This document shows, in pieces, positions 1-64,000 of a stretch of 64,000 bases of DNA. Every line of letters starts with the position of its first letter. Position 1 is the first letter of the stretch. The notes beneath the pieces are model-generated. The model did not search any database. It was not told the DNA's origin and worked only from the letters and a program-made list of their open reading frames with translations. A program made the position numbers and the translations under genes. Origin of the DNA: Candidatus Sulfidibacterium hydrothermale (GTDB lineage Bacteria; Bacteroidota; Bacteroidia; Bacteroidales; F082); assembly GCF_020149915.1 (NCBI RefSeq), contig NZ_CP083760.1, forward strand, positions 1 through 64,000, given 5' to 3'.

Positions 1-9
1 AAAAAAGCA

Positions 10-102
10 ATGAAAAAACTGCATAATCTGATGATTCGGTTTTTCTTGTTCATGGTATTGTTTTTAATGATCATTTTCTTGCATTTTGTTTATTTACAGT
101 GA
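10..102 (+). CDS. Small hydrophobic peptide or C-terminal tail of a truncated gene
   Basis: This frame is open from the first base of the window to a TGA at 100-102. From the ATG at 10 it encodes 30 residues: a basic start (MKK), then almost entirely Phe, Leu, Ile, Met and Val, as in one membrane span. Because the frame is open at the window edge it may be the end of a longer membrane protein rather than a free peptide. It converges on the DUF1254 gene. No family was recognised and coding is uncertain. Confidence 0.35.
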   Translation: MKKLHNLMIRFFLFMVLFLMIIFLHFVYLQ

Positions 103-136
103 TTTAAAACATATCCGGATACTTAAACATAATTTA

Positions 137-1768
137 TCAGGGATGCTGTAACATTTCAAAATCATTGAGTTTCCAGGTTTTGTTAAACCACGGTTCCAGC
201 GGTCCGTACAATCGGAATAAAACGAACCATCCTTTTCCGGGAACGGTTTGCAGCCAGTTAGATTCGTGTCCTTTAGGCGCTTTGGGGCCGAAATAAAGAT
301 CTGTTGAACCATCGGGATTTACTTTTAGGTGACTGCGTTTGTTGTTCACCGCCGGATATTTCTGACCAGTGAGCAACATGCCGCGCGTTTGCGGGTCGTA
401 CAGCACAACAGACCAAAAATCTTTGGCAGGAACATGCGGCGGAATGGTCAGTTTGTAGGTTTTGCTTCCGTCGAAATAATTTCCGTTTTTGTCTTTGCTG
501 CAAAAAGCATATTGCGAACCCAGTCCCACCATTTTTATGGCCATGGCTGGTGTTACGGCAATAGCGCCCCAGAAAAACAGAATACGGGCATCCAGATTCA
601 TACCACCGCGTCCGTTATCTTTCAGCCACTGGTAATTATTACCGACAAAACCGGTGTACCAATGGCGGTTTTTATAAAGATATGCTTCCGGGTCGCGGGG
701 CGAAAACAGGATAGAGCGTCCTACGGCATCGCCAATTTTGGCAGCATCGTCGTAAACATTTTTCCAATAGTTATCCGGATGAAACGGATTTCCTTTTTCA
801 ATGCCGATGGCCGATAAAACGCCGCGCGATTCGGCATCAAGAGCGGCCAGTGGTTCACGCTGTATCACATCGTTCAGCATTTTAAAATAACGAAAGCCGG
901 CCGGGAAAACAGCCACCGTGTTTTTTCCCGACATGTTCACAAATTTCATTTTCGGCGGATGCGTTGCTTCTTTTAACGGATAAATTTTAAGTTTTTTCTT
1001 GAAAAGATTTACTGAGAAGTCGGGTTTCCCGTTCACCAGGAATCCGCGCAAAGCCATCCAGTTGTGATAAGTGGGTGATTTTACCACAAAAACATTGCGC
1101 AGGGTGCCGGCTATCTTCATTTGGGCTTTGGCACCGCCAAGGGGAGCTTTGATGTTTCCTTTGTAATCGGGCGGAAGAACAACATACGTACCGCCTTTGC
1201 CACGGTCGGGACCGGTGGGGCCGAGATCGGTTACCCAACGCATCCAGCCGTCGTCAACAAAACCGGGACCGGCTTTTCCGGGCATCTCAATAACCAGCGG
1301 TCCCGTTTTCTTCAGATCGAAAAAGCCAAAAACATACACGGTTCCCGTATTGCCTGTAGGCCAAACCTGATGGGCGTCAATTAACTGTTCCGAAATAAGT
1401 ACGTCGTTGGCTTCGGTGGCCCCCATGCCGGCAAAAGCTTTTTGCAGTACTTCGGTGGCTATGGCGGGCGCATTATTCAGAAAAGCTTCCGTGGCACGCG
1501 AAACATCAATGTAATGATAAGCCTTTTTTACGGTAGCAGCCGTAGGCCGGCCATCGTTGTAACGCAAAATACCTATGCTGGTTTTTACCTGACCGGGAGT
1601 GAGGATATCAGCCGGGACCGTCAAACCATGCTTTTTATAAAAAGCGGTAATATCCTGTTGCCTGACCGGTTTTTTACTTTTTCGTGAACCCGTATTACAC
1701 GAAAAAAGCAAAAGGATGCCTGCCGTTGTAAAAAAAAGAATTTTTGTAAGGTAAATAATCTGTTTCAT
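137..1768 (-). CDS. DUF1254/DUF1214 domain lipoprotein
   Basis: The 543-residue protein begins with a hydrophobic signal ending in a lipobox-like LLFSC, with Cys at about residue 24, so it is probably a lipoprotein. The body resembles the DUF1254 (N-terminal half) plus DUF1214 (C-terminal) family. Recognisable parts are a YHYIDVSRATEAF-like segment, DNGRGGMNLDARILFF before a helical stretch, and the C-terminal end PGKGWFVLFRLYGPLEPWF. These proteins are widespread in environmental bacteria and usually exported; no catalytic role is established. It is monocistronic, with the TetR-type gene upstream on the same strand separated by 220 bases. Family assignment is from motif recall. Confidence 0.8.
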   Translation of the reverse strand: MKQIIYLTKILFFTTAGILLLFSCNTGSRKSKKPVRQQDITAFYKKHGLTVPADILTPGQVKTSIGILRYNDGRPTAATVKKAYHYIDVSRATEAFLNNAPAIATEVLQKAFAGMGATEANDVLISEQLIDAHQVWPTGNTGTVYVFGFFDLKKTGPLVIEMPGKAGPGFVDDGWMRWVTDLGPTGPDRGKGGTYVVLPPDYKGNIKAPLGGAKAQMKIAGTLRNVFVVKSPTYHNWMALRGFLVNGKPDFSVNLFKKKLKIYPLKEATHPPKMKFVNMSGKNTVAVFPAGFRYFKMLNDVIQREPLAALDAESRGVLSAIGIEKGNPFHPDNYWKNVYDDAAKIGDAVGRSILFSPRDPEAYLYKNRHWYTGFVGNNYQWLKDNGRGGMNLDARILFFWGAIAVTPAMAIKMVGLGSQYAFCSKDKNGNYFDGSKTYKLTIPPHVPAKDFWSVVLYDPQTRGMLLTGQKYPAVNNKRSHLKVNPDGSTDLYFGPKAPKGHESNWLQTVPGKGWFVLFRLYGPLEPWFNKTWKLNDFEMLQHP

Positions 1769-1988
1769 GGTTTTGTATTTGTACTTTGTTAATTATCCGT
1801 TTTTATATGCAATCTGTTGAAAAACAATATTCTATAATAGAATATTTACCAATATCTAAACATGTACAATATGGTATTTTGAAATAGACTAAATAAATGC
1901 AATGATACGCAAAATGCATTTATTCGTTTGACATCCCTGTCAAAGAAAGCAACGGAAAACGAAAAGCAAGCGAGGGAAACGGAGCCTT

Positions 1989-2549
1989 TCAGCTGGTGAA
2001 AAGAATTTTAAAATCATCGACTGTTTCAAGAAAAATATCCGAATATTTTAAGTCCGACTGCGGTTCTCTTTCCAGAATATTATACCGGGTGTTCAGCACA
2101 TCGGTAAAGATGTAATACACTTTTTTTGCTTTTTCGTGGGGCAGATGCAGGCCGAAAATTTTCATCACCCACTCAAGCAGGCCGTATTCGATATTGATTT
2201 CGTGCCCTTTGATGTAGGCACGGTTAAATCGATCCAGTTTACGATGGTTAAAAAGCTTTTGATGAAAACGAACGCCCGTGGAATATTCATCGAGATAAAC
2301 AGCAAAATCTTCCGGACGAAGATTTTTATGATTTTTTACTTCGAAGTTAAAACGGATAACATTTTCGAAATGATAATCCAGTAAGACATCAAAATATTCT
2401 TCTTTTGAATTAAAATAATAATGAAACGAAGTGCGCGAAAAACCGGTTCGCTTGCTTAGTTCTTTCACGCTAAACTGAATCGGCCCAACCTCGGCAAAAT
2501 ATTCGTAACCTTTCGTAATCCAGCCGTTGTAGGTATCGCTGACTTCCAT
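1989..2549 (-). CDS. TetR-type transcriptional regulator
   Basis: This 186-residue protein has an N-terminal helix-turn-helix at about residues 25-50. The sequence FSVKELSKRTGFSRTSFHYYF followed by SKEE is the TetR recognition-helix pattern in which the Y-F pair precedes the ligand domain. The C-terminal part is poorly conserved, as is usual for the effector-binding half. A candidate -7 element reads TACATTTG on the minus strand at 2575-2582, giving a leader of about 15-20 bases. The target is unknown; the downstream DUF1254 lipoprotein and the divergent pbpC are the obvious candidates. Confidence 0.8.
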   Translation of the reverse strand: MEVSDTYNGWITKGYEYFAEVGPIQFSVKELSKRTGFSRTSFHYYFNSKEEYFDVLLDYHFENVIRFNFEVKNHKNLRPEDFAVYLDEYSTGVRFHQKLFNHRKLDRFNRAYIKGHEINIEYGLLEWVMKIFGLHLPHEKAKKVYYIFTDVLNTRYNILEREPQSDLKYSDIFLETVDDFKILFTS

Positions 2550-2574
2550 CTGTACGATTTAAAAAATATCCCTT

Positions 2575-2582
2575 CAAATGTA
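2575..2582 (-). promoter_or_regulatory. Bacteroidota -7 element for the TetR-type gene
   Basis: The minus strand reads TACATTTG, matching TAnnTTTG, 26 bases upstream of the ATG at 2549. Confidence 0.6.
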
Positions 2583-2766
2583 GCCCAAAAAACTTTAATC
2601 ACAAATGAGTATTCGGGGGTAATTGCCGTCGCAGGTTTAACCCGTCAATGTAGAAAAAGAAAAAAACGCAAAATTTATACTTATAAAAATCAAAACGCGA
2701 AAATTTTTTGTATTGTTGTAGAACAACTAACCGCCAGACCAAAAACCGGGAAGCGCCAAAATCTCC

Positions 2767-5130
2767 ATGAAAAAGAAAAAACACATCCGATATTGGAAAT
2801 TGCTGATGATTATTCTTTTTTTCATCGTCATCATTCCGCTTACCGGACGTCTTTTTTTACCGGATCCGTTGTTTCATGCCCCCTATTCCACCGTTTTGTT
2901 CGACCGCCACGGAAATCTTCTTGGCGCACGAATTGCCAAAGACGGGCAATGGCGTTTTCCGGAAACCGACTCACTACCTTCGAAATATATTACGGCCGTA
3001 TTACAATTTGAAGATCGCCATTTTTATCAGCATTTCGGGTTTAATCCTGTTTCGGCAGCAGAAGCACTAATCGCCGACATCAAAGCCGGAAAAATCGTCC
3101 GTGGCGGAAGTACCATCACCATGCAGGTTATCCGTATGTCACGCCACGGGAAACCCAGGACAATCACTGAAAAACTCTGGGAAATTTATCTTGCTATAGC
3201 GCTCGAAACCAAATATTCCAAAAAAGAAATTCTGAACCTGTATGCCTCACATGCACCATTTGGCGGCAATGTAACCGGGCTGGATGCTGCCGTATGGCGT
3301 TATTTTGGACATAACCGTTTTGAGCTGACCTGGGCCGAAGCCGCGCTTCTGGCTGTATTACCTAATGCTCCCTCGCTTATCCGCCCCGGCAAAAACAGTC
3401 ACCTGCTGCTGCAAAAACGAAACCGGTTACTAAAATCTCTTTTTAGAAATAAAAAAATCGACAGCATCACTTACCGGCTGGCTTTGCGGGAAAAAATTCC
3501 TGACAAGCCACACCCGTTGCCCGACGAAGCACCACACCTGTTGGAATATTTCCGGCGGCAACACGACGGGACAAAAATATACAGTACCCTTGATGCCCAT
3601 CTTCAGCATGAAATCAACCGGATCGTATCGCAATACCAAAAAAAATTCAGCCAAAACGAAATATACAACCTGGCTGTTTTGGTTATCCGGCCTTCTGCCA
3701 AAGAAGTGTTGGCTTATGTAGGCAATGCCCCGGGGAAAAGTCACGGAGAAGACAATGACATGATTCGTGCCCGGCGAAGTACAGGCAGTATTCTGAAACC
3801 TTTTCTTTATGCTGCGGCCATCAACGACGGACAAATTTTGCTAAACAGTCTTATCCCTGACATTCCCAGTTATTTCAAGAATTACCACCCCCAAAATTAC
3901 GACAGGGTTTTCGAAGGTGCCGTTCCGGCTTCGCAGGCTTTGTCACGGTCACGCAATGTCCCGGCCATTTACCTGTTACGCGATTACGGTATCGGACGTT
4001 TTATGGATCTGATGAAACAAATGGGCATCACTACTTTTAACCAACCGGCCGACCATTACGGTTTATCTTTGATTCTTGGCGGAGGAGAAGCTACCTTATG
4101 GCAGTTGACTTCGGCATATGCCGGCATGGCGCAAACCGTTTTGAATTACGACCGGTTTTACGGAAAATACACCGGACAGGAATATGCCCCGCCAGTACTT
4201 CTCATGCACAAAGTAAAAAATCCCAAAGAGCCGGCTGTTTCCGCTTCCGTTCCGTTGCATGCCGGAGCAATATGGGAAACCTATCAGGCAATGTACCAGG
4301 TTCATCGGCCCCATTCTGAAGAGGGCTGGGAATATTTTAATACGACAGCTCCCGTTGCATGGAAAACAGGGACAAGTTTCGGTTTTAAAGATGCCTGGGC
4401 TATCGGTTCCACTCCCGATTACATTGTGGGAGTATGGGTAGGCAACGCCGATGGGGAAGGACGGGAAGGACTTACCGGAACTGATTATGCTGCTCCTGTT
4501 CTTTTTGATGTGTTTCATCTTCTAAAACCCCAAAAAATCTTCCCACGTCCTGAAGACGAGATGACCAGGATTGTTGTTTGCCGGAAAAGTGGTTACCAGG
4601 CTTCCCGGTTTTGCCCGGAAACAGATACTATTTTGACTTACAAAGCCGGAACACGAGTAAAAATCTGCCCGTATCATCACCTGATCTTCACAGATAAAAA
4701 TGAAAAATACCGTCTCAGCGGACGATGCGCCTCTGTACAACAGATGAAAAAAGTATCGTGGTTTATTTTGCCTCCGGTCGAAGAATGGTATTATCATCAA
4801 ACCCATCCCGGCTACAAAATGTTACCTCCTTACAAACCGGGATGTGCTCCTCCGGATGCCCGCCATGTCATTGCTTTTATTTATCCCCATCCCGGAACAC
4901 GCATTTTCATTCCGCGCGGGATCAACGGGGAAAAGAAAAAAATTGTCTTTGAAGTGTCATTACAAAATCCACACACTACCCTTTACTGGAACATGGATAA
5001 TCTTTACCTTGGTGCTACACACAATGTTCACCGGTTTGCTTTTATTCCGTCTCCCGGTCGCCATCAACTTACCGTTACCGACCAAAACGGCAACAGCCGA
5101 AGTATCTGGTTTACTGTTGTGGATAAGTAA
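2767..5130 (+). CDS. pbpC: Penicillin-binding protein 1C
   Basis: A 787-residue bifunctional peptidoglycan synthase, anchored by one N-terminal membrane span (about residues 10-30). The glycosyltransferase domain shows the catalytic EDRHFY at 82-87 and GGSTITMQ at 113-120. The transpeptidase domain has the acylated Ser in SILK (341-344), SRN at 395-397 and KTG at 533-535, so all three penicillin-binding motifs are present. The C-terminal part, after about residue 690, matches the BiPBP_C domain that marks the PBP1C subgroup. PBP1C-type proteins polymerise glycan strands and cross-link peptides in the periplasm. In many Bacteroidota pbpC lies next to a large alpha-2-macroglobulin gene; none is seen here. 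Confidence 0.95.
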   Translation: MKKKKHIRYWKLLMIILFFIVIIPLTGRLFLPDPLFHAPYSTVLFDRHGNLLGARIAKDGQWRFPETDSLPSKYITAVLQFEDRHFYQHFGFNPVSAAEALIADIKAGKIVRGGSTITMQVIRMSRHGKPRTITEKLWEIYLAIALETKYSKKEILNLYASHAPFGGNVTGLDAAVWRYFGHNRFELTWAEAALLAVLPNAPSLIRPGKNSHLLLQKRNRLLKSLFRNKKIDSITYRLALREKIPDKPHPLPDEAPHLLEYFRRQHDGTKIYSTLDAHLQHEINRIVSQYQKKFSQNEIYNLAVLVIRPSAKEVLAYVGNAPGKSHGEDNDMIRARRSTGSILKPFLYAAAINDGQILLNSLIPDIPSYFKNYHPQNYDRVFEGAVPASQALSRSRNVPAIYLLRDYGIGRFMDLMKQMGITTFNQPADHYGLSLILGGGEATLWQLTSAYAGMAQTVLNYDRFYGKYTGQEYAPPVLLMHKVKNPKEPAVSASVPLHAGAIWETYQAMYQVHRPHSEEGWEYFNTTAPVAWKTGTSFGFKDAWAIGSTPDYIVGVWVGNADGEGREGLTGTDYAAPVLFDVFHLLKPQKIFPRPEDEMTRIVVCRKSGYQASRFCPETDTILTYKAGTRVKICPYHHLIFTDKNEKYRLSGRCASVQQMKKVSWFILPPVEEWYYHQTHPGYKMLPPYKPGCAPPDARHVIAFIYPHPGTRIFIPRGINGEKKKIVFEVSLQNPHTTLYWNMDNLYLGATHNVHRFAFIPSPGRHQLTVTDQNGNSRSIWFTVVDK

Positions 5131-5243
5131 AACATTCTACACACACCATTCATCGTTTCCCTGTAACCAACAATCCTTTCCACCATTAAATCACAAAAAA
5201 AAGGCAAAGAAGAACGAAGAAACCGGAGCACGTACAATTTTTC

Positions 5244-5251
5244 TATTTTTG
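5244..5251 (+). promoter_or_regulatory. -7 element for GGGP synthase
   Basis: TATTTTTG matches TAnnTTTG and lies 44 bases before the start codon of the downstream gene. Confidence 0.6.
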
Positions 5252-5294
5252 TAACATCTTTTGTTCGGCAAGCCGGCAATCAAAACAGGAAACT

Positions 5295-6026
5295 ATGAAA
5301 GTGATTGACCTTTTCCAGAAACAGAAAAAACAGTTGGCCGTGTTGGTCGATCCGGACAAACAGTCGGATGACGAACACCAGAAAATTGCCCGGCTGGGCC
5401 AGGATGCCGGTGTTGACTTTTTCTTTGTCGGGGGGAGTTTACTCACCAGCGACAGCCTGTACCATTGCATCCGCATCTTAAAAGAAAACAGCAATATCCC
5501 TGTCGTTTTATTTCCGGGAAATACTTATCAGGTAAGCCGGAATGCGGACGCCATGTTGTTTCTTTCGCTCATTTCCGGCCGAAACCCGGACATGCTCATC
5601 GGCATGCACGTTATTGCAGCACCTTATATCAAACTCAGCGGTATTGAAACCGTACCCACCGGATACATGCTTATTGACAGTGGAAAACCTACGTCGGTAA
5701 GCTATATGAGCAATTCTTTTCCCATCCCTAACGACAAAAAAGACATTGCTGCCTGTACGGCGATGGCTGGTGAAATGCTGGGACTCCGGTTAATTTTTAT
5801 GGATGCCGGGAGCGGAGCCAAGATCCCGGTTCCTCTGGATATGATCCGTTTTGTCAAAGACTCCATCGGCGTACCCTTACTGGTAGGCGGTGGTTTACGT
5901 ACCCCCGAAGATGTCAGGCAAACCCTTCGTGCCGGGGCTGATATTGTCGTTGTTGGAAATCGTTTTGAAGAAAACCCTGAATTGATTACCCAGTTTGCCG
6001 AAGTCTTAAAAAAAGAAAACCGTTAA
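5295..6026 (+). CDS. Geranylgeranylglyceryl phosphate synthase family protein
   Basis: A 243-residue TIM-barrel protein of the GGGPS/PcrB family, which joins sn-glycerol-1-phosphate to a polyprenyl diphosphate through an ether bond. Visible signatures are VDPDK near residue 18, GGSLLTSDS, PVVLFPGN, YMLIDSGKPTSV, MDAGSGAKIPV, and the C-terminal phosphate-binding loops LVGGGLRTPEDV and ADIVVVGNRFEE. Length and motifs fit the bacterial members known from Bacteroidota rather than the shorter Bacillus PcrB. The lipid product in these bacteria is not well established. No G1P dehydrogenase gene is seen nearby. It is monocistronic behind its own -7 element. Confidence 0.92.
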   Translation: MKVIDLFQKQKKQLAVLVDPDKQSDDEHQKIARLGQDAGVDFFFVGGSLLTSDSLYHCIRILKENSNIPVVLFPGNTYQVSRNADAMLFLSLISGRNPDMLIGMHVIAAPYIKLSGIETVPTGYMLIDSGKPTSVSYMSNSFPIPNDKKDIAACTAMAGEMLGLRLIFMDAGSGAKIPVPLDMIRFVKDSIGVPLLVGGGLRTPEDVRQTLRAGADIVVVGNRFEENPELITQFAEVLKKENR

Positions 6027-6084
6027 CATCCAAAAGTGGATTCTGTTTCCAGGATTGCTCTTCCCATCTGCTATCCGGCTTTGG

Positions 6085-6408
6085 TTAATCAACATAGGTT
6101 TCTTTCATTATGGATTTAACTTCTTTAATTTCTCGTTTTGAAAGTCGGCCTAAAATCTTTACAATCCGCTTTTTGTCAATCGTCCGGATTTGGTCTATTA
6201 CAATCCAACCTGTTTTATTATCGTGTTTTATTTCTATTCGTGTTGGGTATTTTCTTGATTTTGTTGTCATGGGTGCAACAACTATTGTCCGAAGATACTT
6301 ATTCATTTCATCAGGCGAAATGATAACACAGGGACGGGTCTTTTTGATTTCACTTCCTATTGTTGGGTCAAGATTTACAAGAACTATTTTGTATTGCGTT
6401 AATTCCAT
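6085..6408 (-). CDS. mazF: MazF/PemK-family toxin
   Basis: A 107-residue PemK-like protein. It opens with KIVLVNLDPTIGSEIKKTRPCVIIS, where the Gly-Ser-Glu-Ile-Lys-Lys-x-Arg-Pro segment is the family hallmark and carries the basic residue of the RNase active site. VVAPMTTKSRKYPTRIEI and a WIVIDQIRTIDKKRI segment complete the fold. It probably cleaves mRNA at short sequence motifs when the antitoxin is lost. The gene follows and overlaps the antitoxin by 10 bases (stop at 6399, toxin ATG at 6408), the usual translational coupling of such pairs. Confidence 0.92.
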   Translation of the reverse strand: MELTQYKIVLVNLDPTIGSEIKKTRPCVIISPDEMNKYLRTIVVAPMTTKSRKYPTRIEIKHDNKTGWIVIDQIRTIDKKRIVKILGRLSKREIKEVKSIMKETYVD

Positions 6409-6644
6409 TCTTCCAGATTTTCATCTTCAAAAACATCATCAAATAACAGTTGATCATCACCTTTTTCACTCATTTCCTTGAAGGCTTCTTCCCAGCCTTT
6501 TCTTGGTTGTGAAATGGGTTTCAACACAAGATATCCTTTTTCCAGAATAAGTTCAACCTTGTCCTTAATATTATATTTCTCAATAAGTGTTTTGCTCAAG
6601 CGAAAACCTTTTGAATTCCCGATTCGTATGATGGGCAGTTCCAT
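6399..6644 (-). CDS. mazE: MazE/AbrB-family antitoxin
   Basis: An 81-residue protein with an N-terminal swapped-hairpin AbrB DNA-binding domain (IIRIGNSKGFRLSKTLIEKY, about residues 5-24) and an acidic C-terminal tail rich in Asp and Glu, the part that normally wraps the toxin. It is the first gene of the pair and presumably represses its own promoter, as known for MazE. A TAACTTTG -7 element lies about 30 bases upstream on the minus strand. Confidence 0.9.
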   Translation of the reverse strand: MELPIIRIGNSKGFRLSKTLIEKYNIKDKVELILEKGYLVLKPISQPRKGWEEAFKEMSEKGDDQLLFDDVFEDENLEEWN

Positions 6645-6670
6645 GGTCTTAATCCTTTTAAATGTAATTA

Positions 6671-6678
6671 CAAAGTTA
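6671..6678 (-). promoter_or_regulatory. -7 element for mazEF
   Basis: The minus strand reads TAACTTTG, matching TAnnTTTG, 27 bases before the antitoxin ATG. An autoregulatory operator is expected here but no clear palindrome was found. Confidence 0.55.
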
Positions 6679-6816
6679 ATACTTTTTTGTGGGATTTCAA
6701 AATCTTTTTTTAATTTCTTCCTAAACCTAGGATTAAAAAAACAGCAATAATCATTTTGATTTTCAATCAGTATTATCCTGCAAAAGAAACATTCTTATCC
6801 TTCTGGGACCACTCAA

Positions 6817-8052
6817 TTAAATCAGCTTCAGTCTCAACATATTTAAAGCAGCCAGTGCCGAACGACGAATATTCCGTCCGCGGTGCTCTCCGAAATGAAA
6901 CAATTGAGCTTCGCTGCCTTCCGGTCCTGAAACAGCAATCCATACCGTACCCACCGGCTTTTCCGGTGTACCGCCTGTAGGACCGGCAATTCCCGATACG
7001 GCGATACTGTAATCGGTTTTCAATTTCCGGCGAACTCCTTCAGCCATTTCCAACACCACTTCACGACTCACTGCCCCATACTTTTCGAGTGTTTGCGGCT
7101 TTACTCCCAATACTTCTGTTTTAATCCGGTTTGAATAGGAAACCACACTTCCTTCAAAATAATCGGAACTGCCGGCAATACTGGTAATCAAATGAGCAAT
7201 GTAACCACCGGTACAACTTTCGGCTGTCGAAACGGTTTTCCCTTTTGAACGCAGCAGGTTGCCGGTTACTTCTTCCAACAGCACATCATTATAGCCATAA
7301 ATAATTTCCGGGATAATCTTTTTTAACTTGGCTACCTCCGCATTGATTTCCGCAGTCAGTTTTTCTTTATCCTCTCCCTTAGCCGTCAGCCGCAAACGTA
7401 CAATGCCCGGCTGGGGCAAGTATGCCAGATGAATATGGTCCGGCAGATTTTCTTCCCACGTTTTAATTTTCTCAGCCAGCATCGACTCAGGCATCCCCGT
7501 AGTCATCACGGTTTGAAAAACAATGTGCCCCAATTGGAAATGTTGCAACAGTTTTGGAATGACCTGTTCTTCCATCATGGCTTTCATTTCAAAAGGAACA
7601 CCCGGCATCGAAACCGCCACTTTTCCATTTTTTTCGAACCACATTCCCGGAGCGGTACCATTTTTATTAAACAACGGCGTACAATTATCCGGAATCAGTG
7701 CCTGCTGTCGGTTGATTTCGGTAACCGGGAAATTCCGGGCAGCAAAAATCTTTTTCACCTGTTCAAAAGTTGGTTCATGAAAAACCATCTTGGCGTTAAA
7801 ATATTCTGCCAGGGTTTTTTTGGTAATATCATCTTTTGTAGGCCCCAGGCCACCCGAAATGAGAACCGCATCTGCCCGTTGAAAAGCTCCGTCAATGGCA
7901 GTTTTAATGGCGGTGGCATCATCGGCAATGGTTGTAATCTGCACTACTGAAAAACCAGCTTTTGTAAGCTGTTCGGCCATCCATGATGCGTTGGTATTAA
8001 CTACCTGTCCGATGAGTAATTCATCTCCTATGTTTATGATTTCTGCTTTCAT
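6817..8052 (-). CDS. cinA: CinA-family nicotinamide-nucleotide amidohydrolase
   Basis: A 411-residue protein in two parts. The N-terminal domain is MoCF/COG1058-like (IINIGDELLIGQVVNTNASWMAEQL at 5-29, and ISGGLGPTKDDIT). The C-terminal domain is CinA/PncC (STAESCTGGYIAHLI, GSVVSYSNRIKTEVLGV, VSGIAGPTGGTPEKPVGTVW), which deamidates NMN to nicotinic acid mononucleotide in pyridine-nucleotide recycling. Full length for the two-domain form. It is transcribed divergently from the nucleoside phosphorylase, with a minus-strand TACCTTTG -7 element at 8075-8082 and a leader of only about 15 bases. In the same window nadE completes NAD synthesis, but it is far away. Confidence 0.95.
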   Translation of the reverse strand: MKAEIINIGDELLIGQVVNTNASWMAEQLTKAGFSVVQITTIADDATAIKTAIDGAFQRADAVLISGGLGPTKDDITKKTLAEYFNAKMVFHEPTFEQVKKIFAARNFPVTEINRQQALIPDNCTPLFNKNGTAPGMWFEKNGKVAVSMPGVPFEMKAMMEEQVIPKLLQHFQLGHIVFQTVMTTGMPESMLAEKIKTWEENLPDHIHLAYLPQPGIVRLRLTAKGEDKEKLTAEINAEVAKLKKIIPEIIYGYNDVLLEEVTGNLLRSKGKTVSTAESCTGGYIAHLITSIAGSSDYFEGSVVSYSNRIKTEVLGVKPQTLEKYGAVSREVVLEMAEGVRRKLKTDYSIAVSGIAGPTGGTPEKPVGTVWIAVSGPEGSEAQLFHFGEHRGRNIRRSALAALNMLRLKLI

Positions 8053-8066
8053 TTGCTTTAAAATTG

Positions 8067-8082
8067 TAACTTTGCAAAGGTA
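8067..8082. promoter_or_regulatory. Back-to-back divergent -7 elements
   Basis: The 16 bases TAACTTTGCAAAGGTA contain a plus-strand TAACTTTG (8067-8074, nucleoside phosphorylase) and, immediately abutting, a minus-strand TACCTTTG (8075-8082, cinA). Both match TAnnTTTG, and together they form a near-perfect palindrome. Both start codons lie within 35 bases. The two promoters should exclude each other sterically. Confidence 0.65.
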
Positions 8083-8100
8083 AATGATAAAAATAAGACG

Positions 8101-8976
8101 ATGGAATTAAAAAATGCAGAATTAGTATTGAATACGGATGGCAGTATTTACCACCTGAAACTCAATCCCGGTGATGTTGCCGAAACCATTTTTTTAGTAG
8201 GTGACCCCGGCCGGGCTAAAATGATCTCCGAATATTTCGATAACATTGAATATTCCGGACAGAACCGCGAAATCAACACGTTTACCGGAACCTATAAAGG
8301 AAAACGGCTCACTGTGATGTCCACCGGAATGGGTCCCGATAATGTTGAAATTGTTGTAAACGAACTGGATGCGCTTTTTAATATTGATTTTAAAACCCGC
8401 AGCCCAAAAGAAGATAAAACCTCATTAAACCTGATTCGTATTGGCACCACCGGTGCTTTACAGGCCGATATCGGTGTGGTGCAGTCATACATTGTTTCGG
8501 AATATGCCCTTGGACTGGACGGACTGGCTTATTTTTATGAAGACGGCCCTCATGTTATCGATCAGGAGCTGACCGACAGCTTTATCAGCTATATGAAATG
8601 GGATGAAAGGCTTCCGAGACCTTACGGAATTAAAGGCTCTGAACACCTGATTTCCAAGCTGACAGAAGGATGGCGCAAAGGAATCACGCTAACTGCTCCG
8701 GGATTTTATGCTCCGCAAGGCCGTGAACTTCGTCTGAAAGTACACGACAAAAGCATTATTGAAAGAGCCGGTCATTTTGCCTTTGGCGGAAAACCCATTA
8801 CCAATTTCGAAATGGAGACATCGGCACTTTATTCTCTCTCGGCCATGCTGGGACACGAAGCCATGACGGTATGCGATGTCATTGCCAACCGCGTGACCGA
8901 TGACTTTAATCCGGATTACAAAAACAGTATGCGTAATCTGATACAAAACATGCTCGATCGCGTTTTGGATCTCTAA
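8101..8976 (+). CDS. Nucleoside phosphorylase (uridine phosphorylase-like)
   Basis: A 291-residue PNP/UDP phosphorylase family protein. It has the phosphate-binding LVGDPGRAKMISEYF near residue 31, STGMGPDNVEIVVNELDAL (about residues 78-96), the LIRIGTTGALQ strand, and the nucleoside-binding NFEMETSALYSLSAMLGHEA with the conserved Glu-Met-Glu. These fit phosphorolysis of a nucleoside, most likely uridine, to ribose-1-phosphate plus base in pyrimidine salvage. Substrate choice cannot be fixed from sequence. The pyrophosphatase gene follows after 14 bases on the same strand, so the two are probably co-transcribed. Confidence 0.9.
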   Translation: MELKNAELVLNTDGSIYHLKLNPGDVAETIFLVGDPGRAKMISEYFDNIEYSGQNREINTFTGTYKGKRLTVMSTGMGPDNVEIVVNELDALFNIDFKTRSPKEDKTSLNLIRIGTTGALQADIGVVQSYIVSEYALGLDGLAYFYEDGPHVIDQELTDSFISYMKWDERLPRPYGIKGSEHLISKLTEGWRKGITLTAPGFYAPQGRELRLKVHDKSIIERAGHFAFGGKPITNFEMETSALYSLSAMLGHEAMTVCDVIANRVTDDFNPDYKNSMRNLIQNMLDRVLDL

Positions 8977-8990
8977 AACAACTTTTTAAC

Positions 8991-9662
8991 ATGCCAAACA
9001 GATTAATGGAACCTATCGGCCGGCTGATGGGATTGCGATATAAATCGCATCCCTGGCACGGCGTAGATATTGGCGATAACGCTCCCGAACTGATTACCTG
9101 CTACATTGAAATGGTTCCTACCGATACCGTAAAGTATGAAGTAGATAAAAAATCGGGATATCTGCGGATTGACCGGCCGCAAAAATATTCAAATGTGGTT
9201 CCTGCACTTTACGGTTTTATTCCGCAAACTTACAGCGCTTCCCAGGTAGCTGATTTTTGCAAACAGAAAACCGGGCGAAAAGACATTATTGGCGACGGTG
9301 ACCCCATGGACATTTGCGTACTGACAGAAAAAACCATTTCGCACGGAGATATTCTGGTGCGGGCCCGCCCTATTGGTGGCTTCCGGATGATCGACAGTAA
9401 TGAAGCCGATGATAAAATTGTAGCCGTTTTGAACAATGATGCTTTTTACAGCCAGTTTAATGACATTTCAGAACTTCCCGGACTGGTTGTTGATCGCCTT
9501 CGTCATTATTTCTTAACATACAAAGACTTACCCGGGAAGAAAATTGATGTGGAAATTACCGATGTTTACGGACGCGAAGAGGCTTATGAAGTCATCAGGC
9601 GATCTGTGCAAGACTATCACGAAAAGTTTGAAAACCTGCAAAAAGCGCTTTTCGACGTTTAA
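8991..9662 (+). CDS. ppa: Inorganic pyrophosphatase (family I)
   Basis: A 223-residue soluble pyrophosphatase. The metal-binding core is clear: YGFIPQTY (about residues 74-81), DGDPMDICVL with the Asp cluster, and PIGGFRMIDSNEADDKIVAV near residues 124-143. It hydrolyses pyrophosphate to phosphate and so pulls biosynthetic reactions forward. It is longer than the E. coli enzyme (about 175) and of the length seen in Bacteroidota. It lies 14 bases behind the nucleoside phosphorylase and is followed by about 1 kb of repeats. Confidence 0.95.
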   Translation: MPNRLMEPIGRLMGLRYKSHPWHGVDIGDNAPELITCYIEMVPTDTVKYEVDKKSGYLRIDRPQKYSNVVPALYGFIPQTYSASQVADFCKQKTGRKDIIGDGDPMDICVLTEKTISHGDILVRARPIGGFRMIDSNEADDKIVAVLNNDAFYSQFNDISELPGLVVDRLRHYFLTYKDLPGKKIDVEITDVYGREEAYEVIRRSVQDYHEKFENLQKALFDV

Positions 9663-9712
9663 TTGACTGCCGGGAAAGGCTAAACTAAACAGATGTAGGA
9701 ATAAACTTGTGT

Positions 9713-9785
9713 GCCGACACCGCAAAGCATCTCTTTTAACTACGGTGATTATTTTTTGAAATCCTTCGCTACGCTCCGTTCTCCG
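9713..9785. repeat. Degenerate copy of a dispersed palindromic element
   Basis: The stretch GCAAAGCATCTCTTTT...GAAATCCTTCGCTACGCTCCG aligns with the better-preserved element at 9954-10040 but has lost the terminal GTCATGC and GGATGAC arms. Confidence 0.5.
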
Positions 9786-9953
9786 AAGTCACGAAGTGAT
9801 GCTTTTGGCATAGTTCTGCGGACAGGAGGATAAAACCATCCACTCAGCAACCCAATTTCCCAAGTGACTAATAACCAATCGCCAGCGTTTCAAGCGCTTA
9901 ACGTGGGAAATCACAAAAGACAAAAAGACAAATTCAAAAAATCAACTTCTTTT

Positions 9954-10040
9954 GTCATGCTGAGCAGCGCGAAGCATCTCTTTGAACAGTCGTGGTTATT
10001 TTTTAGATCCTTCACTACGCTGCACTCCGTTCGGGATGAC
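9954..10040. repeat. Dispersed inverted-repeat element (GTCATGCTGAGC type)
   Basis: The element begins GTCATGCTGAGC and ends CGGGATGAC. Internal arms GAAGCATCT and AGATCCTTC pair imperfectly, so the whole is a long hairpin. I recognise these termini from intergenic repeats in many environmental bacterial genomes, including Bacteroidota; that is recall, not a search. It probably has no protein and may be a MITE or a mobile palindrome. Confidence 0.6.
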
Positions 10041-10070
10041 AATGGAAATGCAAATAAAATATTGAAAATC

Positions 10071-10480
10071 AACCAATCACCAATGACTTTTTCCGGTCAT
10101 CACTCTACATTTATCGTTCACCCTTCCCAATAATGACCAGTGACCAATAACAAAAGTTGGAAATCACAAAAAACAAAAAAGCAAACCACAAAAAAACCTA
10201 AACGCGAAACACAGAACGCAAAACCCTAAATAACTTAAAAACAACCAATCACCAATCACCAATGACTTTTTTTCCGGTCATCACTCTACATTTATCGTTC
10301 ATCCTTCCCAATGACCAGTGACCAATAACAAAAGTTGGAAATCCCAAAAAATAAAAAAGCAAACCACAAAAAAAGCCTAAACGCGAAACGCAGAACGCAA
10401 AACCCTAAATAACTTAAAAACAACCAATCACCAATGACTAATGACTTTTTTCCGGTCATCATTCTACATTTATCGTTCAA
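10071..10480. repeat. Tandem repeat, about 172-179 bp, 2.3 copies
   Basis: Units begin AACCAATCAC at 10071, 10243 and 10422. Each carries the same ordered landmarks: ATGACTTTTTTCCGGTCATC, CTACATTTATCGTTCA, GACCAGTGACCAATAAC, AAAAGTTGG, then an A-rich run and ACGCGAAAC.CAGAACGCAAAAC. The third unit is cut after TATCGTTCA. Divergence between units is only a few percent plus small indels. A weaker relative lies at about 9858-9930. No coding frame is preserved across units. ATGACTTTTTTCCGGTCAT itself can form a hairpin (ATGAC/GTCAT). Confidence 0.8.
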
Positions 10481-10489
10481 TACTCATCG

Positions 10490-10575
10490 TTGACATCAAA
10501 CATCCCCATCTTCACATCGCACATCCAAACATCCTTCCATCCCAACATCCAACCATCCTCCCATCCATTCATTTT
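10490..10575. repeat. Low-complexity ACATCC-rich tract
   Basis: The motifs CACATCCAAACATCC, CCAACATCCAACCATCC and CCATCC recur with a period of about 8-11 bases. A very similar tract occurs at 63842-63940. It lies just upstream of the topA promoter. Confidence 0.6.
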
Positions 10576-10620
10576 CCCACGAAAAAAGTGCCGGTTGCAA
10601 ACAGTGTAATTTAATTGTAT

Positions 10621-10628
10621 TACTTTTG
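10621..10628 (+). promoter_or_regulatory. -7 element for topA
   Basis: TACTTTTG matches TAnnTTTG, with a leader of about 35 bases to the ATG at 10670. Confidence 0.65.
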
Positions 10629-10669
10629 CAGCGCAAATTTTGCATGCGCATGCATTAAAAACTGTAAGT

Positions 10670-12997
10670 ATGGCCAAAAACCTGGTAATTGTTGAGTCGC
10701 CCGCCAAGGCAAAAACCATTGAAGGATTTCTTGGAAAAGATTACACCGTTAAATCAAGTCTCGGACATGTGATGGATTTGGATTCCAAAAAACTGAGTGT
10801 GGATGTGGAACACGATTTTGAACCGCAATACCAAATCAGTCCGGACAAGAAAAAACTGGTAAGTGAATTGAAAAAGATGGCCAAATCAGCCGAAACCGTT
10901 TGGCTGGCTTCCGATGAAGACCGGGAAGGAGAGGCTATTTCGTGGCATCTGATCAAAGCATTAAAATTAGACGAAGAGAAAAGCAAACGTATTGTTTTTC
11001 ACGAAATTACCAAAAGTGCCATTCTGAACGCCATTGAAAATCCACGGGGAATCGACCACAATCTGGTAATGGCCCAACAAGCCCGCCGGGTATTAGACCG
11101 CTTGGTAGGTTACGAACTTTCCCCTTTGTTGTGGCGAAAGGTGAAACCATCACTTTCTGCCGGTCGTGTGCAATCGGTGGCCGTACGACTGATTGTTGAA
11201 CGCGAAGAAGAAATTAAAAAATTTAAATCCGTTTCGTCTTTCCGCACACTGGCTGAGTTTCGGTTGTCAGACGAAAAAGATACTACCGTTTTCACCGCTG
11301 AATATGCCGAACGCTTCAAGACCTATGAAGAAGCCAAGGCATTTATTGAAAAACAGGCTGAGGCGGTTTTTCAGGTACTGTCCGTAGAGAAAAAACCCGG
11401 TAAAAAATCACCGGCGCCACCTTTTACAACTTCTACTTTACAGCAGGAAGCATCAAGAAAACTGGGAATGTCGGTGGCCAACACCATGCGGGTAGCCCAA
11501 CGGCTGTACGAGTCAGGGAAAATTACCTATATGCGTACCGACTCCGTTAACCTGTCGAAACAGGCTATTGCTGCCGCCAAAGCAGAAATTACTTCCCGTT
11601 TTGGAGAAGAATATGTAAAAACACGCCGTTATACTACCAAAAGCAAAGGCGCCCAGGAAGCACACGAAGCCATCCGGCCTACTTATCTGGACCAGCAAAC
11701 CATCAGCGGCACACCGGAAGAACAACGTCTGTATGAGTTGATATGGAAACGCACAGTGGCTTCGCAAATGAGCGATGCCGTCCTGGAAAAAACCCAGGTA
11801 AAAATTCAATCTTCGGCAGCCGAAAAAAACTTTTTGGCTACCGGCGAAGTAGTAAAGTTTGACGGATTTCTGAAGGTCTATCGTCCCACAACGGATGAAA
11901 CTACCGAAGAAAAACAGGAAGCATCGTTGCTTCCGGCCATGACTCCGGGTGATGCGCTGACACTCATCGAGATGCGTTCCACAGAAACATTTACCAAACA
12001 TCCGCCCCGCTATACAGAAGCCAGTCTTGTCCGTAAAATGGAAGAGCTGGGTATTGGTCGGCCTTCTACTTATGCCCCTACCATTTCCACCATCCAAAAA
12101 CGGGAATATGTAGTAAAAGAAAGCCGTCCGGGCGAAAAACGAAACATCCGGAATATTCTGCTGAAAAACGGCAAAGTAGAAGAAAAGATTACCAAAGAAA
12201 ATACCGGAACCGAAAAAGCCAAACTTTTTCCAACAGACATTGGCGTATTGGTAAACCGCTTTTTACAACAGTATTTCGATGATATTATCGACTACAATTT
12301 CACTTCTAATGTAGAAAAAGAGTTCGATGAAATTGCCGAAGGAAAAAAAGTGTGGAACCACATTATCAAAGAATTTTACGGACCATTTCACGAAAAAGTA
12401 CAAGAAACGCTGAAAAACTCAGGGAAGTTTAGCGGAGAAAGGCTGCTTGGGAAAGATCCTAAAACCGGAAAAAACGTTTATGCCAAGATCGGGCGCTACG
12501 GTGCAATTGTGCAAATTGGGGATACCGAATCGGATGATAAACCCCGTTTTGCCGGATTACAAAAAGGACAAAGCGTAGAAACCATTACGCTGGAAGAAGC
12601 GCTCAAACTATTTGAATACCCGCGCCATCTCGGAGAGTATGAAGGCGAAGAAGTTACCGTGGCAATCGGTCGTTTTGGTCCTTATGTTAAACACAACAAA
12701 CTTTTTTATTCCATTAAAAAAGAATACAACCCGGCTTCGCTCACCCTGGAAGAAGCCATTCAGATTATCGAAGCCAAACGAAAAGCCGAACGGGAAAAAA
12801 TAATAAAAACTTTCCCCGAAGATCCGGATGTTCAGGTACTCAATGGCCGGTGGGGACCTTACCTTGTCATCAAAAAACAAAACTATAAAATTCCGAAGGG
12901 TACTGATGCCGCATCGCTCACTCTCGAAGATTGTTACGCTATTGCCAAAGACCCGAAAAACATGCCGAAAAAACGGTATACCCGAAAGAAAAAATAG
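10670..12997 (+). CDS. topA: DNA topoisomerase I
   Basis: I place the start at the ATG at 10670 (MAKNLVIVESPAKAK), not the TTG at 10640, because the family begins here and the promoter lies at 10621. The 775-residue type IA enzyme relaxes negative supercoils. The Toprim domain has ESPAKAKTIEGFLG and SDEDREGEAISWHL. The catalytic Tyr287 lies in GKITYMRTDS. The C-terminus has no Cys4 zinc fingers. Instead it carries repeats of the GRYGA/GRFGPYVK/GRWGPYLVIKK type (about residues 595-745) and a basic tail, KKRYTRKKK, as in many Bacteroidota TopA proteins. Monocistronic, with a hairpin just downstream. Confidence 0.97.
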   Translation: MAKNLVIVESPAKAKTIEGFLGKDYTVKSSLGHVMDLDSKKLSVDVEHDFEPQYQISPDKKKLVSELKKMAKSAETVWLASDEDREGEAISWHLIKALKLDEEKSKRIVFHEITKSAILNAIENPRGIDHNLVMAQQARRVLDRLVGYELSPLLWRKVKPSLSAGRVQSVAVRLIVEREEEIKKFKSVSSFRTLAEFRLSDEKDTTVFTAEYAERFKTYEEAKAFIEKQAEAVFQVLSVEKKPGKKSPAPPFTTSTLQQEASRKLGMSVANTMRVAQRLYESGKITYMRTDSVNLSKQAIAAAKAEITSRFGEEYVKTRRYTTKSKGAQEAHEAIRPTYLDQQTISGTPEEQRLYELIWKRTVASQMSDAVLEKTQVKIQSSAAEKNFLATGEVVKFDGFLKVYRPTTDETTEEKQEASLLPAMTPGDALTLIEMRSTETFTKHPPRYTEASLVRKMEELGIGRPSTYAPTISTIQKREYVVKESRPGEKRNIRNILLKNGKVEEKITKENTGTEKAKLFPTDIGVLVNRFLQQYFDDIIDYNFTSNVEKEFDEIAEGKKVWNHIIKEFYGPFHEKVQETLKNSGKFSGERLLGKDPKTGKNVYAKIGRYGAIVQIGDTESDDKPRFAGLQKGQSVETITLEEALKLFEYPRHLGEYEGEEVTVAIGRFGPYVKHNKLFYSIKKEYNPASLTLEEAIQIIEAKRKAEREKIIKTFPEDPDVQVLNGRWGPYLVIKKQNYKIPKGTDAASLTLEDCYAIAKDPKNMPKKRYTRKKK

Positions 12998-13010
12998 CAC
13001 CACTTAAAAT

Positions 13011-13045
13011 CAAGAGGCCGCAAGCGGTCTCTTGAACCTGAATTT
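13011..13045 (+). terminator. Hairpin terminator after topA
   Basis: CAAGAGGCCGC and GCGGTCTCTTG form an 11-bp stem with one G-U pair and an AA loop, followed a few bases later by a T-rich run. Confidence 0.65.
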
Positions 13046-13324
13046 TTTATCAAAAAAGTAATCGCTTTTAAGCAGATCCAGCATCTGTTGTTTTGATCAG
13101 AAAACGGCAAAAATTTTGGGCCGTAGGTACTCTTTTTTTGCCAATCTAACTGCAATTTATTTCCGAATGAATTTGTCCTTTTTGCTTTTCTAATTCCAGG
13201 ACAAAATCAGGCTACAAGCCGGTTATCTTTTTGGTCGCTTCCGAAAATGGTATGTCATTTGTGGAGAAAAAAACTAATAACAACAGAAAATAAAATTCGA
13301 ATTAAAGAAATAAAAATTTGAATT
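13046..13324. other. Intergenic region before the radical SAM gene
   Basis: About 280 bases without a convincing reading frame, repeat or consensus -7 element. It ends in an A-rich leader before the ATG at 13325. Confidence 0.5.
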
Positions 13325-14782
13325 ATGAAAAGCGTTAAAAAAATTATCTTCAAAGAAGCCGTCAATCAGGTAATTTCCAATAAAACATTACGGGGTATGG
13401 CGGTTAAACAATTAGATAAATACCTGTATAACAACTTGATGAATATCGGCAAAACGCATCTCAAACAAGAAAAACTCGATCAGTATGCCTTTATGACCTC
13501 TATTGTTCAGCAGGTAAGAAAAAACCTCGATAAAGGATTCATCCAACCGGCTGTCATGAGAAAAATGGCAAGCGTTTTTGTGGGTGACAATTATTCACCC
13601 GACCGTCATAAAAAGTTAAATCCTGTTAAAGAATCTTACAAAGAAAAATATGGTGATTATCCGCCGCAGTTTATTACCCTGTCGCCCGGAAAAGGATGTA
13701 ACCTGCATTGTGTAGGATGTTATGCTTCATCCGATGCTGCCAAGGCTGAAAAACTTGATTTTGAAACCACCCGCCGGATCGTCCGCGAAGCCCACGATAT
13801 TTTCGGCAGCCGTTTTATGGTCATCAGCGGTGGAGAACCGTTTATGTACCGTGCCGACGGAAAAACCATTCTTGATCTTTTTGAAGAATTTAATGACATG
13901 TTCTTCCTGGTTTATACCAATGGCACCCTGATCACCGAAGGACTGGCGAAAAAATTGGCCGAACTGGGCAACGTCACTCCGGCTATTTCAGTGGAAGGCT
14001 GGGAAGAACAAACCGACGAACGACGGGGAAAAGGCGTTTATCACCGCATCATGAAAGCCATGGAAAATCTGCGTAAAGCCGGTGTTCCGTTTGGCATTTC
14101 CGTGACCGCTACCAGCAAAAATGTGGACATCCTGTTACAGGATGAATTCTATGAACATTTCTTTAACGATTTAGGAGTCACTTATATGTGGCAGTTCCAG
14201 CTGATGCCTATCGGACGCGGAAAAGATGTAACCGAGCTCATGATCACGCCGGAACAAAGGGTAAAACTTTATCATCAGTGGACCCATTTGCTCGAAGACA
14301 AACGATTCCCCATTGCCGATTTCTGGAATTCAGCTTCGCTCTCCAGCGGATGTATTGCTTACGGACGGTGGAACGGCTATTTTTACATCGACTGGAACGG
14401 AAACATGATGCCTTGTGTATTTGTTCCGTACTACGTGGATAATGTAAAAGACCTTTTCGCACAAGGGAAAACCCTCGCCGACGGATTGCAGTCGAAGCTG
14501 TTTAAAAACGGTCGCCAATGGCAAAAAGATTACGGATTCGAGAATCCGGACCATCGTGGCAACGTCCTGATGCCCTGCTCTATCCGCGACCATTATAAAA
14601 ACTTTAAAGAAAACATCCTTACTCCGGATGTAAAAGGAGAAGACGAAGAAGCGGAAGCGGTTTTGCACGATCCGGAATATGAAAAAATGCTGATTGCTTT
14701 TGATGAAGAACTGCAAAAACTTACCCAAAGCATTTTTGAAGAAAAATATCTGGAAAAACAACCCGAACCCTCTTTGGCTTAA
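13325..14782 (+). CDS. Radical SAM protein with SPASM-like C-terminal cysteines
   Basis: A 485-residue protein. A helical, Lys-rich N-terminal region (1-110) precedes the radical SAM core, whose 4Fe-4S cluster cysteines are C125, C129 and C132 (CNLHCVGC). VISGGEPF near 162-169 is the SAM-binding GGE motif. Later cysteines in SSGCIAY, GNMMPCVFV and VLMPCSIRDHY fit auxiliary clusters of the SPASM type, which is common in maturases that modify peptides or other substrates. No precursor peptide gene is evident next to it. The gene stands alone behind an A-rich leader and ends in a strong terminator. The substrate is unknown. Confidence 0.85.
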   Translation: MKSVKKIIFKEAVNQVISNKTLRGMAVKQLDKYLYNNLMNIGKTHLKQEKLDQYAFMTSIVQQVRKNLDKGFIQPAVMRKMASVFVGDNYSPDRHKKLNPVKESYKEKYGDYPPQFITLSPGKGCNLHCVGCYASSDAAKAEKLDFETTRRIVREAHDIFGSRFMVISGGEPFMYRADGKTILDLFEEFNDMFFLVYTNGTLITEGLAKKLAELGNVTPAISVEGWEEQTDERRGKGVYHRIMKAMENLRKAGVPFGISVTATSKNVDILLQDEFYEHFFNDLGVTYMWQFQLMPIGRGKDVTELMITPEQRVKLYHQWTHLLEDKRFPIADFWNSASLSSGCIAYGRWNGYFYIDWNGNMMPCVFVPYYVDNVKDLFAQGKTLADGLQSKLFKNGRQWQKDYGFENPDHRGNVLMPCSIRDHYKNFKENILTPDVKGEDEEAEAVLHDPEYEKMLIAFDEELQKLTQSIFEEKYLEKQPEPSLA

Positions 14783-14830
14783 CAATAAACTTAACAGGAA
14801 TATAGATTTCCTGAAAAACCAAAAACAGAC

Positions 14831-14860
14831 AATGCGGGAGAGTATCCCGCATTTTTTTTC
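14831..14860 (+). terminator. Rho-independent terminator after the radical SAM gene
   Basis: AATGCGGGA and TCCCGCATT form a perfect 9-bp stem with a five-base loop, followed by a run of T. Confidence 0.9.
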
Positions 14861-14900
14861 TAAATTTTTTTAAAACTTTTTTGCCGGAATAAAATTTTAT

Positions 14901-14908
14901 TACTTTTG
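14901..14908 (+). promoter_or_regulatory. -7 element of the TSUP-porin-FmdE operon
   Basis: TACTTTTG matches TAnnTTTG, 26 bases before the first ATG of the operon. Confidence 0.65.
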
Positions 14909-14933
14909 CAAGTGAATATTTACTTATAAACTG

Positions 14934-15677
14934 ATGGATCTTTTAATTTTTGGTATTTCTCTTGTCGGAGCGTTCATTTTTGCGCTGGGAGGCGTAGGAG
15001 CCGCCATCATTCTTATTCCCATTATGGTTTCTATGGGAATTCCTATCACAACTGCCAAGCCGGTAGGATTGTTTTACAATACCGTAAGCTTAGCAGGAGC
15101 CAGTATATCCAATATCAAAAACAAACTATTGGATTTTAAAACCGGGATTCCGATTATTATTTTTTCTTTTTTGTTTGCCGCCGTAGGAGCATACGCATCC
15201 AAATTTGTTTCACAACGTATCGTACTGTTCATATTTATTGCTTTTCTGATTTTTTCCGGTCTGATGTTTCTCTTTTTTAAAACCCAGTCAGATGGAAACT
15301 ACAGAGAAGACCGGCCATTGGTACGCCTTTCTCTCATCGGTATTGTTGCCGGATTTTTATCCGGATTATTAGGTATCGGCGGCGGCGGAATTATTTCGCC
15401 ACTGATGCTCATGATGGGTTTTAATCCAAAAAAAATCGCTGCCATTACCGCTTTTGTCGTTCCTTTTTCTGCTTTCTCCGGGTTTATAACTTACTGGATG
15501 ATGGGCGCCATAAACTGGAAGCTTTTGTTTATTGTTTCTGCCGGCGGAATTATCGGAGCCACCCTTGGGACCATTTTTATGCAAAAAAAACTGAATCCGA
15601 AAGCGGTAAAAAAGATCCTTGCCGTAATTTTGTTGCTTATGGCAATAAAAATGATCTGGATGATGATGATAAAATAA
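14934..15677 (+). CDS. TSUP (TauE/SafE) family membrane permease
   Basis: A 247-residue inner-membrane protein, nearly all hydrophobic, with about eight spans. Family signs are the Gly-rich first span (ALGGVGAAIILIPIMV, about residues 17-32) and its repeat in the second half (GFLSGLLGIGGGGIISPLMLMMG, about 143-165), which shows the internal two-fold repeat of TSUP transporters. Members move sulfite, sulfoacetate or other organosulfonates and anions. The first gene of a three-gene operon with an outer-membrane porin (11 bases on) and an FmdE-like protein. The substrate is not set by sequence. Confidence 0.9.
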   Translation: MDLLIFGISLVGAFIFALGGVGAAIILIPIMVSMGIPITTAKPVGLFYNTVSLAGASISNIKNKLLDFKTGIPIIIFSFLFAAVGAYASKFVSQRIVLFIFIAFLIFSGLMFLFFKTQSDGNYREDRPLVRLSLIGIVAGFLSGLLGIGGGGIISPLMLMMGFNPKKIAAITAFVVPFSAFSGFITYWMMGAINWKLLFIVSAGGIIGATLGTIFMQKKLNPKAVKKILAVILLLMAIKMIWMMMIK

Positions 15678-15688
15678 CAGAATCAATC

Positions 15689-16732
15689 ATGAAAATGGCA
15701 ACTTCATACCAAAGAAAAATAAGCATCCTGCTGTTTGCTACGGTTTTGTTCTTTTTCGGGGCTTTACCGGCCAAAGCCCAAACAGCGGCTCAACCAACCG
15801 ACCAGATAACCTGGCACGGCTATGCCCAATTTTGGACAAATACCGATTTTGATAACAGCTACACTTTATCGCTCAGGCGATTAAAGTTCTGGATAGGCTC
15901 AGGCCCGGCTTTTTCAGAACACTGGTCTTTTAAAGTACAGGCTCTGTTTACTTCGCTGGGAAGCGAAAAATTTTTCCTGCAAGATGTGTACGGCGAATAC
16001 CGCAACTTATCCGGAAATTCGTCTATCCGGTTCGGACAATTTGTTCCGAAATACAGTTTACAGCGCTTTCAGCACGATTATCAGGATATTCCGCTGGAAC
16101 GGGCTGCAGCTATTAACATTACCATTCCTGACGGAACGCTGGGAGTAAGAGACATCGGCGCACAATACACCCTGCGCGCAGATCATAAACGGCTTGAAAT
16201 GAACGTCGGTTTTTTTAACGGCTACGGCATAAAAGAGTACCGGGCAAACTATACCGGATATATGTTTACCCATAACCTCTCGTACACCCTACAAAGTGCA
16301 AAATGGCAATGGAAACTGGGTTATTCGGTGATGTACCGTAAAGCCGAAGATTTATCGTTAAAGTATCTTTTACCCGATTCTGTTCTTTTTTCCGGTAATG
16401 ATTTCCGCTGCGATATTTATGCCCTTTTAAAAGGGAATTCCTTCAGTATTCAGGCAGAATATCTGAATACCTGGCTAAACGGCAACAGGGCATACGGCTA
16501 CTATGCATTAACCAGTATAAAAATCAATAAAAAAAATGAAGTTTACCTTTCTTACGATAAGTATAACGACCTGATAAGCACCACGGAAAACAATCCATGG
16601 TATATTGCCGGTTATAATTTCCGGTTTAAAGGAGATAACAATCTGGTACTGACGCTGGACACCCGTTTTCGAAAAGAGAACGGGTCGTTGAAGAACCTTA
16701 CCAGTGTACAATTTCAAATATTTTTTCATTAA
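15689..16732 (+). CDS. Outer-membrane porin (phosphate-selective porin O/P-like)
   Basis: A 347-residue exported protein. The signal peptide ends at about residue 31 (ALPAKAQ). The rest is built of alternating strands with aromatic ends, for example TLSLRRLKFWIGSGPAFSEHW and YGEYRNLSGNSSIRFGQFVPKYSLQRF, and ends with Phe-Phe-His, as in a beta-barrel. It resembles the OprO/OprP-type porins that Bacteroidota place next to anion transporters. Between the TSUP permease and the FmdE-like gene it probably supplies outer-membrane passage for the same solute. ATGs lie at 15689 and 15695; the first is used here. Confidence 0.8.
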   Translation: MKMATSYQRKISILLFATVLFFFGALPAKAQTAAQPTDQITWHGYAQFWTNTDFDNSYTLSLRRLKFWIGSGPAFSEHWSFKVQALFTSLGSEKFFLQDVYGEYRNLSGNSSIRFGQFVPKYSLQRFQHDYQDIPLERAAAINITIPDGTLGVRDIGAQYTLRADHKRLEMNVGFFNGYGIKEYRANYTGYMFTHNLSYTLQSAKWQWKLGYSVMYRKAEDLSLKYLLPDSVLFSGNDFRCDIYALLKGNSFSIQAEYLNTWLNGNRAYGYYALTSIKINKKNEVYLSYDKYNDLISTTENNPWYIAGYNFRFKGDNNLVLTLDTRFRKENGSLKNLTSVQFQIFFH

Positions 16733-16745
16733 AAACTTTAAAAAA

Positions 16746-17348
16746 ATGGTAAATCCAAAAGAATGGCTCGAGTTCGGGCAGAAATTTCACGGGCACAAAT
16801 GTCCGGCCATGCCAAACGGGTTGCGTGCGGCAGCAGCAGCTATGAATAAACTGGGAGTAACACGCACAGGCGACAGTAATCTGCACGCAATTCTTGAGCT
16901 GGGAAACCACCATTGTGCCCATTGTTTTGCCGATGGTGTACAAGTTATTACCGGATGTACTTTTGGCAAAGAAAACATCGAGAAAAAAATCATGGGAAAA
17001 TGGGGGCTGACTCTCATTGACAAAAAAACAAACCGTGCCGTTCGTGTTGTTCCGAAGGCCGAACCGATGATGGCCACAAAAAAAACCGATTTCTTTACCC
17101 AATATCGCATGAAAGGGGTTCCGCCCACACAGGTACCGGATGAGGTAGTTGAACCTTTAATTAATAAAGTCATGAACACTCCGGACGAAGAACTCCTGAA
17201 CATATCAGAAGTTTTTCATTACGACTGGCATGAAGCCAAAGGATCTTTTGCCGCCTTCATTTGCGAAGAATGTGGTGAAATGGTGGTCGAAAAATACGGC
17301 CGCATCAAAAACGGGAAAAAAGTCTGTATTGCCTGTGCCGAAAAATAA
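16746..17348 (+). CDS. FmdE-family protein with C-terminal zinc ribbon
   Basis: The start is set at the ATG at 16746 (MVNPKEWLEFGQKFHGHKCPAM), after the porin stop; an upstream in-frame start would overlap the porin. The 200-residue protein has the FmdE signature FHGHKCPAMPNGLRA, where His and Cys are the proposed metal ligands, and a second Cys-rich stretch ELGNHHCAHCFADGVQVITGCTFGK. The C-terminal ribbon has CEEC and CIAC (about residues 178-198). FmdE proteins were named from a tungsten formylmethanofuran dehydrogenase operon but occur widely in non-methanogens, where the role is unknown. Last gene of the TSUP-porin operon. Confidence 0.88.
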   Translation: MVNPKEWLEFGQKFHGHKCPAMPNGLRAAAAAMNKLGVTRTGDSNLHAILELGNHHCAHCFADGVQVITGCTFGKENIEKKIMGKWGLTLIDKKTNRAVRVVPKAEPMMATKKTDFFTQYRMKGVPPTQVPDEVVEPLINKVMNTPDEELLNISEVFHYDWHEAKGSFAAFICEECGEMVVEKYGRIKNGKKVCIACAEK

Positions 17349-17369
17349 ATACGGCTAACACCAATTCAG

Positions 17370-17422
17370 AAAAAAGGTTGCCTCAAAAGGAAAATACAAT
17401 AGCTTTTTGGGCAACCTTTTTT
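17370..17422 (+). terminator. Terminator after the FmdE-like gene
   Basis: AAAAAAGGTTGCC pairs with GGCAACCTTTTTT. An inner pair, CAAAAGG with CTTTTTG, extends the hairpin. It is U-rich on both strands. Confidence 0.85.
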
Positions 17423-17503
17423 CGCAAAAACACCGTCTTTTCTTAATGGATAACAACAATGTGTTTTTTTGTCGAATATTTACTTACTTATCTCTTAACC
17501 CCT

Positions 17504-17511
17504 TATTTTTG
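17504..17511 (+). promoter_or_regulatory. -7 element of the exporter operon
   Basis: TATTTTTG matches TAnnTTTG, 29 bases before the exporter ATG. Confidence 0.6.
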
Positions 17512-17539
17512 CAACATCTTTTGATTTAAAACGGATGTC

Positions 17540-19771
17540 ATGAACCGACTGACAAAAAACATCCTGAAATGGAAATGGCCAATTATTATTTTCTCTCTTC
17601 TGTTAACTGCTTTTTTCGGTTATCAGCTAACGAAAATCAAAATCAACTCCAATGTTATTGACTCGTTACCGGCCAACGACTCCGTAGTATCCCTGTTCAA
17701 ATCCATTGGTCATCAGTTTGGTGGCAACGAAGTAGGTGTAGTAATCATCGAGGCAAAGAATGTTTTTCAGCCGGCTGTTTTAAAAGACATCCAAAAAATT
17801 ACGGATACACTGGCTAAAGTTAAAGGAGTAGCTTCTGTAACCAGCCTGACCAACATTTTAAACTTTGACGGAATAGGTAATGATTTTCAGGTAAAGCCGC
17901 TGATTAACATGCAGCATTTACCCGCTACAAAACAACAAATCGACAGCCTGAAGCAACAGATCACGACCAATAAAATGTACCGGAACAATTTGGTTTCGGA
18001 CGATGGAACAGCCAGTTTGGTTATTTTTAAATTTTCGGCCGGAGGAAATGATCTGGCGGTGGTAAAACGGGTAAAAAAAGCCGTAGCACAACTTTCGTTA
18101 AACGAAAAAGTGTATTATGCCGGAGGCCCTTTTGTGACGGCCATGGTGTCCAAAATCATTTCGGAAGATCTTATTTTCCTGATTCCGATTACCTTTTTGG
18201 TCATTTCTCTTATTCTTTATCTCAGCTTCCATTCGCTGCAAGGCGTTTTCCTCCCCATGCTTTCGGCCGGAATGGCTATTATCTGGGCTTTGGGTTGCAT
18301 GCCGCTGATGGGAATAAACATGTCGATGGTTTCCAACAACATCCCCATCATCCTGATGGCGGTAGGCAGCGCTTACACCATTCATGTACTAAACCGGGTA
18401 AACCAGTGCCGCGAAAAAGATTACCGGAAAGCTTTACGAAAAGCGCTTTCTCTCATTTTCGTTCCGGTGAGTCTGGCAGCCCTTACTACCATGATCGGGT
18501 TTGTATCTTTCATTTTCGGTGCTTACCTGAAAATGATTCGTGATTTCGGACTCATCACCGCTTTGGGAACCTTTTTTGCGGCTGTAATCTCCCTGTTCTT
18601 TATTCCGGCATTGCTTGATGTTTTTCCGGTAAAAAAACAGGAAAAAGTAAAAACCAAAACCCAAAACCATCGCTCTTTTCTTGACCATTACATCATACAA
18701 CCATTAACAAAAAGTGTATTGAACCATTCGGGAACGATCATTCTCATTTGGTTTATTCTTATTGCCCTGAGCATTACCGGTATTTTTTCTATCCGGCGCA
18801 GCGTGGATACCAGCGAATATTTCCGGAAAAACAACCCGGAACATATTGCCGAAAAGATCATGACCCAAAAGTTTGGCGGAACCAAACCGGTTTTTTTACA
18901 GTTTACCGGAAATATGCAAAGCCACGACGTGCTGGAAACCATGAAAAAGGCCGAAGATTATCTTGAAAAAAGCCCTTACATTGTCTCAACACAATCAATC
19001 GCCGACATCATCATCAAACTCAACAAAGCTTTAAGTGGAAAAAAAGAAATTCCGGATGATGCCGCCATCGGTCAGCTTTGGTTTTTGCTTAGCGGGAACG
19101 AAAATATCTCGCAACTTGTTTCGGAAGACATGGACAAGGGCATTGTGATTGCTAAATTTAATGCCGAAGGAACCCATGCCGCCGCTGATTTTGCAAAATA
19201 CATGCAGCCTTTTTTGAAAAAATACAACCGGCCGGGATGCAAAATTCAAATGACCGGTTTACCTTTTATCAACGCCGAAATGGATCAAAGTCTGCTGGAA
19301 AGCCAGATTGCCAGCCTGATTATTGCTACCATTTTTGTTATCGGCATTGTCAGTTTAATTCTTTGGTCTTTTTCCAGAGGGCTCATTGCCAGTATTCCTA
19401 TCGCCGTTACCGTTATTATTTTGTTTGGCACCATGGGGCTTACCAATATTCCGCTTAACATGGGAACCGTTTTGGTAGCCAGCATTGCCATGGGAATTGG
19501 TATCGATTATTCCATCCATTTCATCACCCATTTTCATGACGGCGTAAAAAACGGGCTTCCGGTACCGGAAGCTATTCGCGAAACCATGCGAATAAGCGGG
19601 AAAGCCATTTTAATTAATTTCAGCTCGGTGGCCGGTGGTTTTTTGGTCCTGGTTTTCTCCAAATTGGTTCCGATGCAATATTTTGGTATATTAGTTGCAC
19701 TAAGTATGCTAAGTTCCAGCTTGGGTGCACTAACCCTGCTGCCGGTTATTTTAAAATGGAAAAACAAATAA
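17540..19771 (+). CDS. RND-superfamily exporter, MMPL type
   Basis: A 743-residue inner-membrane transporter with two repeats, each a span, a periplasmic domain and then five spans. Repeat 1 has its first span at about 12-32 and a span cluster at 205-355. Repeat 2 starts at about 395 and clusters at 590-740. Conserved pieces include GMAIIWALGCMPLMGINMSM and ASIAMGIGIDYSIHFITHFHDG near 650-670, the G-x-x-x-D-Y segment typical of MMPL and hopanoid-type RND proteins. Such exporters move lipids or hydrophobic compounds. The gene starts a three-gene unit with a LolA-like protein (7 bases on) and a TetR-type regulator, which suggests regulated lipid or lipoprotein export. Confidence 0.92.
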   Translation: MNRLTKNILKWKWPIIIFSLLLTAFFGYQLTKIKINSNVIDSLPANDSVVSLFKSIGHQFGGNEVGVVIIEAKNVFQPAVLKDIQKITDTLAKVKGVASVTSLTNILNFDGIGNDFQVKPLINMQHLPATKQQIDSLKQQITTNKMYRNNLVSDDGTASLVIFKFSAGGNDLAVVKRVKKAVAQLSLNEKVYYAGGPFVTAMVSKIISEDLIFLIPITFLVISLILYLSFHSLQGVFLPMLSAGMAIIWALGCMPLMGINMSMVSNNIPIILMAVGSAYTIHVLNRVNQCREKDYRKALRKALSLIFVPVSLAALTTMIGFVSFIFGAYLKMIRDFGLITALGTFFAAVISLFFIPALLDVFPVKKQEKVKTKTQNHRSFLDHYIIQPLTKSVLNHSGTIILIWFILIALSITGIFSIRRSVDTSEYFRKNNPEHIAEKIMTQKFGGTKPVFLQFTGNMQSHDVLETMKKAEDYLEKSPYIVSTQSIADIIIKLNKALSGKKEIPDDAAIGQLWFLLSGNENISQLVSEDMDKGIVIAKFNAEGTHAAADFAKYMQPFLKKYNRPGCKIQMTGLPFINAEMDQSLLESQIASLIIATIFVIGIVSLILWSFSRGLIASIPIAVTVIILFGTMGLTNIPLNMGTVLVASIAMGIGIDYSIHFITHFHDGVKNGLPVPEAIRETMRISGKAILINFSSVAGGFLVLVFSKLVPMQYFGILVALSMLSSSLGALTLLPVILKWKNK

Positions 19772-19778
19772 ACACACC

Positions 19779-20546
19779 ATGAAAGCAACGGTTTTAAAAT
19801 TAAGTCTTTTGTTCCTTTTTCTGGGGGGACAACTCTTTTCTTTCTCTGCTTCAGCACAATCGCTACCGGTAAAGACCATTCTGCAAAAAATGGATGCACA
19901 GGCTGCTTCGCTCAAAGACAAAACGGCCAAAGTCGTAATGGAAATGATTAACAACCAAACCGGAAAAGTAAAAACCCGGAAAGCCATCATTAAACAAAAA
20001 CCACCTTACAGAACGCTCTTTCGCTTTACCTATCCGCCATCACAAGCCGGAATTGCCACCCTCTCATTGCCGGGCGACGTAGTTTATCTTTACATGCCGG
20101 CTTTTGGTAAACCCAAGAAAATTTCAAATATAGCCAATGGCGGCGCTTTTTCTCAATCTGACTTCACCACCAAGGATATGGGGCCAAAAAACTGGGCGAA
20201 AAATTATACCGGAAAACTGTTAAAAACCAATGATACCGCTTACATTCTTCAACTAATCCCCAAAAACAAAAGTGAATATTCCAAACTGATCGTTACCGTA
20301 AACAAAAAACATTTTTTCCCGGAAAGAATTGTTTATTACAACCTCCAGGGAAAAATCATGAAAGAAGCAGATAACCAATACGTAAAAGTGGGAAATATCT
20401 GGGTAGCCAAAGTGTCTTCCATGACCAATTATCAAAAAATGCATACCACCCGGATTATCAATTCAGATATTCGGGTAAACCAAGGACTCAAAGACAGTGA
20501 ATTTACCGTAGAAAAATTAGTTCCTGCCGATAAAAGAAACAAATAA
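19779..20546 (+). CDS. Outer-membrane lipoprotein-sorting (LolA-like) protein
   Basis: A 255-residue exported protein. The signal peptide ends after FSFSASAQS (about residue 27). The mature part has the half-barrel family features: KTILQKMDAQAASLKDKTAKVVMEM at its start, FRFTYPPSQAGIATLSLPGDVVYLYMPAFGKPKKI in the centre, and a C-terminal strand set with GNIWVAKVSSMTNYQKMHTT. It fits the COG2834/DUF4292-like proteins repeatedly found next to MMPL exporters. It is probably a periplasmic carrier for the exported lipid. Co-transcribed with its neighbours. Confidence 0.85.
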   Translation: MKATVLKLSLLFLFLGGQLFSFSASAQSLPVKTILQKMDAQAASLKDKTAKVVMEMINNQTGKVKTRKAIIKQKPPYRTLFRFTYPPSQAGIATLSLPGDVVYLYMPAFGKPKKISNIANGGAFSQSDFTTKDMGPKNWAKNYTGKLLKTNDTAYILQLIPKNKSEYSKLIVTVNKKHFFPERIVYYNLQGKIMKEADNQYVKVGNIWVAKVSSMTNYQKMHTTRIINSDIRVNQGLKDSEFTVEKLVPADKRNK

Positions 20547-20555
20547 ATCCAAATC

Positions 20556-21164
20556 ATGGAAACTGCAAAACGTCAACCGGGAAATATTCGAAGAAACCAA
20601 ATCAAAGAAGCCGTAAAAGACATTTTGTTTTATGAAGGGCTGCAAAAACTCACCACAAAAAATATTGCCCGGAAAGTAGGGATCAGCGAAGGAACCGTTT
20701 TCAAACACTATGTTTCCAAAAAAGCCATCATTAATGACATCCTGGATGATGTTCATTCCGAACTGGTGAAACCGCTGGCAGCTATTGCTTCTGCCAAAGA
20801 AGACGCCAGTATCCGGCTCGAAAAATACGTTTGTTTTCATCTTGATTATCTGGCCCAGAACAAAGGAATCACCATTTTACTCTTTACCGAAGCATCTTAT
20901 CAAAATGATACCGCATTAAAAGAAATGCTGGATAAAACCTATAAGATGCTGGAAAACAGTTTTGGAGATATTATCCGCGACGGAATCAAAGAAAAAATCT
21001 GGGATGAAAAAGTTTCTGTGGAAAATTTAGCCAGCCTGTACATGGGCATTCCGCTGGGCATGAATATCGAACTCCTGTTGCACAACAAGAATATGAAAGA
21101 ACTGGGATACTGCAGAAATATGCTGCAGCTGATTGAACGTATTTTGAGAAAACAAACAGAATAA
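20556..21164 (+). CDS. TetR-family regulator of the exporter operon
   Basis: A 202-residue TetR protein. The HTH lies at about residues 29-50: LTTKNIARKVGISEGTVFKHY followed by SKKAII. The rest is helical, as in the ligand-binding domain. It is the third gene of the exporter-LolA-regulator unit (9 bases after the second), so it probably regulates that operon from within it. The effector is unknown. Confidence 0.88.
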   Translation: METAKRQPGNIRRNQIKEAVKDILFYEGLQKLTTKNIARKVGISEGTVFKHYVSKKAIINDILDDVHSELVKPLAAIASAKEDASIRLEKYVCFHLDYLAQNKGITILLFTEASYQNDTALKEMLDKTYKMLENSFGDIIRDGIKEKIWDEKVSVENLASLYMGIPLGMNIELLLHNKNMKELGYCRNMLQLIERILRKQTE

Positions 21165-21190
21165 TCCGGTTTGTTTTCCTGCCGGATTTG

Positions 21191-21198
21191 TACCTTTG
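21191..21198 (+). promoter_or_regulatory. Promoter of the P-loop kinase-like gene
   Basis: TACCTTTG (-7) is preceded by TTTG at 21170-21173, 17 bases upstream. This matches the Bacteroidota -33/-7 arrangement closely. The start codon is at 21218. Confidence 0.7.
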
Positions 21199-21217
21199 CC
21201 TTTTTAATACCACTGCT

Positions 21218-21775
21218 ATGTTGATTATCGGAATTACCGGAACCCTGGGAGCCGGAAAAGGAACCATTGTAGAATACCTGAAACAAAAGAAAAACTTCAA
21301 TCATTATTCGGTACGTGCTTTTTTGATAAAGGAAATCGAAAAGCAGGGACTTCCCGTAAATCGCGACAGCATGACTTCCACAGCCAACCGTTTGCGTAAA
21401 GAACATCACCCGGCTTACATCGTGGAGATGTTGTATCAGCAAGCTGTAAAAGATGGTGGTAACGCAATCATTGAAAGTATTCGTACACCGGGCGAAGTGG
21501 AATTTCTACGAAAACAAGGAAATTTCTACCTCTTTGCCGTGGATGCCGATCCTAAAATTCGTTATGAACGCATTCGACAACGCGGTTCCGAAACTGATCA
21601 CATCGATTTTGAAACTTTTCTTGCCAACGAAGCCCGCGAAATGACCACCACCGATCCCAACAAACAAAACCTTGCCAAATGCATTGAGATGGCCGATTTT
21701 CGATTTGATAATAATGGAGACCGGGCCTCATTATATGCTGAAGTAGATAAGGTTTTGGAAAAAATCTCGCTCTAA
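21218..21775 (+). CDS. P-loop nucleoside/nucleotide kinase-like protein
   Basis: The start at ATG 21218 gives MLIIGITGTLGAGKGTIVEYL, with the Walker A motif (GTLGAGKGT) where the family expects it; the 30 bases of open frame before it contain the promoter. The 185-residue protein is of the AAA_18/dephospho-CoA kinase-like type. DRDSMTSTANRLRKEHHPAYIVEML and the lid-like RYERIRQRGSETDHIDFETF follow. It probably phosphorylates a small nucleotide, but no substrate-specific residue is diagnostic. Monocistronic. Confidence 0.75.
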   Translation: MLIIGITGTLGAGKGTIVEYLKQKKNFNHYSVRAFLIKEIEKQGLPVNRDSMTSTANRLRKEHHPAYIVEMLYQQAVKDGGNAIIESIRTPGEVEFLRKQGNFYLFAVDADPKIRYERIRQRGSETDHIDFETFLANEAREMTTTDPNKQNLAKCIEMADFRFDNNGDRASLYAEVDKVLEKISL

Positions 21776-21870
21776 CCTTTTATTCCAATTGTATTTTAAA
21801 ATGCGCCAAAAGTGCATTTTAAATCTACAAGGGTAAATCCCGCCATCTCTTTCTGCAACGGGAAATTCCT

Positions 21871-21878
21871 TATATTTG
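21871..21878 (+). promoter_or_regulatory. -7 element for the beta-CASP gene
   Basis: TATATTTG matches TAnnTTTG, 23 bases before the ATG at 21901. Confidence 0.6.
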
Positions 21879-21900
21879 TTTTTCTTCTAAAAGAAAAACT

Positions 21901-23280
21901 ATGGATACAAAAGAAAACAATTACATACAATTTCTCGGCGCAGCCGGAACCGTTACCGGTTCAAAATACCTTCTGCACATTGACGGATATCATTTACTGA
22001 TTGACAGTGGATTATTTCAGGGTTACCGCGAGTTAAGACGGCGCAACTGGATGGATTTTCATTTTCCGCCAAAAGATATTGATGCTATTATTCTCACCCA
22101 CGGTCATCTTGATCATACCGGTTATTTACCCCGACTCGTCAAACAGGGTTTTCATAATCCGATTTATTGTACCGAACCCACCGCTGATCTGACAGAAATT
22201 ATTTTAAAAGACAGTGCCAAATTACAGGAAGAGGATGCTGAACATGCCAATCAGCAAGGTTATACCAAACACAAACCTGCGGTACCGCTTTATGATTTAA
22301 AAGATGTGGAAAAAACATTGCCGCATCTTCGCCCGCAACCGGCAGAAAAATTCATTGAACTCAATCAAAATATCCGCTTCCGGTTTCGTAAAAATGCCCA
22401 CATCCCCGGGGCGGCTTTTATTGAAATGGATATCAAGGGGAAACGTTTTGTCTTTTCGGGAGATATTGGCCGGCCTGACGACCCGATGCTGGCACACCGC
22501 GAGATGCCTGAAAAAGCAGACATCTTGTTTACCGAATCTACTTACGGTGACCGGTTTCATCCTTCAGAAAAAACCGAAGATGTTCTTAAACGCATTATTG
22601 ACGAAACACTTAAAAAAGGAGGACCGCTGTTTGTTTCCAGCTTTGCCGTAGACCGTGCCCAGGATTTTATGTATGCCATCTGGAAAATGAAAAAAGAGGG
22701 GAAAATTCCTGATATCCCGGTTTACCTCGACAGCCCCATGGGAACGAATGTCAGTCTTTTGTTTTTAAAATATCCGCAATGGCTCAGCATGAAACCGGAA
22801 GTCTTCGGCGAAGTATTTCAGGATACCCGTTTGGTGACTTCCATCAAAGAAACTTTCCGGCTGGCAAGAGACAAAAAGCCTAAAATTGTCATTGCCGGAA
22901 GCGGCATGATGAATGGCGGACGAATTTTGCATTATCTTGAAATGCAACTGGGCAATCCGGCAGCCACGTTTATTCTGCCAGGTTATCAGGCCGCCGGTAC
23001 CCGTGGGCGACAGTTGAGTGAAGGAATTCCGGAAATTAAATTACACGGGAAATATTTTCAGGTACGGGCAGGAATTGAACATATCAAAACCATGTCGTCG
23101 CATGCCGATCAAAAAGAGCTGCTTTCATGGATGTCGAAAATCGAAAATAAACCGGAAAAAGTTTTTATCGTCCATGGCGAACCACAGTCGGCAGACGCCT
23201 TGCGCGTAAAAATCAGTCATGAAAAAGGATGGCCGTGTTATATTCCGGCTTTCCTGGAAAAAGTACCGTTGGATTTGTAA
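21901..23280 (+). CDS. Beta-CASP metallo-beta-lactamase-fold RNA-processing protein
   Basis: A 459-residue protein of the CPSF/Ysh1-like family. The zinc-site motif HTHGHLDHTG lies near residue 67, IPGAAFIEMDIKGKRFVFSGDIGRP near 165-189, and ESTYGDRFH after it. The beta-CASP part has FAVDRAQDFMYAIW and GSGMMNGGRILHYL. A C-terminal HADQKELLSWM and VHGE complete the active site. Eukaryotic relatives cut pre-mRNA 3' ends. Bacterial members are presumed RNA nucleases whose physiological targets are largely unknown. The gene converges on tRNA-Pro. Confidence 0.92.
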   Translation: MDTKENNYIQFLGAAGTVTGSKYLLHIDGYHLLIDSGLFQGYRELRRRNWMDFHFPPKDIDAIILTHGHLDHTGYLPRLVKQGFHNPIYCTEPTADLTEIILKDSAKLQEEDAEHANQQGYTKHKPAVPLYDLKDVEKTLPHLRPQPAEKFIELNQNIRFRFRKNAHIPGAAFIEMDIKGKRFVFSGDIGRPDDPMLAHREMPEKADILFTESTYGDRFHPSEKTEDVLKRIIDETLKKGGPLFVSSFAVDRAQDFMYAIWKMKKEGKIPDIPVYLDSPMGTNVSLLFLKYPQWLSMKPEVFGEVFQDTRLVTSIKETFRLARDKKPKIVIAGSGMMNGGRILHYLEMQLGNPAATFILPGYQAAGTRGRQLSEGIPEIKLHGKYFQVRAGIEHIKTMSSHADQKELLSWMSKIENKPEKVFIVHGEPQSADALRVKISHEKGWPCYIPAFLEKVPLDL

Positions 23281-23335
23281 ATCTGTAAACCACCATTAAG
23301 TGGTAGCAATAGTGGGTGCAACAGCATAAAATAAA

Positions 23336-23373
23336 AAAAGGGACAGCCTGTAACTTAACAAGTTGTCCCTTTT
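23336..23373 (-). terminator. Terminator of tRNA-Pro (bidirectional)
   Basis: AAAAGGGACA and TGTCCCTTTT form a 10-bp stem. On the minus strand it follows the tRNA 3' end by a few bases and continues into a T-rich run. It may also end the convergent beta-CASP gene. Confidence 0.8.
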
Positions 23374-23378
23374 GGTTG

Positions 23379-23453
23379 TCGGGGTGAGAGGATTCGAACC
23401 TCCGGCCTCTTCGTCCCGAACGAAGCGCGCTAACCGGGCTGCGCCACACCCCG
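23379..23453 (-). tRNA. tRNA-Pro(CGG)
   Basis: Read on the minus strand: acceptor stem CGGGGTG/CACCCCG, D-arm GCGC-loop-GCGC, anticodon stem CTTCG/CGAAG with loop TTCGGGA (anticodon CGG), T-arm GGAGG-TTCGAAT-CCTCT, and discriminator A. CCA is not encoded. All arms pair, so this is the functional copy. Two fragments of the same tRNA lie just upstream (in transcription order) within 550 bases. Confidence 0.95.
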
Positions 23454-23492
23454 AAATCTTATTGAATGGAAAAAAACAAAGCCGAACGAAGC

Positions 23493-23607
23493 GCGCTAAT
23501 CCCGAAAAACAGAAAATCTTTGATTTTCGTCGTTTTTCGTGGATCCTCGATTTTGTAACGAAACGTACGTTTCGGCAAAATCGGGACCGGGCTGCGCCAC
23601 ACCCCGA
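23493..23607 (-). repeat. Copy A of a 115-nt tRNA-Pro-derived repeat
   Basis: This copy holds the tRNA-Pro 5' end through GCGC of the D-arm, split in the D-loop by 87 extra bases at 23500-23586. The insert starts TCCCGA and ends TCGGGA and folds into two hairpins: CGATTTTGT/GCAAAATCG enclosing CGAAAC/GTTTCG, and a longer AAAAAC-AGAAAATC-type stem. Copy A continues further into the tRNA, through the anticodon (GCTTCGTTCGG), before diverging. It encodes the C-terminal end of the GIY-YIG gene. It differs from copy B at four of 115 positions. Confidence 0.85.
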
Positions 23608-23855
23608 GTTTGTTTATCTATCCAGTCGAAAACCGCTTTTCGCTTTTTCAGACTTTTTAGATGTTTTTCCAATTTTACAGCCTCAGACCGACTATTACAA
23701 GGTTTTGCATATAACAGCTTCCACGGCCTTTTGGCTGAAGTCGATCGATTTCTACCTGTATTATGTCGTTTCAGACGTTTTTCAACATCCTGTGTTTGAC
23801 CAATGTACAGGCTTCCATCGACTTCCGATATCAATATATACGTAAAGAACTGCAC
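23496..23855 (-). CDS. GIY-YIG endonuclease, tail read from a tRNA-Pro fragment
   Basis: A small GIY-YIG nuclease. No ATG precedes the domain in a sensible place, so I choose the GTG at 23855, giving 119 residues. TYILI (4-9) and SLYIGQT (15-21) are the GIY and YIG strands. R28 and H31 follow, and E63 in SRSEAVKLEKHLK is the expected metal-binding Glu. The domain ends near residue 80. The remaining 39 residues, starting GVAQPGPDF, are translated from copy A of the tRNA-derived repeat, and the stop TAG lies in its TTAGCGC. The longer frame to 24011 only reads copy B and is unlikely to be translated. Tails of this GVAQPG kind are familiar on Bacteroidota GIY-YIG genes that abut tRNAs. Confidence 0.8.
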   Translation of the reverse strand: MQFFTYILISEVDGSLYIGQTQDVEKRLKRHNTGRNRSTSAKRPWKLLYAKPCNSRSEAVKLEKHLKSLKKRKAVFDWIDKQTRGVAQPGPDFAETYVSLQNRGSTKNDENQRFSVFRD

Positions 23856-23883
23856 TTTTTTCTTTTTTTGTTCCGAGTGATGG

Positions 23884-23998
23884 GCGCTAATCCCGAAAAA
23901 CAGAAAATCTTCGATTTTCGTTGTTTTTCGTGGATCCTCGATTTTGTAACGAAACATACGTTTCGACAAAATCGGGACCGGGCTGCGCCACACCCCGA
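23884..23998 (-). repeat. Copy B of the 115-nt tRNA-Pro-derived repeat
   Basis: Same design as copy A: 28 bases of tRNA-Pro (5' end to D-arm) split at the D-loop by an 87-base double-hairpin insert at 23891-23977. It diverges from the tRNA directly after GCGC, so it is shorter on the tRNA side than copy A. It lies upstream of the GIY-YIG gene, so the nuclease is bracketed by copies in the same orientation. Confidence 0.85.
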
Positions 23999-24029
23999 AA
24001 ACAGGCGGCAAAATTAATAAACATTCTGA

Positions 24030-24085
24030 TTTCTCAAAAGTTTTTTTTACCGGATTTTATTCTGCCTGATATTGTTTATCCGGAA
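24030..24085. repeat. Left 56-bp direct repeat flanking the RAYT element
   Basis: This stretch is identical at 55 of 56 positions to 24868-24923. The right copy is the genuine 3' end of dprA (its last 29 bases and the stop) plus 27 downstream bases. The left copy is therefore a stray duplicate of the dprA end, as expected from a long target duplication around 24086-24867. Confidence 0.85.
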
Positions 24086-24221
24086 ATCCATCTTCTCATC
24101 CGCGTTTGCAACGCGGATGGTTTTCTACACAACGTTATTGCAACACAAAACAAACCATGTTTGCATTACAAATGCACAGTTAAACATGTCCGCGTTACAA
24201 GCGCGGACAATATATATTCTT

Positions 24222-24229
24222 TAAATTTG
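24222..24229 (+). promoter_or_regulatory. -7 element for the RAYT gene
   Basis: TAAATTTG matches TAnnTTTG but lies only five bases before the ATG, so initiation would be leaderless or from a different promoter. Confidence 0.35.
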
Positions 24230-24233
24230 TACT

Positions 24234-24791
24234 ATGTCTGGCGACCAATATATTATTTCAGACCAAAACGGCCTTTATTTTTTAACTTTTACCGTTATTG
24301 ACTGGGTTGATGTTTTTAGCCGAAAAGAATACAAGATAGTTTTAACCGAATCCATGAATTATTGTGTTAATAAAAAAGGCTTGATTATTTACGCATGGGT
24401 TATCATGAGTAACCACGTACATGTTATATGGCAAGCTAAGGAAGGATTCCGGCTTTCGGATATCATTCGCGATTTTAAAAAATTTACAGCGAAAAAAATA
24501 TTGCATTTGATAGAAACAGAACCTGAAAGTAGAAAAATATGGATGTTGAGAAAATTTGAATTTGCAGGAAAACGAATAAAACGCAATACTAAATATAAAT
24601 TTTGGAAAGACAGCAGCCATGCTATCCTTCTTGAATCCAACCAGATAACTATGATTAACCAGAAACTCAATTATATTCATGATAATCCTGTTCGGGCTAT
24701 GATTGTCAATTATCCAGAAGATTATATTTTTAGCTCCGCAAGGGATTATGGTGGCGAAAAAGGTTTTGTGAACATAGAATTATTAGATTAA
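24234..24791 (+). CDS. REP-associated tyrosine transposase (RAYT)
   Basis: A 185-residue Y1-HUH transposase of the IS200-related TnpA_REP family. The HUH metal motif is SNHVHVIW (His61, His63). The catalytic Tyr is probably Tyr147 in LNYIHDNPVRA. FRLSDIIRDFKKFTAKKIL and the basic KRIKRNTKYKFWKDS fit the DNA-hairpin-binding face. RAYTs recognise REP hairpins; they are usually domesticated and single-copy per family. Here intact copies exist at 24.2 and 61.1 kb and remnants at 54.9 and 60.8 kb. All catalytic motifs are intact. Confidence 0.92.
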   Translation: MSGDQYIISDQNGLYFLTFTVIDWVDVFSRKEYKIVLTESMNYCVNKKGLIIYAWVIMSNHVHVIWQAKEGFRLSDIIRDFKKFTAKKILHLIETEPESRKIWMLRKFEFAGKRIKRNTKYKFWKDSSHAILLESNQITMINQKLNYIHDNPVRAMIVNYPEDYIFSSARDYGGEKGFVNIELLD

Positions 24792-24867
24792 AAGTGTGAA
24801 CGAAAACACATCCGCATTGCAAATGCACTGTTAAATACGTCCGCGTTACAAGCGCGGACGATATAAG

Positions 24868-24923
24868 TTTCTCAAAAGTTTTTTTTACCGGATTTTATTC
24901 TGCCTGATATTGTTTACCCGGAA
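24868..24923. repeat. Right 56-bp direct repeat (dprA 3' end)
   Basis: The partner of 24030-24085, with one mismatch (TACCCGG here, TATCCGG on the left). It spans the last codons and stop of dprA, which the insertion therefore leaves intact. Confidence 0.85.
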
Positions 24924-25995
24924 GACTTCTTACCAACCCGTTAAATTCCAGATTAAGCAAAGCCGTTGAAACAGAAGACGGAGAAAAACCGGTCTCTACA
25001 ATTACCTTGTCAATCCCCATAATTCCATTTTCACAAAGAAGATCATAAATCGCTTTTTCCCGTTCATTCATTTCAGGAAACAAATTTATTTGTTTTACCG
25101 TTTTCTTTTTTCTGTCTTCCCACCCCATCAGATAACCAATATCCCCGGCATCGTGCACCAAAGCCGCCCGATTGGTTTTAATCAGCTGATTACAACCGGA
25201 AGAAAACGGGTCTGTCACCCGACCCGGAACAGCAAAGACATCGCGGTTATAACTATTGGCCAGTTCCGCTGTAATCAATGCGCCCCCCTTCATTCCCGAT
25301 TCAACCACCACTACGGCGTCAACCATTCCGGCAACAATTCGGTTGCGCCGGGGAAAATTTTCGCGATCAGGAACCGTTTCCGACAAAAATTCCGTCAGCA
25401 AACCGCCGCCTGAGATCAACATCTCTTCAGCCAGTTTCCGGTGAGATGCCGGATAAATCCGGTCAAGTCCGTGACCCAAAACAGCTACGGTAGAAATATC
25501 GAGATCCACCGCATGGCGATGAGCACAACCATCAATTCCATAAGCCAGACCACTGACAATCAAAACATCTTTTTCACGTAGTCCGTCAATCAATTGACGA
25601 CATTGTTCTTTACCGTATCCGGTGGCCCGGCGTGTTCCCACAAAAGCAATCATGCGTTTATGATTCAAATCGGCTTTCCCTTTGTAGTAAAGCATCAGCG
25701 GATGATCATAACAATTGAGTAACCGTTGTGGAAAATCATCATCCAGAAAGAAAAGAGGACGAATCTGATTTTTTTCAATATACCGGACTTCTTTCTCGGC
25801 CCGCCGGAGTACTTTCTGATGTAAAATATTCTGCACCATTTTCCGGCCAATGCCCGGGATCATCAGCAAATCTTTTTCTTTTGCTTTAAAAACCGCTTCG
25901 GCACTACCAAACCAATGCACCAGTTTTTTCCCATTGACATCACCAATACCCGGAATAAGTGTAATCCCGATTTGATATAACAGGCGGGTTTCCAT
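24895..25995 (-). CDS. dprA: DNA-processing protein DprA
   Basis: I set the start at the ATG at 25995 (METRLLYQIGITLIPGIG); the longer frame would overlap the divergent gene. The 366-residue protein has an N-terminal helix-hairpin-helix-like region (PGIGDVNGKKLVHWFG and MIPGIGRKMV), a Rossmann domain (FVGTRRATGYG, VSGLAYGIDGCAHRHA, VAVLGHGLDRIYPASHRKLA, ALITAELANSYNRDVFAVPGR) and a C-terminal winged helix (about 300-366). DprA protects incoming ssDNA and loads RecA during natural transformation. CinA is far away. The promoter is TAAATTTG on the minus strand at 26002-26009. Confidence 0.95.
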   Translation of the reverse strand: METRLLYQIGITLIPGIGDVNGKKLVHWFGSAEAVFKAKEKDLLMIPGIGRKMVQNILHQKVLRRAEKEVRYIEKNQIRPLFFLDDDFPQRLLNCYDHPLMLYYKGKADLNHKRMIAFVGTRRATGYGKEQCRQLIDGLREKDVLIVSGLAYGIDGCAHRHAVDLDISTVAVLGHGLDRIYPASHRKLAEEMLISGGGLLTEFLSETVPDRENFPRRNRIVAGMVDAVVVVESGMKGGALITAELANSYNRDVFAVPGRVTDPFSSGCNQLIKTNRAALVHDAGDIGYLMGWEDRKKKTVKQINLFPEMNEREKAIYDLLCENGIMGIDKVIVETGFSPSSVSTALLNLEFNGLVRSLPGKQYQAE

Positions 25996-26001
25996 AAGAC
26001 A

Positions 26002-26009
26002 CAAATTTA
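26002..26009 (-). promoter_or_regulatory. -7 element for dprA
   Basis: The minus strand reads TAAATTTG, close before the dprA ATG. It is divergent from the TACTTTTG at 26043-26050. Confidence 0.5.
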
Positions 26010-26042
26010 ATGGTTTTTCAAAAAACAAGAAAGCGCTTTTGC

Positions 26043-26050
26043 TACTTTTG
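26043..26050 (+). promoter_or_regulatory. -7 element for the radical SAM gene at 26059
   Basis: TACTTTTG matches TAnnTTTG but leaves only eight bases to the ATG, so the transcript would be nearly leaderless. Confidence 0.5.
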
Positions 26051-26058
26051 TCCCGGAT

Positions 26059-27084
26059 ATGCAAAAAACAAAACATTATACCATTCCTGTTTTTACACCT
26101 GAAATGGCGTGTCCTTTTCGTTGTGTTTTTTGCAATCAGCAAAAAATATCTGGACATTTTAAAAGCCCTGATTTTAATGAAGTAACGCGAACCATCCGAA
26201 CTTATCTTAACACTTTTAAAGCCCCAAACAAACAAGTGGAAGTTGGTTTTTTTGGGGGTACCTTTACCGGAATTCCGGAAACCATCCAGGAAAAATATTT
26301 GGAAACGGTACAACCTTTTCTTCAGGCAGGAGAAATCCAGGGTATCCGGCTCTCCACCCGTCCGGATTATATTGATAAAAACATTTTGGAAAGGTTAAAA
26401 CATTACGGCGTCACGACCATCGAACTGGGAGCCCAGTCGCTGGATGATGCCGTTCTGAAAAAATCACGCCGCGGACATACGGCAAAACAGGTAGAAGAAG
26501 CGGCCACTCAAATTAAAGCAGCCGGATTTGACTTGGGTTTGCAAATGATGATCGGTCTGCCTGGCGACACCCTGGAAAAATCATTGGCCACTGCCGATAA
26601 AATTATTGCATGGGGAGCCTCCAATACCCGAATCTATCCCACACTGGTTATTAAAGATACGGTATTACACCACTGGTATAAAGAAGGAAAATACCAACCG
26701 CTTTCATTGGATGAAGCGGTGAACTGGTCTAAATCATTACTCATCAAATTTGAAAACGCCGGAGTTCAGGTCATCCGGATGGGACTCCATCCGTCCGAAG
26801 GATTACTAAACGGAGAAGAGTGGATTGCCGGACCGTTTCATCCCTCATTCAGAGAACTGGTTTTAACCGAAATCTGGTATGATCTCCTGACAAAACATTT
26901 TGATAGCCAGGATAAAAGCTTCACAGCAAAACAATTAAACCTGGAGGTTTCTCCAAAAGAAATCAATTATGCCATCGGTTATTCCGGCAAAAACCGGAAA
27001 ATGCTCCAATCATTTTTCAGAGAAGTCCGGTTTTATTCCAATGAAAAGCTGGATGGCCGCGAGTTTCGGTTCCATTTGACATAA
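26059..27084 (+). CDS. Radical SAM protein (Elp3-like)
   Basis: A 341-residue radical SAM enzyme. The cluster cysteines are C18, C22 and C25 (CPFRCVFC). FFGGTFTGIP (about residues 64-73) supplies the SAM-binding Gly-Gly-Thr, followed by RLSTRPDYID, TIELGAQSLDDAVLKKSRRGH and GLQMMIGLPGD, the Elp3/MiaB-superfamily layout. The C-terminal part, after about 270, is not catalytic by sequence. It resembles the Elp3-like proteins of Clostridia and Bacteroidota that lack the acetyltransferase domain. No substrate can be named. Confidence 0.85.
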   Translation: MQKTKHYTIPVFTPEMACPFRCVFCNQQKISGHFKSPDFNEVTRTIRTYLNTFKAPNKQVEVGFFGGTFTGIPETIQEKYLETVQPFLQAGEIQGIRLSTRPDYIDKNILERLKHYGVTTIELGAQSLDDAVLKKSRRGHTAKQVEEAATQIKAAGFDLGLQMMIGLPGDTLEKSLATADKIIAWGASNTRIYPTLVIKDTVLHHWYKEGKYQPLSLDEAVNWSKSLLIKFENAGVQVIRMGLHPSEGLLNGEEWIAGPFHPSFRELVLTEIWYDLLTKHFDSQDKSFTAKQLNLEVSPKEINYAIGYSGKNRKMLQSFFREVRFYSNEKLDGREFRFHLT

Positions 27085-27094
27085 AAAAGGTTGA

Positions 27095-28522
27095 TCACCG
27101 GTTCTTTTTCTCCACAAAGAAATCGTCCACAAAACGGGCAACCTGCTGTCCTTCGGCAATGGCGTGTACCACAAGACTGGCGCCACGGGTAACATCACCG
27201 GCAGCAAAAATTTTCGGAACTGAGGTTTGTTTTCTTTCGTTTGTTTTCACATTTCCACGTTCGTCAAAAGCAACACCCAGCTGTTGCAACAAACCTTCGT
27301 GTACCGGTTGAGTAAATCCCATGGCCAGTAGCACCAAATCCGTTTTTATCTTTCCTGGTTCTCCTTTTTCTTTCATCTGCCAATTCCCTTTATCATCTGT
27401 AGTCCATTTTACCGGGACAACTTCAGCAGCTTTAACCCGTCCGTTTTCACCAATAAACTTTTTCGTCAGCAAACTCCAGCGACGGGTACATCCTTCCTGA
27501 TGCGAACTGGAAGTACGCAACACCTGGGGCCAGTAAGGCCATGGATTGTTTTCGGTACGTTTTTCGGGCGGTTTGGGTAAGATCTCTATTTGGGTAACCG
27601 AAGCTGCTCTTTGCCGGATGGCCGTTCCCACGCAGTCCGAACCGGTATCCCCACCGCCGATCACAAGCACATGTTTTCCGCCAGCAAGAATTTCTTCACC
27701 CCGGATTGGTTTTCCAGCCACCCGCCGATTGCTTTGGGTTAAGTAATCCATGGCAAAATAAATACCGTTCAGTTCTCTTCCTTCCACAGGCAAATCGCGG
27801 GGTTTTTCCACGCCAAGTGCCAGCACCACGGCATCAAAATCTGTCAATAATTTTTCTGTCGGAAAGTCTTTTCCAACCAAAACACCGGTTTCAAACCGGA
27901 TTCCTTCTTTTCTGAAAAGTTCCAGCCGGCGGTCGATAATGGCTTTGTTGAGTTTAAAATCGGGGATACCATAACGCAGTAGCCCTCCAATGGCATCATT
28001 TTTTTCAAAAACCGTTACCTGGTGTCCGGCCTGATTTAACCGGTCAGCAGCCGACAACCCGGCAGGCCCCGACCCGATAACCGCAACTTTTTTACCCGTA
28101 CGAAAAGCAGGAATTGACGGTTTTACCAAATCTTTTTCAAAAGCAATTTCCACCACGGCACTTTCATTTTCGCGGGTAGTTACTGCCTCATCATGAACGG
28201 AAAGAACGCACGACTTTTCGCAGAGTGCCGGACAAACCCGGCCGGTAATCTCCGGAAAACTGTTGGTGCTGGTTAAAATGGCGTAAGCTTCTTCCCAAAA
28301 ACCGCGGTAAAGGGCATCCTGCCATTCCGGAATTCTGCTGCCCACCGGGCAGGCCCAGTGGCAGAAAGGAACCCCGCATTCCATGCATCGCGAAGCCTGC
28401 AACTGCCAGTCGTCCCGGTTCAATGTCTGCTCTACTTCACCAAAATCAAATATTCGCTCTTTCACCGGCCGGTAACCGCTTTCTTTTCTTTTTATCGTTA
28501 AAAAACCTTTAGGATCTCCCAT
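27095..28522 (-). CDS. gltD: Glutamate synthase small subunit
   Basis: A 475-residue FAD- and NADPH-dependent subunit that feeds electrons to GltB for glutamate formation from glutamine and 2-oxoglutarate. The N-terminal cysteines (CMECGVPFCHWACPVG, then CPALCEKSC) bind two 4Fe-4S clusters. GSGPAGLSAADRL is the FAD dinucleotide motif and GGGDTGSDCVGTA the NADPH site. MGFTQPV and FAAGDVTRGASLVVHAIAEG close the fold. It follows gltB on the same strand after 31 bases. Confidence 0.96.
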   Translation of the reverse strand: MGDPKGFLTIKRKESGYRPVKERIFDFGEVEQTLNRDDWQLQASRCMECGVPFCHWACPVGSRIPEWQDALYRGFWEEAYAILTSTNSFPEITGRVCPALCEKSCVLSVHDEAVTTRENESAVVEIAFEKDLVKPSIPAFRTGKKVAVIGSGPAGLSAADRLNQAGHQVTVFEKNDAIGGLLRYGIPDFKLNKAIIDRRLELFRKEGIRFETGVLVGKDFPTEKLLTDFDAVVLALGVEKPRDLPVEGRELNGIYFAMDYLTQSNRRVAGKPIRGEEILAGGKHVLVIGGGDTGSDCVGTAIRQRAASVTQIEILPKPPEKRTENNPWPYWPQVLRTSSSHQEGCTRRWSLLTKKFIGENGRVKAAEVVPVKWTTDDKGNWQMKEKGEPGKIKTDLVLLAMGFTQPVHEGLLQQLGVAFDERGNVKTNERKQTSVPKIFAAGDVTRGASLVVHAIAEGQQVARFVDDFFVEKKNR

Positions 28523-28553
28523 GTTCTTTTGTATTTCTCTGTTAAACTTTAAG

Positions 28554-31500
28554 TTATTCGTGCCGGGCAGGATTATCTTCCGCCTGTTTCAGTTTTTCTT
28601 CCAGCTGCTTTAACTTTTCCTCTTCAAGGATTTTCCGGTACTCAAACGACACCACTTTGACAAATTTGGGCAGATACTCATCCCACCGGGTTAGAATCCG
28701 GGCAGCAAGAGAACTTTGTGTATAAAGCAGATGCTTGTTGATCATATCTTGCAATTCTTTCACATCTTGCATGTTATCAATCTTCAACAAATCTACCAGC
28801 CCTTTATTACAGTAATAGGCAAAATCATGATTTTCATCAAGAACATAAGCCACACCTCCACTCATTCCGGCAGCAAAATTTCGACCTGTTTTTCCTAAAA
28901 CAACCACTCTTCCCCCGGTCATGTATTCGCAACAATGGTCACCGGTACCTTCAATAACAGCCCGTACACCGGAATTCCGGACACAAAAACGTTCGCCTGC
29001 TACACCTTCGATATAAGCTTCGCCAGCAGTAGCTCCATAAAAAACAGAGTTTCCGATAATGATATTTTTCTCGGGTTTAAAAACCGATTTGCGGGGTGGC
29101 ACCACAATGATCTTTCCACCCGATAAACCTTTTCCGAGATAATCGTTGGCATCCCCTTCAAGCCTGAACGTGATTCCTTTAGCCAGAAAAGCGCCGAAAC
29201 TCTGTCCTGCTGAACCCGAAAAAGCAACATGAATGGTATCTTCCGGCAGGCCTTTTTCACCGTATTTTTTTGAAATTTCTCCCGACAACATAGCGCCCAC
29301 AGCCCGGTCAGTATTTTTTATGTGATGAAAAAGCCACACTTTTTCTTTGCTTCTTAACGCTTTTTCTGTTTCCTCTATCAACCGTAAATCAAGATGATGC
29401 AAAAGGATTTGTTCTTGTGAGGAACTGTTATATTTTCGATCGTTATCATCAACAGAGGTCAACAACGAAGAAAAATCGAGTCTTTTTATCTTTCCGGTAA
29501 GCACATCAGGATCAGGCTCCAGCAAATCTGTACGCCCGATGATATCATCAAAACGGGTAAAACCCATTTCGGCCAGTTGTTCACGAATTTCTTCGGCCAG
29601 AAAACGGAAGAAATTAACAACATGTTCCGGTTTTCCGGAAAAATTCTTTCTCAATTTTTCATCCTGCGTGGCAATTCCCATCGGACAGGTATTCAAATGG
29701 CATTTACGCATCATCACGCATCCCAGCACAATGAGAACAGAAGTGGCAAAGCCAAACTCTTCGGCACCGAGCAAAGCCATTTTCACCACATCTTTTGCAT
29801 TTTTCAGTTGTCCGTCCACCTGCAATTTAACCCGTCCGCGCAAGCGGTTAAGCACAAGGGTTTGCTGGGTTTCGGCAATACCCATCTCCACAGGAAGACC
29901 GGCATAACGGATGGAACTTACCGGACTGGCACCGGTACCACCTTCACCTCCCGACAGAATGATCAGATCGGCACGGGCTTTAGCCACACCGGCAGCAATG
30001 GTTCCCACACCATTTTCCGAAACCAGTTTTACCGAGATTTTAGCCTGCGGATTGGTTACCCGCAAATCGTAAATGAGCTGGGCCAAGTCTTCAATAGAAT
30101 AAATATCATGATGTGGAGGTGGCGAAATTAAAGTAATGCCCGGAGTGGAATGTCTTGTTTTGGCAATAATCTGGTTGACTTTATATCCCGGCAATTGTCC
30201 ACCTTCGCCCGGTTTGGCTCCCTGCGCCACTTTAATTTGTATTTCAGCGGCATGAACCAGATAATTCGCCGTTACACCAAAACGTCCGGAAGCTACTTGT
30301 TTTACAGCACTTTGTTTGTCGGTACCGAAACGTTCGGTTTCTTCGCCCCCTTCGCCGGTATTGCTTCGTCCGCCAATGGTGTTCATAGCCACGGCAATGG
30401 CTTCGTGTGCCTCTTTGCTGATAGAACCGTACGACATGGCTCCGGTAACAAAGCGTTTCATGATGTTTTCAACCGGTTCAACCTGTTCGAGGGGAATCGG
30501 ATTTTTTTTCACCTGCCAGCAGCCACGGATAAATGCCGGGCGCCGGTTATATTCGTCCACTTTCCGGCTGTATGCTTTGTATTTTTCGTAGTTATTCGTA
30601 CGGGCAGCCCACTGCAGCAAAGCAATGGTTTCCGGATTCCAGGCATGTCCCTCACCGTCTTTGCGCCAGGCATATTTTCCGGTATTTTCTAACAACCACC
30701 GTTTATCGGGATGCTTTTCTTCATACGCACGGACATGAAACCGGTTATATTCTTCATATATTTCTTCCATTCCTATCCCGCCAAGAGGCGATGCCGTTCC
30801 TGTAAAATATTTATCGGCCAATTCTTTACTTATTCCAAGCGCTTCGAATATTTGGGCTCCATGATAACTGCGAATGGTAGAAATTCCCATTTTTGAAAAG
30901 ATCTTTAACAGACCTTTGTCAACAGCATGGATATAATTCCGGCGGGCTTCGGCATACTCCAAAGGAATTTTCCCGGCCTTTACAAGATGATCAATGGCAC
31001 CAAAAGCAAGATACGGGTTAACCACGCTGGCACCATAGCCCAGCAACAGGGCAAAATGATTTACTTCACAAACTTCGCCGGTTTCGACAATAATACCCAC
31101 CTGCATCCTTTTTTTCTTTTTTATCAGGTGATGATGTACGGCTGCCACTGCCAGAAGCGAAGGAAAAGGAGCCTGTGTTTTGCTGACACCCCTGTCTGAC
31201 AGAATGATAAAGTTCTTTTTATCATCCACTGCTTTTTCTGCTGCCGATAACATGGCGTCAAAAGCTTTACGAAAACCTTCCGGTCCACTTCCGGCAGGAA
31301 ACAACATCGGAATAACAGCATGGCTAAAAAGCTGATCTTTCAAATCTTTGATTTTTCCCAAATCGGTGTTGGTAATAACCGGACCAGTAAACTTAATAAG
31401 CCGGCAATGGTCAGGACTCTCGGATAAAATATTAGAATTAACCGAACCGATATAGTTTGTCAACGACATAACCAGTCCTTCGCGAATAGGATCAATGGCC

Positions 31501-33071
31501 GGATTGGTTACCTGGGCAAAGATTTGTTTAAAATAGTTGAACAGACGTTGTGGACGTTGCGAAAAAACAGCCGGCGGCGTATCATTTCCCATGGAGCTTA
31601 CCGGTTCTGAAGCCGTTTCGGCCATGGATTTAATTATCCATTCTGTTTCTTCTTTGGTATAAGAAAAAAGCCGGGCCAGTCGCGGAAAATCATCGATGGC
31701 CGAAGGAACTCTTTTTTTTACAAGAATATCACTCATCAACAACCGGTTATCTTTTAACCACATAGAATATGGATTGCGATGACTCAGCTGTTCTTTTACC
31801 TCTTCGTCTGGAATAATAATACCGAAACGGGTATCCACCAACAGGATTTTTCCGGGACGCAAACGACCTTTTTCAACAATTTCTTCCGGAGCAAATTCCT
31901 GTACTCCGGTCTCGGAAGCCATTATTATCAAATCATCTTTGGTAATAACATAACGGGCCGGGCGCAAACCGTTGCGGTCGAGTGTTCCGCCAATATACCG
32001 GCCATCGGAAAAAATCATGGCAGCCGGGCCATCCCAGGGCTCCATGATGGTAGAATGGTATTCGTAAAAAGCTTTCAGACTTTCCGGAATAGGATTTTTC
32101 TTATTGAATGACTCAGGAATCATCATACACAATGCATGTTCGAGCGAGCGCCCGGTCATGTGTAAAAATTCCAGCACATTGTCAAACGAGGCCGAATCGG
32201 ATTTTTCCTCTTCTAAAATCGGCAAAATTTTCTCCAGCTCATCCCCGAAAATCTCCGATTTTAAAAGTCCTTCACGGGCCTGTGTCCACAACCGGTTCCC
32301 TTTGATGGTATTGATTTCGCCATTGTGGGCAATTAACCGGAAAGGCTGTGCCAACGCCCAGGTAGGAAAAGTATTGGTACTAAAACGCGAATGAACCAGG
32401 GCTATGGCCGATTGAAAAAGCGGATGCTGCAAATCCTGAAAATACGCCCGCAATTGGTCTGGCGTAAACATTCCTTTGTAAACCATGGTTTTCGACGAAA
32501 GACTGACGATATAAAAAGCCTCTTTTTCAGGAATTTCAGCATGGCGAATCTTCTTTTCGGTCATTTTCCGGATAATGTACAGCCGGCGTTCCAACTCATC
32601 CGGTTCCAGATTTTTTCCTTCTATAAAAATCTGTTTTATCAAAGGCTCGGTACTACGGGCAATTTCTCCCAAAACAGAAGAATTAACCGGCACATCACGA
32701 ACTCCGGACAACGAGAGACCTTCTTCTGTAACCGTTTCTTTTAAAAGACGAAGACAAGCCTCGGCCACTGTCTTTTCCTTTGGCATAAAAAGCAATCCCG
32801 TACCGTAAGTTCCGGCTTCCAAAACATTCACCTTCAATACTTCCCGAATAAAATCATGCGGAACCTGTACCAGTATTCCGGCTCCATCGCCGCTGACATT
32901 GTCCGCTCCTCTTGCCCCGCGGTGATCAAGATTACGTAAAACTTCAAATCCCCTTTCTACGATGTCGCGTGAAGCCTTTCCTTTGATATGGGCAACAAAC
33001 CCAATGCCGCAGTTTTCATGTTCGTTTTGTGAATGATACAATCCGGTAGGTTGTGGAAATTCTTTCAGCAT
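28554..33071 (-). CDS. gltB: Glutamate synthase large subunit
   Basis: A 1505-residue enzyme of usual GltB length. The N-terminal Ntn glutaminase domain carries its nucleophile at Cys21 (NCGIGF), so about 20 residues must be removed. The FMN/synthase domain follows in the centre to C-terminal half, with GEGGE, PGEGGQLPGYKV, SGGEGGTGASP and the 3Fe-4S site CVMMRKCHLNTCPMGIATQ. The C-terminal GXGXG beta-helix shows SGGVAYVLDE and GATAGEAYIEGVAGERF. It makes the ammonia that is channelled to 2-oxoglutarate. First gene of the operon; the promoter candidate is TACCTTTG on the minus strand at 33193-33200. Confidence 0.97.
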   Translation of the reverse strand: MLKEFPQPTGLYHSQNEHENCGIGFVAHIKGKASRDIVERGFEVLRNLDHRGARGADNVSGDGAGILVQVPHDFIREVLKVNVLEAGTYGTGLLFMPKEKTVAEACLRLLKETVTEEGLSLSGVRDVPVNSSVLGEIARSTEPLIKQIFIEGKNLEPDELERRLYIIRKMTEKKIRHAEIPEKEAFYIVSLSSKTMVYKGMFTPDQLRAYFQDLQHPLFQSAIALVHSRFSTNTFPTWALAQPFRLIAHNGEINTIKGNRLWTQAREGLLKSEIFGDELEKILPILEEEKSDSASFDNVLEFLHMTGRSLEHALCMMIPESFNKKNPIPESLKAFYEYHSTIMEPWDGPAAMIFSDGRYIGGTLDRNGLRPARYVITKDDLIIMASETGVQEFAPEEIVEKGRLRPGKILLVDTRFGIIIPDEEVKEQLSHRNPYSMWLKDNRLLMSDILVKKRVPSAIDDFPRLARLFSYTKEETEWIIKSMAETASEPVSSMGNDTPPAVFSQRPQRLFNYFKQIFAQVTNPAIDPIREGLVMSLTNYIGSVNSNILSESPDHCRLIKFTGPVITNTDLGKIKDLKDQLFSHAVIPMLFPAGSGPEGFRKAFDAMLSAAEKAVDDKKNFIILSDRGVSKTQAPFPSLLAVAAVHHHLIKKKKRMQVGIIVETGEVCEVNHFALLLGYGASVVNPYLAFGAIDHLVKAGKIPLEYAEARRNYIHAVDKGLLKIFSKMGISTIRSYHGAQIFEALGISKELADKYFTGTASPLGGIGMEEIYEEYNRFHVRAYEEKHPDKRWLLENTGKYAWRKDGEGHAWNPETIALLQWAARTNNYEKYKAYSRKVDEYNRRPAFIRGCWQVKKNPIPLEQVEPVENIMKRFVTGAMSYGSISKEAHEAIAVAMNTIGGRSNTGEGGEETERFGTDKQSAVKQVASGRFGVTANYLVHAAEIQIKVAQGAKPGEGGQLPGYKVNQIIAKTRHSTPGITLISPPPHHDIYSIEDLAQLIYDLRVTNPQAKISVKLVSENGVGTIAAGVAKARADLIILSGGEGGTGASPVSSIRYAGLPVEMGIAETQQTLVLNRLRGRVKLQVDGQLKNAKDVVKMALLGAEEFGFATSVLIVLGCVMMRKCHLNTCPMGIATQDEKLRKNFSGKPEHVVNFFRFLAEEIREQLAEMGFTRFDDIIGRTDLLEPDPDVLTGKIKRLDFSSLLTSVDDNDRKYNSSSQEQILLHHLDLRLIEETEKALRSKEKVWLFHHIKNTDRAVGAMLSGEISKKYGEKGLPEDTIHVAFSGSAGQSFGAFLAKGITFRLEGDANDYLGKGLSGGKIIVVPPRKSVFKPEKNIIIGNSVFYGATAGEAYIEGVAGERFCVRNSGVRAVIEGTGDHCCEYMTGGRVVVLGKTGRNFAAGMSGGVAYVLDENHDFAYYCNKGLVDLLKIDNMQDVKELQDMINKHLLYTQSSLAARILTRWDEYLPKFVKVVSFEYRKILEEEKLKQLEEKLKQAEDNPARHE

Positions 33072-33192
33072 ATTTTTTTTGTTGAATGATGATCAAAAAA
33101 TGGTTTAAAATCATCCGGAAGTTGTCCGTTGCCGGAAAAAAGTTTTTCCGTTAATGATTTATCGAGATAGAGAAAAGCTGAAAAAATCCACC

Positions 33193-33200
33193 CAAAGGTA
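33193..33200 (-). promoter_or_regulatory. -7 element for gltBD
   Basis: The minus strand reads TACCTTTG, about 120 bases upstream of the gltB ATG. Confidence 0.5.
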
Positions 33201-33487
33201 AAGAAACAACAGGGTTTTAGCATGCAAAAAGAATTTAACTCCCCGGTACCCCAAAATGCTGAAAAAAGCAACCGCACCCTAAAAACAACTGGCTTATAAT
33301 TATTTAGGCCTGATTATTTGTCCTGTTGTACCCTAAATGAAAATCACCCGCATCTCATTCTCCAGGCGGTTTCTGCAAACGATTTACACAGGAACACCGG
33401 ATACAGCGGAAAAAAGAAAAATTCTTTTTTAAAAAAATTCCGGCAGGACTTTTCTGAAAAAAACATTCGTTCATAACATGGAAATTT

Positions 33488-33495
33488 TACTTTTG
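33488..33495 (+). promoter_or_regulatory. -7 element for serB
   Basis: TACTTTTG matches TAnnTTTG, 21 bases before the ATG. Confidence 0.6.
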
Positions 33496-33515
33496 TTCCT
33501 CAAAAGAGTACGGTA

Positions 33516-34742
33516 ATGGCAGAAAACAATAACGAAATTATTCTTCTGAATATTTCAGGAAAAGACAAGCCCGGACTAACCGCTTCGCTGATGGAAGTGC
33601 TTTCGCAGTACAATGTCAACATCCTCGACATGGGGCAGTCGGTGATTCATCAGGATCTCGGGCTGGGTATTTTGTTTGAAGTACCGAAAGAATCCAAATC
33701 GTCCAGCATTTTAAAAGATTTGCTTTTTAAAGCCTATGAACTGAACACCCACATTTCGTTTACTCCTATTCCGCTGGAACAGTATGAAGAATGGGTAAGC
33801 AATCAGGGAAAAGAACGCTACCTGATTACGGTGCTGGCACCGCGTCTTACGGCTTCCGATATTGCCCAGGTAGCCCGTGTTATTGTGGATCAAAACCTGA
33901 ATATCGATACCATTTCGCGTTTATCCGGCCGGAAATCGCTGAAAAAGAAAAACAAAGTGACCAAAGCCGTAGTGGAGTTTTCGGTTCGCGGCACACCCGT
34001 TGATGTAAAAGCCATGAAACAGGCCCTGCTAACCATTGCTTCAAAAAGTGATTTTGATATTGCTTTCCAGGAAGACAATGTTTTTCGCCGGACACGAAGG
34101 CTGGTTTGTTTCGATATGGACTCCACACTTATTCAAACAGAAGTGATAGACGAACTGGCCGTGCGTGCCGGGGTGGGCGACAAAGTGAAAGAAATAACCG
34201 CCAGTGCCATGCGGGGCGAAATTGATTTTAAAGAAAGTTTCCGGAAACGGGTAGCTTTGTTAAAAGGGCTGGACGAATCGGTACTGAAAGAAATTGCTGA
34301 AAACCTCCCCATTACCGAAGGAGCCGAACGCTTGCTGCGCACGCTGAAACAATATGGTTACCGGACAGCCATCCTCTCGGGTGGATTTACCTATTTCGGC
34401 AATTACCTGAAAAACAAGCTGGGCATCGATTATGTTTTTGCCAACGAACTGGAAATTAAGAACGGAAAACTTACCGGCCGCCATCTGAACGAAATTGTGG
34501 ACGGACAACGAAAAGCACAACTGCTGGAATTACTTGCTTTTAAAGAAGACATCCATCTTGAACAAGTCATTGCCGTAGGCGACGGTGCCAACGATCTGCC
34601 CATGCTCGAGAAAGCCGGCATGGGAATTGCTTTTCACGCCAAACCTACCGTAAAGGCTTCGGCACAACATGCCATCTCGGTCAACGGACTGGATACGATT
34701 TTATATCTGCTGGGTTTTCGTGATCGGGAGATCAATGAATAA
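33516..34742 (+). CDS. serB: Phosphoserine phosphatase with N-terminal ACT domains
   Basis: A 408-residue enzyme. The N-terminal part has two ACT-like regulatory domains (residues 7-80, with SGKDKPGLTASLMEVLSQYNVNILDM, and 95-175). The C-terminal HAD phosphatase has DMDSTLIQTE near residue 206 (nucleophile Asp), ILSGGFTYF, and GDGANDLPML, which carries the acidic residues for Mg. It dephosphorylates phosphoserine in serine synthesis. The ACT pair suggests serine or another amino acid acts as effector; this is inferred. Monocistronic and convergent with cfa. Confidence 0.96.
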   Translation: MAENNNEIILLNISGKDKPGLTASLMEVLSQYNVNILDMGQSVIHQDLGLGILFEVPKESKSSSILKDLLFKAYELNTHISFTPIPLEQYEEWVSNQGKERYLITVLAPRLTASDIAQVARVIVDQNLNIDTISRLSGRKSLKKKNKVTKAVVEFSVRGTPVDVKAMKQALLTIASKSDFDIAFQEDNVFRRTRRLVCFDMDSTLIQTEVIDELAVRAGVGDKVKEITASAMRGEIDFKESFRKRVALLKGLDESVLKEIAENLPITEGAERLLRTLKQYGYRTAILSGGFTYFGNYLKNKLGIDYVFANELEIKNGKLTGRHLNEIVDGQRKAQLLELLAFKEDIHLEQVIAVGDGANDLPMLEKAGMGIAFHAKPTVKASAQHAISVNGLDTILYLLGFRDREINE

Positions 34743-34755
34743 TACCGATATTAAA

Positions 34756-35865
34756 TCAGTAACGATATTGAGGCAAATCCCGGCCCGGTTTGGTTAAAAT
34801 AACCTGCCATAACTGATTAAACCGTGAACGGAAACTACCGGCGCTGCTCAACAGAAAATAACGCCACATCCGGTAAAAACGTTCATGGTATTTGTCTTTT
34901 AACTGTGGCCAGGCTTTTTCAAAATTAGCATACCAGGCCATGAGCGTTTTGTCGTAATCCGGACCGAAGTTGTGTACATCTTCCACCACAAACAATCCTT
35001 CTGCTGCTTTGGCTATCTGTGCCAACGAGGGGATCATCCCGTTAGGAAAAATATATTTGTGGGTCCATTCGTTAACATAAGTCACACTCACATTGCTGCC
35101 AATGGTATGTATCAGCGATATGCCGTCATTTTTTAAACAACGGTTTACCACTTCCATGTAAGTACGATAATTTTTGTAGCCCACATGCTCAAAAAAACCG
35201 ATGGACAGCACCGCATCAAACTGACCGGTTACTTCCCGGTAATCCTGAAAACGGAGCTCTACCGGCAACCCTTTACACAATACTTTTCCCAGCTCAATTT
35301 GTTTTTTTGAGATACTGACACCCAATACTTCCACGCCATATTTTTCGGCAGCAAACCGGGCAAAACTCCCCCATCCACAACCAATATCCAATACTTTCAT
35401 CCCCGGTTTCAGTTCCAATTTTTTACAAATCAAATCCAGCTTAACTTCCTGTGCCTCATCCAGATCTTTAGCCTTTTTCCAGTAAGCACTGGAGTAAACC
35501 ATCCGCTTGTCGAGCATCATCCGGAAAAGGTCATTTCCCAAATCGTAATGTTCCTCTCCCACTTGTTTCGAGCGGGAAACGGTCTGGTAATTAAAAATCC
35601 GGGTGGAAAGAATAAAAAGCGCCGTTTTCAGGCTGTGTTTTATTTTCTGTTCAAGGTTGGCTCGTAAAATTTTATTAAAGAATTCATCCAGGGCTTCCAC
35701 ATCCCACCATCCGTCCATATAGGACTCACCAAGTCCCAATTCGGTTTCGGAAATCCAGCGTTTGAAGGTATTTTCGTTATGTACCTGCACATCCCACGGA
35801 CGGCTGCCGTTGAGGGTAATTCCCGCCTCTTCCAAAAGAGAAATAACCACATCTTTTGCATCCAT
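34756..35865 (-). CDS. cfa: Cyclopropane-fatty-acyl-phospholipid synthase
   Basis: A 369-residue SAM-dependent methyltransferase that converts unsaturated membrane acyl chains to cyclopropane rings. The SAM motif VLDIGCGWGSFARFAAEKYG lies at about residues 155-174. FFEHVGYKNYRTYM, the HTIGSN strand and EWTHKYIFPNGMIPSL are specific to the CFA family. The N-terminal region (1-120) is the CFA-specific helical part with ESYMDGWWDVEALDEFF. Length fits E. coli Cfa (382). Its promoter is TAACTTTG on the minus strand at 35893-35900. Confidence 0.95.
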   Translation of the reverse strand: MDAKDVVISLLEEAGITLNGSRPWDVQVHNENTFKRWISETELGLGESYMDGWWDVEALDEFFNKILRANLEQKIKHSLKTALFILSTRIFNYQTVSRSKQVGEEHYDLGNDLFRMMLDKRMVYSSAYWKKAKDLDEAQEVKLDLICKKLELKPGMKVLDIGCGWGSFARFAAEKYGVEVLGVSISKKQIELGKVLCKGLPVELRFQDYREVTGQFDAVLSIGFFEHVGYKNYRTYMEVVNRCLKNDGISLIHTIGSNVSVTYVNEWTHKYIFPNGMIPSLAQIAKAAEGLFVVEDVHNFGPDYDKTLMAWYANFEKAWPQLKDKYHERFYRMWRYFLLSSAGSFRSRFNQLWQVILTKPGRDLPQYRY

Positions 35866-35892
35866 GATATTCGTTTTTAAAAGCTTACCCTA

Positions 35893-35900
35893 CAAAGTTA
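35893..35900 (-). promoter_or_regulatory. -7 element for cfa
   Basis: The minus strand reads TAACTTTG, matching TAnnTTTG, with about 28 bases to the ATG. Confidence 0.6.
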
Positions 35901-35983
35901 CAAAACGAGAACAGGAATTTCAACTTTTAATCCGGTAGAATAATGGTAAACCCAGATGAGAAATGTTTTTTTACTCTATTTTT

Positions 35984-36007
35984 CATCCGCGTTTACAAAC
36001 ACGGACG
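35984..36007. repeat. Solitary REP hairpin
   Basis: CATCCGCGTTTACAAACACGGACG is a REP of the same family as those around the RAYT genes. One arm reads CATCCGCG, the other CGGACG, so it looks like a hybrid of the two arm types. It is isolated in the cfa/flavin-reductase gap, as expected of a dispersed REP. Confidence 0.6.
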
Positions 36008-36152
36008 AGATATGATAAGCGATATAAAATTGAATCCTTTCAGGATTCTACGGGAACTTTATTTCTGACCAACCGGTAATTCAGATTCAATCCCTTGGGA
36101 ATTATTTTGATCCGGTTTTCACCCGCATCGGTAAACAGATAAGATCTATTTC

Positions 36153-36683
36153 CTACTTATGGTATTTTTCCAAACCGCTGATCAACACCATTTCACCAAA
36201 ATAAAGCCGGTGGGTATTGCGGCTTTCGTGCTTGCGAAAAATGGACGCATCCGTAAAATTTTCGGGTATCAAATCGTTCCAATAGGTCTTACGGCATTCG
36301 ATAATTAATTCGGCTTCGGCAAATGCCGGTGACTGCACTTTCTGAGCGGCTACTGCATGAAGCGATGTTTCGGCCAGTTTATCCCCGTCACGTCCTGACC
36401 GGGTTCCCAGCAAGGTCAGATCATCGTTGTATTTCTCCGGAAAAGCCGTCAAGGTAAAGTCGGGATAGCGATTCAAAAACTCAAAGGTATACCGCGAAGG
36501 CCGTACCACCACCATGGCATACGGTTTATTCCACATAATACCAAAAGTTCCCCAGGCTACCGTCATGGTATTAAAATGGCCCGTTTTAAAATCACCCACC
36601 GCAAGCAACATATATTGCCGGTTCCACAACGCATTGATTTGGGGTTTAAAATCGTAAGGATCGATTATTTTCAGATCGGTCAT
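36153..36683 (-). CDS. Flavin reductase family protein
   Basis: A 176-residue split-barrel flavoprotein of the flavin reductase-like family. GHFNTMTVAWGTFGIMWNKPYAMVVVRPSRYTFEFL (about residues 35-70) contains the FMN-binding loop with the paired Thr/Trp and Arg-Pro. FTLTAFPEKYNDDLTLLGTRSGRDGDKLAETSLHAV follows. It may reduce flavin or act as an FMN oxidoreductase; no partner monooxygenase is adjacent. It lies 37 bases downstream of a membrane-protein gene on the same strand, so the two may share a transcript. Confidence 0.85.
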   Translation of the reverse strand: MTDLKIIDPYDFKPQINALWNRQYMLLAVGDFKTGHFNTMTVAWGTFGIMWNKPYAMVVVRPSRYTFEFLNRYPDFTLTAFPEKYNDDLTLLGTRSGRDGDKLAETSLHAVAAQKVQSPAFAEAELIIECRKTYWNDLIPENFTDASIFRKHESRNTHRLYFGEMVLISGLEKYHK

Positions 36684-36720
36684 AAAAAAATTTTTAAATA
36701 AGCTCCTGATTTTTCAGAAA

Positions 36721-37356
36721 TTACAACCAGCCAAGCAACACTCCGAAAATCAAAATAGCAATAATATCCACCGCATAAATCACGCCGGTAGTGATTATCT
36801 TTTTTCGGACGGTTTTCATATCGAAAACCCAAAAAGAGACCACAAAGAAAGTTAAATACCCAAAAATAACAATGAGCACCGGAGCGGAGGCATTCCACCA
36901 CGAATAATCCCAGGTTAATGCACCCACAGCATGTAACAACATTTCAATCAATACACAAAAGATGGAATCCAACACGGCGAAAAACCATCGATTGGGAATG
37001 CCAAGGATTTTTAATTTTTTATCTGATGGCAAAAGTTTGGCAAAAGTAATACCGGCAATGGCAAACATAAAGCTGATTTCAATGTTTAACCCGATAAGAA
37101 TCTCATACGCTGATTTTCCGGGAGCGCCCCAAACCGGAGCATATTGGGTAAAATGAAAAACCAGTGCATTCCAGATTTCGTTAAACCAGTCCATTCCCCA
37201 AAAGGCCAGGCCGGCAAAAACCAGATTCCAGTTTTTTCGTTCAATTTCAACGGCATAAACATAAACCACAAAAGCAAAAAGCGGAATGACATACCACTGA
37301 AACGTACCGGGGTCGCGTAAATGTTGTAAAGCTTCAAGTGCAGATTTTGTAGGCAT
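36721..37356 (-). CDS. Conserved multi-span membrane protein of unknown function
   Basis: The start is placed at the ATG at 37356 (MPTKSALEALQHLRDPGTFQWYVIPLF), because the upstream in-frame extension to 37413 overlaps the probable promoter region. The 211-residue protein has about six to seven membrane spans, with conserved-looking aromatic segments (WGMDWFNEIWNALVFHFTQYAPVWGAPG) and WDYSWWNASAPVLIVIFGYLTFF near the end. I do not recognise the family. The flavin reductase gene follows. Confidence 0.7.
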   Translation of the reverse strand: MPTKSALEALQHLRDPGTFQWYVIPLFAFVVYVYAVEIERKNWNLVFAGLAFWGMDWFNEIWNALVFHFTQYAPVWGAPGKSAYEILIGLNIEISFMFAIAGITFAKLLPSDKKLKILGIPNRWFFAVLDSIFCVLIEMLLHAVGALTWDYSWWNASAPVLIVIFGYLTFFVVSFWVFDMKTVRKKIITTGVIYAVDIIAILIFGVLLGWL

Positions 37357-37420
37357 AATTATTGACTTTGGTAAAGAAAAAGCGAATATAAAAATTATAC
37401 TGGTTATTTTCAAAAATGAT

Positions 37421-37428
37421 TATATTTG
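37421..37428 (+). promoter_or_regulatory. -7 element of the outer-membrane protein cluster
   Basis: TATATTTG matches TAnnTTTG, 20 bases before the ATG at 37448. Confidence 0.6.
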
Positions 37429-37447
37429 ATTTTTTAAATATGAACTT

Positions 37448-38668
37448 ATGAAAAGCCGCTTTACCCTACTGACCGTATTTTTCTTTTTAATGATCCCGAC
37501 CACTACTATTTTCGGACAAGCCAAAGAGGGAGTCATTGACAAACAGGAAAAACCTTACCTGAATATCTGGGGCATGGTTCACACCGATGTAATTTATGAT
37601 TTAAAACAAATGGATCCGGACTGGATTGGTGGTTTCCGGCCATCGAAAATACCGATCTATCCCACCGACCCGGGATGGGGAACTAACGGACATCTTTACT
37701 TCAGTGTACGTCAGTCTACTTTTAAATTTGAAGGCGTATTACCCACTCAACACAAATGGGGCCCCATCCGTTTACGCTTCGAATTTGATCTTTTCGGTTT
37801 AGGCATTCAGGCGGGAGAAACAACACTGCGGTTTCGCATGGTTTACGGCGATTGGGGACCTTTCCGTGTGGGAAAAGATTGGTCGACGTTTATCGATTTG
37901 GAGGCTTTTCCCAACAATTACGACTGGTGGGGACCGTCAGGCATGGCGCTGCTTGTTACCGAAATGTTCCGTTACACACAAAAATTAAGTCCTAAAAGTA
38001 AAATGGAATTTTCCCTTGAGATTCCGGGTTCGGGAGTTGACCCGGGCCAGCTTCGGCAAATTGACCCGAACCTTTGGTATGCTAAAACCAAAGAAATGCT
38101 GCCCGATTTTATTACCCGTTATACTTTCCGCGGAAAAGGAGGCTATTTTAAAAGTGCTTTGCTGTTACGACAACTCTCTTATGAATTGGTGAGTGTTCAA
38201 TATGAAAAAGCCCAAACAAAGAACAAATTCGGCTGGGCTTTAAACCTTACTTCAGCCATTTACACCTTCCATCACACCGGAGCACTTCGTCTGCAAACCG
38301 TTTTCGGGCACGGATACGCCGGTTATAACAACGACGGCGGAGTAGAAATAACACCGGATGCAAATTTTCAGGCTACTGTTCCTTTCCAGTTTGGTTTTAC
38401 CGCTTTTTACGATCAAAAATTCGGGGAAAAATGGTCAGCATCGACCGGCTTTAGCGAAACCAATGAAAACAATACGGCCGGACAATCCGGAGATGCTTTT
38501 CATAAATCGTACTACTCGGTAACCCAGCTTATTTACGAGATATTAAAAAACCGTATATTTGCTGGGCTGAATTACCAATACGGAAAGCGCTTTAATAAAG
38601 ATGGCGCTTCAGCCGACGATCAACGCATCATGTTTTCCGTGCGATTTATAATGGATCGCTGGCGATAA
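37448..38668 (+). CDS. Outer-membrane porin (DcaP-like)
   Basis: A 406-residue protein with a signal peptide ending near residue 25 (TTTIFGQA). It has an early segment YLNIWGMVHTDVIYDL, then RQSTFKFEG, RLRFEFDLFG, and RFRMVYGDWGPFRVGKDWSTFIDLEAFP, the trimeric-porin style with a charged constriction. The C-terminus (RIMFSVRFIMDRWR) is a final barrel strand. It resembles DcaP-type porins, which take up dicarboxylates and related solutes in other phyla; the substrate here is open. First of three outer-membrane genes on one strand. Confidence 0.8.
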   Translation: MKSRFTLLTVFFFLMIPTTTIFGQAKEGVIDKQEKPYLNIWGMVHTDVIYDLKQMDPDWIGGFRPSKIPIYPTDPGWGTNGHLYFSVRQSTFKFEGVLPTQHKWGPIRLRFEFDLFGLGIQAGETTLRFRMVYGDWGPFRVGKDWSTFIDLEAFPNNYDWWGPSGMALLVTEMFRYTQKLSPKSKMEFSLEIPGSGVDPGQLRQIDPNLWYAKTKEMLPDFITRYTFRGKGGYFKSALLLRQLSYELVSVQYEKAQTKNKFGWALNLTSAIYTFHHTGALRLQTVFGHGYAGYNNDGGVEITPDANFQATVPFQFGFTAFYDQKFGEKWSASTGFSETNENNTAGQSGDAFHKSYYSVTQLIYEILKNRIFAGLNYQYGKRFNKDGASADDQRIMFSVRFIMDRWR

Positions 38669-38727
38669 AAACAATCCTGACAATATCAGCAAAAACACAG
38701 GAAGTACTAAAACAAAAAATAAAGCGA

Positions 38728-39489
38728 ATGAACAGAGTTTTACGCCATATTTTTCTTCTTCTCATCCTTTTCACCACGCTTACAGCACAATCGCAGGTTC
38801 TGATTTCCCTCATTCTGGGAGATAAACTAAATTCTGAAAAGCTGGAGTTTGGCGTAGAAGGAGGTGGTAATTTCTCGCATATTACCAACATGGATTCCAA
38901 AAAATATATGTCTGACTGGAATTTGGGGTTCTACTTTGTTTTTCAATTGAAAGGCCCGTGGTACATAAACACCGGGGTACTGGTAAAAGCCAAAACAGGA
39001 AGCGGTAACCTAACCCATGATGATTTAAAAACGATCGGATCGGCTTTTGCCGATACCGCTATGGGCCAGGGCGATTACTACCAAAAAGTAAATACCTTTA
39101 TTGTCCCCATGATGATGCGGTATATGTTTCAAAACCGGTTTTATGTGGAAGGCGGTATTCAGGCCAGTCTTCGTTACAATGCCTGGGTAGAATATAAATA
39201 TACAGACGAAGACAAAACGGTTCTCTTAAAAGAATACAACAAAGACAAAATCAACCCCATTGATGTTGGACCAACCGCCGGTTTGGGCTACCGGTTTCCC
39301 GGAAGAACCGGAATGACGGTGGGATTTAAATATTATTACGGATTGGTAAACGTTTACAAAGGAATATCCGGAACAAAAAACAGCGTTTTTTATCTCAAAG
39401 CCAATATTCCTATCGGAGCCGGAGAAAAAGCACAACTGAAAAGAGAAAAAAAAGCGAAAGAACGCGCTGCCAAAAAAGCAGCCCAATAA
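38728..39489 (+). CDS. PorT-like outer-membrane beta-barrel protein
   Basis: A 253-residue exported barrel. The signal peptide has a basic start and LLLILFTTLTAQSQ (about residues 6-22). FGVEGGGNFSHITN and GFYFVFQLKGPWYINTGVLVKAK are PorT/OmpW-like N-terminal strands, and GPTAGLGYRFPGRTGMTVGFKYYYGLVNVY the C-terminal ones. The tail is unusual: about 22 residues rich in Lys, Ala and Arg (LKREKKAKERAAKKAAQ) follow the barrel. No protein partner is known. 59 bases behind the porin. Confidence 0.8.
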   Translation: MNRVLRHIFLLLILFTTLTAQSQVLISLILGDKLNSEKLEFGVEGGGNFSHITNMDSKKYMSDWNLGFYFVFQLKGPWYINTGVLVKAKTGSGNLTHDDLKTIGSAFADTAMGQGDYYQKVNTFIVPMMMRYMFQNRFYVEGGIQASLRYNAWVEYKYTDEDKTVLLKEYNKDKINPIDVGPTAGLGYRFPGRTGMTVGFKYYYGLVNVYKGISGTKNSVFYLKANIPIGAGEKAQLKREKKAKERAAKKAAQ

Positions 39490-39530
39490 GAAAAACAAGT
39501 AAATAAAAGTTGTTTTTAAAAGAATAAAAG

Positions 39531-40637
39531 ATGATGAAACTAAAAAACAAACTACTTATTTTGCCTGTATTGATTCTATTTTTGGGGATTCCGCAAAAAA
39601 GCCAGGCACAGTACACAACCAAAAGAGTTCGAAGCAAATATGAAGCTTATACCGACAGCTTGAAAAACGTAAAATACAACTATGTCTTTCCCTTTTTGGG
39701 ACAAGGTGCTTACAAAAAGGGATTTGATATTCAGTATCCCATTGGGTTTATGCTGAACTATTTTTATGGCGAACAAGGCATTACCATTGACAATTTTCGT
39801 TTAGGATACGAAAATGCTTATGGTGGTCCGGTGGATTTTCCATTAACCCCGACATCAGATAGTTTGATTTCTTTTGGGGACAGCAGAAATACAACTTATT
39901 CTTTTAATATCCGACCGGATATTTGGGTATTCCCGTTTTTGGATGTTTACGGAATCTTTGGTTACGGAAATTCCAAAACCGATGTGGCGGTAAACCTGTT
40001 GCCCTATTCTGATAATTCCATCAGTTTTAATTCTGTTGTTGACCAGGATGTTTCCACCTACGGTTTTGGAATGTTATTTGCCGGCGGAATCGGCCCGGTA
40101 TGGGTTTCGGTGGATGCTAATATGACATGGAATAAGCCGGCACTGCTTGATAAGCCCACTGTGGTGAATATCGTTGGGATTCGTATGGGAAAAGTCTTTA
40201 CTTTCAAAAACAGACCATACAGCAATATTTCCGTATGGGTGGGTGCCATGTACCTCACCATGCAGTCAGAAACCGTGGGAGCTATCAAACTACAGGATGC
40301 CTTACCCCAGGATGTTTGGGACAGAAAAGATGAAATTGTCGGAAACTATTGGGACTGGTATCATAACGAAGCCACCCCGCTGCAACAGGCACTGGCCGAC
40401 AAAACCATTACGCCGCTGATGGATGCACTCGATAAAAGAGAAGGCGAATCGGTAGTAAAATACGGCATGGATAAACAAACCAAAGAACACTGGAATCTCC
40501 TGATTGGGATGCAATACCAAATCAATAAACACTGGCAAATCCGCAGCGAAGGCGGAATTATCGGTGACCGAAAATCAATTCTTGTTTCATTGAACTACCG
40601 TATGCTCGGCTTCAAGAAAAAGCCCAAAGGGTTTTAA
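39531..40637 (+). CDS. Outer-membrane beta-barrel protein, unknown
   Basis: A 368-residue exported protein (signal LLILPVLILFLGIPQKSQAQ). Strands such as FSFNIRPDIWVFPFLDVYGIFGYGNSKTDVAV-type segments and GFGMLFAGGIGPVWVSVDANMTWNKP point to a 16- or more-stranded barrel. The last strand is GDRKSILVSLNYRMLGF. A 60-residue acidic and helical insert (QDALPQDVWDRKDEIVGNYWDWYHNEATPL) is unusual. I do not recognise a specific family. It is the last gene of the outer-membrane cluster; an 8-bp GC stem terminator follows. Confidence 0.75.
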   Translation: MMKLKNKLLILPVLILFLGIPQKSQAQYTTKRVRSKYEAYTDSLKNVKYNYVFPFLGQGAYKKGFDIQYPIGFMLNYFYGEQGITIDNFRLGYENAYGGPVDFPLTPTSDSLISFGDSRNTTYSFNIRPDIWVFPFLDVYGIFGYGNSKTDVAVNLLPYSDNSISFNSVVDQDVSTYGFGMLFAGGIGPVWVSVDANMTWNKPALLDKPTVVNIVGIRMGKVFTFKNRPYSNISVWVGAMYLTMQSETVGAIKLQDALPQDVWDRKDEIVGNYWDWYHNEATPLQQALADKTITPLMDALDKREGESVVKYGMDKQTKEHWNLLIGMQYQINKHWQIRSEGGIIGDRKSILVSLNYRMLGFKKKPKGF

Positions 40638-40647
40638 TTAAATAAAC

Positions 40648-40677
40648 AAAAGCCGCTCCTGAAGGAGCGGCTTTTTT
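40648..40677 (+). terminator. Terminator of the outer-membrane cluster
   Basis: GCCGCTCC and GGAGCGGC form an 8-bp stem with a TGAA loop, with A-run before and T-run after. It may serve the convergent ygfK gene too. Confidence 0.92.
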
Positions 40678-40699
40678 CTTCTTTGGGAAAAACCAAAAC

Positions 40700-43600
40700 C
40701 TAATTCTGGTTCTTTTGTTGTCCGTAAAATGACCGGGCTCCTTTTAAGAGAATAAATAGTTCAGCAGCGTCTTTTGTTGAAACAACAAAATCGTCTTTAT
40801 CTTTTATTTCTACTGCTATCACCCGGAAATTACCCGGATTCAGTTCTATCAAAAAGCTCTTGCTCTCAAAGACAATCCGGTTATCTTTTTCATATAAAAA
40901 GACCTTTTGTCCTTGTAAGAAAGTTTCCATCCGGTTCTTTTCCCGGTCAAAGAAATAGCCATCGGTATTGGCTTCAAAACTTTCACGTTTCAGGTAAAGA
41001 TGCGGTTTATCCCGATAAGGTTTTCCGGCCGAAGGACAAAACGTAGCACAGTTTCCACATTGATTACACCAATCGGCTAAATGCAGGATTTGCCGGTTTT
41101 GTTTAATTTCAAAAACAGCATCATCCGAAACATCATAAACCCCTGCACTGCCGGTAATCTTTTGTAATGAATAATGGCATTGTTCCGTTTCGTAAGAATG
41201 AAAAGCCAGGTTAGGACAAACGGTGGTACAAATATTACACACTTCATCACACTGTAAACAACGTGAAGCCTCCTGTATGGCTTCCTCCCGGGTAAGCGTA
41301 GAAGTAACCAGTTTAAAGTTCTTCCGGTCGTTAAGCGGGATTTCCTGTACCGGCACCGGTTCTTTTTTCAAACTGCGTTTGACCATGTGATCCGACAAAC
41401 TTTGGGGCTCTCTTTCCGGTTTTTTATCTTCCAAAGAAGCGACCCCGGCTTTCCGGATCATCTCGGCAGCAGCTTTCCGGCCATCACCAATGGCTTTAAT
41501 CACCGTAGCTGCCCCATGCAAAGCATCTCCGCCGATAAAAACATTTTTCAGTTTTGTTTCATAGCTTCCCGGTTTGGTTTTCAACTGTTTGATATCCACA
41601 AAATCCAAAGCCAGATCCTGACCAATGGCAGGAATAATCGTATCAAAGGCTATTTCAAATTCCGACCCCGGAATTTCCACCGGCCGACGACGGCCGCCGG
41701 CATCTTTTTCCCCGAGTTTCATGCGAATACAGGTCAGCGAAACGACCTTTCCGTTTTGGGTATTGACCTTTAATGGCGAAACCAGTTCCATTACCTGGAT
41801 TCCTTCTGCCAGTACCGCTTCCACCTCATCCGGATCAGCAGGCATTTGATTTTTTGTACGGCGGTAAACAATGGTTACTTTTCCACGGTCACCTACCAGA
41901 CGATAAGCAGTACGGGCAGCATCCATCGCCGTATTTCCACCACCAATAACCGCTATATTTTCACCCAAATGAACCGGAATATTTTCTTTTACCCGGAATA
42001 AAAAGTCAAGCGGATCAAGCACGCCTTCGGCATTCGCTCCTTCAATCGAAAGCGGAAGCGCTTTTTGTGCTCCCACAGCAAGATAAACAAAATCATTGTC
42101 TTTCCGTAATTTCTCAAAAAGCGGAGCATCCACCCGGGTAGAAAAATAAACCTGTACTCCCAAAGCTTCAATACGCTGAATATCAATATTCACCGATTCA
42201 TCCGTCAACCGGAAAGAAGGAATCGCTCCCGACACCATTCCCCCCGGACGGGGTTTCGATTCATAAAGCGTTACTTCAAATCCGGCTTTTTTCAAAAACC
42301 AGGCACAGGATAAGCCCGAAGGACCGGCACCGACTACCGCTGCTTTTTTTCCGGAAGTTATCTCCGGTTTCTTGAAAGAATAACCATTTTTTACCGCTTC
42401 CTCGGCTACAAACCGTTTGATTTCACGAATCAGCACCGGACTGTCGTAATTCATGCGCGTACACTTGGTCTGACACTGATGGTCACACACCATTCCTGTG
42501 GTATTAGGAAAAGGATTGGTACGCATAATTACCTCAAACGCTTTCTGAAAATCGCCATGTGCCGTATGATACATGTAATCCGGAATATCCTGGTTCGTCG
42601 GACAGGTATCCACACACGGCGCGTGAATACAGTCGAAATAACCCAACGGACGGGCAGTTTTAATGCTTGGTGTATGCAGGGAATTTCTTTTATAACGACG
42701 GCTTTCCAATACGCTATCCGCATAATCATTAAGGTTATGCAGGATTTGCTCCTGCAGCGTTCCGTTTATTCCGCTTTTGGCTGCAATAAACGAAACGGTA
42801 TCTTCAGCACCGGCTTCTTCAAAAGCCTCCTGTAATTTTTCGATATACTGATGCAACCGGCCATAACCACCGGGTTTCAACACATCTGAACTCACCGTTA
42901 CCGGCGACAATCCGGAAGCAATCAAATCAGGCGTATTAAAAGCATCGGCACCGCCGGAAAAAGAAATATCCAGCCTTCCGTGAAATTCATTTTGCAGTTT
43001 CCGGGCTAAATTCACCGAAATAGGATGCAAGGCCCGGCCGCTCATGTACATCATCTCTTCATCGGAAGAAAAGACCTCTTTGTGATTGCGGCTCTCTAAT
43101 GTATTGGTTAGTTTCAGTCCAAAAAACAGCTGTTTTTCATCCGCCAGTTTTTCCAGCCTGGAAATAATTTTCAGCGCTTCTTCATATTTTAAATCGTGTT
43201 CAAAAGCAAGATCCGGCACATCGGTATCAAATCCTGAATTCTTTAAAATACCACGTAAGTCTTCTTTTCCCAGCAAAGTAGGATTTAGTTTGATGGTTGT
43301 ATGAAGATCCTTTTCACGTAAAAGATATTCTCCGATTTTTTCAATCTCATCCGGCGGACAGCCGTGCATGGTCGAAAGCGTAATATTATCGGTAATTTGA
43401 GACGAGATTTGAAGTTCGCGAACCCGCGGGTAAATATCCTGAATTGTTTCCAGCTTTTCGGCCAGCTCTTGCGAAGCATCCGTCATCTTGCTGAAAAACC
43501 ACTGCACATTGTCCTGCATCATTCCGGCAAAATCATAACCGGCACTCATGTTGAAAATCACTCCCGGTTTTTCTCCTTCAAATCCCAGTTTATCATGCAA

Positions 43601-43999
43601 AACATGAATCAGAATCCAGGCATTCAGGTATTGTTCAAACGACTGGTTAATTTTCAGCTCCTGCGACCATTCGCAATTATATCCTTCATCCTGCATGTCA
43701 ATACAGGGTTTTGAAACTTCCAGTTCATCCAGTGTTTGAATTGTTTTCAACTCCATATACCGCGCACCGGTAAGCCAGGCCGCTACAATATTCTGAGCCA
43801 TTTGGGTATGTGGACCCGCCGCTACGCCCACCGGCGTTTCCAGCAACTGACCAAAACGTTGAATACGAAACGGATCATCTTTCCGCGGCCTAAAAAACAG
43901 AGCCGCCGGGATACCAAAAATGGAATTTGTATTTTCTAATTGATAGAGAATGATTTGCAATAATTCCCGCAAAGGAATAGTCTCAAATTTATCGGTCAT
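40700..43999 (-). CDS. ygfK: YgfK-like selenate-reductase-type iron-sulfur flavoprotein
   Basis: A 1099-residue multidomain oxidoreductase. Residues 1-460 are like dihydroorotate dehydrogenase (FGQLLETPVGVAAGPHTQMAQNIVAAW, ISSQITDNITLSTMHGCPPDEIE). Residues 470-900 are GltD-like: cysteines CIHAPCVDTCPTNQDIPDYM, FAD motif GAGPSGLSCAWFLKKAGFEVTLYE, NADPH motif GGGNTAMDAARTA. The C-terminal third has ferredoxin clusters CLQCDEVCNICTTVCPN and CNQCGNCATFCP. E. coli YgfK shares this architecture; its physiological reaction is unresolved, and selenate reduction is an annotation, not a proof. The gene stands alone with a TATTTTTG promoter on the minus strand. Confidence 0.9.
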   Translation of the reverse strand: MTDKFETIPLRELLQIILYQLENTNSIFGIPAALFFRPRKDDPFRIQRFGQLLETPVGVAAGPHTQMAQNIVAAWLTGARYMELKTIQTLDELEVSKPCIDMQDEGYNCEWSQELKINQSFEQYLNAWILIHVLHDKLGFEGEKPGVIFNMSAGYDFAGMMQDNVQWFFSKMTDASQELAEKLETIQDIYPRVRELQISSQITDNITLSTMHGCPPDEIEKIGEYLLREKDLHTTIKLNPTLLGKEDLRGILKNSGFDTDVPDLAFEHDLKYEEALKIISRLEKLADEKQLFFGLKLTNTLESRNHKEVFSSDEEMMYMSGRALHPISVNLARKLQNEFHGRLDISFSGGADAFNTPDLIASGLSPVTVSSDVLKPGGYGRLHQYIEKLQEAFEEAGAEDTVSFIAAKSGINGTLQEQILHNLNDYADSVLESRRYKRNSLHTPSIKTARPLGYFDCIHAPCVDTCPTNQDIPDYMYHTAHGDFQKAFEVIMRTNPFPNTTGMVCDHQCQTKCTRMNYDSPVLIREIKRFVAEEAVKNGYSFKKPEITSGKKAAVVGAGPSGLSCAWFLKKAGFEVTLYESKPRPGGMVSGAIPSFRLTDESVNIDIQRIEALGVQVYFSTRVDAPLFEKLRKDNDFVYLAVGAQKALPLSIEGANAEGVLDPLDFLFRVKENIPVHLGENIAVIGGGNTAMDAARTAYRLVGDRGKVTIVYRRTKNQMPADPDEVEAVLAEGIQVMELVSPLKVNTQNGKVVSLTCIRMKLGEKDAGGRRRPVEIPGSEFEIAFDTIIPAIGQDLALDFVDIKQLKTKPGSYETKLKNVFIGGDALHGAATVIKAIGDGRKAAAEMIRKAGVASLEDKKPEREPQSLSDHMVKRSLKKEPVPVQEIPLNDRKNFKLVTSTLTREEAIQEASRCLQCDEVCNICTTVCPNLAFHSYETEQCHYSLQKITGSAGVYDVSDDAVFEIKQNRQILHLADWCNQCGNCATFCPSAGKPYRDKPHLYLKRESFEANTDGYFFDREKNRMETFLQGQKVFLYEKDNRIVFESKSFLIELNPGNFRVIAVEIKDKDDFVVSTKDAAELFILLKGARSFYGQQKNQN

Positions 44000-44031
44000 A
44001 ATGATTTGTTTTCAATGGAATAATGAGAGAA

Positions 44032-44039
44032 CAAAAATA
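44032..44039 (-). promoter_or_regulatory. -7 element for ygfK-like gene
   Basis: The minus strand reads TATTTTTG, matching TAnnTTTG, 33 bases before the ATG at 43999. Confidence 0.6.
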
Positions 44040-44552
44040 AGAAAAGGTTGCCATTATTATTTAAAACATTGGAAATGCACCAGAAAAGCAGAAAAAAGAA
44101 CTGTATTATTCGCTATACTTATGAAAATCTTCTGTTAACCCCATTAAAGTGAATACAGCATTGTACAATCCATCTACGAAAAAAACAATTGCTCAGGTTT
44201 TTATTTTAACAAATTACCGGTCGGTTCGCCGGAATCACCCTATCAGCCACCAATTATTTAGATAGGTTTTAAATTAAATTAGCTTTAGAAAACTTTTAAA
44301 AATAAGTATACATTTGAGCGTTTGTTAATTTCTCACAAATACTTTCTCCCGTGAAAAACGACATTTCAAATAATGAAAAAAGAACTTCCCTACCGTTTTT
44401 CATGGATAAAACAATACTCTTTGCCCCCCTTTTTATTCTGTTTTCCATTTCTCGTTTCAAATTATTTTTCCGGACAGGTCCTTCTTCACTACGATGGCTT
44501 TTTCAAAATTCACACATAATTTATTCATTGTTTCATCTCAATTTTAAATATC
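44040..44552. other. Long intergenic region upstream of acs
   Basis: About 510 AT-rich bases between divergent ygfK and acs. A TACATTTG at 44309-44316 matches the -7 consensus and would give acs a leader of about 235 bases. A 103-codon frame at 44351-44662 overlaps acs in another frame and is rejected. No riboswitch was recognised. Confidence 0.4.
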
Positions 44553-46475
44553 ATGGTAAACAAGATTACAAGTTTGGCGGAGTACTTTCAAAAGTACAAA
44601 GAGAGCGTAGCCGATCCGGAAACTTTCTGGGCGGGAATAGCCGAAACCCATTATTGGCATAAAAAATGGGATCAGGTTGTTGAATGGAAGTTTGACGGGC
44701 CCGGCGCTCCGGATGTAAAATGGTTTGTCAATGCAAAATTGAATATTACCGAAAACATTTTTGAACGCAACCTGTTCATGCGTAAAGATCAGGTAGCCCT
44801 GATCTGGGAACCCAACGATCCCAACGAAAAAGAAATCAGACTAACGTATGGTGAATTATTTGATAAAGTAAAACAATTTGCAAACGCCCTGTTAAAAATG
44901 GGCGTAAAAAAGGGTGACCGTGTGGCGCTTTATCTTCCGATGGTTCCCGAACTGGCCATTGCCATGCTGGCTTGTGCCCGTATCGGAGCCATTCATTCCA
45001 TCATTTTTGCCGGATTTTCCGCCACCGCACTGGCCGACCGTATTATCGACGCAGAAGCTAAAATGGTAATTACCTCCGATGGTGGTTTCCGGGGCAACAA
45101 AACCATTCCGTTAAAAGAAATTACCGACGAAGCGCTGAAAAAATGTCCCACGGTGGAGCATGTGATTGTTCTGAAACGTACCGGAGAAAAAATTAACTGG
45201 ACGGAAGGGCGTGATGTATGGTGGCACGATGCCATTGAAGGTGTTAGTAGCGAAAACAAAGCCGAAATAATGGATGCTGAAGATGTGCTGTTCATTCTTT
45301 ATACTTCCGGTTCTACCGGAAAACCCAAAGGAGTGGTGCACACTACAGCCGGCTACATGATTTACACCGAATACACCTTTAAAAATGTATTTCAATACAG
45401 CGATGGCGACATGTACTGGTGTACCGCTGATATTGGCTGGGTTACCGGACACTCATACATTGTTTACGGTCCTTTGCTGGCCGGGGCAACTTCCATCATG
45501 TTCGAGGGAATCCCCACCTTTCCGGATGCCGGGCGTTTTTGGGACGTAGTGGATAAATACAAAGTCAATCAAATTTACACTGCTCCAACCGCGATCCGTG
45601 CACTGATGGCTCAGGGCGACGAATGGGTAACCAAACATGACTTAAGCTCTCTGAAAGTTTTAGGAACCGTAGGAGAACCTATTAACGAAGAAGCCTGGCG
45701 CTGGTATCATGATTTGGTAGGAAAAGGTCGCTGCCCCATTGTAGATACCTGGTGGCAAACGGAAACCGGCGGAATTCTAATTTCACCTTTGGCCGGATTA
45801 ACCCCTACAAAACCCTCCTTTGCCACCCTTCCGCTGCCAGGAGTACAACCCATCTTGGTGGATGCCGAAGGCAATGAACTGAAAGGAAACGGCGTAGAAG
45901 GAATTCTTTGTATCAAATATCCCTGGCCGGGAATGATCCGTACCACCTGGGGCGATCATGACCGCTGTCATCAGGTTTATTTTTCCACCTTCAAAGGCCT
46001 GTACCTTACCGGAGACGGAGCTAAACGCGACGAGGAAGGATACTACCGGATTATCGGGCGTATTGATGACGTCATCAATGTTTCCGGACACCGTATCGGA
46101 ACGGCTGAAGTGGAAGACGCCATCAATCAGCACCCCAAAGTGATTGAATCGGCCGTGGTGGGTTATCCGCACGAAATCAAAGGTTCGGGAATTTATGCTT
46201 ACGTCATTTGTTCCGAACTTACCGATGAGGAAAAAGAGACCATTGAAGATGAAATCAGGGCAACCGTTACAAAATTTATCGGGCCCATTGCCAAACCGGA
46301 TAAAATCCAAATTGTCAACGGATTACCAAAAACACGATCGGGAAAAATCATGCGCCGGATCTTACGTAAAATCGGAGAAGGCGATGCCACCAATCTGGGG
46401 GATACGTCCACATTATTGGATCCGGGCGTCGTTGAAGAGATCATTGCCGGTGCCAAAGTTGATGTCAAACGATAA
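44553..46475 (+). CDS. acs: AMP-forming acetyl-CoA synthetase
   Basis: A 640-residue acetate-CoA ligase. The adenylation P-loop YTSGSTGKPKGV lies near residues 250-261. EPINEEAWRWYHDLVGKGRCPIVDTWWQTETGGILISP near 375-412 is the acetyl-CoA synthetase signature. The C-terminal lysine K598, in PKTRSGKIMRRIL, is the residue acetylated by Pat in Salmonella (K609 there) and is intact here. The enzyme makes acetyl-CoA from acetate, ATP and CoA. Transcribed in the same direction as the pat-like and sirtuin genes but separated by a terminator and its own promoter region. Confidence 0.97.
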   Translation: MVNKITSLAEYFQKYKESVADPETFWAGIAETHYWHKKWDQVVEWKFDGPGAPDVKWFVNAKLNITENIFERNLFMRKDQVALIWEPNDPNEKEIRLTYGELFDKVKQFANALLKMGVKKGDRVALYLPMVPELAIAMLACARIGAIHSIIFAGFSATALADRIIDAEAKMVITSDGGFRGNKTIPLKEITDEALKKCPTVEHVIVLKRTGEKINWTEGRDVWWHDAIEGVSSENKAEIMDAEDVLFILYTSGSTGKPKGVVHTTAGYMIYTEYTFKNVFQYSDGDMYWCTADIGWVTGHSYIVYGPLLAGATSIMFEGIPTFPDAGRFWDVVDKYKVNQIYTAPTAIRALMAQGDEWVTKHDLSSLKVLGTVGEPINEEAWRWYHDLVGKGRCPIVDTWWQTETGGILISPLAGLTPTKPSFATLPLPGVQPILVDAEGNELKGNGVEGILCIKYPWPGMIRTTWGDHDRCHQVYFSTFKGLYLTGDGAKRDEEGYYRIIGRIDDVINVSGHRIGTAEVEDAINQHPKVIESAVVGYPHEIKGSGIYAYVICSELTDEEKETIEDEIRATVTKFIGPIAKPDKIQIVNGLPKTRSGKIMRRILRKIGEGDATNLGDTSTLLDPGVVEEIIAGAKVDVKR

Positions 46476-46527
46476 CATTTTCTCTTTTTACACTAAAAAG
46501 ACACTCTTTTTTCAAGCTTTAACCACG

Positions 46528-46559
46528 AAGTCCCGGAACATCCCGTTTCGGGACTTTTT
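46528..46559 (+). terminator. Terminator after acs
   Basis: AAGTCCCGG and CGGGACTT form a stem, followed by a T-run. Confidence 0.85.
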
Positions 46560-46580
46560 ATTTCCACCGCTTTTTTTTGT

Positions 46581-46588
46581 TACATTTG
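46581..46588 (+). promoter_or_regulatory. -7 element for the pat-like gene
   Basis: TACATTTG matches TAnnTTTG, 50 bases before the ATG. Confidence 0.6.
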
Positions 46589-46638
46589 TTTAGACTTGAA
46601 ACGGTTGCGAAACAAAATAATTTTTTAAACTCCTTAGC

Positions 46639-49326
46639 ATGGCTGTTCGTAAACTTGACTACATTTTCCGTCCCGGACGTATTGCCCTGATCGGTGTGAA
46701 CCACAACCCGAAAAGTATTGGAGGAATCACACTCCGGAATCTCATTGAAGCCGGATATCCGGGAGTTATTTATCCTGTGAATCCCCGTCGCGAGGCTGTC
46801 TTGGGTATCCCCTGTTATCCTTGTGTAAAAGATCTTCCCAAAACACCCGACCTGGCCGTTATCATGTCACCGGCAAAAGAAGTTCCGGATATCATTGACC
46901 AGTGCGGGAAAAAAGGTATTCACGGAATCATCATTATGTCGGCCGGATTTAAAGAGGCCGGCGAAGAGGGGAAAAAACTAGAAGAAGAATTAAAAAAACG
47001 GGCTTCCCGGTATCCTGAAATGCGAATTCTTGGCCCGAACAGCATGGGAGTGATTGTCCCCGGTTTTAATCTGAACATAAGTTTCTCCCGCAGCATGCCC
47101 CAAAAGGGCCGGATGGCTTTTATTTCGCAATCAGGAGCATTGGGAGCCGCTTTGCTCGACTGGGCTTCTGAAAACCATGTAGGATTCTCCTTTTTTGTTT
47201 CCATCGGCAATGCCATGGATGTTACTTTTGGCGACTTGATTGACTATTTCGGACAGGATATCAATACGTATTCCATCATTCTTTACGTAGAAACACTGGG
47301 TAATGCCCGCCGGTTTCTGTCGGCTGCCCGGGCTTTTGCCCGTAAAAAGCCCATCATTGTTTACAAATCGGGACGATTTCCCGAATCGGCTCAGGCCGCC
47401 ACTTCGCATACCGGAGCCATGGCTACAAAAGACACGGTTTGTGACGCTTTACTGCGCCGGGCCGGACTGGCACGGGTATATAACATGGAGAGTATTTTTG
47501 ATTTCAGCGATCTCGTCGGGAAAAAGAAAATCCCCAAAGGTTCCGGACTGGCCATCATCACCAATGCCGGCGGTCCCGGAGTGATGGCTACCGATGCATT
47601 AATTATGCAAGGAGGCCGTTTGGCCAGGCTTTCCGAAACAACCATCGAAAAGCTGAACAAACAACTTCCGCCCAACTGGTCACATAACAATCCGGTGGAT
47701 GTGCTGGGCGATGCCTCTCCCCTGCGTATTGCCAAAACGGTAGAAACCGTACTGGAAGATGAAAATGTTCATGCTATCCTGGTGATTATCACCCCGCAAG
47801 CTTTGACGGATCCTGATGCCACAGCCCGCAAGCTTATTGAAATTGCCGGAAAAACCACCAAACTCATCATGACCTCCTGGATGGGAGGAAAAATCATGCG
47901 CGACAGCCGTAATTTCCTGCGTGCTTCACAGCTTCCTTCTTACTTTACTCCCGAAAGGGCTATTCAGGCTTACATGACCCTGATACACTATGCCAACAAT
48001 TTGGAGATGCTGTTTGAAACCCCCAAAGAAGTTCCTGTTTCGTTCAGTTACGACCGTAACGCTCTCCGGGAAAAATATGCCCGCGAGATTTTTCCTAAAA
48101 ACCGGGTTTTATCGGAAAACGATTCAAAAATGTTGATTGCCGATTATGGCATCCCGGCTACCCATCCTCAACTGGCAAAAACCAAAGAAGAAGCCGTTGC
48201 CATTGCCCGCGAAAAAGGCTATCCGGTGGTGCTAAAAATTCAATCGCCCGATGTAACCCACAAGTCGGATGTCGGCGGGGTTTTGCTCAATATCACCAGC
48301 GATGAGATGTTGAAACTCGGGTTTAAACAGCTTCTTGAAAATGTCCGGAAAAAGCAACCTCATGCACGTATCGATGGCGTTACCGTTCAAAAAATGGCAG
48401 ACATTCAAAATGCCGTGGAACTCATTGTAGGTTTCAAAAAAGAAAAAATGTTCGGCACTGTAATGCTGGTCGGCTCCGGTGGTATTACAGCCGAATTGTT
48501 AAAAGACCAGCGACTTGATTTTCCACCGCTCAATGAACGCCTGGCCCGGCAAATGATTGAGTCATTAAAAATTTATCCGTTACTGAAAGGTTACCGCGGC
48601 AGCCCGCCGAAAAATATCGATAAATTGGTCGAAGTGCTTATCCGGCTTTCGTATCTCGCTGCCGATTACCCCGAGATCGAAGAACTGGATATCAACCCGT
48701 TGTTGGTTACGCCACAGGATGTCATTGCTTTGGACGCCCGCATCATCATCGACCCGGAAGAACAGGGAAAAGAAACCATCGATTACCGCCACCTGCTTAT
48801 GCGCCCGTATCCTGAAAGGCTGATCAAAAAAGCCCGGTTACGCGATGGAACAGAAGTCACACTCCGTCCCATAAAACCCGAAGATGAACCGTTATGGTTA
48901 GAAATGCTCGGGAACTGTTCCAAAGACTCTATTTATCACCGGTTCCGTTACGATTTTCAATACCAGTCGCATGAAATAGCCACGGAGTTTTGCTATATCG
49001 ATTACGACCGCGAAATGGCTATCGTAGCCGAAGTGGAAGAAAACGGAAAACGGATGATGATCGGAGAAGGCCGGCTGCTGGCTGATCCTGACCTGGAAAT
49101 GGCAGAGTATGCCATTATCATTGCCGACCAGTGGCAACGAAAAGACCTTGGATTTCTTTTAACCGAATATTGCTTAAAAATCGCCAAAGTTGCCGGCGTA
49201 AAACGGGTTGCCGCCGAAACCACTACCGACAACAAAGGCATGTTACGACTTTTCAAAAAACTGGGGTTCACCCTCATTTACAACGAAGATTCCACGGTGA
49301 CCATTTCAAAAGTATTACAACCGTAA
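46639..49326 (+). CDS. Acyl-CoA synthetase (NDP-forming)/GNAT acetyltransferase fusion, Pat-like
   Basis: An 895-residue protein. Residues 1-460 are the CoA-binding and ligase half of an NDP-forming acyl-CoA synthetase (RPGRIALIGVNHNPKSIGG; FISQSGALGAALLDW near 161). The phospho-His motif SHTGA contains His257. Residues 480-710 are the ATP-grasp subunit (PVVLKIQSPDVTHKSDVGGV). Residues 735-895 are a GNAT domain (RPIKPEDEPLWLEML, then the acetyl-CoA loop QRKDLGFLL). This is the architecture of the Pat/YfiQ protein acetyltransferases that switch off Acs. In many Pat proteins the synthetase half is regarded as inactive; here the His is present, so residual activity cannot be excluded. Confidence 0.88.
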   Translation: MAVRKLDYIFRPGRIALIGVNHNPKSIGGITLRNLIEAGYPGVIYPVNPRREAVLGIPCYPCVKDLPKTPDLAVIMSPAKEVPDIIDQCGKKGIHGIIIMSAGFKEAGEEGKKLEEELKKRASRYPEMRILGPNSMGVIVPGFNLNISFSRSMPQKGRMAFISQSGALGAALLDWASENHVGFSFFVSIGNAMDVTFGDLIDYFGQDINTYSIILYVETLGNARRFLSAARAFARKKPIIVYKSGRFPESAQAATSHTGAMATKDTVCDALLRRAGLARVYNMESIFDFSDLVGKKKIPKGSGLAIITNAGGPGVMATDALIMQGGRLARLSETTIEKLNKQLPPNWSHNNPVDVLGDASPLRIAKTVETVLEDENVHAILVIITPQALTDPDATARKLIEIAGKTTKLIMTSWMGGKIMRDSRNFLRASQLPSYFTPERAIQAYMTLIHYANNLEMLFETPKEVPVSFSYDRNALREKYAREIFPKNRVLSENDSKMLIADYGIPATHPQLAKTKEEAVAIAREKGYPVVLKIQSPDVTHKSDVGGVLLNITSDEMLKLGFKQLLENVRKKQPHARIDGVTVQKMADIQNAVELIVGFKKEKMFGTVMLVGSGGITAELLKDQRLDFPPLNERLARQMIESLKIYPLLKGYRGSPPKNIDKLVEVLIRLSYLAADYPEIEELDINPLLVTPQDVIALDARIIIDPEEQGKETIDYRHLLMRPYPERLIKKARLRDGTEVTLRPIKPEDEPLWLEMLGNCSKDSIYHRFRYDFQYQSHEIATEFCYIDYDREMAIVAEVEENGKRMMIGEGRLLADPDLEMAEYAIIIADQWQRKDLGFLLTEYCLKIAKVAGVKRVAAETTTDNKGMLRLFKKLGFTLIYNEDSTVTISKVLQP

Positions 49327-49336
49327 CCATCCGGCA

Positions 49337-50107
49337 TTGAAGATATTAAAAAACATACGAGCGGCTGCCGAAGCATTAAAAAAAGCAAAATATACGGTAG
49401 TTTTTACCGGAGCCGGCATTTCGGCCGAAAGCGGATTACCCACTTTTCGCGGCGAAGGCGGCATCTGGAAAGAAGTAGACCCTAACTATTTCAACATCGA
49501 CTTTTTTCTTAAAAAACCGGGGCTTACCTGGGAAATCATCAAAAAAGTTTTCTACGACCAGCTTATCAACGTAAAACCCAATCTGGCCCATCATATTCTT
49601 TCGATAATGGGACAACAGGGCATCATCCAGTCGGTAATCACCCAAAACATTGATCATTTACACCAGGAAGCCGGATGTAAAAAAGTAATTGAACTGCACG
49701 GCACCTACCGCCGGCTGATTTGTACGCGCTGTTCTACCGAATACGATTATACTTTTGCCGATTTAAACTACCTGCCGCCTACCTGCTTTGTTTGCCGGGG
49801 AGTACTAAAACCCGATTTTGTTTTTTTCAATGAGAAGCTTTCTCCAGAGGTAAAACGCCGGGCTTTTGACGAAGTAAAAAAAGCCGATGTCTTGTTGGTG
49901 ATCGGCACCCGTGCCGAGGTGTATCCGGCCAATACCCTGCCACAACTGGCCAAGGAACAAGGCGCCACCATCATCGAAATCAATTTAAACCCATCTCCTT
50001 TTACCGATCATTATACCGATATCTTTTTAAATATTGGTGCTGCGGAGGGGATGAAACAACTTTGCCGGTTGCTGATGTGTCAGGAAGAAACCCCGGCCGG
50101 AAAATAA
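49337..50107 (+). CDS. cobB: Sir2-family NAD-dependent protein deacylase
   Basis: A 256-residue sirtuin. The likely start is TTG at 49337; no ATG is available near the conserved N-terminus. GAGISAESGLPTFRG (25-39) binds NAD, QNIDHLH (103-109) is intact, and the catalytic His is His121. The zinc cysteines are C129, C132, C150 and C153. It removes acetyl groups from lysines using NAD. It begins 10 bases after the Pat-like gene and is presumably co-transcribed, so acetyltransferase and deacetylase are expressed together, near acs. CobB-like function is inferred from this context. Confidence 0.93.
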   Translation: MKILKNIRAAAEALKKAKYTVVFTGAGISAESGLPTFRGEGGIWKEVDPNYFNIDFFLKKPGLTWEIIKKVFYDQLINVKPNLAHHILSIMGQQGIIQSVITQNIDHLHQEAGCKKVIELHGTYRRLICTRCSTEYDYTFADLNYLPPTCFVCRGVLKPDFVFFNEKLSPEVKRRAFDEVKKADVLLVIGTRAEVYPANTLPQLAKEQGATIIEINLNPSPFTDHYTDIFLNIGAAEGMKQLCRLLMCQEETPAGK

Positions 50108-50110
50108 CCG

Positions 50111-50362
50111 CTACAACGGCTCTGCTTCGGAAGCCACCTTTTTTTCAAATGTTTCACGATCTAAAAATTCCGTATTCCCGCATATCGGACAATGACACAA
50201 ATAGCTAGTTTTCAAAGGAAGAACCGGCAGAAAAAACAAACTCAGAAACTGCTGTTGTTTTTCCAGAATCCAATAACTGTTGTTGTGGCACCGGAAACAG
50301 TATTTTTGTTGGGTGCAGCGGTATTGCGTTATTTTCGGATGACTGCCTGCAATGAAAATCAT
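50111..50362 (-). CDS. Small zinc-ribbon protein
   Basis: An 83-residue protein, not a shadow frame. It has the small zinc-ribbon pattern C-x-x-C (CFRCH, residues 22-26), then the conserved FLSLFFLPVLPLKTSYLC and a second CPICG near residue 60. The Phe-Phe-x-Pro-x-x-Pro core between the Cys pairs is the hallmark of a zinc-ribbon family common in Bacteroidota and Firmicutes. A TACTTTTG -7 element lies at 50398-50405 on the minus strand. It converges on the sirtuin. Function unknown. Confidence 0.75.
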   Translation of the reverse strand: MIFIAGSHPKITQYRCTQQKYCFRCHNNSYWILEKQQQFLSLFFLPVLPLKTSYLCHCPICGNTEFLDRETFEKKVASEAEPL

Positions 50363-50397
50363 GCCATAAAAATAAAAAATATTGCACGAACATTAGG

Positions 50398-50405
50398 CAA
50401 AAGTA
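50398..50405 (-). promoter_or_regulatory. -7 element for the zinc-ribbon gene
   Basis: The minus strand reads TACTTTTG (preceded by TA). It lies 36 bases upstream of the ATG, after the stop of the next gene. Confidence 0.5.
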
Positions 50406-50419
50406 TACGCTTGTGCTCC

Positions 50420-51151
50420 CTAACTTTCAATATAAAAATGCCAACCACAATACCATTCATCCGGATGTTTGTCCGGCGGACAGGCAATGACTTTGGTTTT
50501 TATCCGCGGGTCGATGGTTTCGGCAAAGGTGGTATATTCGATGATCCCGCCACTTTTGCAGGGATAATCCTGTAAACCTTTCCGCTTACGGGCTGCCTGC
50601 ACCCGGCATTCATTCATGTAAAAATCAATGCTGGTTGCTGTTTCGTTGGCAAACGACTGCACATTAACCGTACCGTACAGGCGGTAGGCCATGGCTTTTT
50701 TCAGTCCGGCAATACCGGCTTTTTCAGGGAGATTGAGTATCTTTTTGATCCGCAAAGCCTCATAAGGCGAAAAATGACTCCATGCGGCATCATTACATTT
50801 TTTGGCTAACGCCATGCCTTCCGAAAATTCCACCGCCTGAAACCACACGCCGTCGTTAGCCAGCCAGTTGACCGCCACTGCTTCTCGCAAAGCATCCACC
50901 TGTTCTTCACTCATGTCAAGCAATGCTTTCGGTAATCCGTCTTCCAACGCAAAACCGGCAGTTTTGGCCAGTCGTTTCATCTGGATGGCAAAACTCTTTT
51001 GCCAAGCCTCTTCCATAATATCCGCGGCCCGTTCTTTTCCAAAAGTTTCTACAACTTCATGATACCACATGCCGTAATGCACAAACATTCGCTGCAGAAA
51101 ATCAAATGTCAGTTTAATTTTCTCTTTTTTGTCAAGGTTTAACTTTTCCAT
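50420..51151 (-). CDS. Conserved cytosolic protein, DUF6125-like
   Basis: A 243-residue soluble protein without signal or spans. The C-terminal half has well-conserved-looking Cys and aromatic residues: FYMNECRVQAARKRKGLQDYPCKSGGIIEYTTFAETIDPRI, then IACPPDKHPDEWYCGWHF. I recall this pattern from DUF6125 family proteins, but that is tentative. The four cysteines could bind a metal. The function is unknown. Monocistronic with a TAGCTTTG -7 element on the minus strand at 51208-51215. Confidence 0.75.
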   Translation of the reverse strand: MEKLNLDKKEKIKLTFDFLQRMFVHYGMWYHEVVETFGKERAADIMEEAWQKSFAIQMKRLAKTAGFALEDGLPKALLDMSEEQVDALREAVAVNWLANDGVWFQAVEFSEGMALAKKCNDAAWSHFSPYEALRIKKILNLPEKAGIAGLKKAMAYRLYGTVNVQSFANETATSIDFYMNECRVQAARKRKGLQDYPCKSGGIIEYTTFAETIDPRIKTKVIACPPDKHPDEWYCGWHFYIES

Positions 51152-51207
51152 GTTCCCTTCAAATTTTGTTCTTCCGGCTTTTAAAAAAGCCGGAAATACG
51201 ATTTTTG

Positions 51208-51215
51208 CAAAGCTA
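51208..51215 (-). promoter_or_regulatory. -7 element for the DUF6125-like gene
   Basis: The minus strand reads TAGCTTTG, matching TAnnTTTG, 57 bases before the ATG. Confidence 0.5.
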
Positions 51216-51272
51216 CAATATTCGATGGGTTTCCGGTTTCCACATTTAGTAATACATTCGTACTGTATATAA

Positions 51273-51326
51273 AAAAAAGCCTCTTCTTTCAGGCCGGAAA
51301 AAACCTGAAAAAAGAGGCTTTTTTTG
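51273..51326 (-). terminator. Terminator of tricorn copy A
   Basis: On the minus strand AAAAAGCCTCTTTTTTCAGG pairs with CCTGAAAGAAGAGGCTTTTT. It is a long hairpin followed by T-run, directly downstream of the tricorn gene. Confidence 0.85.
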
Positions 51327-51340
51327 GTTTTTACAACCGG

Positions 51341-54300
51341 TTATTTTGTTTTTTTAGTCGTTTCTTTCAGCATCTCTTTCACCGCGGCTTTCAGTTGCGG
51401 ATCGTAACCGTTCAGAATCTGATTGTACGGAGAGGGAACTTTGATATCGGGTTCCAGCTCATGATTTTCCGTAAAATGTTTTTCGTTTACTCCCATGCTG
51501 GCTATCATCGGAATACCGAAAACCAGCGTCGGGTCAATCTGACGTTCCCACCAGACAACCGTACCGGTACCCGGAACGGGCATACCGATGAGTTTCCCTA
51601 TTTTCAACTCTTTGTAAACATACGGGAAAATAAACGCATCAGAATAGTTGCCCTGGTTGATCAGTACACAACTCGGTTTATCCCACCGGTTCATGGACTC
51701 GCCACCCGGAACCACATGACCCTGCGGGGCAAATTTCAAATAAAACTTCCCGGTAAGAAAAGTTACCAACTGATCGTGCAGCCAACCACCACCGTTAAAA
51801 CGGGTATCCACAATCAGTGCTTTTTTGTTAAAGTTTTTCCCCAGCACTTTGCCAAATACCGTACGGTAGCTTTGTTCGTCCATCGAATGTATGTGAACAT
51901 ATCCGATTTGTCCGTGCGACAGGCTGTCGGTCATTTTTTGCATGATATGATCCCACCGTTTGTATATAAGTGTATTCTCTTCCTGTGAAGAAATCGGTTG
52001 TATCACTTCGTCCCACGACTTTTTCGTAGCCGGGTCATAAAACGTCAGGCGTGTAAATTTCCCTGCTTTGTGGTTAAGCAGTTTGGCCCAGTCAAAATCA
52101 TTGGTGATTTGTACCCCATCAATCTTTTCTAGAATATCATTCGGTTTCACTTTGGCTTTGGCATTGTCCATGGGACCGCCGGTAATGATTACTTTCACAA
52201 TGAGGCCTTTCCCCCCTTTGGTTTCATCATAAAGCATGCCCAATGAAGCCGTACGGTCAGCATTTTCAAAATGCGGATCATAACGGCATCCGGTATGTGA
52301 AACGTTCAGTTCGCCAAGCAGTTCGCTCATCAAATCGGCAAAGTCGTAGTTATTATTGATGTTGGGCAAAAACTGTTTGTAAAATTTACCGTAGTAATTC
52401 CAGTCAACCCCCTGCAAGTTGGGATCGAAAAGCTTGTCTTTCACCTGACGCCAGGCATGATCGAAAATGTAAGCCCGGACGGCTACCGGATCCCATGTCA
52501 TATTAGTGTTAAAGTTTAATAACGAAAGGTTTCCACTCATAAGAGAGACTTTGCCGATCCGATTGCCGGCCAGAATAAAAATGTTTTCCCCGGCCCTGTC
52601 CATGGCCAGAGTTCCGCCACTGGGTGCACCGAGGTGTGCCAGTATTCTGGTTTTATGAGTTCGGGGGTCAGTTTCCCACAAATCATACCCTTTATCATAT
52701 TTGGCAAGGTAATACAGTTTTTCGCCGTCTTTCGACAAAACAAAATCGCTGAGTAATGATGAATTAATGGTCAACCGTTTGGTGCGGCTGTCCAGGTTTT
52801 TCAAATTCAGTTTCAGCGGTGTGTTTTTCGCTTTTTTGGCGGCATCTTGCTTTTGTTCTTCTTTCAGCAGGTCATAATCGTCTTTACTCAGGTTGTATCT
52901 GTCGAAAGCTTTTTGATCGAAAAACATGGCATACACATCGCTTTGTCCTTCATCGGTAAGGTTTCGCAAGCCTTCACGATCCGAGATCCAAACCATCATT
53001 TTTCCGCCCATACCCCATTGGGGCTGCTTATCTGAAAATCCGCTTTGTGTAAGATCGATACGTTTGCCGCTTCCATCGGCTTTTACCAAATCAATGTCAT
53101 TATGGAGAACAATTCCTTCGTTAGACTGGGCTAAAAGCCATTTACTGTCAGGCGACCAGGTAAAATACTGGTCTCCGTCAGAATAAGAATAATTCACCCC
53201 TTTGGGAATCACCGTAACGGATTTTTTCGTTTTCAGATCATAAACCTTCAGAATATTCCGGTTCTCGAGATAGGCAATTTTTTTGCCGTCCGGCGAATAA
53301 AGCGGTTGGAAATCATTTTGGGCGGTAGCAATAACCGGAATGTTTTTCACCACGGTAGAAGCATAAAAATAAGGTTCTTTTTTGTTGGCAATCTCCAATT
53401 TGTCAATGTTCCACGAACCATGATCTTCTACCGAATAAACAATCGAACGCCCATCCGGACTAAAATCAATCATCCGTTCCTGATAAGGGGTGTTGGTGAG
53501 CTGCTTGGTGGTATGACCATCGGCAGAAGTCACAAAAATATCGCCACGATATACAAAGGCTACCTCTTTTCCGTTGGGCGACACGCTCATCTCGCTGATC
53601 TGTTTATTGGAAACCGGAAGGGGTTTGGGTGTTTTCTCGGCAAAATCAGCCTGGATGTTAATGGCTACTTTCTGTGGCTGCTGACCGGGAACAAACGTAT
53701 AAATATTTCCGTCGTGGGTAAAACACAAAACGCCGGTTTGGGCACGGCTCAGTCCGCGAACCGGATTCTTTTTGTAAAAGGTCAACTGTTTCGGCTGGCT
53801 GGGATGGGCAAGCGAAGCTTTAAAAACGTTTAAATCATTGCTGTTCTGCTCGCTCAGGTAATAATAATTCCCGTCTTTTCCCCAAACCGGCTCAAGATCA
53901 TTCCCGTTAAAATGCGTCAGTTTAGTGTATTTGTTGGTTTTGAAATTGTAGGTCCAGATATCACGGGTTACTGAAGCACGTTCGTGTTTACGCTGTGCAT
54001 TTTCATAACTTTTCCGGTCCTGGAAAATAATTTCGTTGCCGTTTTTGTTGAACCGGGCATATTCAGTTCCGGCCGAATTAATCATCACAGAACGCCCGCC
54101 TTTCACAGGAACACGATACAACTTCATAAATAATCCGGGAACCGGAAACCGAACAGAAGTATAAATATCATTCCGGGCGGTACCGAAAACAATGTATTTG
54201 TCATCAGGCGTAAAATCCGACGGAATATCCGGCGCCGAATTACAGGTCAATCTTGTAGCAGCACCTCCCCGCGAAGGCATTACGTACACATCAAAATTAC

Positions 54301-54559
54301 CCCGTCTGTCAGAAGCAAAAGCAAGATATTTCCCGTTGTGGCTCCACACCGGATAGCTTTCATAATCGGGGGTGATGGTCATGGGAATAGCTGTTCCGCC
54401 GGTGGTCGGAACTTTAAAAATATCGCCTTTGTATTCAAAAGCAATCCATTCTCCATTTGGAGAAATAGCTGGATGCATAAACCATTTTGGTTGTACATGA
54501 GATTGGCTAAAAACAAAAAATGGCCAGATAAAAATAAAAAATAGAGATAAACGTTTCAT
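51341..54559 (-). CDS. Tricorn-type S41 peptidase, copy A
   Basis: A 1072-residue exported protease of the tricorn family. The signal peptide is LSLFFIFIWPFFVFSQ. N-terminal beta-propeller repeats follow (HPAISPNGEWIAFEYKGDIF, VSPNGKEVAFVYRGDIF, YSPDGKKIAYLENRNIL). Then a C-terminal PDZ-like segment (VKPNDILEKIDGVQI) and S41 catalytic core follow. The catalytic His is in LNVSHTGCRY, the Ser in GNYSDAFIFPY, and the Glu in NHELEPDIKV. These enzymes degrade peptides; in Bacteroidota they are periplasmic. It is a near twin of 55347-58571, with divergence concentrated near residues 575-705. Confidence 0.95.
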   Translation of the reverse strand: MKRLSLFFIFIWPFFVFSQSHVQPKWFMHPAISPNGEWIAFEYKGDIFKVPTTGGTAIPMTITPDYESYPVWSHNGKYLAFASDRRGNFDVYVMPSRGGAATRLTCNSAPDIPSDFTPDDKYIVFGTARNDIYTSVRFPVPGLFMKLYRVPVKGGRSVMINSAGTEYARFNKNGNEIIFQDRKSYENAQRKHERASVTRDIWTYNFKTNKYTKLTHFNGNDLEPVWGKDGNYYYLSEQNSNDLNVFKASLAHPSQPKQLTFYKKNPVRGLSRAQTGVLCFTHDGNIYTFVPGQQPQKVAINIQADFAEKTPKPLPVSNKQISEMSVSPNGKEVAFVYRGDIFVTSADGHTTKQLTNTPYQERMIDFSPDGRSIVYSVEDHGSWNIDKLEIANKKEPYFYASTVVKNIPVIATAQNDFQPLYSPDGKKIAYLENRNILKVYDLKTKKSVTVIPKGVNYSYSDGDQYFTWSPDSKWLLAQSNEGIVLHNDIDLVKADGSGKRIDLTQSGFSDKQPQWGMGGKMMVWISDREGLRNLTDEGQSDVYAMFFDQKAFDRYNLSKDDYDLLKEEQKQDAAKKAKNTPLKLNLKNLDSRTKRLTINSSLLSDFVLSKDGEKLYYLAKYDKGYDLWETDPRTHKTRILAHLGAPSGGTLAMDRAGENIFILAGNRIGKVSLMSGNLSLLNFNTNMTWDPVAVRAYIFDHAWRQVKDKLFDPNLQGVDWNYYGKFYKQFLPNINNNYDFADLMSELLGELNVSHTGCRYDPHFENADRTASLGMLYDETKGGKGLIVKVIITGGPMDNAKAKVKPNDILEKIDGVQITNDFDWAKLLNHKAGKFTRLTFYDPATKKSWDEVIQPISSQEENTLIYKRWDHIMQKMTDSLSHGQIGYVHIHSMDEQSYRTVFGKVLGKNFNKKALIVDTRFNGGGWLHDQLVTFLTGKFYLKFAPQGHVVPGGESMNRWDKPSCVLINQGNYSDAFIFPYVYKELKIGKLIGMPVPGTGTVVWWERQIDPTLVFGIPMIASMGVNEKHFTENHELEPDIKVPSPYNQILNGYDPQLKAAVKEMLKETTKKTK

Positions 54560-54734
54560 AATACTTTTTTTGGTCAGAATTTAAGTTAAAATAGTCTTCC
54601 TGAATGCTGCCGGGAATAACTGTAAAAAACAAAAATACAATTTATTTCAATATGTTACAAAAGGCCGCCAGAGAGGAAACCAACCCGGATAATCTTTTGA
54701 GCATCTACCGGCGACTCTCTTTTTTTGTAAAAAA

Positions 54735-54875
54735 TCCGGTTTCCCCTTTAAAAATTATTGATGTTGAAATTGTACTTTCACAATTGAATTTCCCTATCGG
54801 AATCTTCGAGCAAAACAAAGCCAAAATCATTGCCCATATTCACAATGCGAAAAAACCGGAGCCGGCCTGATGAGC
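54735..54875 (+). pseudogene. Truncated 5' copy of nadE
   Basis: The bases after TGTAAAAAATCCGG match the nadE leader and first ~35 codons at 59050-59200. In both places the sequence continues as CTTTCACAATTGAATTTCC, then GAGCAAAACAAAGCCAAAAT. One base is missing near the start, so the nadE frame is shifted. The reading frame ends in TGA at 54868-54870, where RAYT-like sequence takes over. It is the partner of tricorn copy A in a duplicated tricorn-nadE pair. Confidence 0.85.
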
Positions 54876-55235
54876 CCAAGAAGGATAGCATAATCACGGT
54901 TTTTCCAAAGTTTATCATTTGTATTGCATTTTATTTGTTTTCCTGCATATTCAAGTTCTTTTAGCAACCCTATTCTTCTGTTTTCCAGTTTGGTTTTTAT
55001 CTGGTAAAGGATTCTTTTTGCTGTAAATTTTTTAAATACCCAACAACCATTTACTTCCATAAAACATGCCTGTGATTGCTCATAATTACCCACACATAAA
55101 CAATAATCCCCTTTTCCTGTGCAATAAATTATTACATCGGTTAGCCCTGATTTATACTCTTTTCCTGTAAAAATATCTACCCTGTAAATATTAAGAAATA
55201 CAACCCGTTTTTGGTCTGAAACAATATCCGATCTT
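54876..55235 (-). pseudogene. Broken RAYT copy
   Basis: Read on the minus strand this matches RAYT from the QNGLYFL region through KEYKS-like, a damaged HUH area, then KKFTAKRIL, RKxEYAGKxIKxNTN and LWKxxxxAILL. The region between VIMSN and the FKKFTA helix is deleted or frameshifted, so the metal His pair is lost. It ends where the nadE fragment begins, so this insertion or recombination probably truncated nadE. Confidence 0.8.
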
Positions 55236-55239
55236 TCAA

Positions 55240-55284
55240 AATAAAAACCCGTTTTTCAGATTCGGATAAACCTGAAAAACGGGT
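55240..55284 (-). terminator. Terminator of tricorn copy B
   Basis: ACCCGTTTTTCAG and CTGAAAAACGGGT form a 13-bp perfect stem with a 12-base loop. On the minus strand it is followed by TTTTTATTTT. Confidence 0.92.
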
Positions 55285-55346
55285 AATCTTTTCTTACGAT
55301 TCACCTTTCGAAAAGTCCGAAAAAGTGAACGGTTTTTTACAACCGG

Positions 55347-58300
55347 TTATTTCGTCTTTTTGGTAGTTTCTTTCAGCATCTCTTTCACCGCTGCTTTCAG
55401 TTGCGGGTCATAGCCGTTCAGAATCTGATTGTACGGAGTGGGAACTTTGATATCGGGTTCCAGCTCATGATTTTCCGTAAAATGTTTTTCGCCAACTCCC
55501 ATGGTGGCCACCATCGGAATACCGAAAACCAGCGTCGGGTCAATCTGACGTTCCCACCAAACGGCCGTACCGGTACCCGGCACCGGCATGCCAATAAGTT
55601 TGCCTATGCCAAGTTCTTTGTAAACATACGGGAAAATAAACGCATCAGAATAGTTGCTCTGGCTGATCAGTACACAACTCGGTTTATCCCACCGGTTCAT
55701 GGACTCGCCACCCGGAACCACATGACCCTGCGGGGCAAATTTCAGATAAAACTTCCCGGTAAGAAAAGTTACCAAATGATCGTGCAGCCAACCACCACCA
55801 TTAAAACGGGTATCCACAATCAGTGCTTTTTTGTTAAAGTTTTTCCCCAGCACTTTGCCAAATACCGTACGGTAGCTTTGTTCGTTCATCGAACGCACAT
55901 GCACATACCCGATTTGTCCGTGCGACAGGCTGTCGGTCATTTTTTGCATGATATGATCCCACCGTTTGTACATAAGAGAATTTTCTTCCCGTGAAGAAAT
56001 CGGTTTTATCACTTCGTCCCATGACTTTTTCGTAGCCGGGTCATAAAAAGTCAGGCGTGTAAATTTCCCTGCTTTGTGGTTAAGCAGTTTGGCCCAGTCA
56101 AAATCATTGGTGATTTGTACCCCATCAATCTTTTCAAGAATATCATTCGGTTTCACCTTGGTTTTGGCATTGTCCATGGGGCCGCCGGTAATAATTACTT
56201 TCACAACAAGGCCTTTCCCCCCTTTGGTTTCATCATAAAGCATGCCCAATGAAGCCGTACGATCGGCATTTTCAGAATGTGGATAATAACGGCATCCGGT
56301 ATGTGAAACGTTCAGTTCGCCAAGCAGTTCGCTCATTAAATCGGCAAAGTCGTAGTTATTATTGATGTTGGGCAAAAACTGTTTGTAAAATTTACCGTAG
56401 TAACTCCAGTCAACCCCCTGCAGATTGGGATCGAAAAGCTTGTCTTTCACCTGACGCCAGGCATGATCAAAAATGTAAGCCCGGACAGCCGCCGGATCCC
56501 ATGTCATGTTTGTATGAATAGATAATGGCGAAACTTTTCCGTTGGCCACCGATATTTTACTGATCCGGCCGTCGGCCAGAACAAAAATGTTTTTCCCGGC
56601 TTTGTCCATAGACAGACTTCCGCCGCGATGGGCATCAAGATGTGCCAACACTTTGGTTTTGCGGGTTCGGGGTTCGGTTTCCCACAAATCGTACCCTTTT
56701 TCATACTTGGCAAGGTAATACAGTTTTTCGCCGTCTTTCGACAAAACAAAATCGCTGAGTAATGATGAATTAATGGTCAGCCGTTTGGTACGACTGTCCA
56801 GATTCTTCAGGTTGAGTGTTAACGGTGTTTCTTTAGCTTTCTCCGGCTTTTTCGTTTTGGTGGTATCCTTCTTTTGTTCTTCTTTCAGCAGGTCATAATC
56901 GTCTTTACTCAGGTTATATCTGTCGAAAGCTTTTTGATCGAAAAACATGGCATACACATCGCTTTGTCCGCCACGGGTAAGATTTCTCAGGCCTTCACGA
57001 CTGGTAGCCCAGATCATCATTTTTCCGCCCATGCCCCATTTCGGGTGCCAGTCTGAAAATCCGCTTTGTGTAAGATCGATACGCTTGCCGCTTCCATCAG
57101 CTTTTACCAAATCAATGTCATTACGGACAAAAGTTCCTTCGTTAGACTGGGCTAAAAGCCATTTACTGTCAGGCGACCAGGTAAAATACTGGTCTCCGTC
57201 AGAATAAGAATAATTCACCCCTTTGGGAATCACCGTAACCGTTTTCTTCGTTTTCAGATCATAAACCTTCAGAATATTCCGGTTCTCGAGATAGGCAATT
57301 TTTTTACCGTCCGGCGAATAAAGCGGTTGGAAATCATTTTGAGCGGTAGCTATAACCGGGATGTTTTTCACCACGGTAGAAGCATAAAAATAAGGTTCTT
57401 TTTTGTTGGCAATCTCCAATTTGTCAATGTTCCACGAACCATGATCTTCTACCGAATAAACAATCGAACGCCCATCCGGACTAAAATCAATCATCCGTTC
57501 CTGATAAGGGGTGTTGGTGAGCTGCTTGGTGGTATGACCATCTGCAGAAGTCACAAAAATATCGCCACGATATACAAAAGCTACCTCTTTTCCGTTGGGC
57601 GACACGCTCATTTCGCTGATCTGTTTATTGGAAACCGGAAGGGTTTTGGATGTTTTCTCGGCAAAATCAGCCCGGATGTTAATGGCTACTTTCTGTGGCT
57701 GCTGACCGGGAACAAACGTATAAATATTTCCGTCGTGGGTAAAACACAAAACACCGGTTTGGGCACGGCTCAGTCCGCGAACCGGATTCTTTTTGTAAAA
57801 GGTCAACTGTTTCGGCTGGCTGGGATGAGTCAGCGAAGCTTTAAAAACGTTTAAATCATTGCTGTTCTGCTCGCTCAGGTAATAATAATTCCCGTCTTTT
57901 CCCCAAACCGGCTCAAGGTCGTTACCGTTAAAATGGGTTAGTTTGGTGTATTTTTTTGTTTTGAAATTGTAGGTCCAGATATCACGAGTTACTGAGGCCC
58001 GCTCGTGTTTACGCTGTGCACTTTCATAACCTTTCCGGTCCTGGAAAATAATTTCGTTGCCGTTTTTGTTGAACCGGGCATATTCGGTTCCGGCCGAATT
58101 AATCATCACAGAACGCCCGCCTTTCACGGGGACACGATACAATTTCATAAATAATCCGGGAATCGGAAACCGGACAGAAGTATAAATATCATTCCGGGCG
58201 GTACCGAAAACAATGTATTTGTCATCAGGCGTAAAATCCGACGGAATGTCCGGCGCCGAATTATAGGTCAATCTCGTAGCAGCACCTCCCTGCGAAGGCA

Positions 58301-58571
58301 TTACGTACACATCAAAATTGCCATGTCTGTCAGAAGCAAAAGCAAGATATTTCCCATTGTGGCTCCACACCGGATAGCTTTCATAATCGGGGGTGATGGT
58401 CATGGGAATAGCTGTTCCGCCGGTGGCCGGAACTTTAAAAATATCGCCTTTGTATTCAAAAGCAATCCATTTTCCATCAGGCGAAATAGCCGGATGCATA
58501 AACCATTTCGGGGTTTGTCCGACTGCCAAAAGAGGAAAATAAATCAGAAGGAAAAATAAAACACGTTTCAT
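55347..58571 (-). CDS. Tricorn-type S41 peptidase, copy B
   Basis: The start is the ATG at 58571 (MKRVLFFLLIYFPLLAVGQ), giving a signal peptide in line with copy A; the longer frame adds ten residues before the signal. It has 1074 residues. It shares with copy A the propeller repeats, PDZ-like segment and all catalytic residues (SHTGCRY, SNYSDAFIFPY, NHELEPDIKV). Long stretches are identical at the protein level. Differences cluster: the EEQKKDTTKTKKPEKAKETPL linker (longer here) and the segment with PRTRKTKVLAHLDAHRGGSLSM. Both genes look functional. Confidence 0.95.
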   Translation of the reverse strand: MKRVLFFLLIYFPLLAVGQTPKWFMHPAISPDGKWIAFEYKGDIFKVPATGGTAIPMTITPDYESYPVWSHNGKYLAFASDRHGNFDVYVMPSQGGAATRLTYNSAPDIPSDFTPDDKYIVFGTARNDIYTSVRFPIPGLFMKLYRVPVKGGRSVMINSAGTEYARFNKNGNEIIFQDRKGYESAQRKHERASVTRDIWTYNFKTKKYTKLTHFNGNDLEPVWGKDGNYYYLSEQNSNDLNVFKASLTHPSQPKQLTFYKKNPVRGLSRAQTGVLCFTHDGNIYTFVPGQQPQKVAINIRADFAEKTSKTLPVSNKQISEMSVSPNGKEVAFVYRGDIFVTSADGHTTKQLTNTPYQERMIDFSPDGRSIVYSVEDHGSWNIDKLEIANKKEPYFYASTVVKNIPVIATAQNDFQPLYSPDGKKIAYLENRNILKVYDLKTKKTVTVIPKGVNYSYSDGDQYFTWSPDSKWLLAQSNEGTFVRNDIDLVKADGSGKRIDLTQSGFSDWHPKWGMGGKMMIWATSREGLRNLTRGGQSDVYAMFFDQKAFDRYNLSKDDYDLLKEEQKKDTTKTKKPEKAKETPLTLNLKNLDSRTKRLTINSSLLSDFVLSKDGEKLYYLAKYEKGYDLWETEPRTRKTKVLAHLDAHRGGSLSMDKAGKNIFVLADGRISKISVANGKVSPLSIHTNMTWDPAAVRAYIFDHAWRQVKDKLFDPNLQGVDWSYYGKFYKQFLPNINNNYDFADLMSELLGELNVSHTGCRYYPHSENADRTASLGMLYDETKGGKGLVVKVIITGGPMDNAKTKVKPNDILEKIDGVQITNDFDWAKLLNHKAGKFTRLTFYDPATKKSWDEVIKPISSREENSLMYKRWDHIMQKMTDSLSHGQIGYVHVRSMNEQSYRTVFGKVLGKNFNKKALIVDTRFNGGGWLHDHLVTFLTGKFYLKFAPQGHVVPGGESMNRWDKPSCVLISQSNYSDAFIFPYVYKELGIGKLIGMPVPGTGTAVWWERQIDPTLVFGIPMVATMGVGEKHFTENHELEPDIKVPTPYNQILNGYDPQLKAAVKEMLKETTKKTK

Positions 58572-59090
58572 TGCGGTAAGGTTTAATTTGTAATTGTTCA
58601 TTTATGCTTTTCTGATTTTATCTTTCCCGCCGTCGGCAGGAAAACAAACAGCAGCTTCTGCGTGCTACAAAAACAGAAAAACCGGACAAAGGTATAATTA
58701 TTTTTCGCAGCTTTCCGCCAAAAACGCAAGGATATTATTCGAGCGGCCCTGCCCAAACCTGCAAAGGACGGGTTTACCCGAATCCGTCGGGAGACGGAGA
58801 CAGAGACGAAGATAAGGGCGGGCTTGCCCACAAGCGGTCACAGGCCGTCCGCTTTAGTCCCGCCACGGCAGCCTGTGTTTCGCCATGGCGGCTCACGAGC
58901 TTCCGGTGGTCGCTGTCAGCCGCCGCAACCCCACCGGCATGCCCCCGGCGCTACATCATACTGCCGTGGCGGGCGCTGCCGCTCCCGTCCTTGCCGCATT
59001 TAAATCTTTAACCGTAAAGAAACCTTTCGTAAATTCAACGATTGCCTATTTTTGTAAAAAATTCAGGTTTCATCTTAAAAACTGTTGACG
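58572..59090. other. Intergenic region with GC-rich structured island
   Basis: Bases 58741-58995 are much richer in GC than flanking DNA and full of self-complementarity. CCCGCCACGGCAG (58859-58871) pairs with CTGCCGTGGCGGG (58961-58973). CCGGTGG (58903-58909) pairs with CCACCGG (58931-58937) inside it. AAGCGG pairs with CCGCTT upstream, and CGCCATGGCG at 58881-58890 is a palindrome. No reading frame is convincing. The corresponding space upstream of copy A (54560-54735) lacks it. A TATTTTTG -7 element for nadE follows at 59047-59054. Confidence 0.7.
59047..59054 (+). promoter_or_regulatory. -7 element for nadE
   Basis: TATTTTTG matches TAnnTTTG, about 37 bases before the TTG start codons. 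Confidence 0.6.
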
Positions 59091-60725
59091 TTGAAAATTG
59101 CACTTTCACAATTGAATTTCCATATCGGGAACTTTGAGCAAAACAAAGCCAAAATCATTGCCGATATTCACAAAGCCGAAAAAGCCGGTGCCGACCTGGT
59201 GGTTTTTTCCGAGCTGGCCATTTCGGGCTATCCGCCCCGCGATTTTCTGGAATTCCGCGATTTTGTAAACAAAGGTCTCCAGGCGGTGGACGAAATAGCT
59301 ACCCACTGTACAAAAATTGCTGCCATCGTAGGCGTTCCCACGTATAATCCCCATAAAAAAGGAAAACCGTTGTACAACTCGGCAGCATTTTTATGGCAGG
59401 GAAAAGTGCAACAAACGGTGCACAAAACCCTCTTGCCCAACTACGACATTTTTGATGAATACCGTTATTTTGAACCCAACAACCGCTTTGAAGTGGTGGA
59501 GTTTAAAGGCAAAAAAATAGCCCTGACCATTTGCGAAGACATCTGGGATGTGGATGAAAATCCGCTTTATACCATCAACCCGATGGACGAGCTGATGGTG
59601 CATCATCCCGACATCATGATTAATATTGCCGCTTCGCCGTTTAACTACCAGCAGGCCGTTATCCGCGAAGGCGTTTTGCGACGCAATACCGAAAAATATC
59701 ACTTGCCGCTGTTTTATGTGAACCACGTGGGTGCCCAAACCGAGCTGCTGTTCGACGGCGGCTCGCTGGTAATGAACTCGCAAAGCAAAACAGTGGACGT
59801 GATGCACTATTTTGAGGAAGACTTCCGGATTTACGACCTTGACGAGGTGGAAAAAGCCGAAAATACCACCATCGAAAGACCGCCGGAAGTGGCTTTGATA
59901 CACGATGCGCTGGTGATGGGCATCCGCAATTATTTTCAGAAACTGGGATTTACCCGGGCTATTCTTGGCTTATCGGGAGGCATCGATTCGGCAGTAACTT
60001 CCGTGCTGGCCGCCGAAGCACTCGGCAACGAAAATGTGTATAACGTGCTGCTGCCGTCGGAATTTTCGTCAGAACACTCCGTCAGCGACTCGCTGCAACT
60101 GGTCAAAAACCTGGGCATGCCGCACGACACCATTCCCATCAAAAAAGCATTCGACACGTTTAACGATATCTTACAACCCTATTTTAAAGGGTTACCTTTC
60201 AATATTGCCGAAGAAAACCTGCAGGCCCGCATCCGTGGAGTCATCCTGATGGCTTTATCCAATAAATTCGGATACATCTTGTTGAATACAAGCAACAAAA
60301 GCGAAGCGGCTGTAGGATACGGCACACTTTACGGCGACATGAACGGCGGCCTTTCGGTATTGGGCGATGTGTACAAAACCCGCGTATATGAACTGGCGCG
60401 TTACATCAACCGCGAAAAAGAAATCATTCCCGAAAACATCATCACCAAACCGCCGTCAGCCGAGCTGCGGCCCGGCCAAAAAGACTCCGACTCGCTGCCT
60501 GATTACGATATTCTCGACAAAATTCTGTTGGAATACATCGAAAACCGGCGGGGACCGGCGGAAATTGTGGCACTGGGCTACGACGAAAAGCTGGTAAAAC
60601 GCATCCTGCGGCTGGTCAATATCAATGAGTATAAGCGGTACCAAACGCCACCCATGCTGCGTGTTACACCCAAAGCCTTCGGCATGGGACGCCGTATGCC
60701 CATCGTTGCAAAATATTTGGCGTAA
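59091..60725 (+). CDS. nadE: Glutamine-dependent NAD+ synthetase
   Basis: The start is a TTG: 59091 gives MKIALSQLNFHIGNFEQNK, the normal N-terminus; a TTG at 59085 is also possible. No ATG is available. The 544-residue enzyme has a nitrilase-type glutaminase domain (1-260; ELAISGYPPRD, the Cys in LTICEDIWDV) and a C-terminal NAD synthetase (SGGIDSAVTSVLAAEALG, NKSEAAVGYGTLYGDMNGGL). It amidates nicotinic acid adenine dinucleotide with ammonia made from glutamine. Monocistronic. A truncated second copy lies at 54735-54875. Confidence 0.96.
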   Translation: MKIALSQLNFHIGNFEQNKAKIIADIHKAEKAGADLVVFSELAISGYPPRDFLEFRDFVNKGLQAVDEIATHCTKIAAIVGVPTYNPHKKGKPLYNSAAFLWQGKVQQTVHKTLLPNYDIFDEYRYFEPNNRFEVVEFKGKKIALTICEDIWDVDENPLYTINPMDELMVHHPDIMINIAASPFNYQQAVIREGVLRRNTEKYHLPLFYVNHVGAQTELLFDGGSLVMNSQSKTVDVMHYFEEDFRIYDLDEVEKAENTTIERPPEVALIHDALVMGIRNYFQKLGFTRAILGLSGGIDSAVTSVLAAEALGNENVYNVLLPSEFSSEHSVSDSLQLVKNLGMPHDTIPIKKAFDTFNDILQPYFKGLPFNIAEENLQARIRGVILMALSNKFGYILLNTSNKSEAAVGYGTLYGDMNGGLSVLGDVYKTRVYELARYINREKEIIPENIITKPPSAELRPGQKDSDSLPDYDILDKILLEYIENRRGPAEIVALGYDEKLVKRILRLVNINEYKRYQTPPMLRVTPKAFGMGRRMPIVAKYLA

Positions 60726-60757
60726 ATTATTCTCGCCTGCATTGAAAATACTTCTCT

Positions 60758-60999
60758 CGTCCGTGTTTGTAACACGGACGCATTTACCGCTGCATTTTTA
60801 ATGCAAAAACACTATTTTTAGACTTAATGGACAAAATTGATGCTAAAATCGTTATATCTCAATAACCGTAATATTAGGAAATATAATCCATTTTGATCTG
60901 AAATAATACATTGACCACCAGACACAAAGCAACTATAACTGTTTTCAAAAAATATTGCAATTGTTTTATAGAAATCCATCCGCGTTATAAACGCGGATG
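60758..60999 (-). mobile_element. Internally deleted RAYT element (MITE-like)
   Basis: It keeps both ends of the adjacent full element (61053-61724). At one end are the REP CGTCCGTGTTTGTAACACGGACG (60758-60780) and the TGCATTTTTAATGCA-type hairpin. At the other are the RAYT N-terminal codons (IISDQNGLYFL-like, minus strand) with leader and the REP CATCCGCGTTATAAACGCGG (60977-60999). Roughly 430-490 bases of the interior, including the HUH motif and catalytic Tyr, are missing. Confidence 0.75.
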
Positions 61000-61052
61000 A
61001 GTTCCAGAGTTCCGGGAATTGCCGGATATAATTGTAACATAAATACGTTTCT

Positions 61053-61724
61053 CGTCCGTGTTTGTAACGCGGACGCATTTACCACTGCATTTTTAATGTA
61101 AAAACTCTATTCCTACATAACCTCTTTCTCCACCATAATCCCTTGCCGAGCTAAAAATATAATCTTCCGGCCTGTCAACAATCATTGCACGAACCGGATT
61201 TTCATGAATATAATTCAGTTTTTGATCAATGATATTTACCTGATGGGGTTCAAGAAGAATGGCATGATTACTGTCTTTCCAAAGTTTATAGTTTGTATTG
61301 CGCTTTATTCGTTTTCCTGCATATTCGAATTTTCTTAACAACCAAATTCTTCTGCTTTCCGGTTCAGTTTTTATCAGGTAAAGGATTCTTTTTGCTGTAA
61401 ATTTTTTAAAATCCCGGATAATATCAGAAAGCCTGAACCCTTCTTTTGCCTGCCATAAAACATGCATGTGATTGCTCATAATTACCCATGCATAAACAAT
61501 AAGCCCTTTTTTCTCAATACAATAATTCATAGAATCAGTTAGCACTGACTTATACTCTTTTCTTGTAAAAACATCTACCCAGTCAACAACCGTAAATGTT
61601 AGGAAATATAATCCGTTTTGGTCTGAAATAATATACCGATCACCAGACATAAAGCAAATGTAACTGTTTTCAAAAAACATTGCAACTGTTTTATAGAAAT
61701 CCATCCGCGTTATAAACGCGGATG
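61053..61724 (-). mobile_element. RAYT/REP element, second complete copy
   Basis: REP hairpins CGTCCGTGTTTGTAACGCGGACG (61053-61075) and CATCCGCGTTATAAACGCGG (61702-61724) flank the RAYT gene at 61093-61650. Read from the gene, CATCCGCG-type lies upstream and CGTCCG-type downstream, the same polarity as at 24.1 kb. Confidence 0.75.
61093..61650 (-). CDS. REP-associated tyrosine transposase (RAYT), second copy
   Basis: The start at ATG 61650 (MSGDRYIISDQNGLYFL) matches the copy at 24234; the longer frame reads through the REP. The 185-residue product has the HUH motif SNHMHVLW, FRLSDIIRDFKKFTAKRIL, and the Tyr region LNYIHENPVRAMIV. It differs from the first copy at roughly one residue in seven or eight, with indel-free alignment throughout, so both appear to be under selection. 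Placed between nadE and cysNC next to a deleted relative. Confidence 0.92.
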   Translation of the reverse strand: MSGDRYIISDQNGLYFLTFTVVDWVDVFTRKEYKSVLTDSMNYCIEKKGLIVYAWVIMSNHMHVLWQAKEGFRLSDIIRDFKKFTAKRILYLIKTEPESRRIWLLRKFEYAGKRIKRNTNYKLWKDSNHAILLEPHQVNIIDQKLNYIHENPVRAMIVDRPEDYIFSSARDYGGERGYVGIEFLH

Positions 61725-61762
61725 AGTTCCGGGTTCCGTTTAATGGTGTTCCACTTTTATTG

Positions 61763-61770
61763 TATTTTTG
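61763..61770 (+). promoter_or_regulatory. -7 element for cysNC
   Basis: TATTTTTG matches TAnnTTTG, 48 bases before the ATG at 61818. Confidence 0.6.
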
Positions 61771-61817
61771 CTTCGCTTTTCCCGCTTTTGGGATAAAATG
61801 AGAATAAACCTTCACCA

Positions 61818-63725
61818 ATGGATATCAGAGAATTCCTTGACCAGGACCAGAAAAAAGATTTATTACGATTGCTTACTGCCGGTTCGGTGGACGACGGCAA
61901 ATCAACCCTTATCGGACGGTTGTTGTTCGACAGTAAAAAGCTGTACGAAGACCAGCTTTCGGCTTTAAAACGCGACAGCAAACGGGTAGGCCATGCCGGC
62001 GAAGAAATCGACTATGCCCTGCTGCTCGACGGCCTGAAAGCCGAACGCGAACAAGGTATCACCATCGATGTGGCTTACCGCTATTTTTCCACCGCCAAGC
62101 GGAAATTTATCATTGCCGACACCCCCGGCCACGAGCAATATACCCGCAACATGATTACCGGTGGTTCCACAGCCAACCTCGCTATTTTGCTGGCCGATGC
62201 CCGCAAAGGAGTGATCACCCAGACCAAACGGCATACTTTTCTGGTTTCGCTGTTGGGTATTAAACACGTGGTACTGGCTGTGAACAAAATGGACCTGGTG
62301 GATTACAAACAGGAAGTTTTCGACCGTATTGTGGAAGATTACAAACGGTTTATCACCCAGCTGGATGTGCCGGATGTAACCTTTATTCCGCTTTCGGCCC
62401 TGAAAGGCGATAACGTGGTGGAGGTGTCAGACAAAATGCCCTGGTATCACGGCCAAAGCATGCTCGAATTTTTGGAAACCGTGCATGTGAGCAGCGACCG
62501 CAATTTTGAAGATTTTCGTTATCCGGTGCAGTATGTTATCCGTCCCGACCTGAAATACCGCGGATTTGCCGGGAAAATGGCTTCGGGTGTGGTACGTAAA
62601 GGTGATGAGGTGATGGTACTGCCTTCCGGGAAAAAATCTAAGGTAAAAACCATTACCACGTACGACGGCGATCTGGACTATGCTTTTCCGCCGCAGAGTA
62701 TCAGCCTGACACTCGAGGACGAAATTGATATTTCGCGCGGCAACATGCTGGTACATCCGGATAACCTGCCCCAGGTGAGCCGTCACTTTGAAGCCATGCT
62801 GGTGTGGATGGACGAAAAGCCCATGAATCCATTTACCCAATTTTACATCAAACACAACACGCACAGCACCAAAGCCAAGATTGATCAAATCCGTTACCGG
62901 GTAGATGTCAACACGCTGGAGCACCAGACTATTGACCATTTTGAGCTGAACGAAATCGGCCGGGTAGTCATCACCACGGTGGAACCGCTTTATTTTGATG
63001 CTTACAAAAAGAACCGGCAAACCGGTGCTTTTATTCTGATTGATCCGATTACGCACAACACAGTAGCTGTGGGCATGATGCTGGATAAACTCAGTAGTGA
63101 TGCGTTACCTACCCGCATTACCGATGACGAAAAAAGCATGATTGCTGCCGGTCGTAGTCTGGTAAGCCGTGAAGAACGCGAAAAACACTACAACCAGAAA
63201 GGCGCTACGCTTTGGATTACCGGTCTTTACGGAAGCGGTAAAAACGAGCTGGCTTTTGTACTGGAAAAAGAACTGATCGGGTCGGGCGCCACAGTGGTAG
63301 TACTTGACGGCAAATCGTTGCGGTCGGGACTGTCGCGTGAGCTGGATTTTGATCCGGCCGACCGTGCCGAGCATCTGCGGCGGGTGGCCCACATTGCCCG
63401 TATTCTGAACGACCAGGGGATACTCACCATTTGTTCTTTTACCTCACCGGATGAAAACGTCCGCCGCCAGGTGGCCGAAATCATCGGCCCCGATCGCTTC
63501 CATCTGATTTATATGGATGCCGACGTGGAATATTGCAAAAAACACGCTGACGGCGATTTATACGAACGGTACGAAAAAGGGGAAGTACGCCATTTGCCGG
63601 GTGTGGACATGCCTTACGAGATTCCTGAAAAGCCGCAGCTTGTTTTCCGTCCCGAAGAACAGGAAACCAATACAGAAAAAGTACTGGAATATCTGAAAGA
63701 AAATAAAATTTTCCCACTGGAATAG
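61818..63725 (+). CDS. cysN: Sulfate adenylyltransferase subunit CysN fused to a divergent APS-kinase-like domain
   Basis: A 635-residue fusion. Residues 1-440 are CysN, the GTPase that drives sulfate adenylylation: P-loop GSVDDGKST (22-30), DTPGHEQY (101-108), NKMD (156-159). Residues 465-635 match APS kinase (CysC), but the P-loop reads GLYGSGKN (469-476), so the expected Ser/Thr after Lys is Asn. [10 protein letters not shown] replaces the usual LDGDNVRHGL-type motif. Kinase activity is doubtful. CysD, the catalytic partner of CysN, is not in this window. Activated sulfate is used in cysteine synthesis or sulfation. Confidence 0.93.
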
Positions 63726-64000
63726 CTGTGTGAGGCGAAGTTTCTTTTGGACGTGGACCTGCAAAACGGGTAGTTTCCGCATTTTTCATTCACCAAGGGG
63801 AGTGGATGCTTGAACGATTGTAGAAATTGCGAAGTGGCGAAACATCAAACATCCCACATTTTTACATCTACATCCAAACATCTCCACGTCTCACATCCAA
63901 GCATCCCCCACATCTCCCATCCAAACATCCTCATGTCCTCACGTCCTTCTGCGGCAGGGATGGTGCGGATAGCCCGCAGGGCCGGGGCCGACGGAAGGCT
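63726..64000. repeat. Low-complexity ACATCC tract and GC-rich tail
   Basis: After about 115 unremarkable bases, 63842-63940 repeats ACATCC and CCAAACATC units, like the tract at 10490-10575. Bases 63948-64000 turn abruptly GC-rich (for example GCGGATAGCCCGCAGGGCCG). This resembles the start of a dispersed GC-rich repeat cut by the window edge. No gene is seen. Confidence 0.55.

Follow-up and report, generated by a model that had tools for sequence, protein, structure and literature searches.

What is the array beside a tRNA-Pro gene of Candidatus Sulfidibacterium hydrothermale, in which two copies of the 5' part of the tRNA, each broken at the same point by the same hairpin-forming insert, enclose a small nuclease gene, and does the hairpin belong to the nuclease? 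The window (the whole stretch of 64,000 nt that was analysed) is part of a 3.27 Mb single-contig genome. Read along the minus strand, a distal broken copy is followed by the GIY-YIG gene, a proximal broken copy and the intact tRNA-Pro, with these features:

23336–23373, minus strand: inverted repeat past tRNA-Pro, terminator-like (inverted-repeat search; terminator role presumed)
23378–23453, minus strand: intact tRNA-Pro(CGG) (ARAGORN; Rfam tRNA, 64.5 bits)
23482–23607, minus strand: proximal tRNA-Pro 5' remnant (tRNA nt 1–38) with the double hairpin inside (repeat alignment)
23496–23855, minus strand: small gene for a putative GIY-YIG nuclease, 119 aa with GTG chosen by us as start codon, its tail taken from the proximal remnant (ORF, Pfam; AlphaFold of the first 90 residues)
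23500–23586, minus strand: double-hairpin module copy a, 87 nt, in the D-loop, ends ambiguous by 1 nt (alignment, folding, pattern search)
23873–23998, minus strand: distal tRNA-Pro 5' remnant with the double hairpin inside (repeat alignment)
23891–23977, minus strand: double-hairpin module copy b, 87 nt (alignment, folding, pattern search)
24000–24050, minus strand: native tRNA-Pro promoter region (TATTAATTTTG), from relatives' flanks compared by eye

The two remnants are direct repeats of 126 nt each with 94% identity. Their eight mismatches comprise four inside the hairpin insert and four in the final 11 nt, so that the preliminary description, two 115-nt copies with four differences, holds. 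Each copy consists of tRNA-Pro nt 1–38 plus the 87-nt D-loop insert; nt 1–21 match the intact tRNA at 100% in both, as do nt 21–38 in the proximal copy, and the last 18 nt of the distal copy reach just 78%. The insert has TCCCGA/TCGGGA termini and, as single-stranded DNA, is predicted to form two hairpins joined at GGATCC, with TCC..GGA ends on each (folding z −4.6 and −6.7; none of 200 shuffles equals either copy). Alignment and folding confirm the termini, the two hairpins and the shared D-loop position that had been described, and ARAGORN together with a PF01541 match (E 2.4e-18) confirms a GIY-YIG gene between the copies and next to an intact tRNA-Pro. The copies are 265 nt apart, and the ORF between them ends at 23496, within the proximal one. 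The gene does take its tail from one copy, as first reported, but the 39 codons given for it do not stand: a count on the translation yields 36 plus the stop. Upstream of the distal remnant, TATTAATTTTG contains a putative promoter motif.

Five residues of the nuclease (Y17, G19, R27, N32 and E63), presumably the catalytic residues of the GIY-YIG domain, are invariant across 38 sequences; a domain with catalytic-type residues, as sought in a Seg-like enzyme, is present. The 171-aa ORF has solely GIY-YIG-type Pfam matches, at residues 55–124, with no separate DNA-binding region among them. TIGR01453 matches residues 5–38 alone, under its cut-off, and the rest of the tail of the ORF is encoded by the tRNA half and the hairpin. 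AlphaFold models the first 90 residues with a mean pLDDT of 91. The nearest solved relatives by sequence are UPF0213 (2.3e-12) and SLX1 (3.3e-6), with I-TevI at 0.0066, and a structure search of the model returns UPF0213 (1.7e-4) and then Slx1 (3.5e-3), with I-TevI at E 0.5. Sequence and predicted structure thus place the domain nearest UPF0213/SLX1 and farther from I-TevI. A phage origin of the unit was considered and dropped, with three weak hits among 50,697 phage records; a PHROGs search with three of the GIY-YIG proteins returned no match.

Both occupied and empty tRNA-Pro target sites, as sought for a Seg-like homing endonuclease and as the preliminary description had proposed to look for, are present among 12 genomes of the genus, own included. 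The broken half is seen in three of the 12 (the window, G008 and G010), and eight others have a bare tRNA-Pro(CGG) locus (L047–L054); in G007 the best match, merely 78%, is tRNA-Pro(TGG). In G008 and G010 the D-loop is split at this very position by the same insert, so the arrangement is not peculiar to this assembly. In G010 the half and module are present and the GIY-YIG gene is absent. G008 has half, GIY-YIG gene and half at one contig end, and on another contig a GIY-YIG gene that runs directly into an intact tRNA. The array is patchy within the genus, with the relatives mostly represented by draft assemblies, in which repeats collapse. Six bare loci have readable flanks, L052 and L053 reaching contig edges, and in five of these (L047, L048, L050, L051 and L054) a similar promoter stands, by eye, immediately before the intact tRNA; the flank of L049 is unlike the others. 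In the window, G008 and G010, the same promoter stands before the broken half (again by eye). The array is thus bounded by the tRNA promoter on one side and the intact tRNA on the other, and its state varies inside one genus. Beside the unit, the intact tRNA has 100% identity with its counterpart in the array-free relative G001 and is therefore not protected by its own sequence.

The combination of GIY-YIG gene, tRNA and tRNA fragments is general, recurring at other tRNAs and in other phyla. A survey with four GIY-YIG proteins covered the best 80 of 280 loci, which are top-scoring and not random; 62 of these have a tRNA within 600 nt and/or tRNA fragments, and in all 62 except L166 gene and nearest tRNA share a strand. 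Outside the 62 fall, among others, the contig-cut G008 locus (L108) and L140, whose tRNA-like hit of 24.6 bits is below the cut-off of 29. Hosts of the 80 loci, by title and taxonomy, include Bacteroidota, Ignavibacteriota, Rhodothermota, Planctomycetota, Myxococcota, Zixibacteria, Acidobacteriota, Omnitrophota, Calditrichota and Patescibacteria. Fragments, detectable solely where a locus holds an intact tRNA, come in pieces with an intervening stretch at 38 of the 80 loci (105 redundant rows), and these stretches are mostly palindromic, some (e.g. L170) weakly. By a stricter count, a palindrome abuts a fragment end at 42 of 50 fragment-bearing loci and in 83 of 131 fragments, compared with 275 of 6550 random intervals (4.2%) from the same 50 loci; six of the eight loci missed by this count have palindromes with longer loops or shorter arms (by eye). 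Fragment zones, 10.1 kb altogether, have 25 TCC..GGA palindromes, intact tRNA (7.3 kb) has none, and the sequence elsewhere (550 kb) has 29. Some short palindromes replace a tRNA arm instead of inserting, many remnants retain the whole T-arm, and several have 27–31 nt of unbroken identity with the tRNA. These short palindromes (TCCCGA, TCCGCC and CCTGCC types) may be something other than the double-hairpin module. A single cut site at the anticodon was dropped as an explanation, the break points being scattered: 7 of 18 upstream halves end 0–5 nt past the anticodon start, and the starts of 25 downstream halves spread from D-arm to T-arm.

The sequence TCCCGA..TCGGGA stands right before a T-arm in 72 of 395 Bacteroidota genomes, own included, and the reversed pattern in 2. 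Thirty such loci were read, five of which (L203, L206, L207, L208 and L210) are intact tRNA-Asp and were dropped; a GIY-YIG gene is present at 15 of the remaining 25, several of them contig-cut, so gene and broken half are linked, not inseparable. In a Nomurabacteria locus (L187, 4001–4764), a GIY-YIG gene lies about 110 nt upstream of a tmRNA with palindromes between, possibly the same parasitism at tmRNA. The GIY-YIG tree, built on 80 columns with most forks weak, tracks tRNA isotype beyond shuffles, with many switches: 36 isotype changes are needed (lowest of 300 shuffles, 43), or 34 when tRNA-Arg rows are removed (as few in 2 of 300 shuffles). The tree follows host phylum, too, at 18 changes against a shuffle minimum of 19, and part of the isotype signal may therefore be plain descent. 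Rows lacking a tRNA cluster as well (7 changes; shuffle minimum 12).

The own genome has 17 GIY-YIG hits. After a tRNA-Met at 2733526 come 356-nt units in tandem, made up of GIY-YIG gene and tRNA-Met 3' part (6.7 copies; seven units, the last truncated), with the tRNA fragments interrupted by TCCGCCGGCTGGCGGA. A tRNA-Val at 1780682 is followed by a GIY-YIG gene, a pseudo-tRNA-Val with TCCCGACTTCCCAAGTCGGGA in place of the anticodon arm, and a truncated GIY-YIG gene. ARAGORN names this hairpin-bearing pseudo-tRNA (L027, 1786–1859) tRNA-Gly(CCC), which makes it a source of false tRNA annotation. Hairpin-broken partial copies with no GIY-YIG hit nearby occur at tRNA-Pro(GGG), tRNA-Ser(GCT), a tRNA-Met 111-nt array and tRNA-Asn; a fragment by tRNA-Val(CAC) has no clear palindrome. 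In the 111-nt array (L091, 1069500–1070384), the tRNA-Met is followed by seven units of tRNA 3' part and terminator-like sequence, no GIY-YIG hit is found, and the hairpin lies at a tRNA position matching that in the other tRNA-Met array. Downstream of an intact 5S rRNA (L225, 2776462), a partial 5S copy is broken by TCCGCCAGCCGGCGGA and a second, nested palindrome (by eye), a pattern like that of the tRNA halves but at an rRNA, with no GIY-YIG hit near; in a similarity search the remnant itself does not reach E 0.1. Two more GIY-YIG genes lie at 84000–91000 (L029), with no tRNA in the 7 kb read, one of them amid repeated stems tipped with TCCGCC palindromes. Three 23S rRNA hairpin tips (L224) read TCCGCC(N4)GGCGGA and may be natural stems; this sequence occurs 29 times in the own genome, once in each of two relatives and in none of nine others (drafts). 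The proposal that TCCGCC..GGCGGA at hairpin tips of functional RNAs (23S rRNA, SAM and cobalamin riboswitches) marks insertions was dropped: the SAM riboswitch match is an ordinary variable stem in relatives, so no insertion is claimed for such tips.

The double hairpin does not belong to the nuclease; it is a member of a dispersed family. In the order, 15 of 393 genomes, the own one among them, match a pattern for its first half (control, none), at up to 10 places in one genome, and the module occurs in the own genome twice, both times in the array. Among the 28 copies outside the own genome, 15 lie in tRNA halves adjoining an intact tRNA, 13 have no tRNA within about 800 nt (some on short contigs), and six have a GIY-YIG gene within 900 nt. 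The preliminary claim of a palindromic module that is the unit's own is not supported by these counts, and wide occurrence of the insert away from GIY-YIG genes or tRNAs, which had been named in advance as evidence against that claim, is largely what is seen. Also against it are short palindromes of other families, which in the own genome interrupt remnants of tRNA and 5S where no GIY-YIG gene is found nearby. The copies are dispersed at non-homologous sites, as sought for a DHE-like element. Within tRNA halves the module lies in the D-loop in ten cases (after nt 15, 18, 20 or 22; in L292 between 18 and 22) and in the T-loop in five (after nt 52, 53 or 54), in eight tRNA isotypes. The flanking tRNA positions are consecutive in 12 of the 15 halves, the exceptions being L268 and L270, aligned on one side, and L292, with a small gap. 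In the nine D-loop halves where the outer piece was aligned, all nine pieces stop at nt 25–34. The Y1 proteins of the own genome gave no hit in the 28 loci of relatives, and no transposase was found with the module there. The module looks like an independent inserter meeting dispensable halves.

Alignment of the module began from 30 loci and excluded L277 and L286 (second arm not found), L283 and L295 (identical rows) and L278 and L289 (an extra stretch, 114 nt in total), which left 24 distinct modules, with window copy b outside the set; the G008 and G010 copies bring the alignment to 26 sequences. Module ends were set via the neighbouring arm, not the covarying pair, and the end of L270 is doubtful. 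All 24 distinct modules fold into two hairpins. The outer stem of hairpin 1, prescribed by the search pattern, is constant in the 26 sequences. In hairpin 2, the second pair is C-G in 12, G-C in 10, U-A in 3 and A-U in 1, four Watson-Crick types across 26 of 26, with both sides changed in 14; none of 500 shuffles reaches this count or the covariation score, and structures slid along the module show no such both-side changes. Just one of 15 module pairs covaries in this way, counts of varying pairs and of pair types lie within the shuffle range, and the inner stems, which differ in length, are judged by folding alone. The four copies from the genus show both-side changes at 4 of 37 pairs, a count that 5 of 500 shuffles also attain. 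The fold that the preliminary description had wished to see checked by covariance is thus borne out: the two joined hairpins are kept by compensatory change, again as sought for a DHE-like element, at one pair of 15.

The reading that we favour, with a probability of about 0.55, is that tRNA-parasitic nuclease units leave dead tRNA halves and that a separate mobile double hairpin inserts into them. A unit encoding a free-standing small GIY-YIG nuclease would have entered the tRNA-Pro(CGG) gene near the anticodon, presumably by cutting and homing, and would have carried its own tRNA 5' part, so that an intact tRNA was rebuilt downstream. The native promoter and nt 1–38 would have been left upstream as a dead half, and the unit would then be transcribed from the tRNA's native promoter. 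The native flank stays with the displaced half, and one half of the rebuilt tRNA comes from the unit, which fits insertion with a carried replacement half. Empty sites in the genus and recurrence elsewhere likewise support the earlier proposal of a GIY-YIG element that is associated with, and probably targets, tRNA and rebuilds its 5' part. Recombination between repeated halves would multiply or delete units. The double hairpin would have inserted into the D-loop of the dead half with target bases neither duplicated nor deleted, probably once and ahead of the unit duplication, so that both halves carry it at the same place. It may strike the D- and T-loops of many tRNAs and persist in dispensable halves alone.

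Breakage of the halves next to GIY-YIG genes is so regular (42 of 50 loci), however, that it would be explained equally well by a functional link and by an independent inserter. It is possible, if doubtful, that nuclease, half and hairpin form one cooperative selfish system over many phyla, in which an SLX1-like nuclease would cut hairpin or tRNA-loop DNA, a carried half would serve to rebuild the tRNA, and the element would be protected, or its loss made harmful, by the hairpin of the displaced half; double-hairpin elements would then be an independent bacterial mobile class specialised on tRNA D- and T-loops. That the nuclease unit includes the hairpin as a functional part, which destroys the cleavage site in the displaced half, the sole copy joining the tRNA to its native flank, and so averts self-cutting, is unlikely. 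The excess of abutting palindromes over random intervals accords with such a role, and so does the SegB motif RAWTSGAAC given in excerpts of PMC13096335, which we read as the reverse complement of the T-loop and which T-loop inserts would break; yet the module and short palindromes also occur in halves with no GIY-YIG gene found nearby, the T-arm is whole in many remnants, and the intact tRNA is the same as in array-free G001. We consider it improbable that the hairpin is instead a substrate, extruded and cut by an SLX1-like structure-specific nuclease to start recombination that amplifies or moves the unit. The affinity of the domain to UPF0213 and SLX1, with I-TevI weaker, and the preservation of hairpin pairing despite sequence change would suit this, but a GIY-YIG gene accompanies only 6 of 28 module copies and the long tandem array of 111-nt tRNA-Met units is gene-less, although the 17 genomic GIY-YIG hits could act in trans.

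More improbable still is simple survivorship, in which insert-free halves would be quickly lost by recombination with the intact tRNA and hairpin-broken ones would remain visible. Any insert shortens the perfect repeat, and the arrays and the G010 state suggest expansion and collapse of units, but the frequently palindromic nature of the interruptions and the 13 of 28 modules located elsewhere would go unexplained, and several remnants have kept 27–31 nt of unbroken identity. Plain tandem duplication and decay of the tRNA locus, with nothing mobile, is very hard to credit: tandem duplication plainly occurs, as the tRNA-Met array illustrates, and against its sufficiency stand the recurrence at unrelated tRNAs and phyla, the insertion with no target base lost or duplicated in 12 of 15 halves, and the dispersed module family with its covarying pair. 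No less remote, judged from sequence, is a functional RNA role for the hairpin-bearing half (processing signal, decoy or regulator) in the tRNA transcript; compensatory changes that keep the pairing and a position between tRNA promoter and tRNA might point to one, but the module also lies at places where no tRNA was found, and its presence within the genus is patchy.

By analogy, the nearest mechanism would be that of SegB, a phage GIY-YIG homing enzyme for which excerpts of PMC13096335 provide tested precedent: SegB cuts inside tRNA genes at the motif RAWTSGAAC, the tRNA-nuclease unit is amplified in tandem by recombination, and the authors think that this recombination involves the 5' region of the tRNA on one side and the 3' end of the nuclease gene on the other. 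As with SegB and the free-standing GIY-YIG enzymes of T-even phages in those excerpts, the nuclease gene here adjoins tRNA genes and tandem tRNA-nuclease units occur. Unlike SegB, the present nucleases have a small UPF0213/SLX1-like domain, reside in bacterial genomes of several phyla, and are accompanied by displaced tRNA halves broken by hairpins. The module, in turn, resembles by description the double-hairpin elements of fungal mitochondrial DNA (Allomyces; Paquin, Laforest and Lang 2000), which are small, dispersed, made of two joined hairpins and thought to be mobile according to excerpts of PMC10085805 and PMC4478555; unlike these it is bacterial, and over half of the copies read lie in tRNA D- or T-loops. 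Integrase islands have one complete and one partial tRNA copy at their insertion ends, attL/attR (PMC9897764, in excerpt), and complete and partial copies are likewise found here, with the differences that both 5' and 3' halves occur and that a hairpin lies within the partial copy. No integrase gene is present between the copies, where the 265 nt are too short for one and are filled by the GIY-YIG ORF, which was scanned by Pfam.

A RAYT gene (NF047646; 24234–24791, plus strand) lies about 240 nt from the array, with palindromes of its own, TCCGCG..CGCGGA, at 24097, 24187 and 24838. The short palindromes and the closeness of this gene recall REP/RAYT systems, from which the array differs in that the RAYT palindromes are unlike the tRNA inserts (the palindromes listed being those with G+C of at least half); the hairpin as a product of the neighbouring RAYT was dropped on this ground. 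The module does not recur as a RAYT-flanking palindrome in its own genome, where it is confined to the array, and the window RAYT has no hit in the 80 GIY-YIG loci. Literature searches, judged by titles and abstract openings and with subscription papers mostly outside their range, list no paper on tRNA halves broken by hairpins next to GIY-YIG genes.

Of all places where mobile DNA lands, tRNA genes are the best known, and integrases are at work in the cases familiar to us. At this locus, tRNA genes would be exploited both by a minimal nuclease gene and by a double hairpin that encodes no protein, and the intact tRNA stays alongside. Broken tRNA halves beside intact tRNAs in many bacteria may represent an undescribed way of living off tRNA genes, and the double hairpin looks mobile from the comparison of its copies. 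If so, it would be a bacterial parallel to the fungal mitochondrial double-hairpin elements, the arrangement would account for a class of pseudo-tRNAs that gene finders can miscall, and protein-free hairpin mobility would become testable, with defined insertion points.
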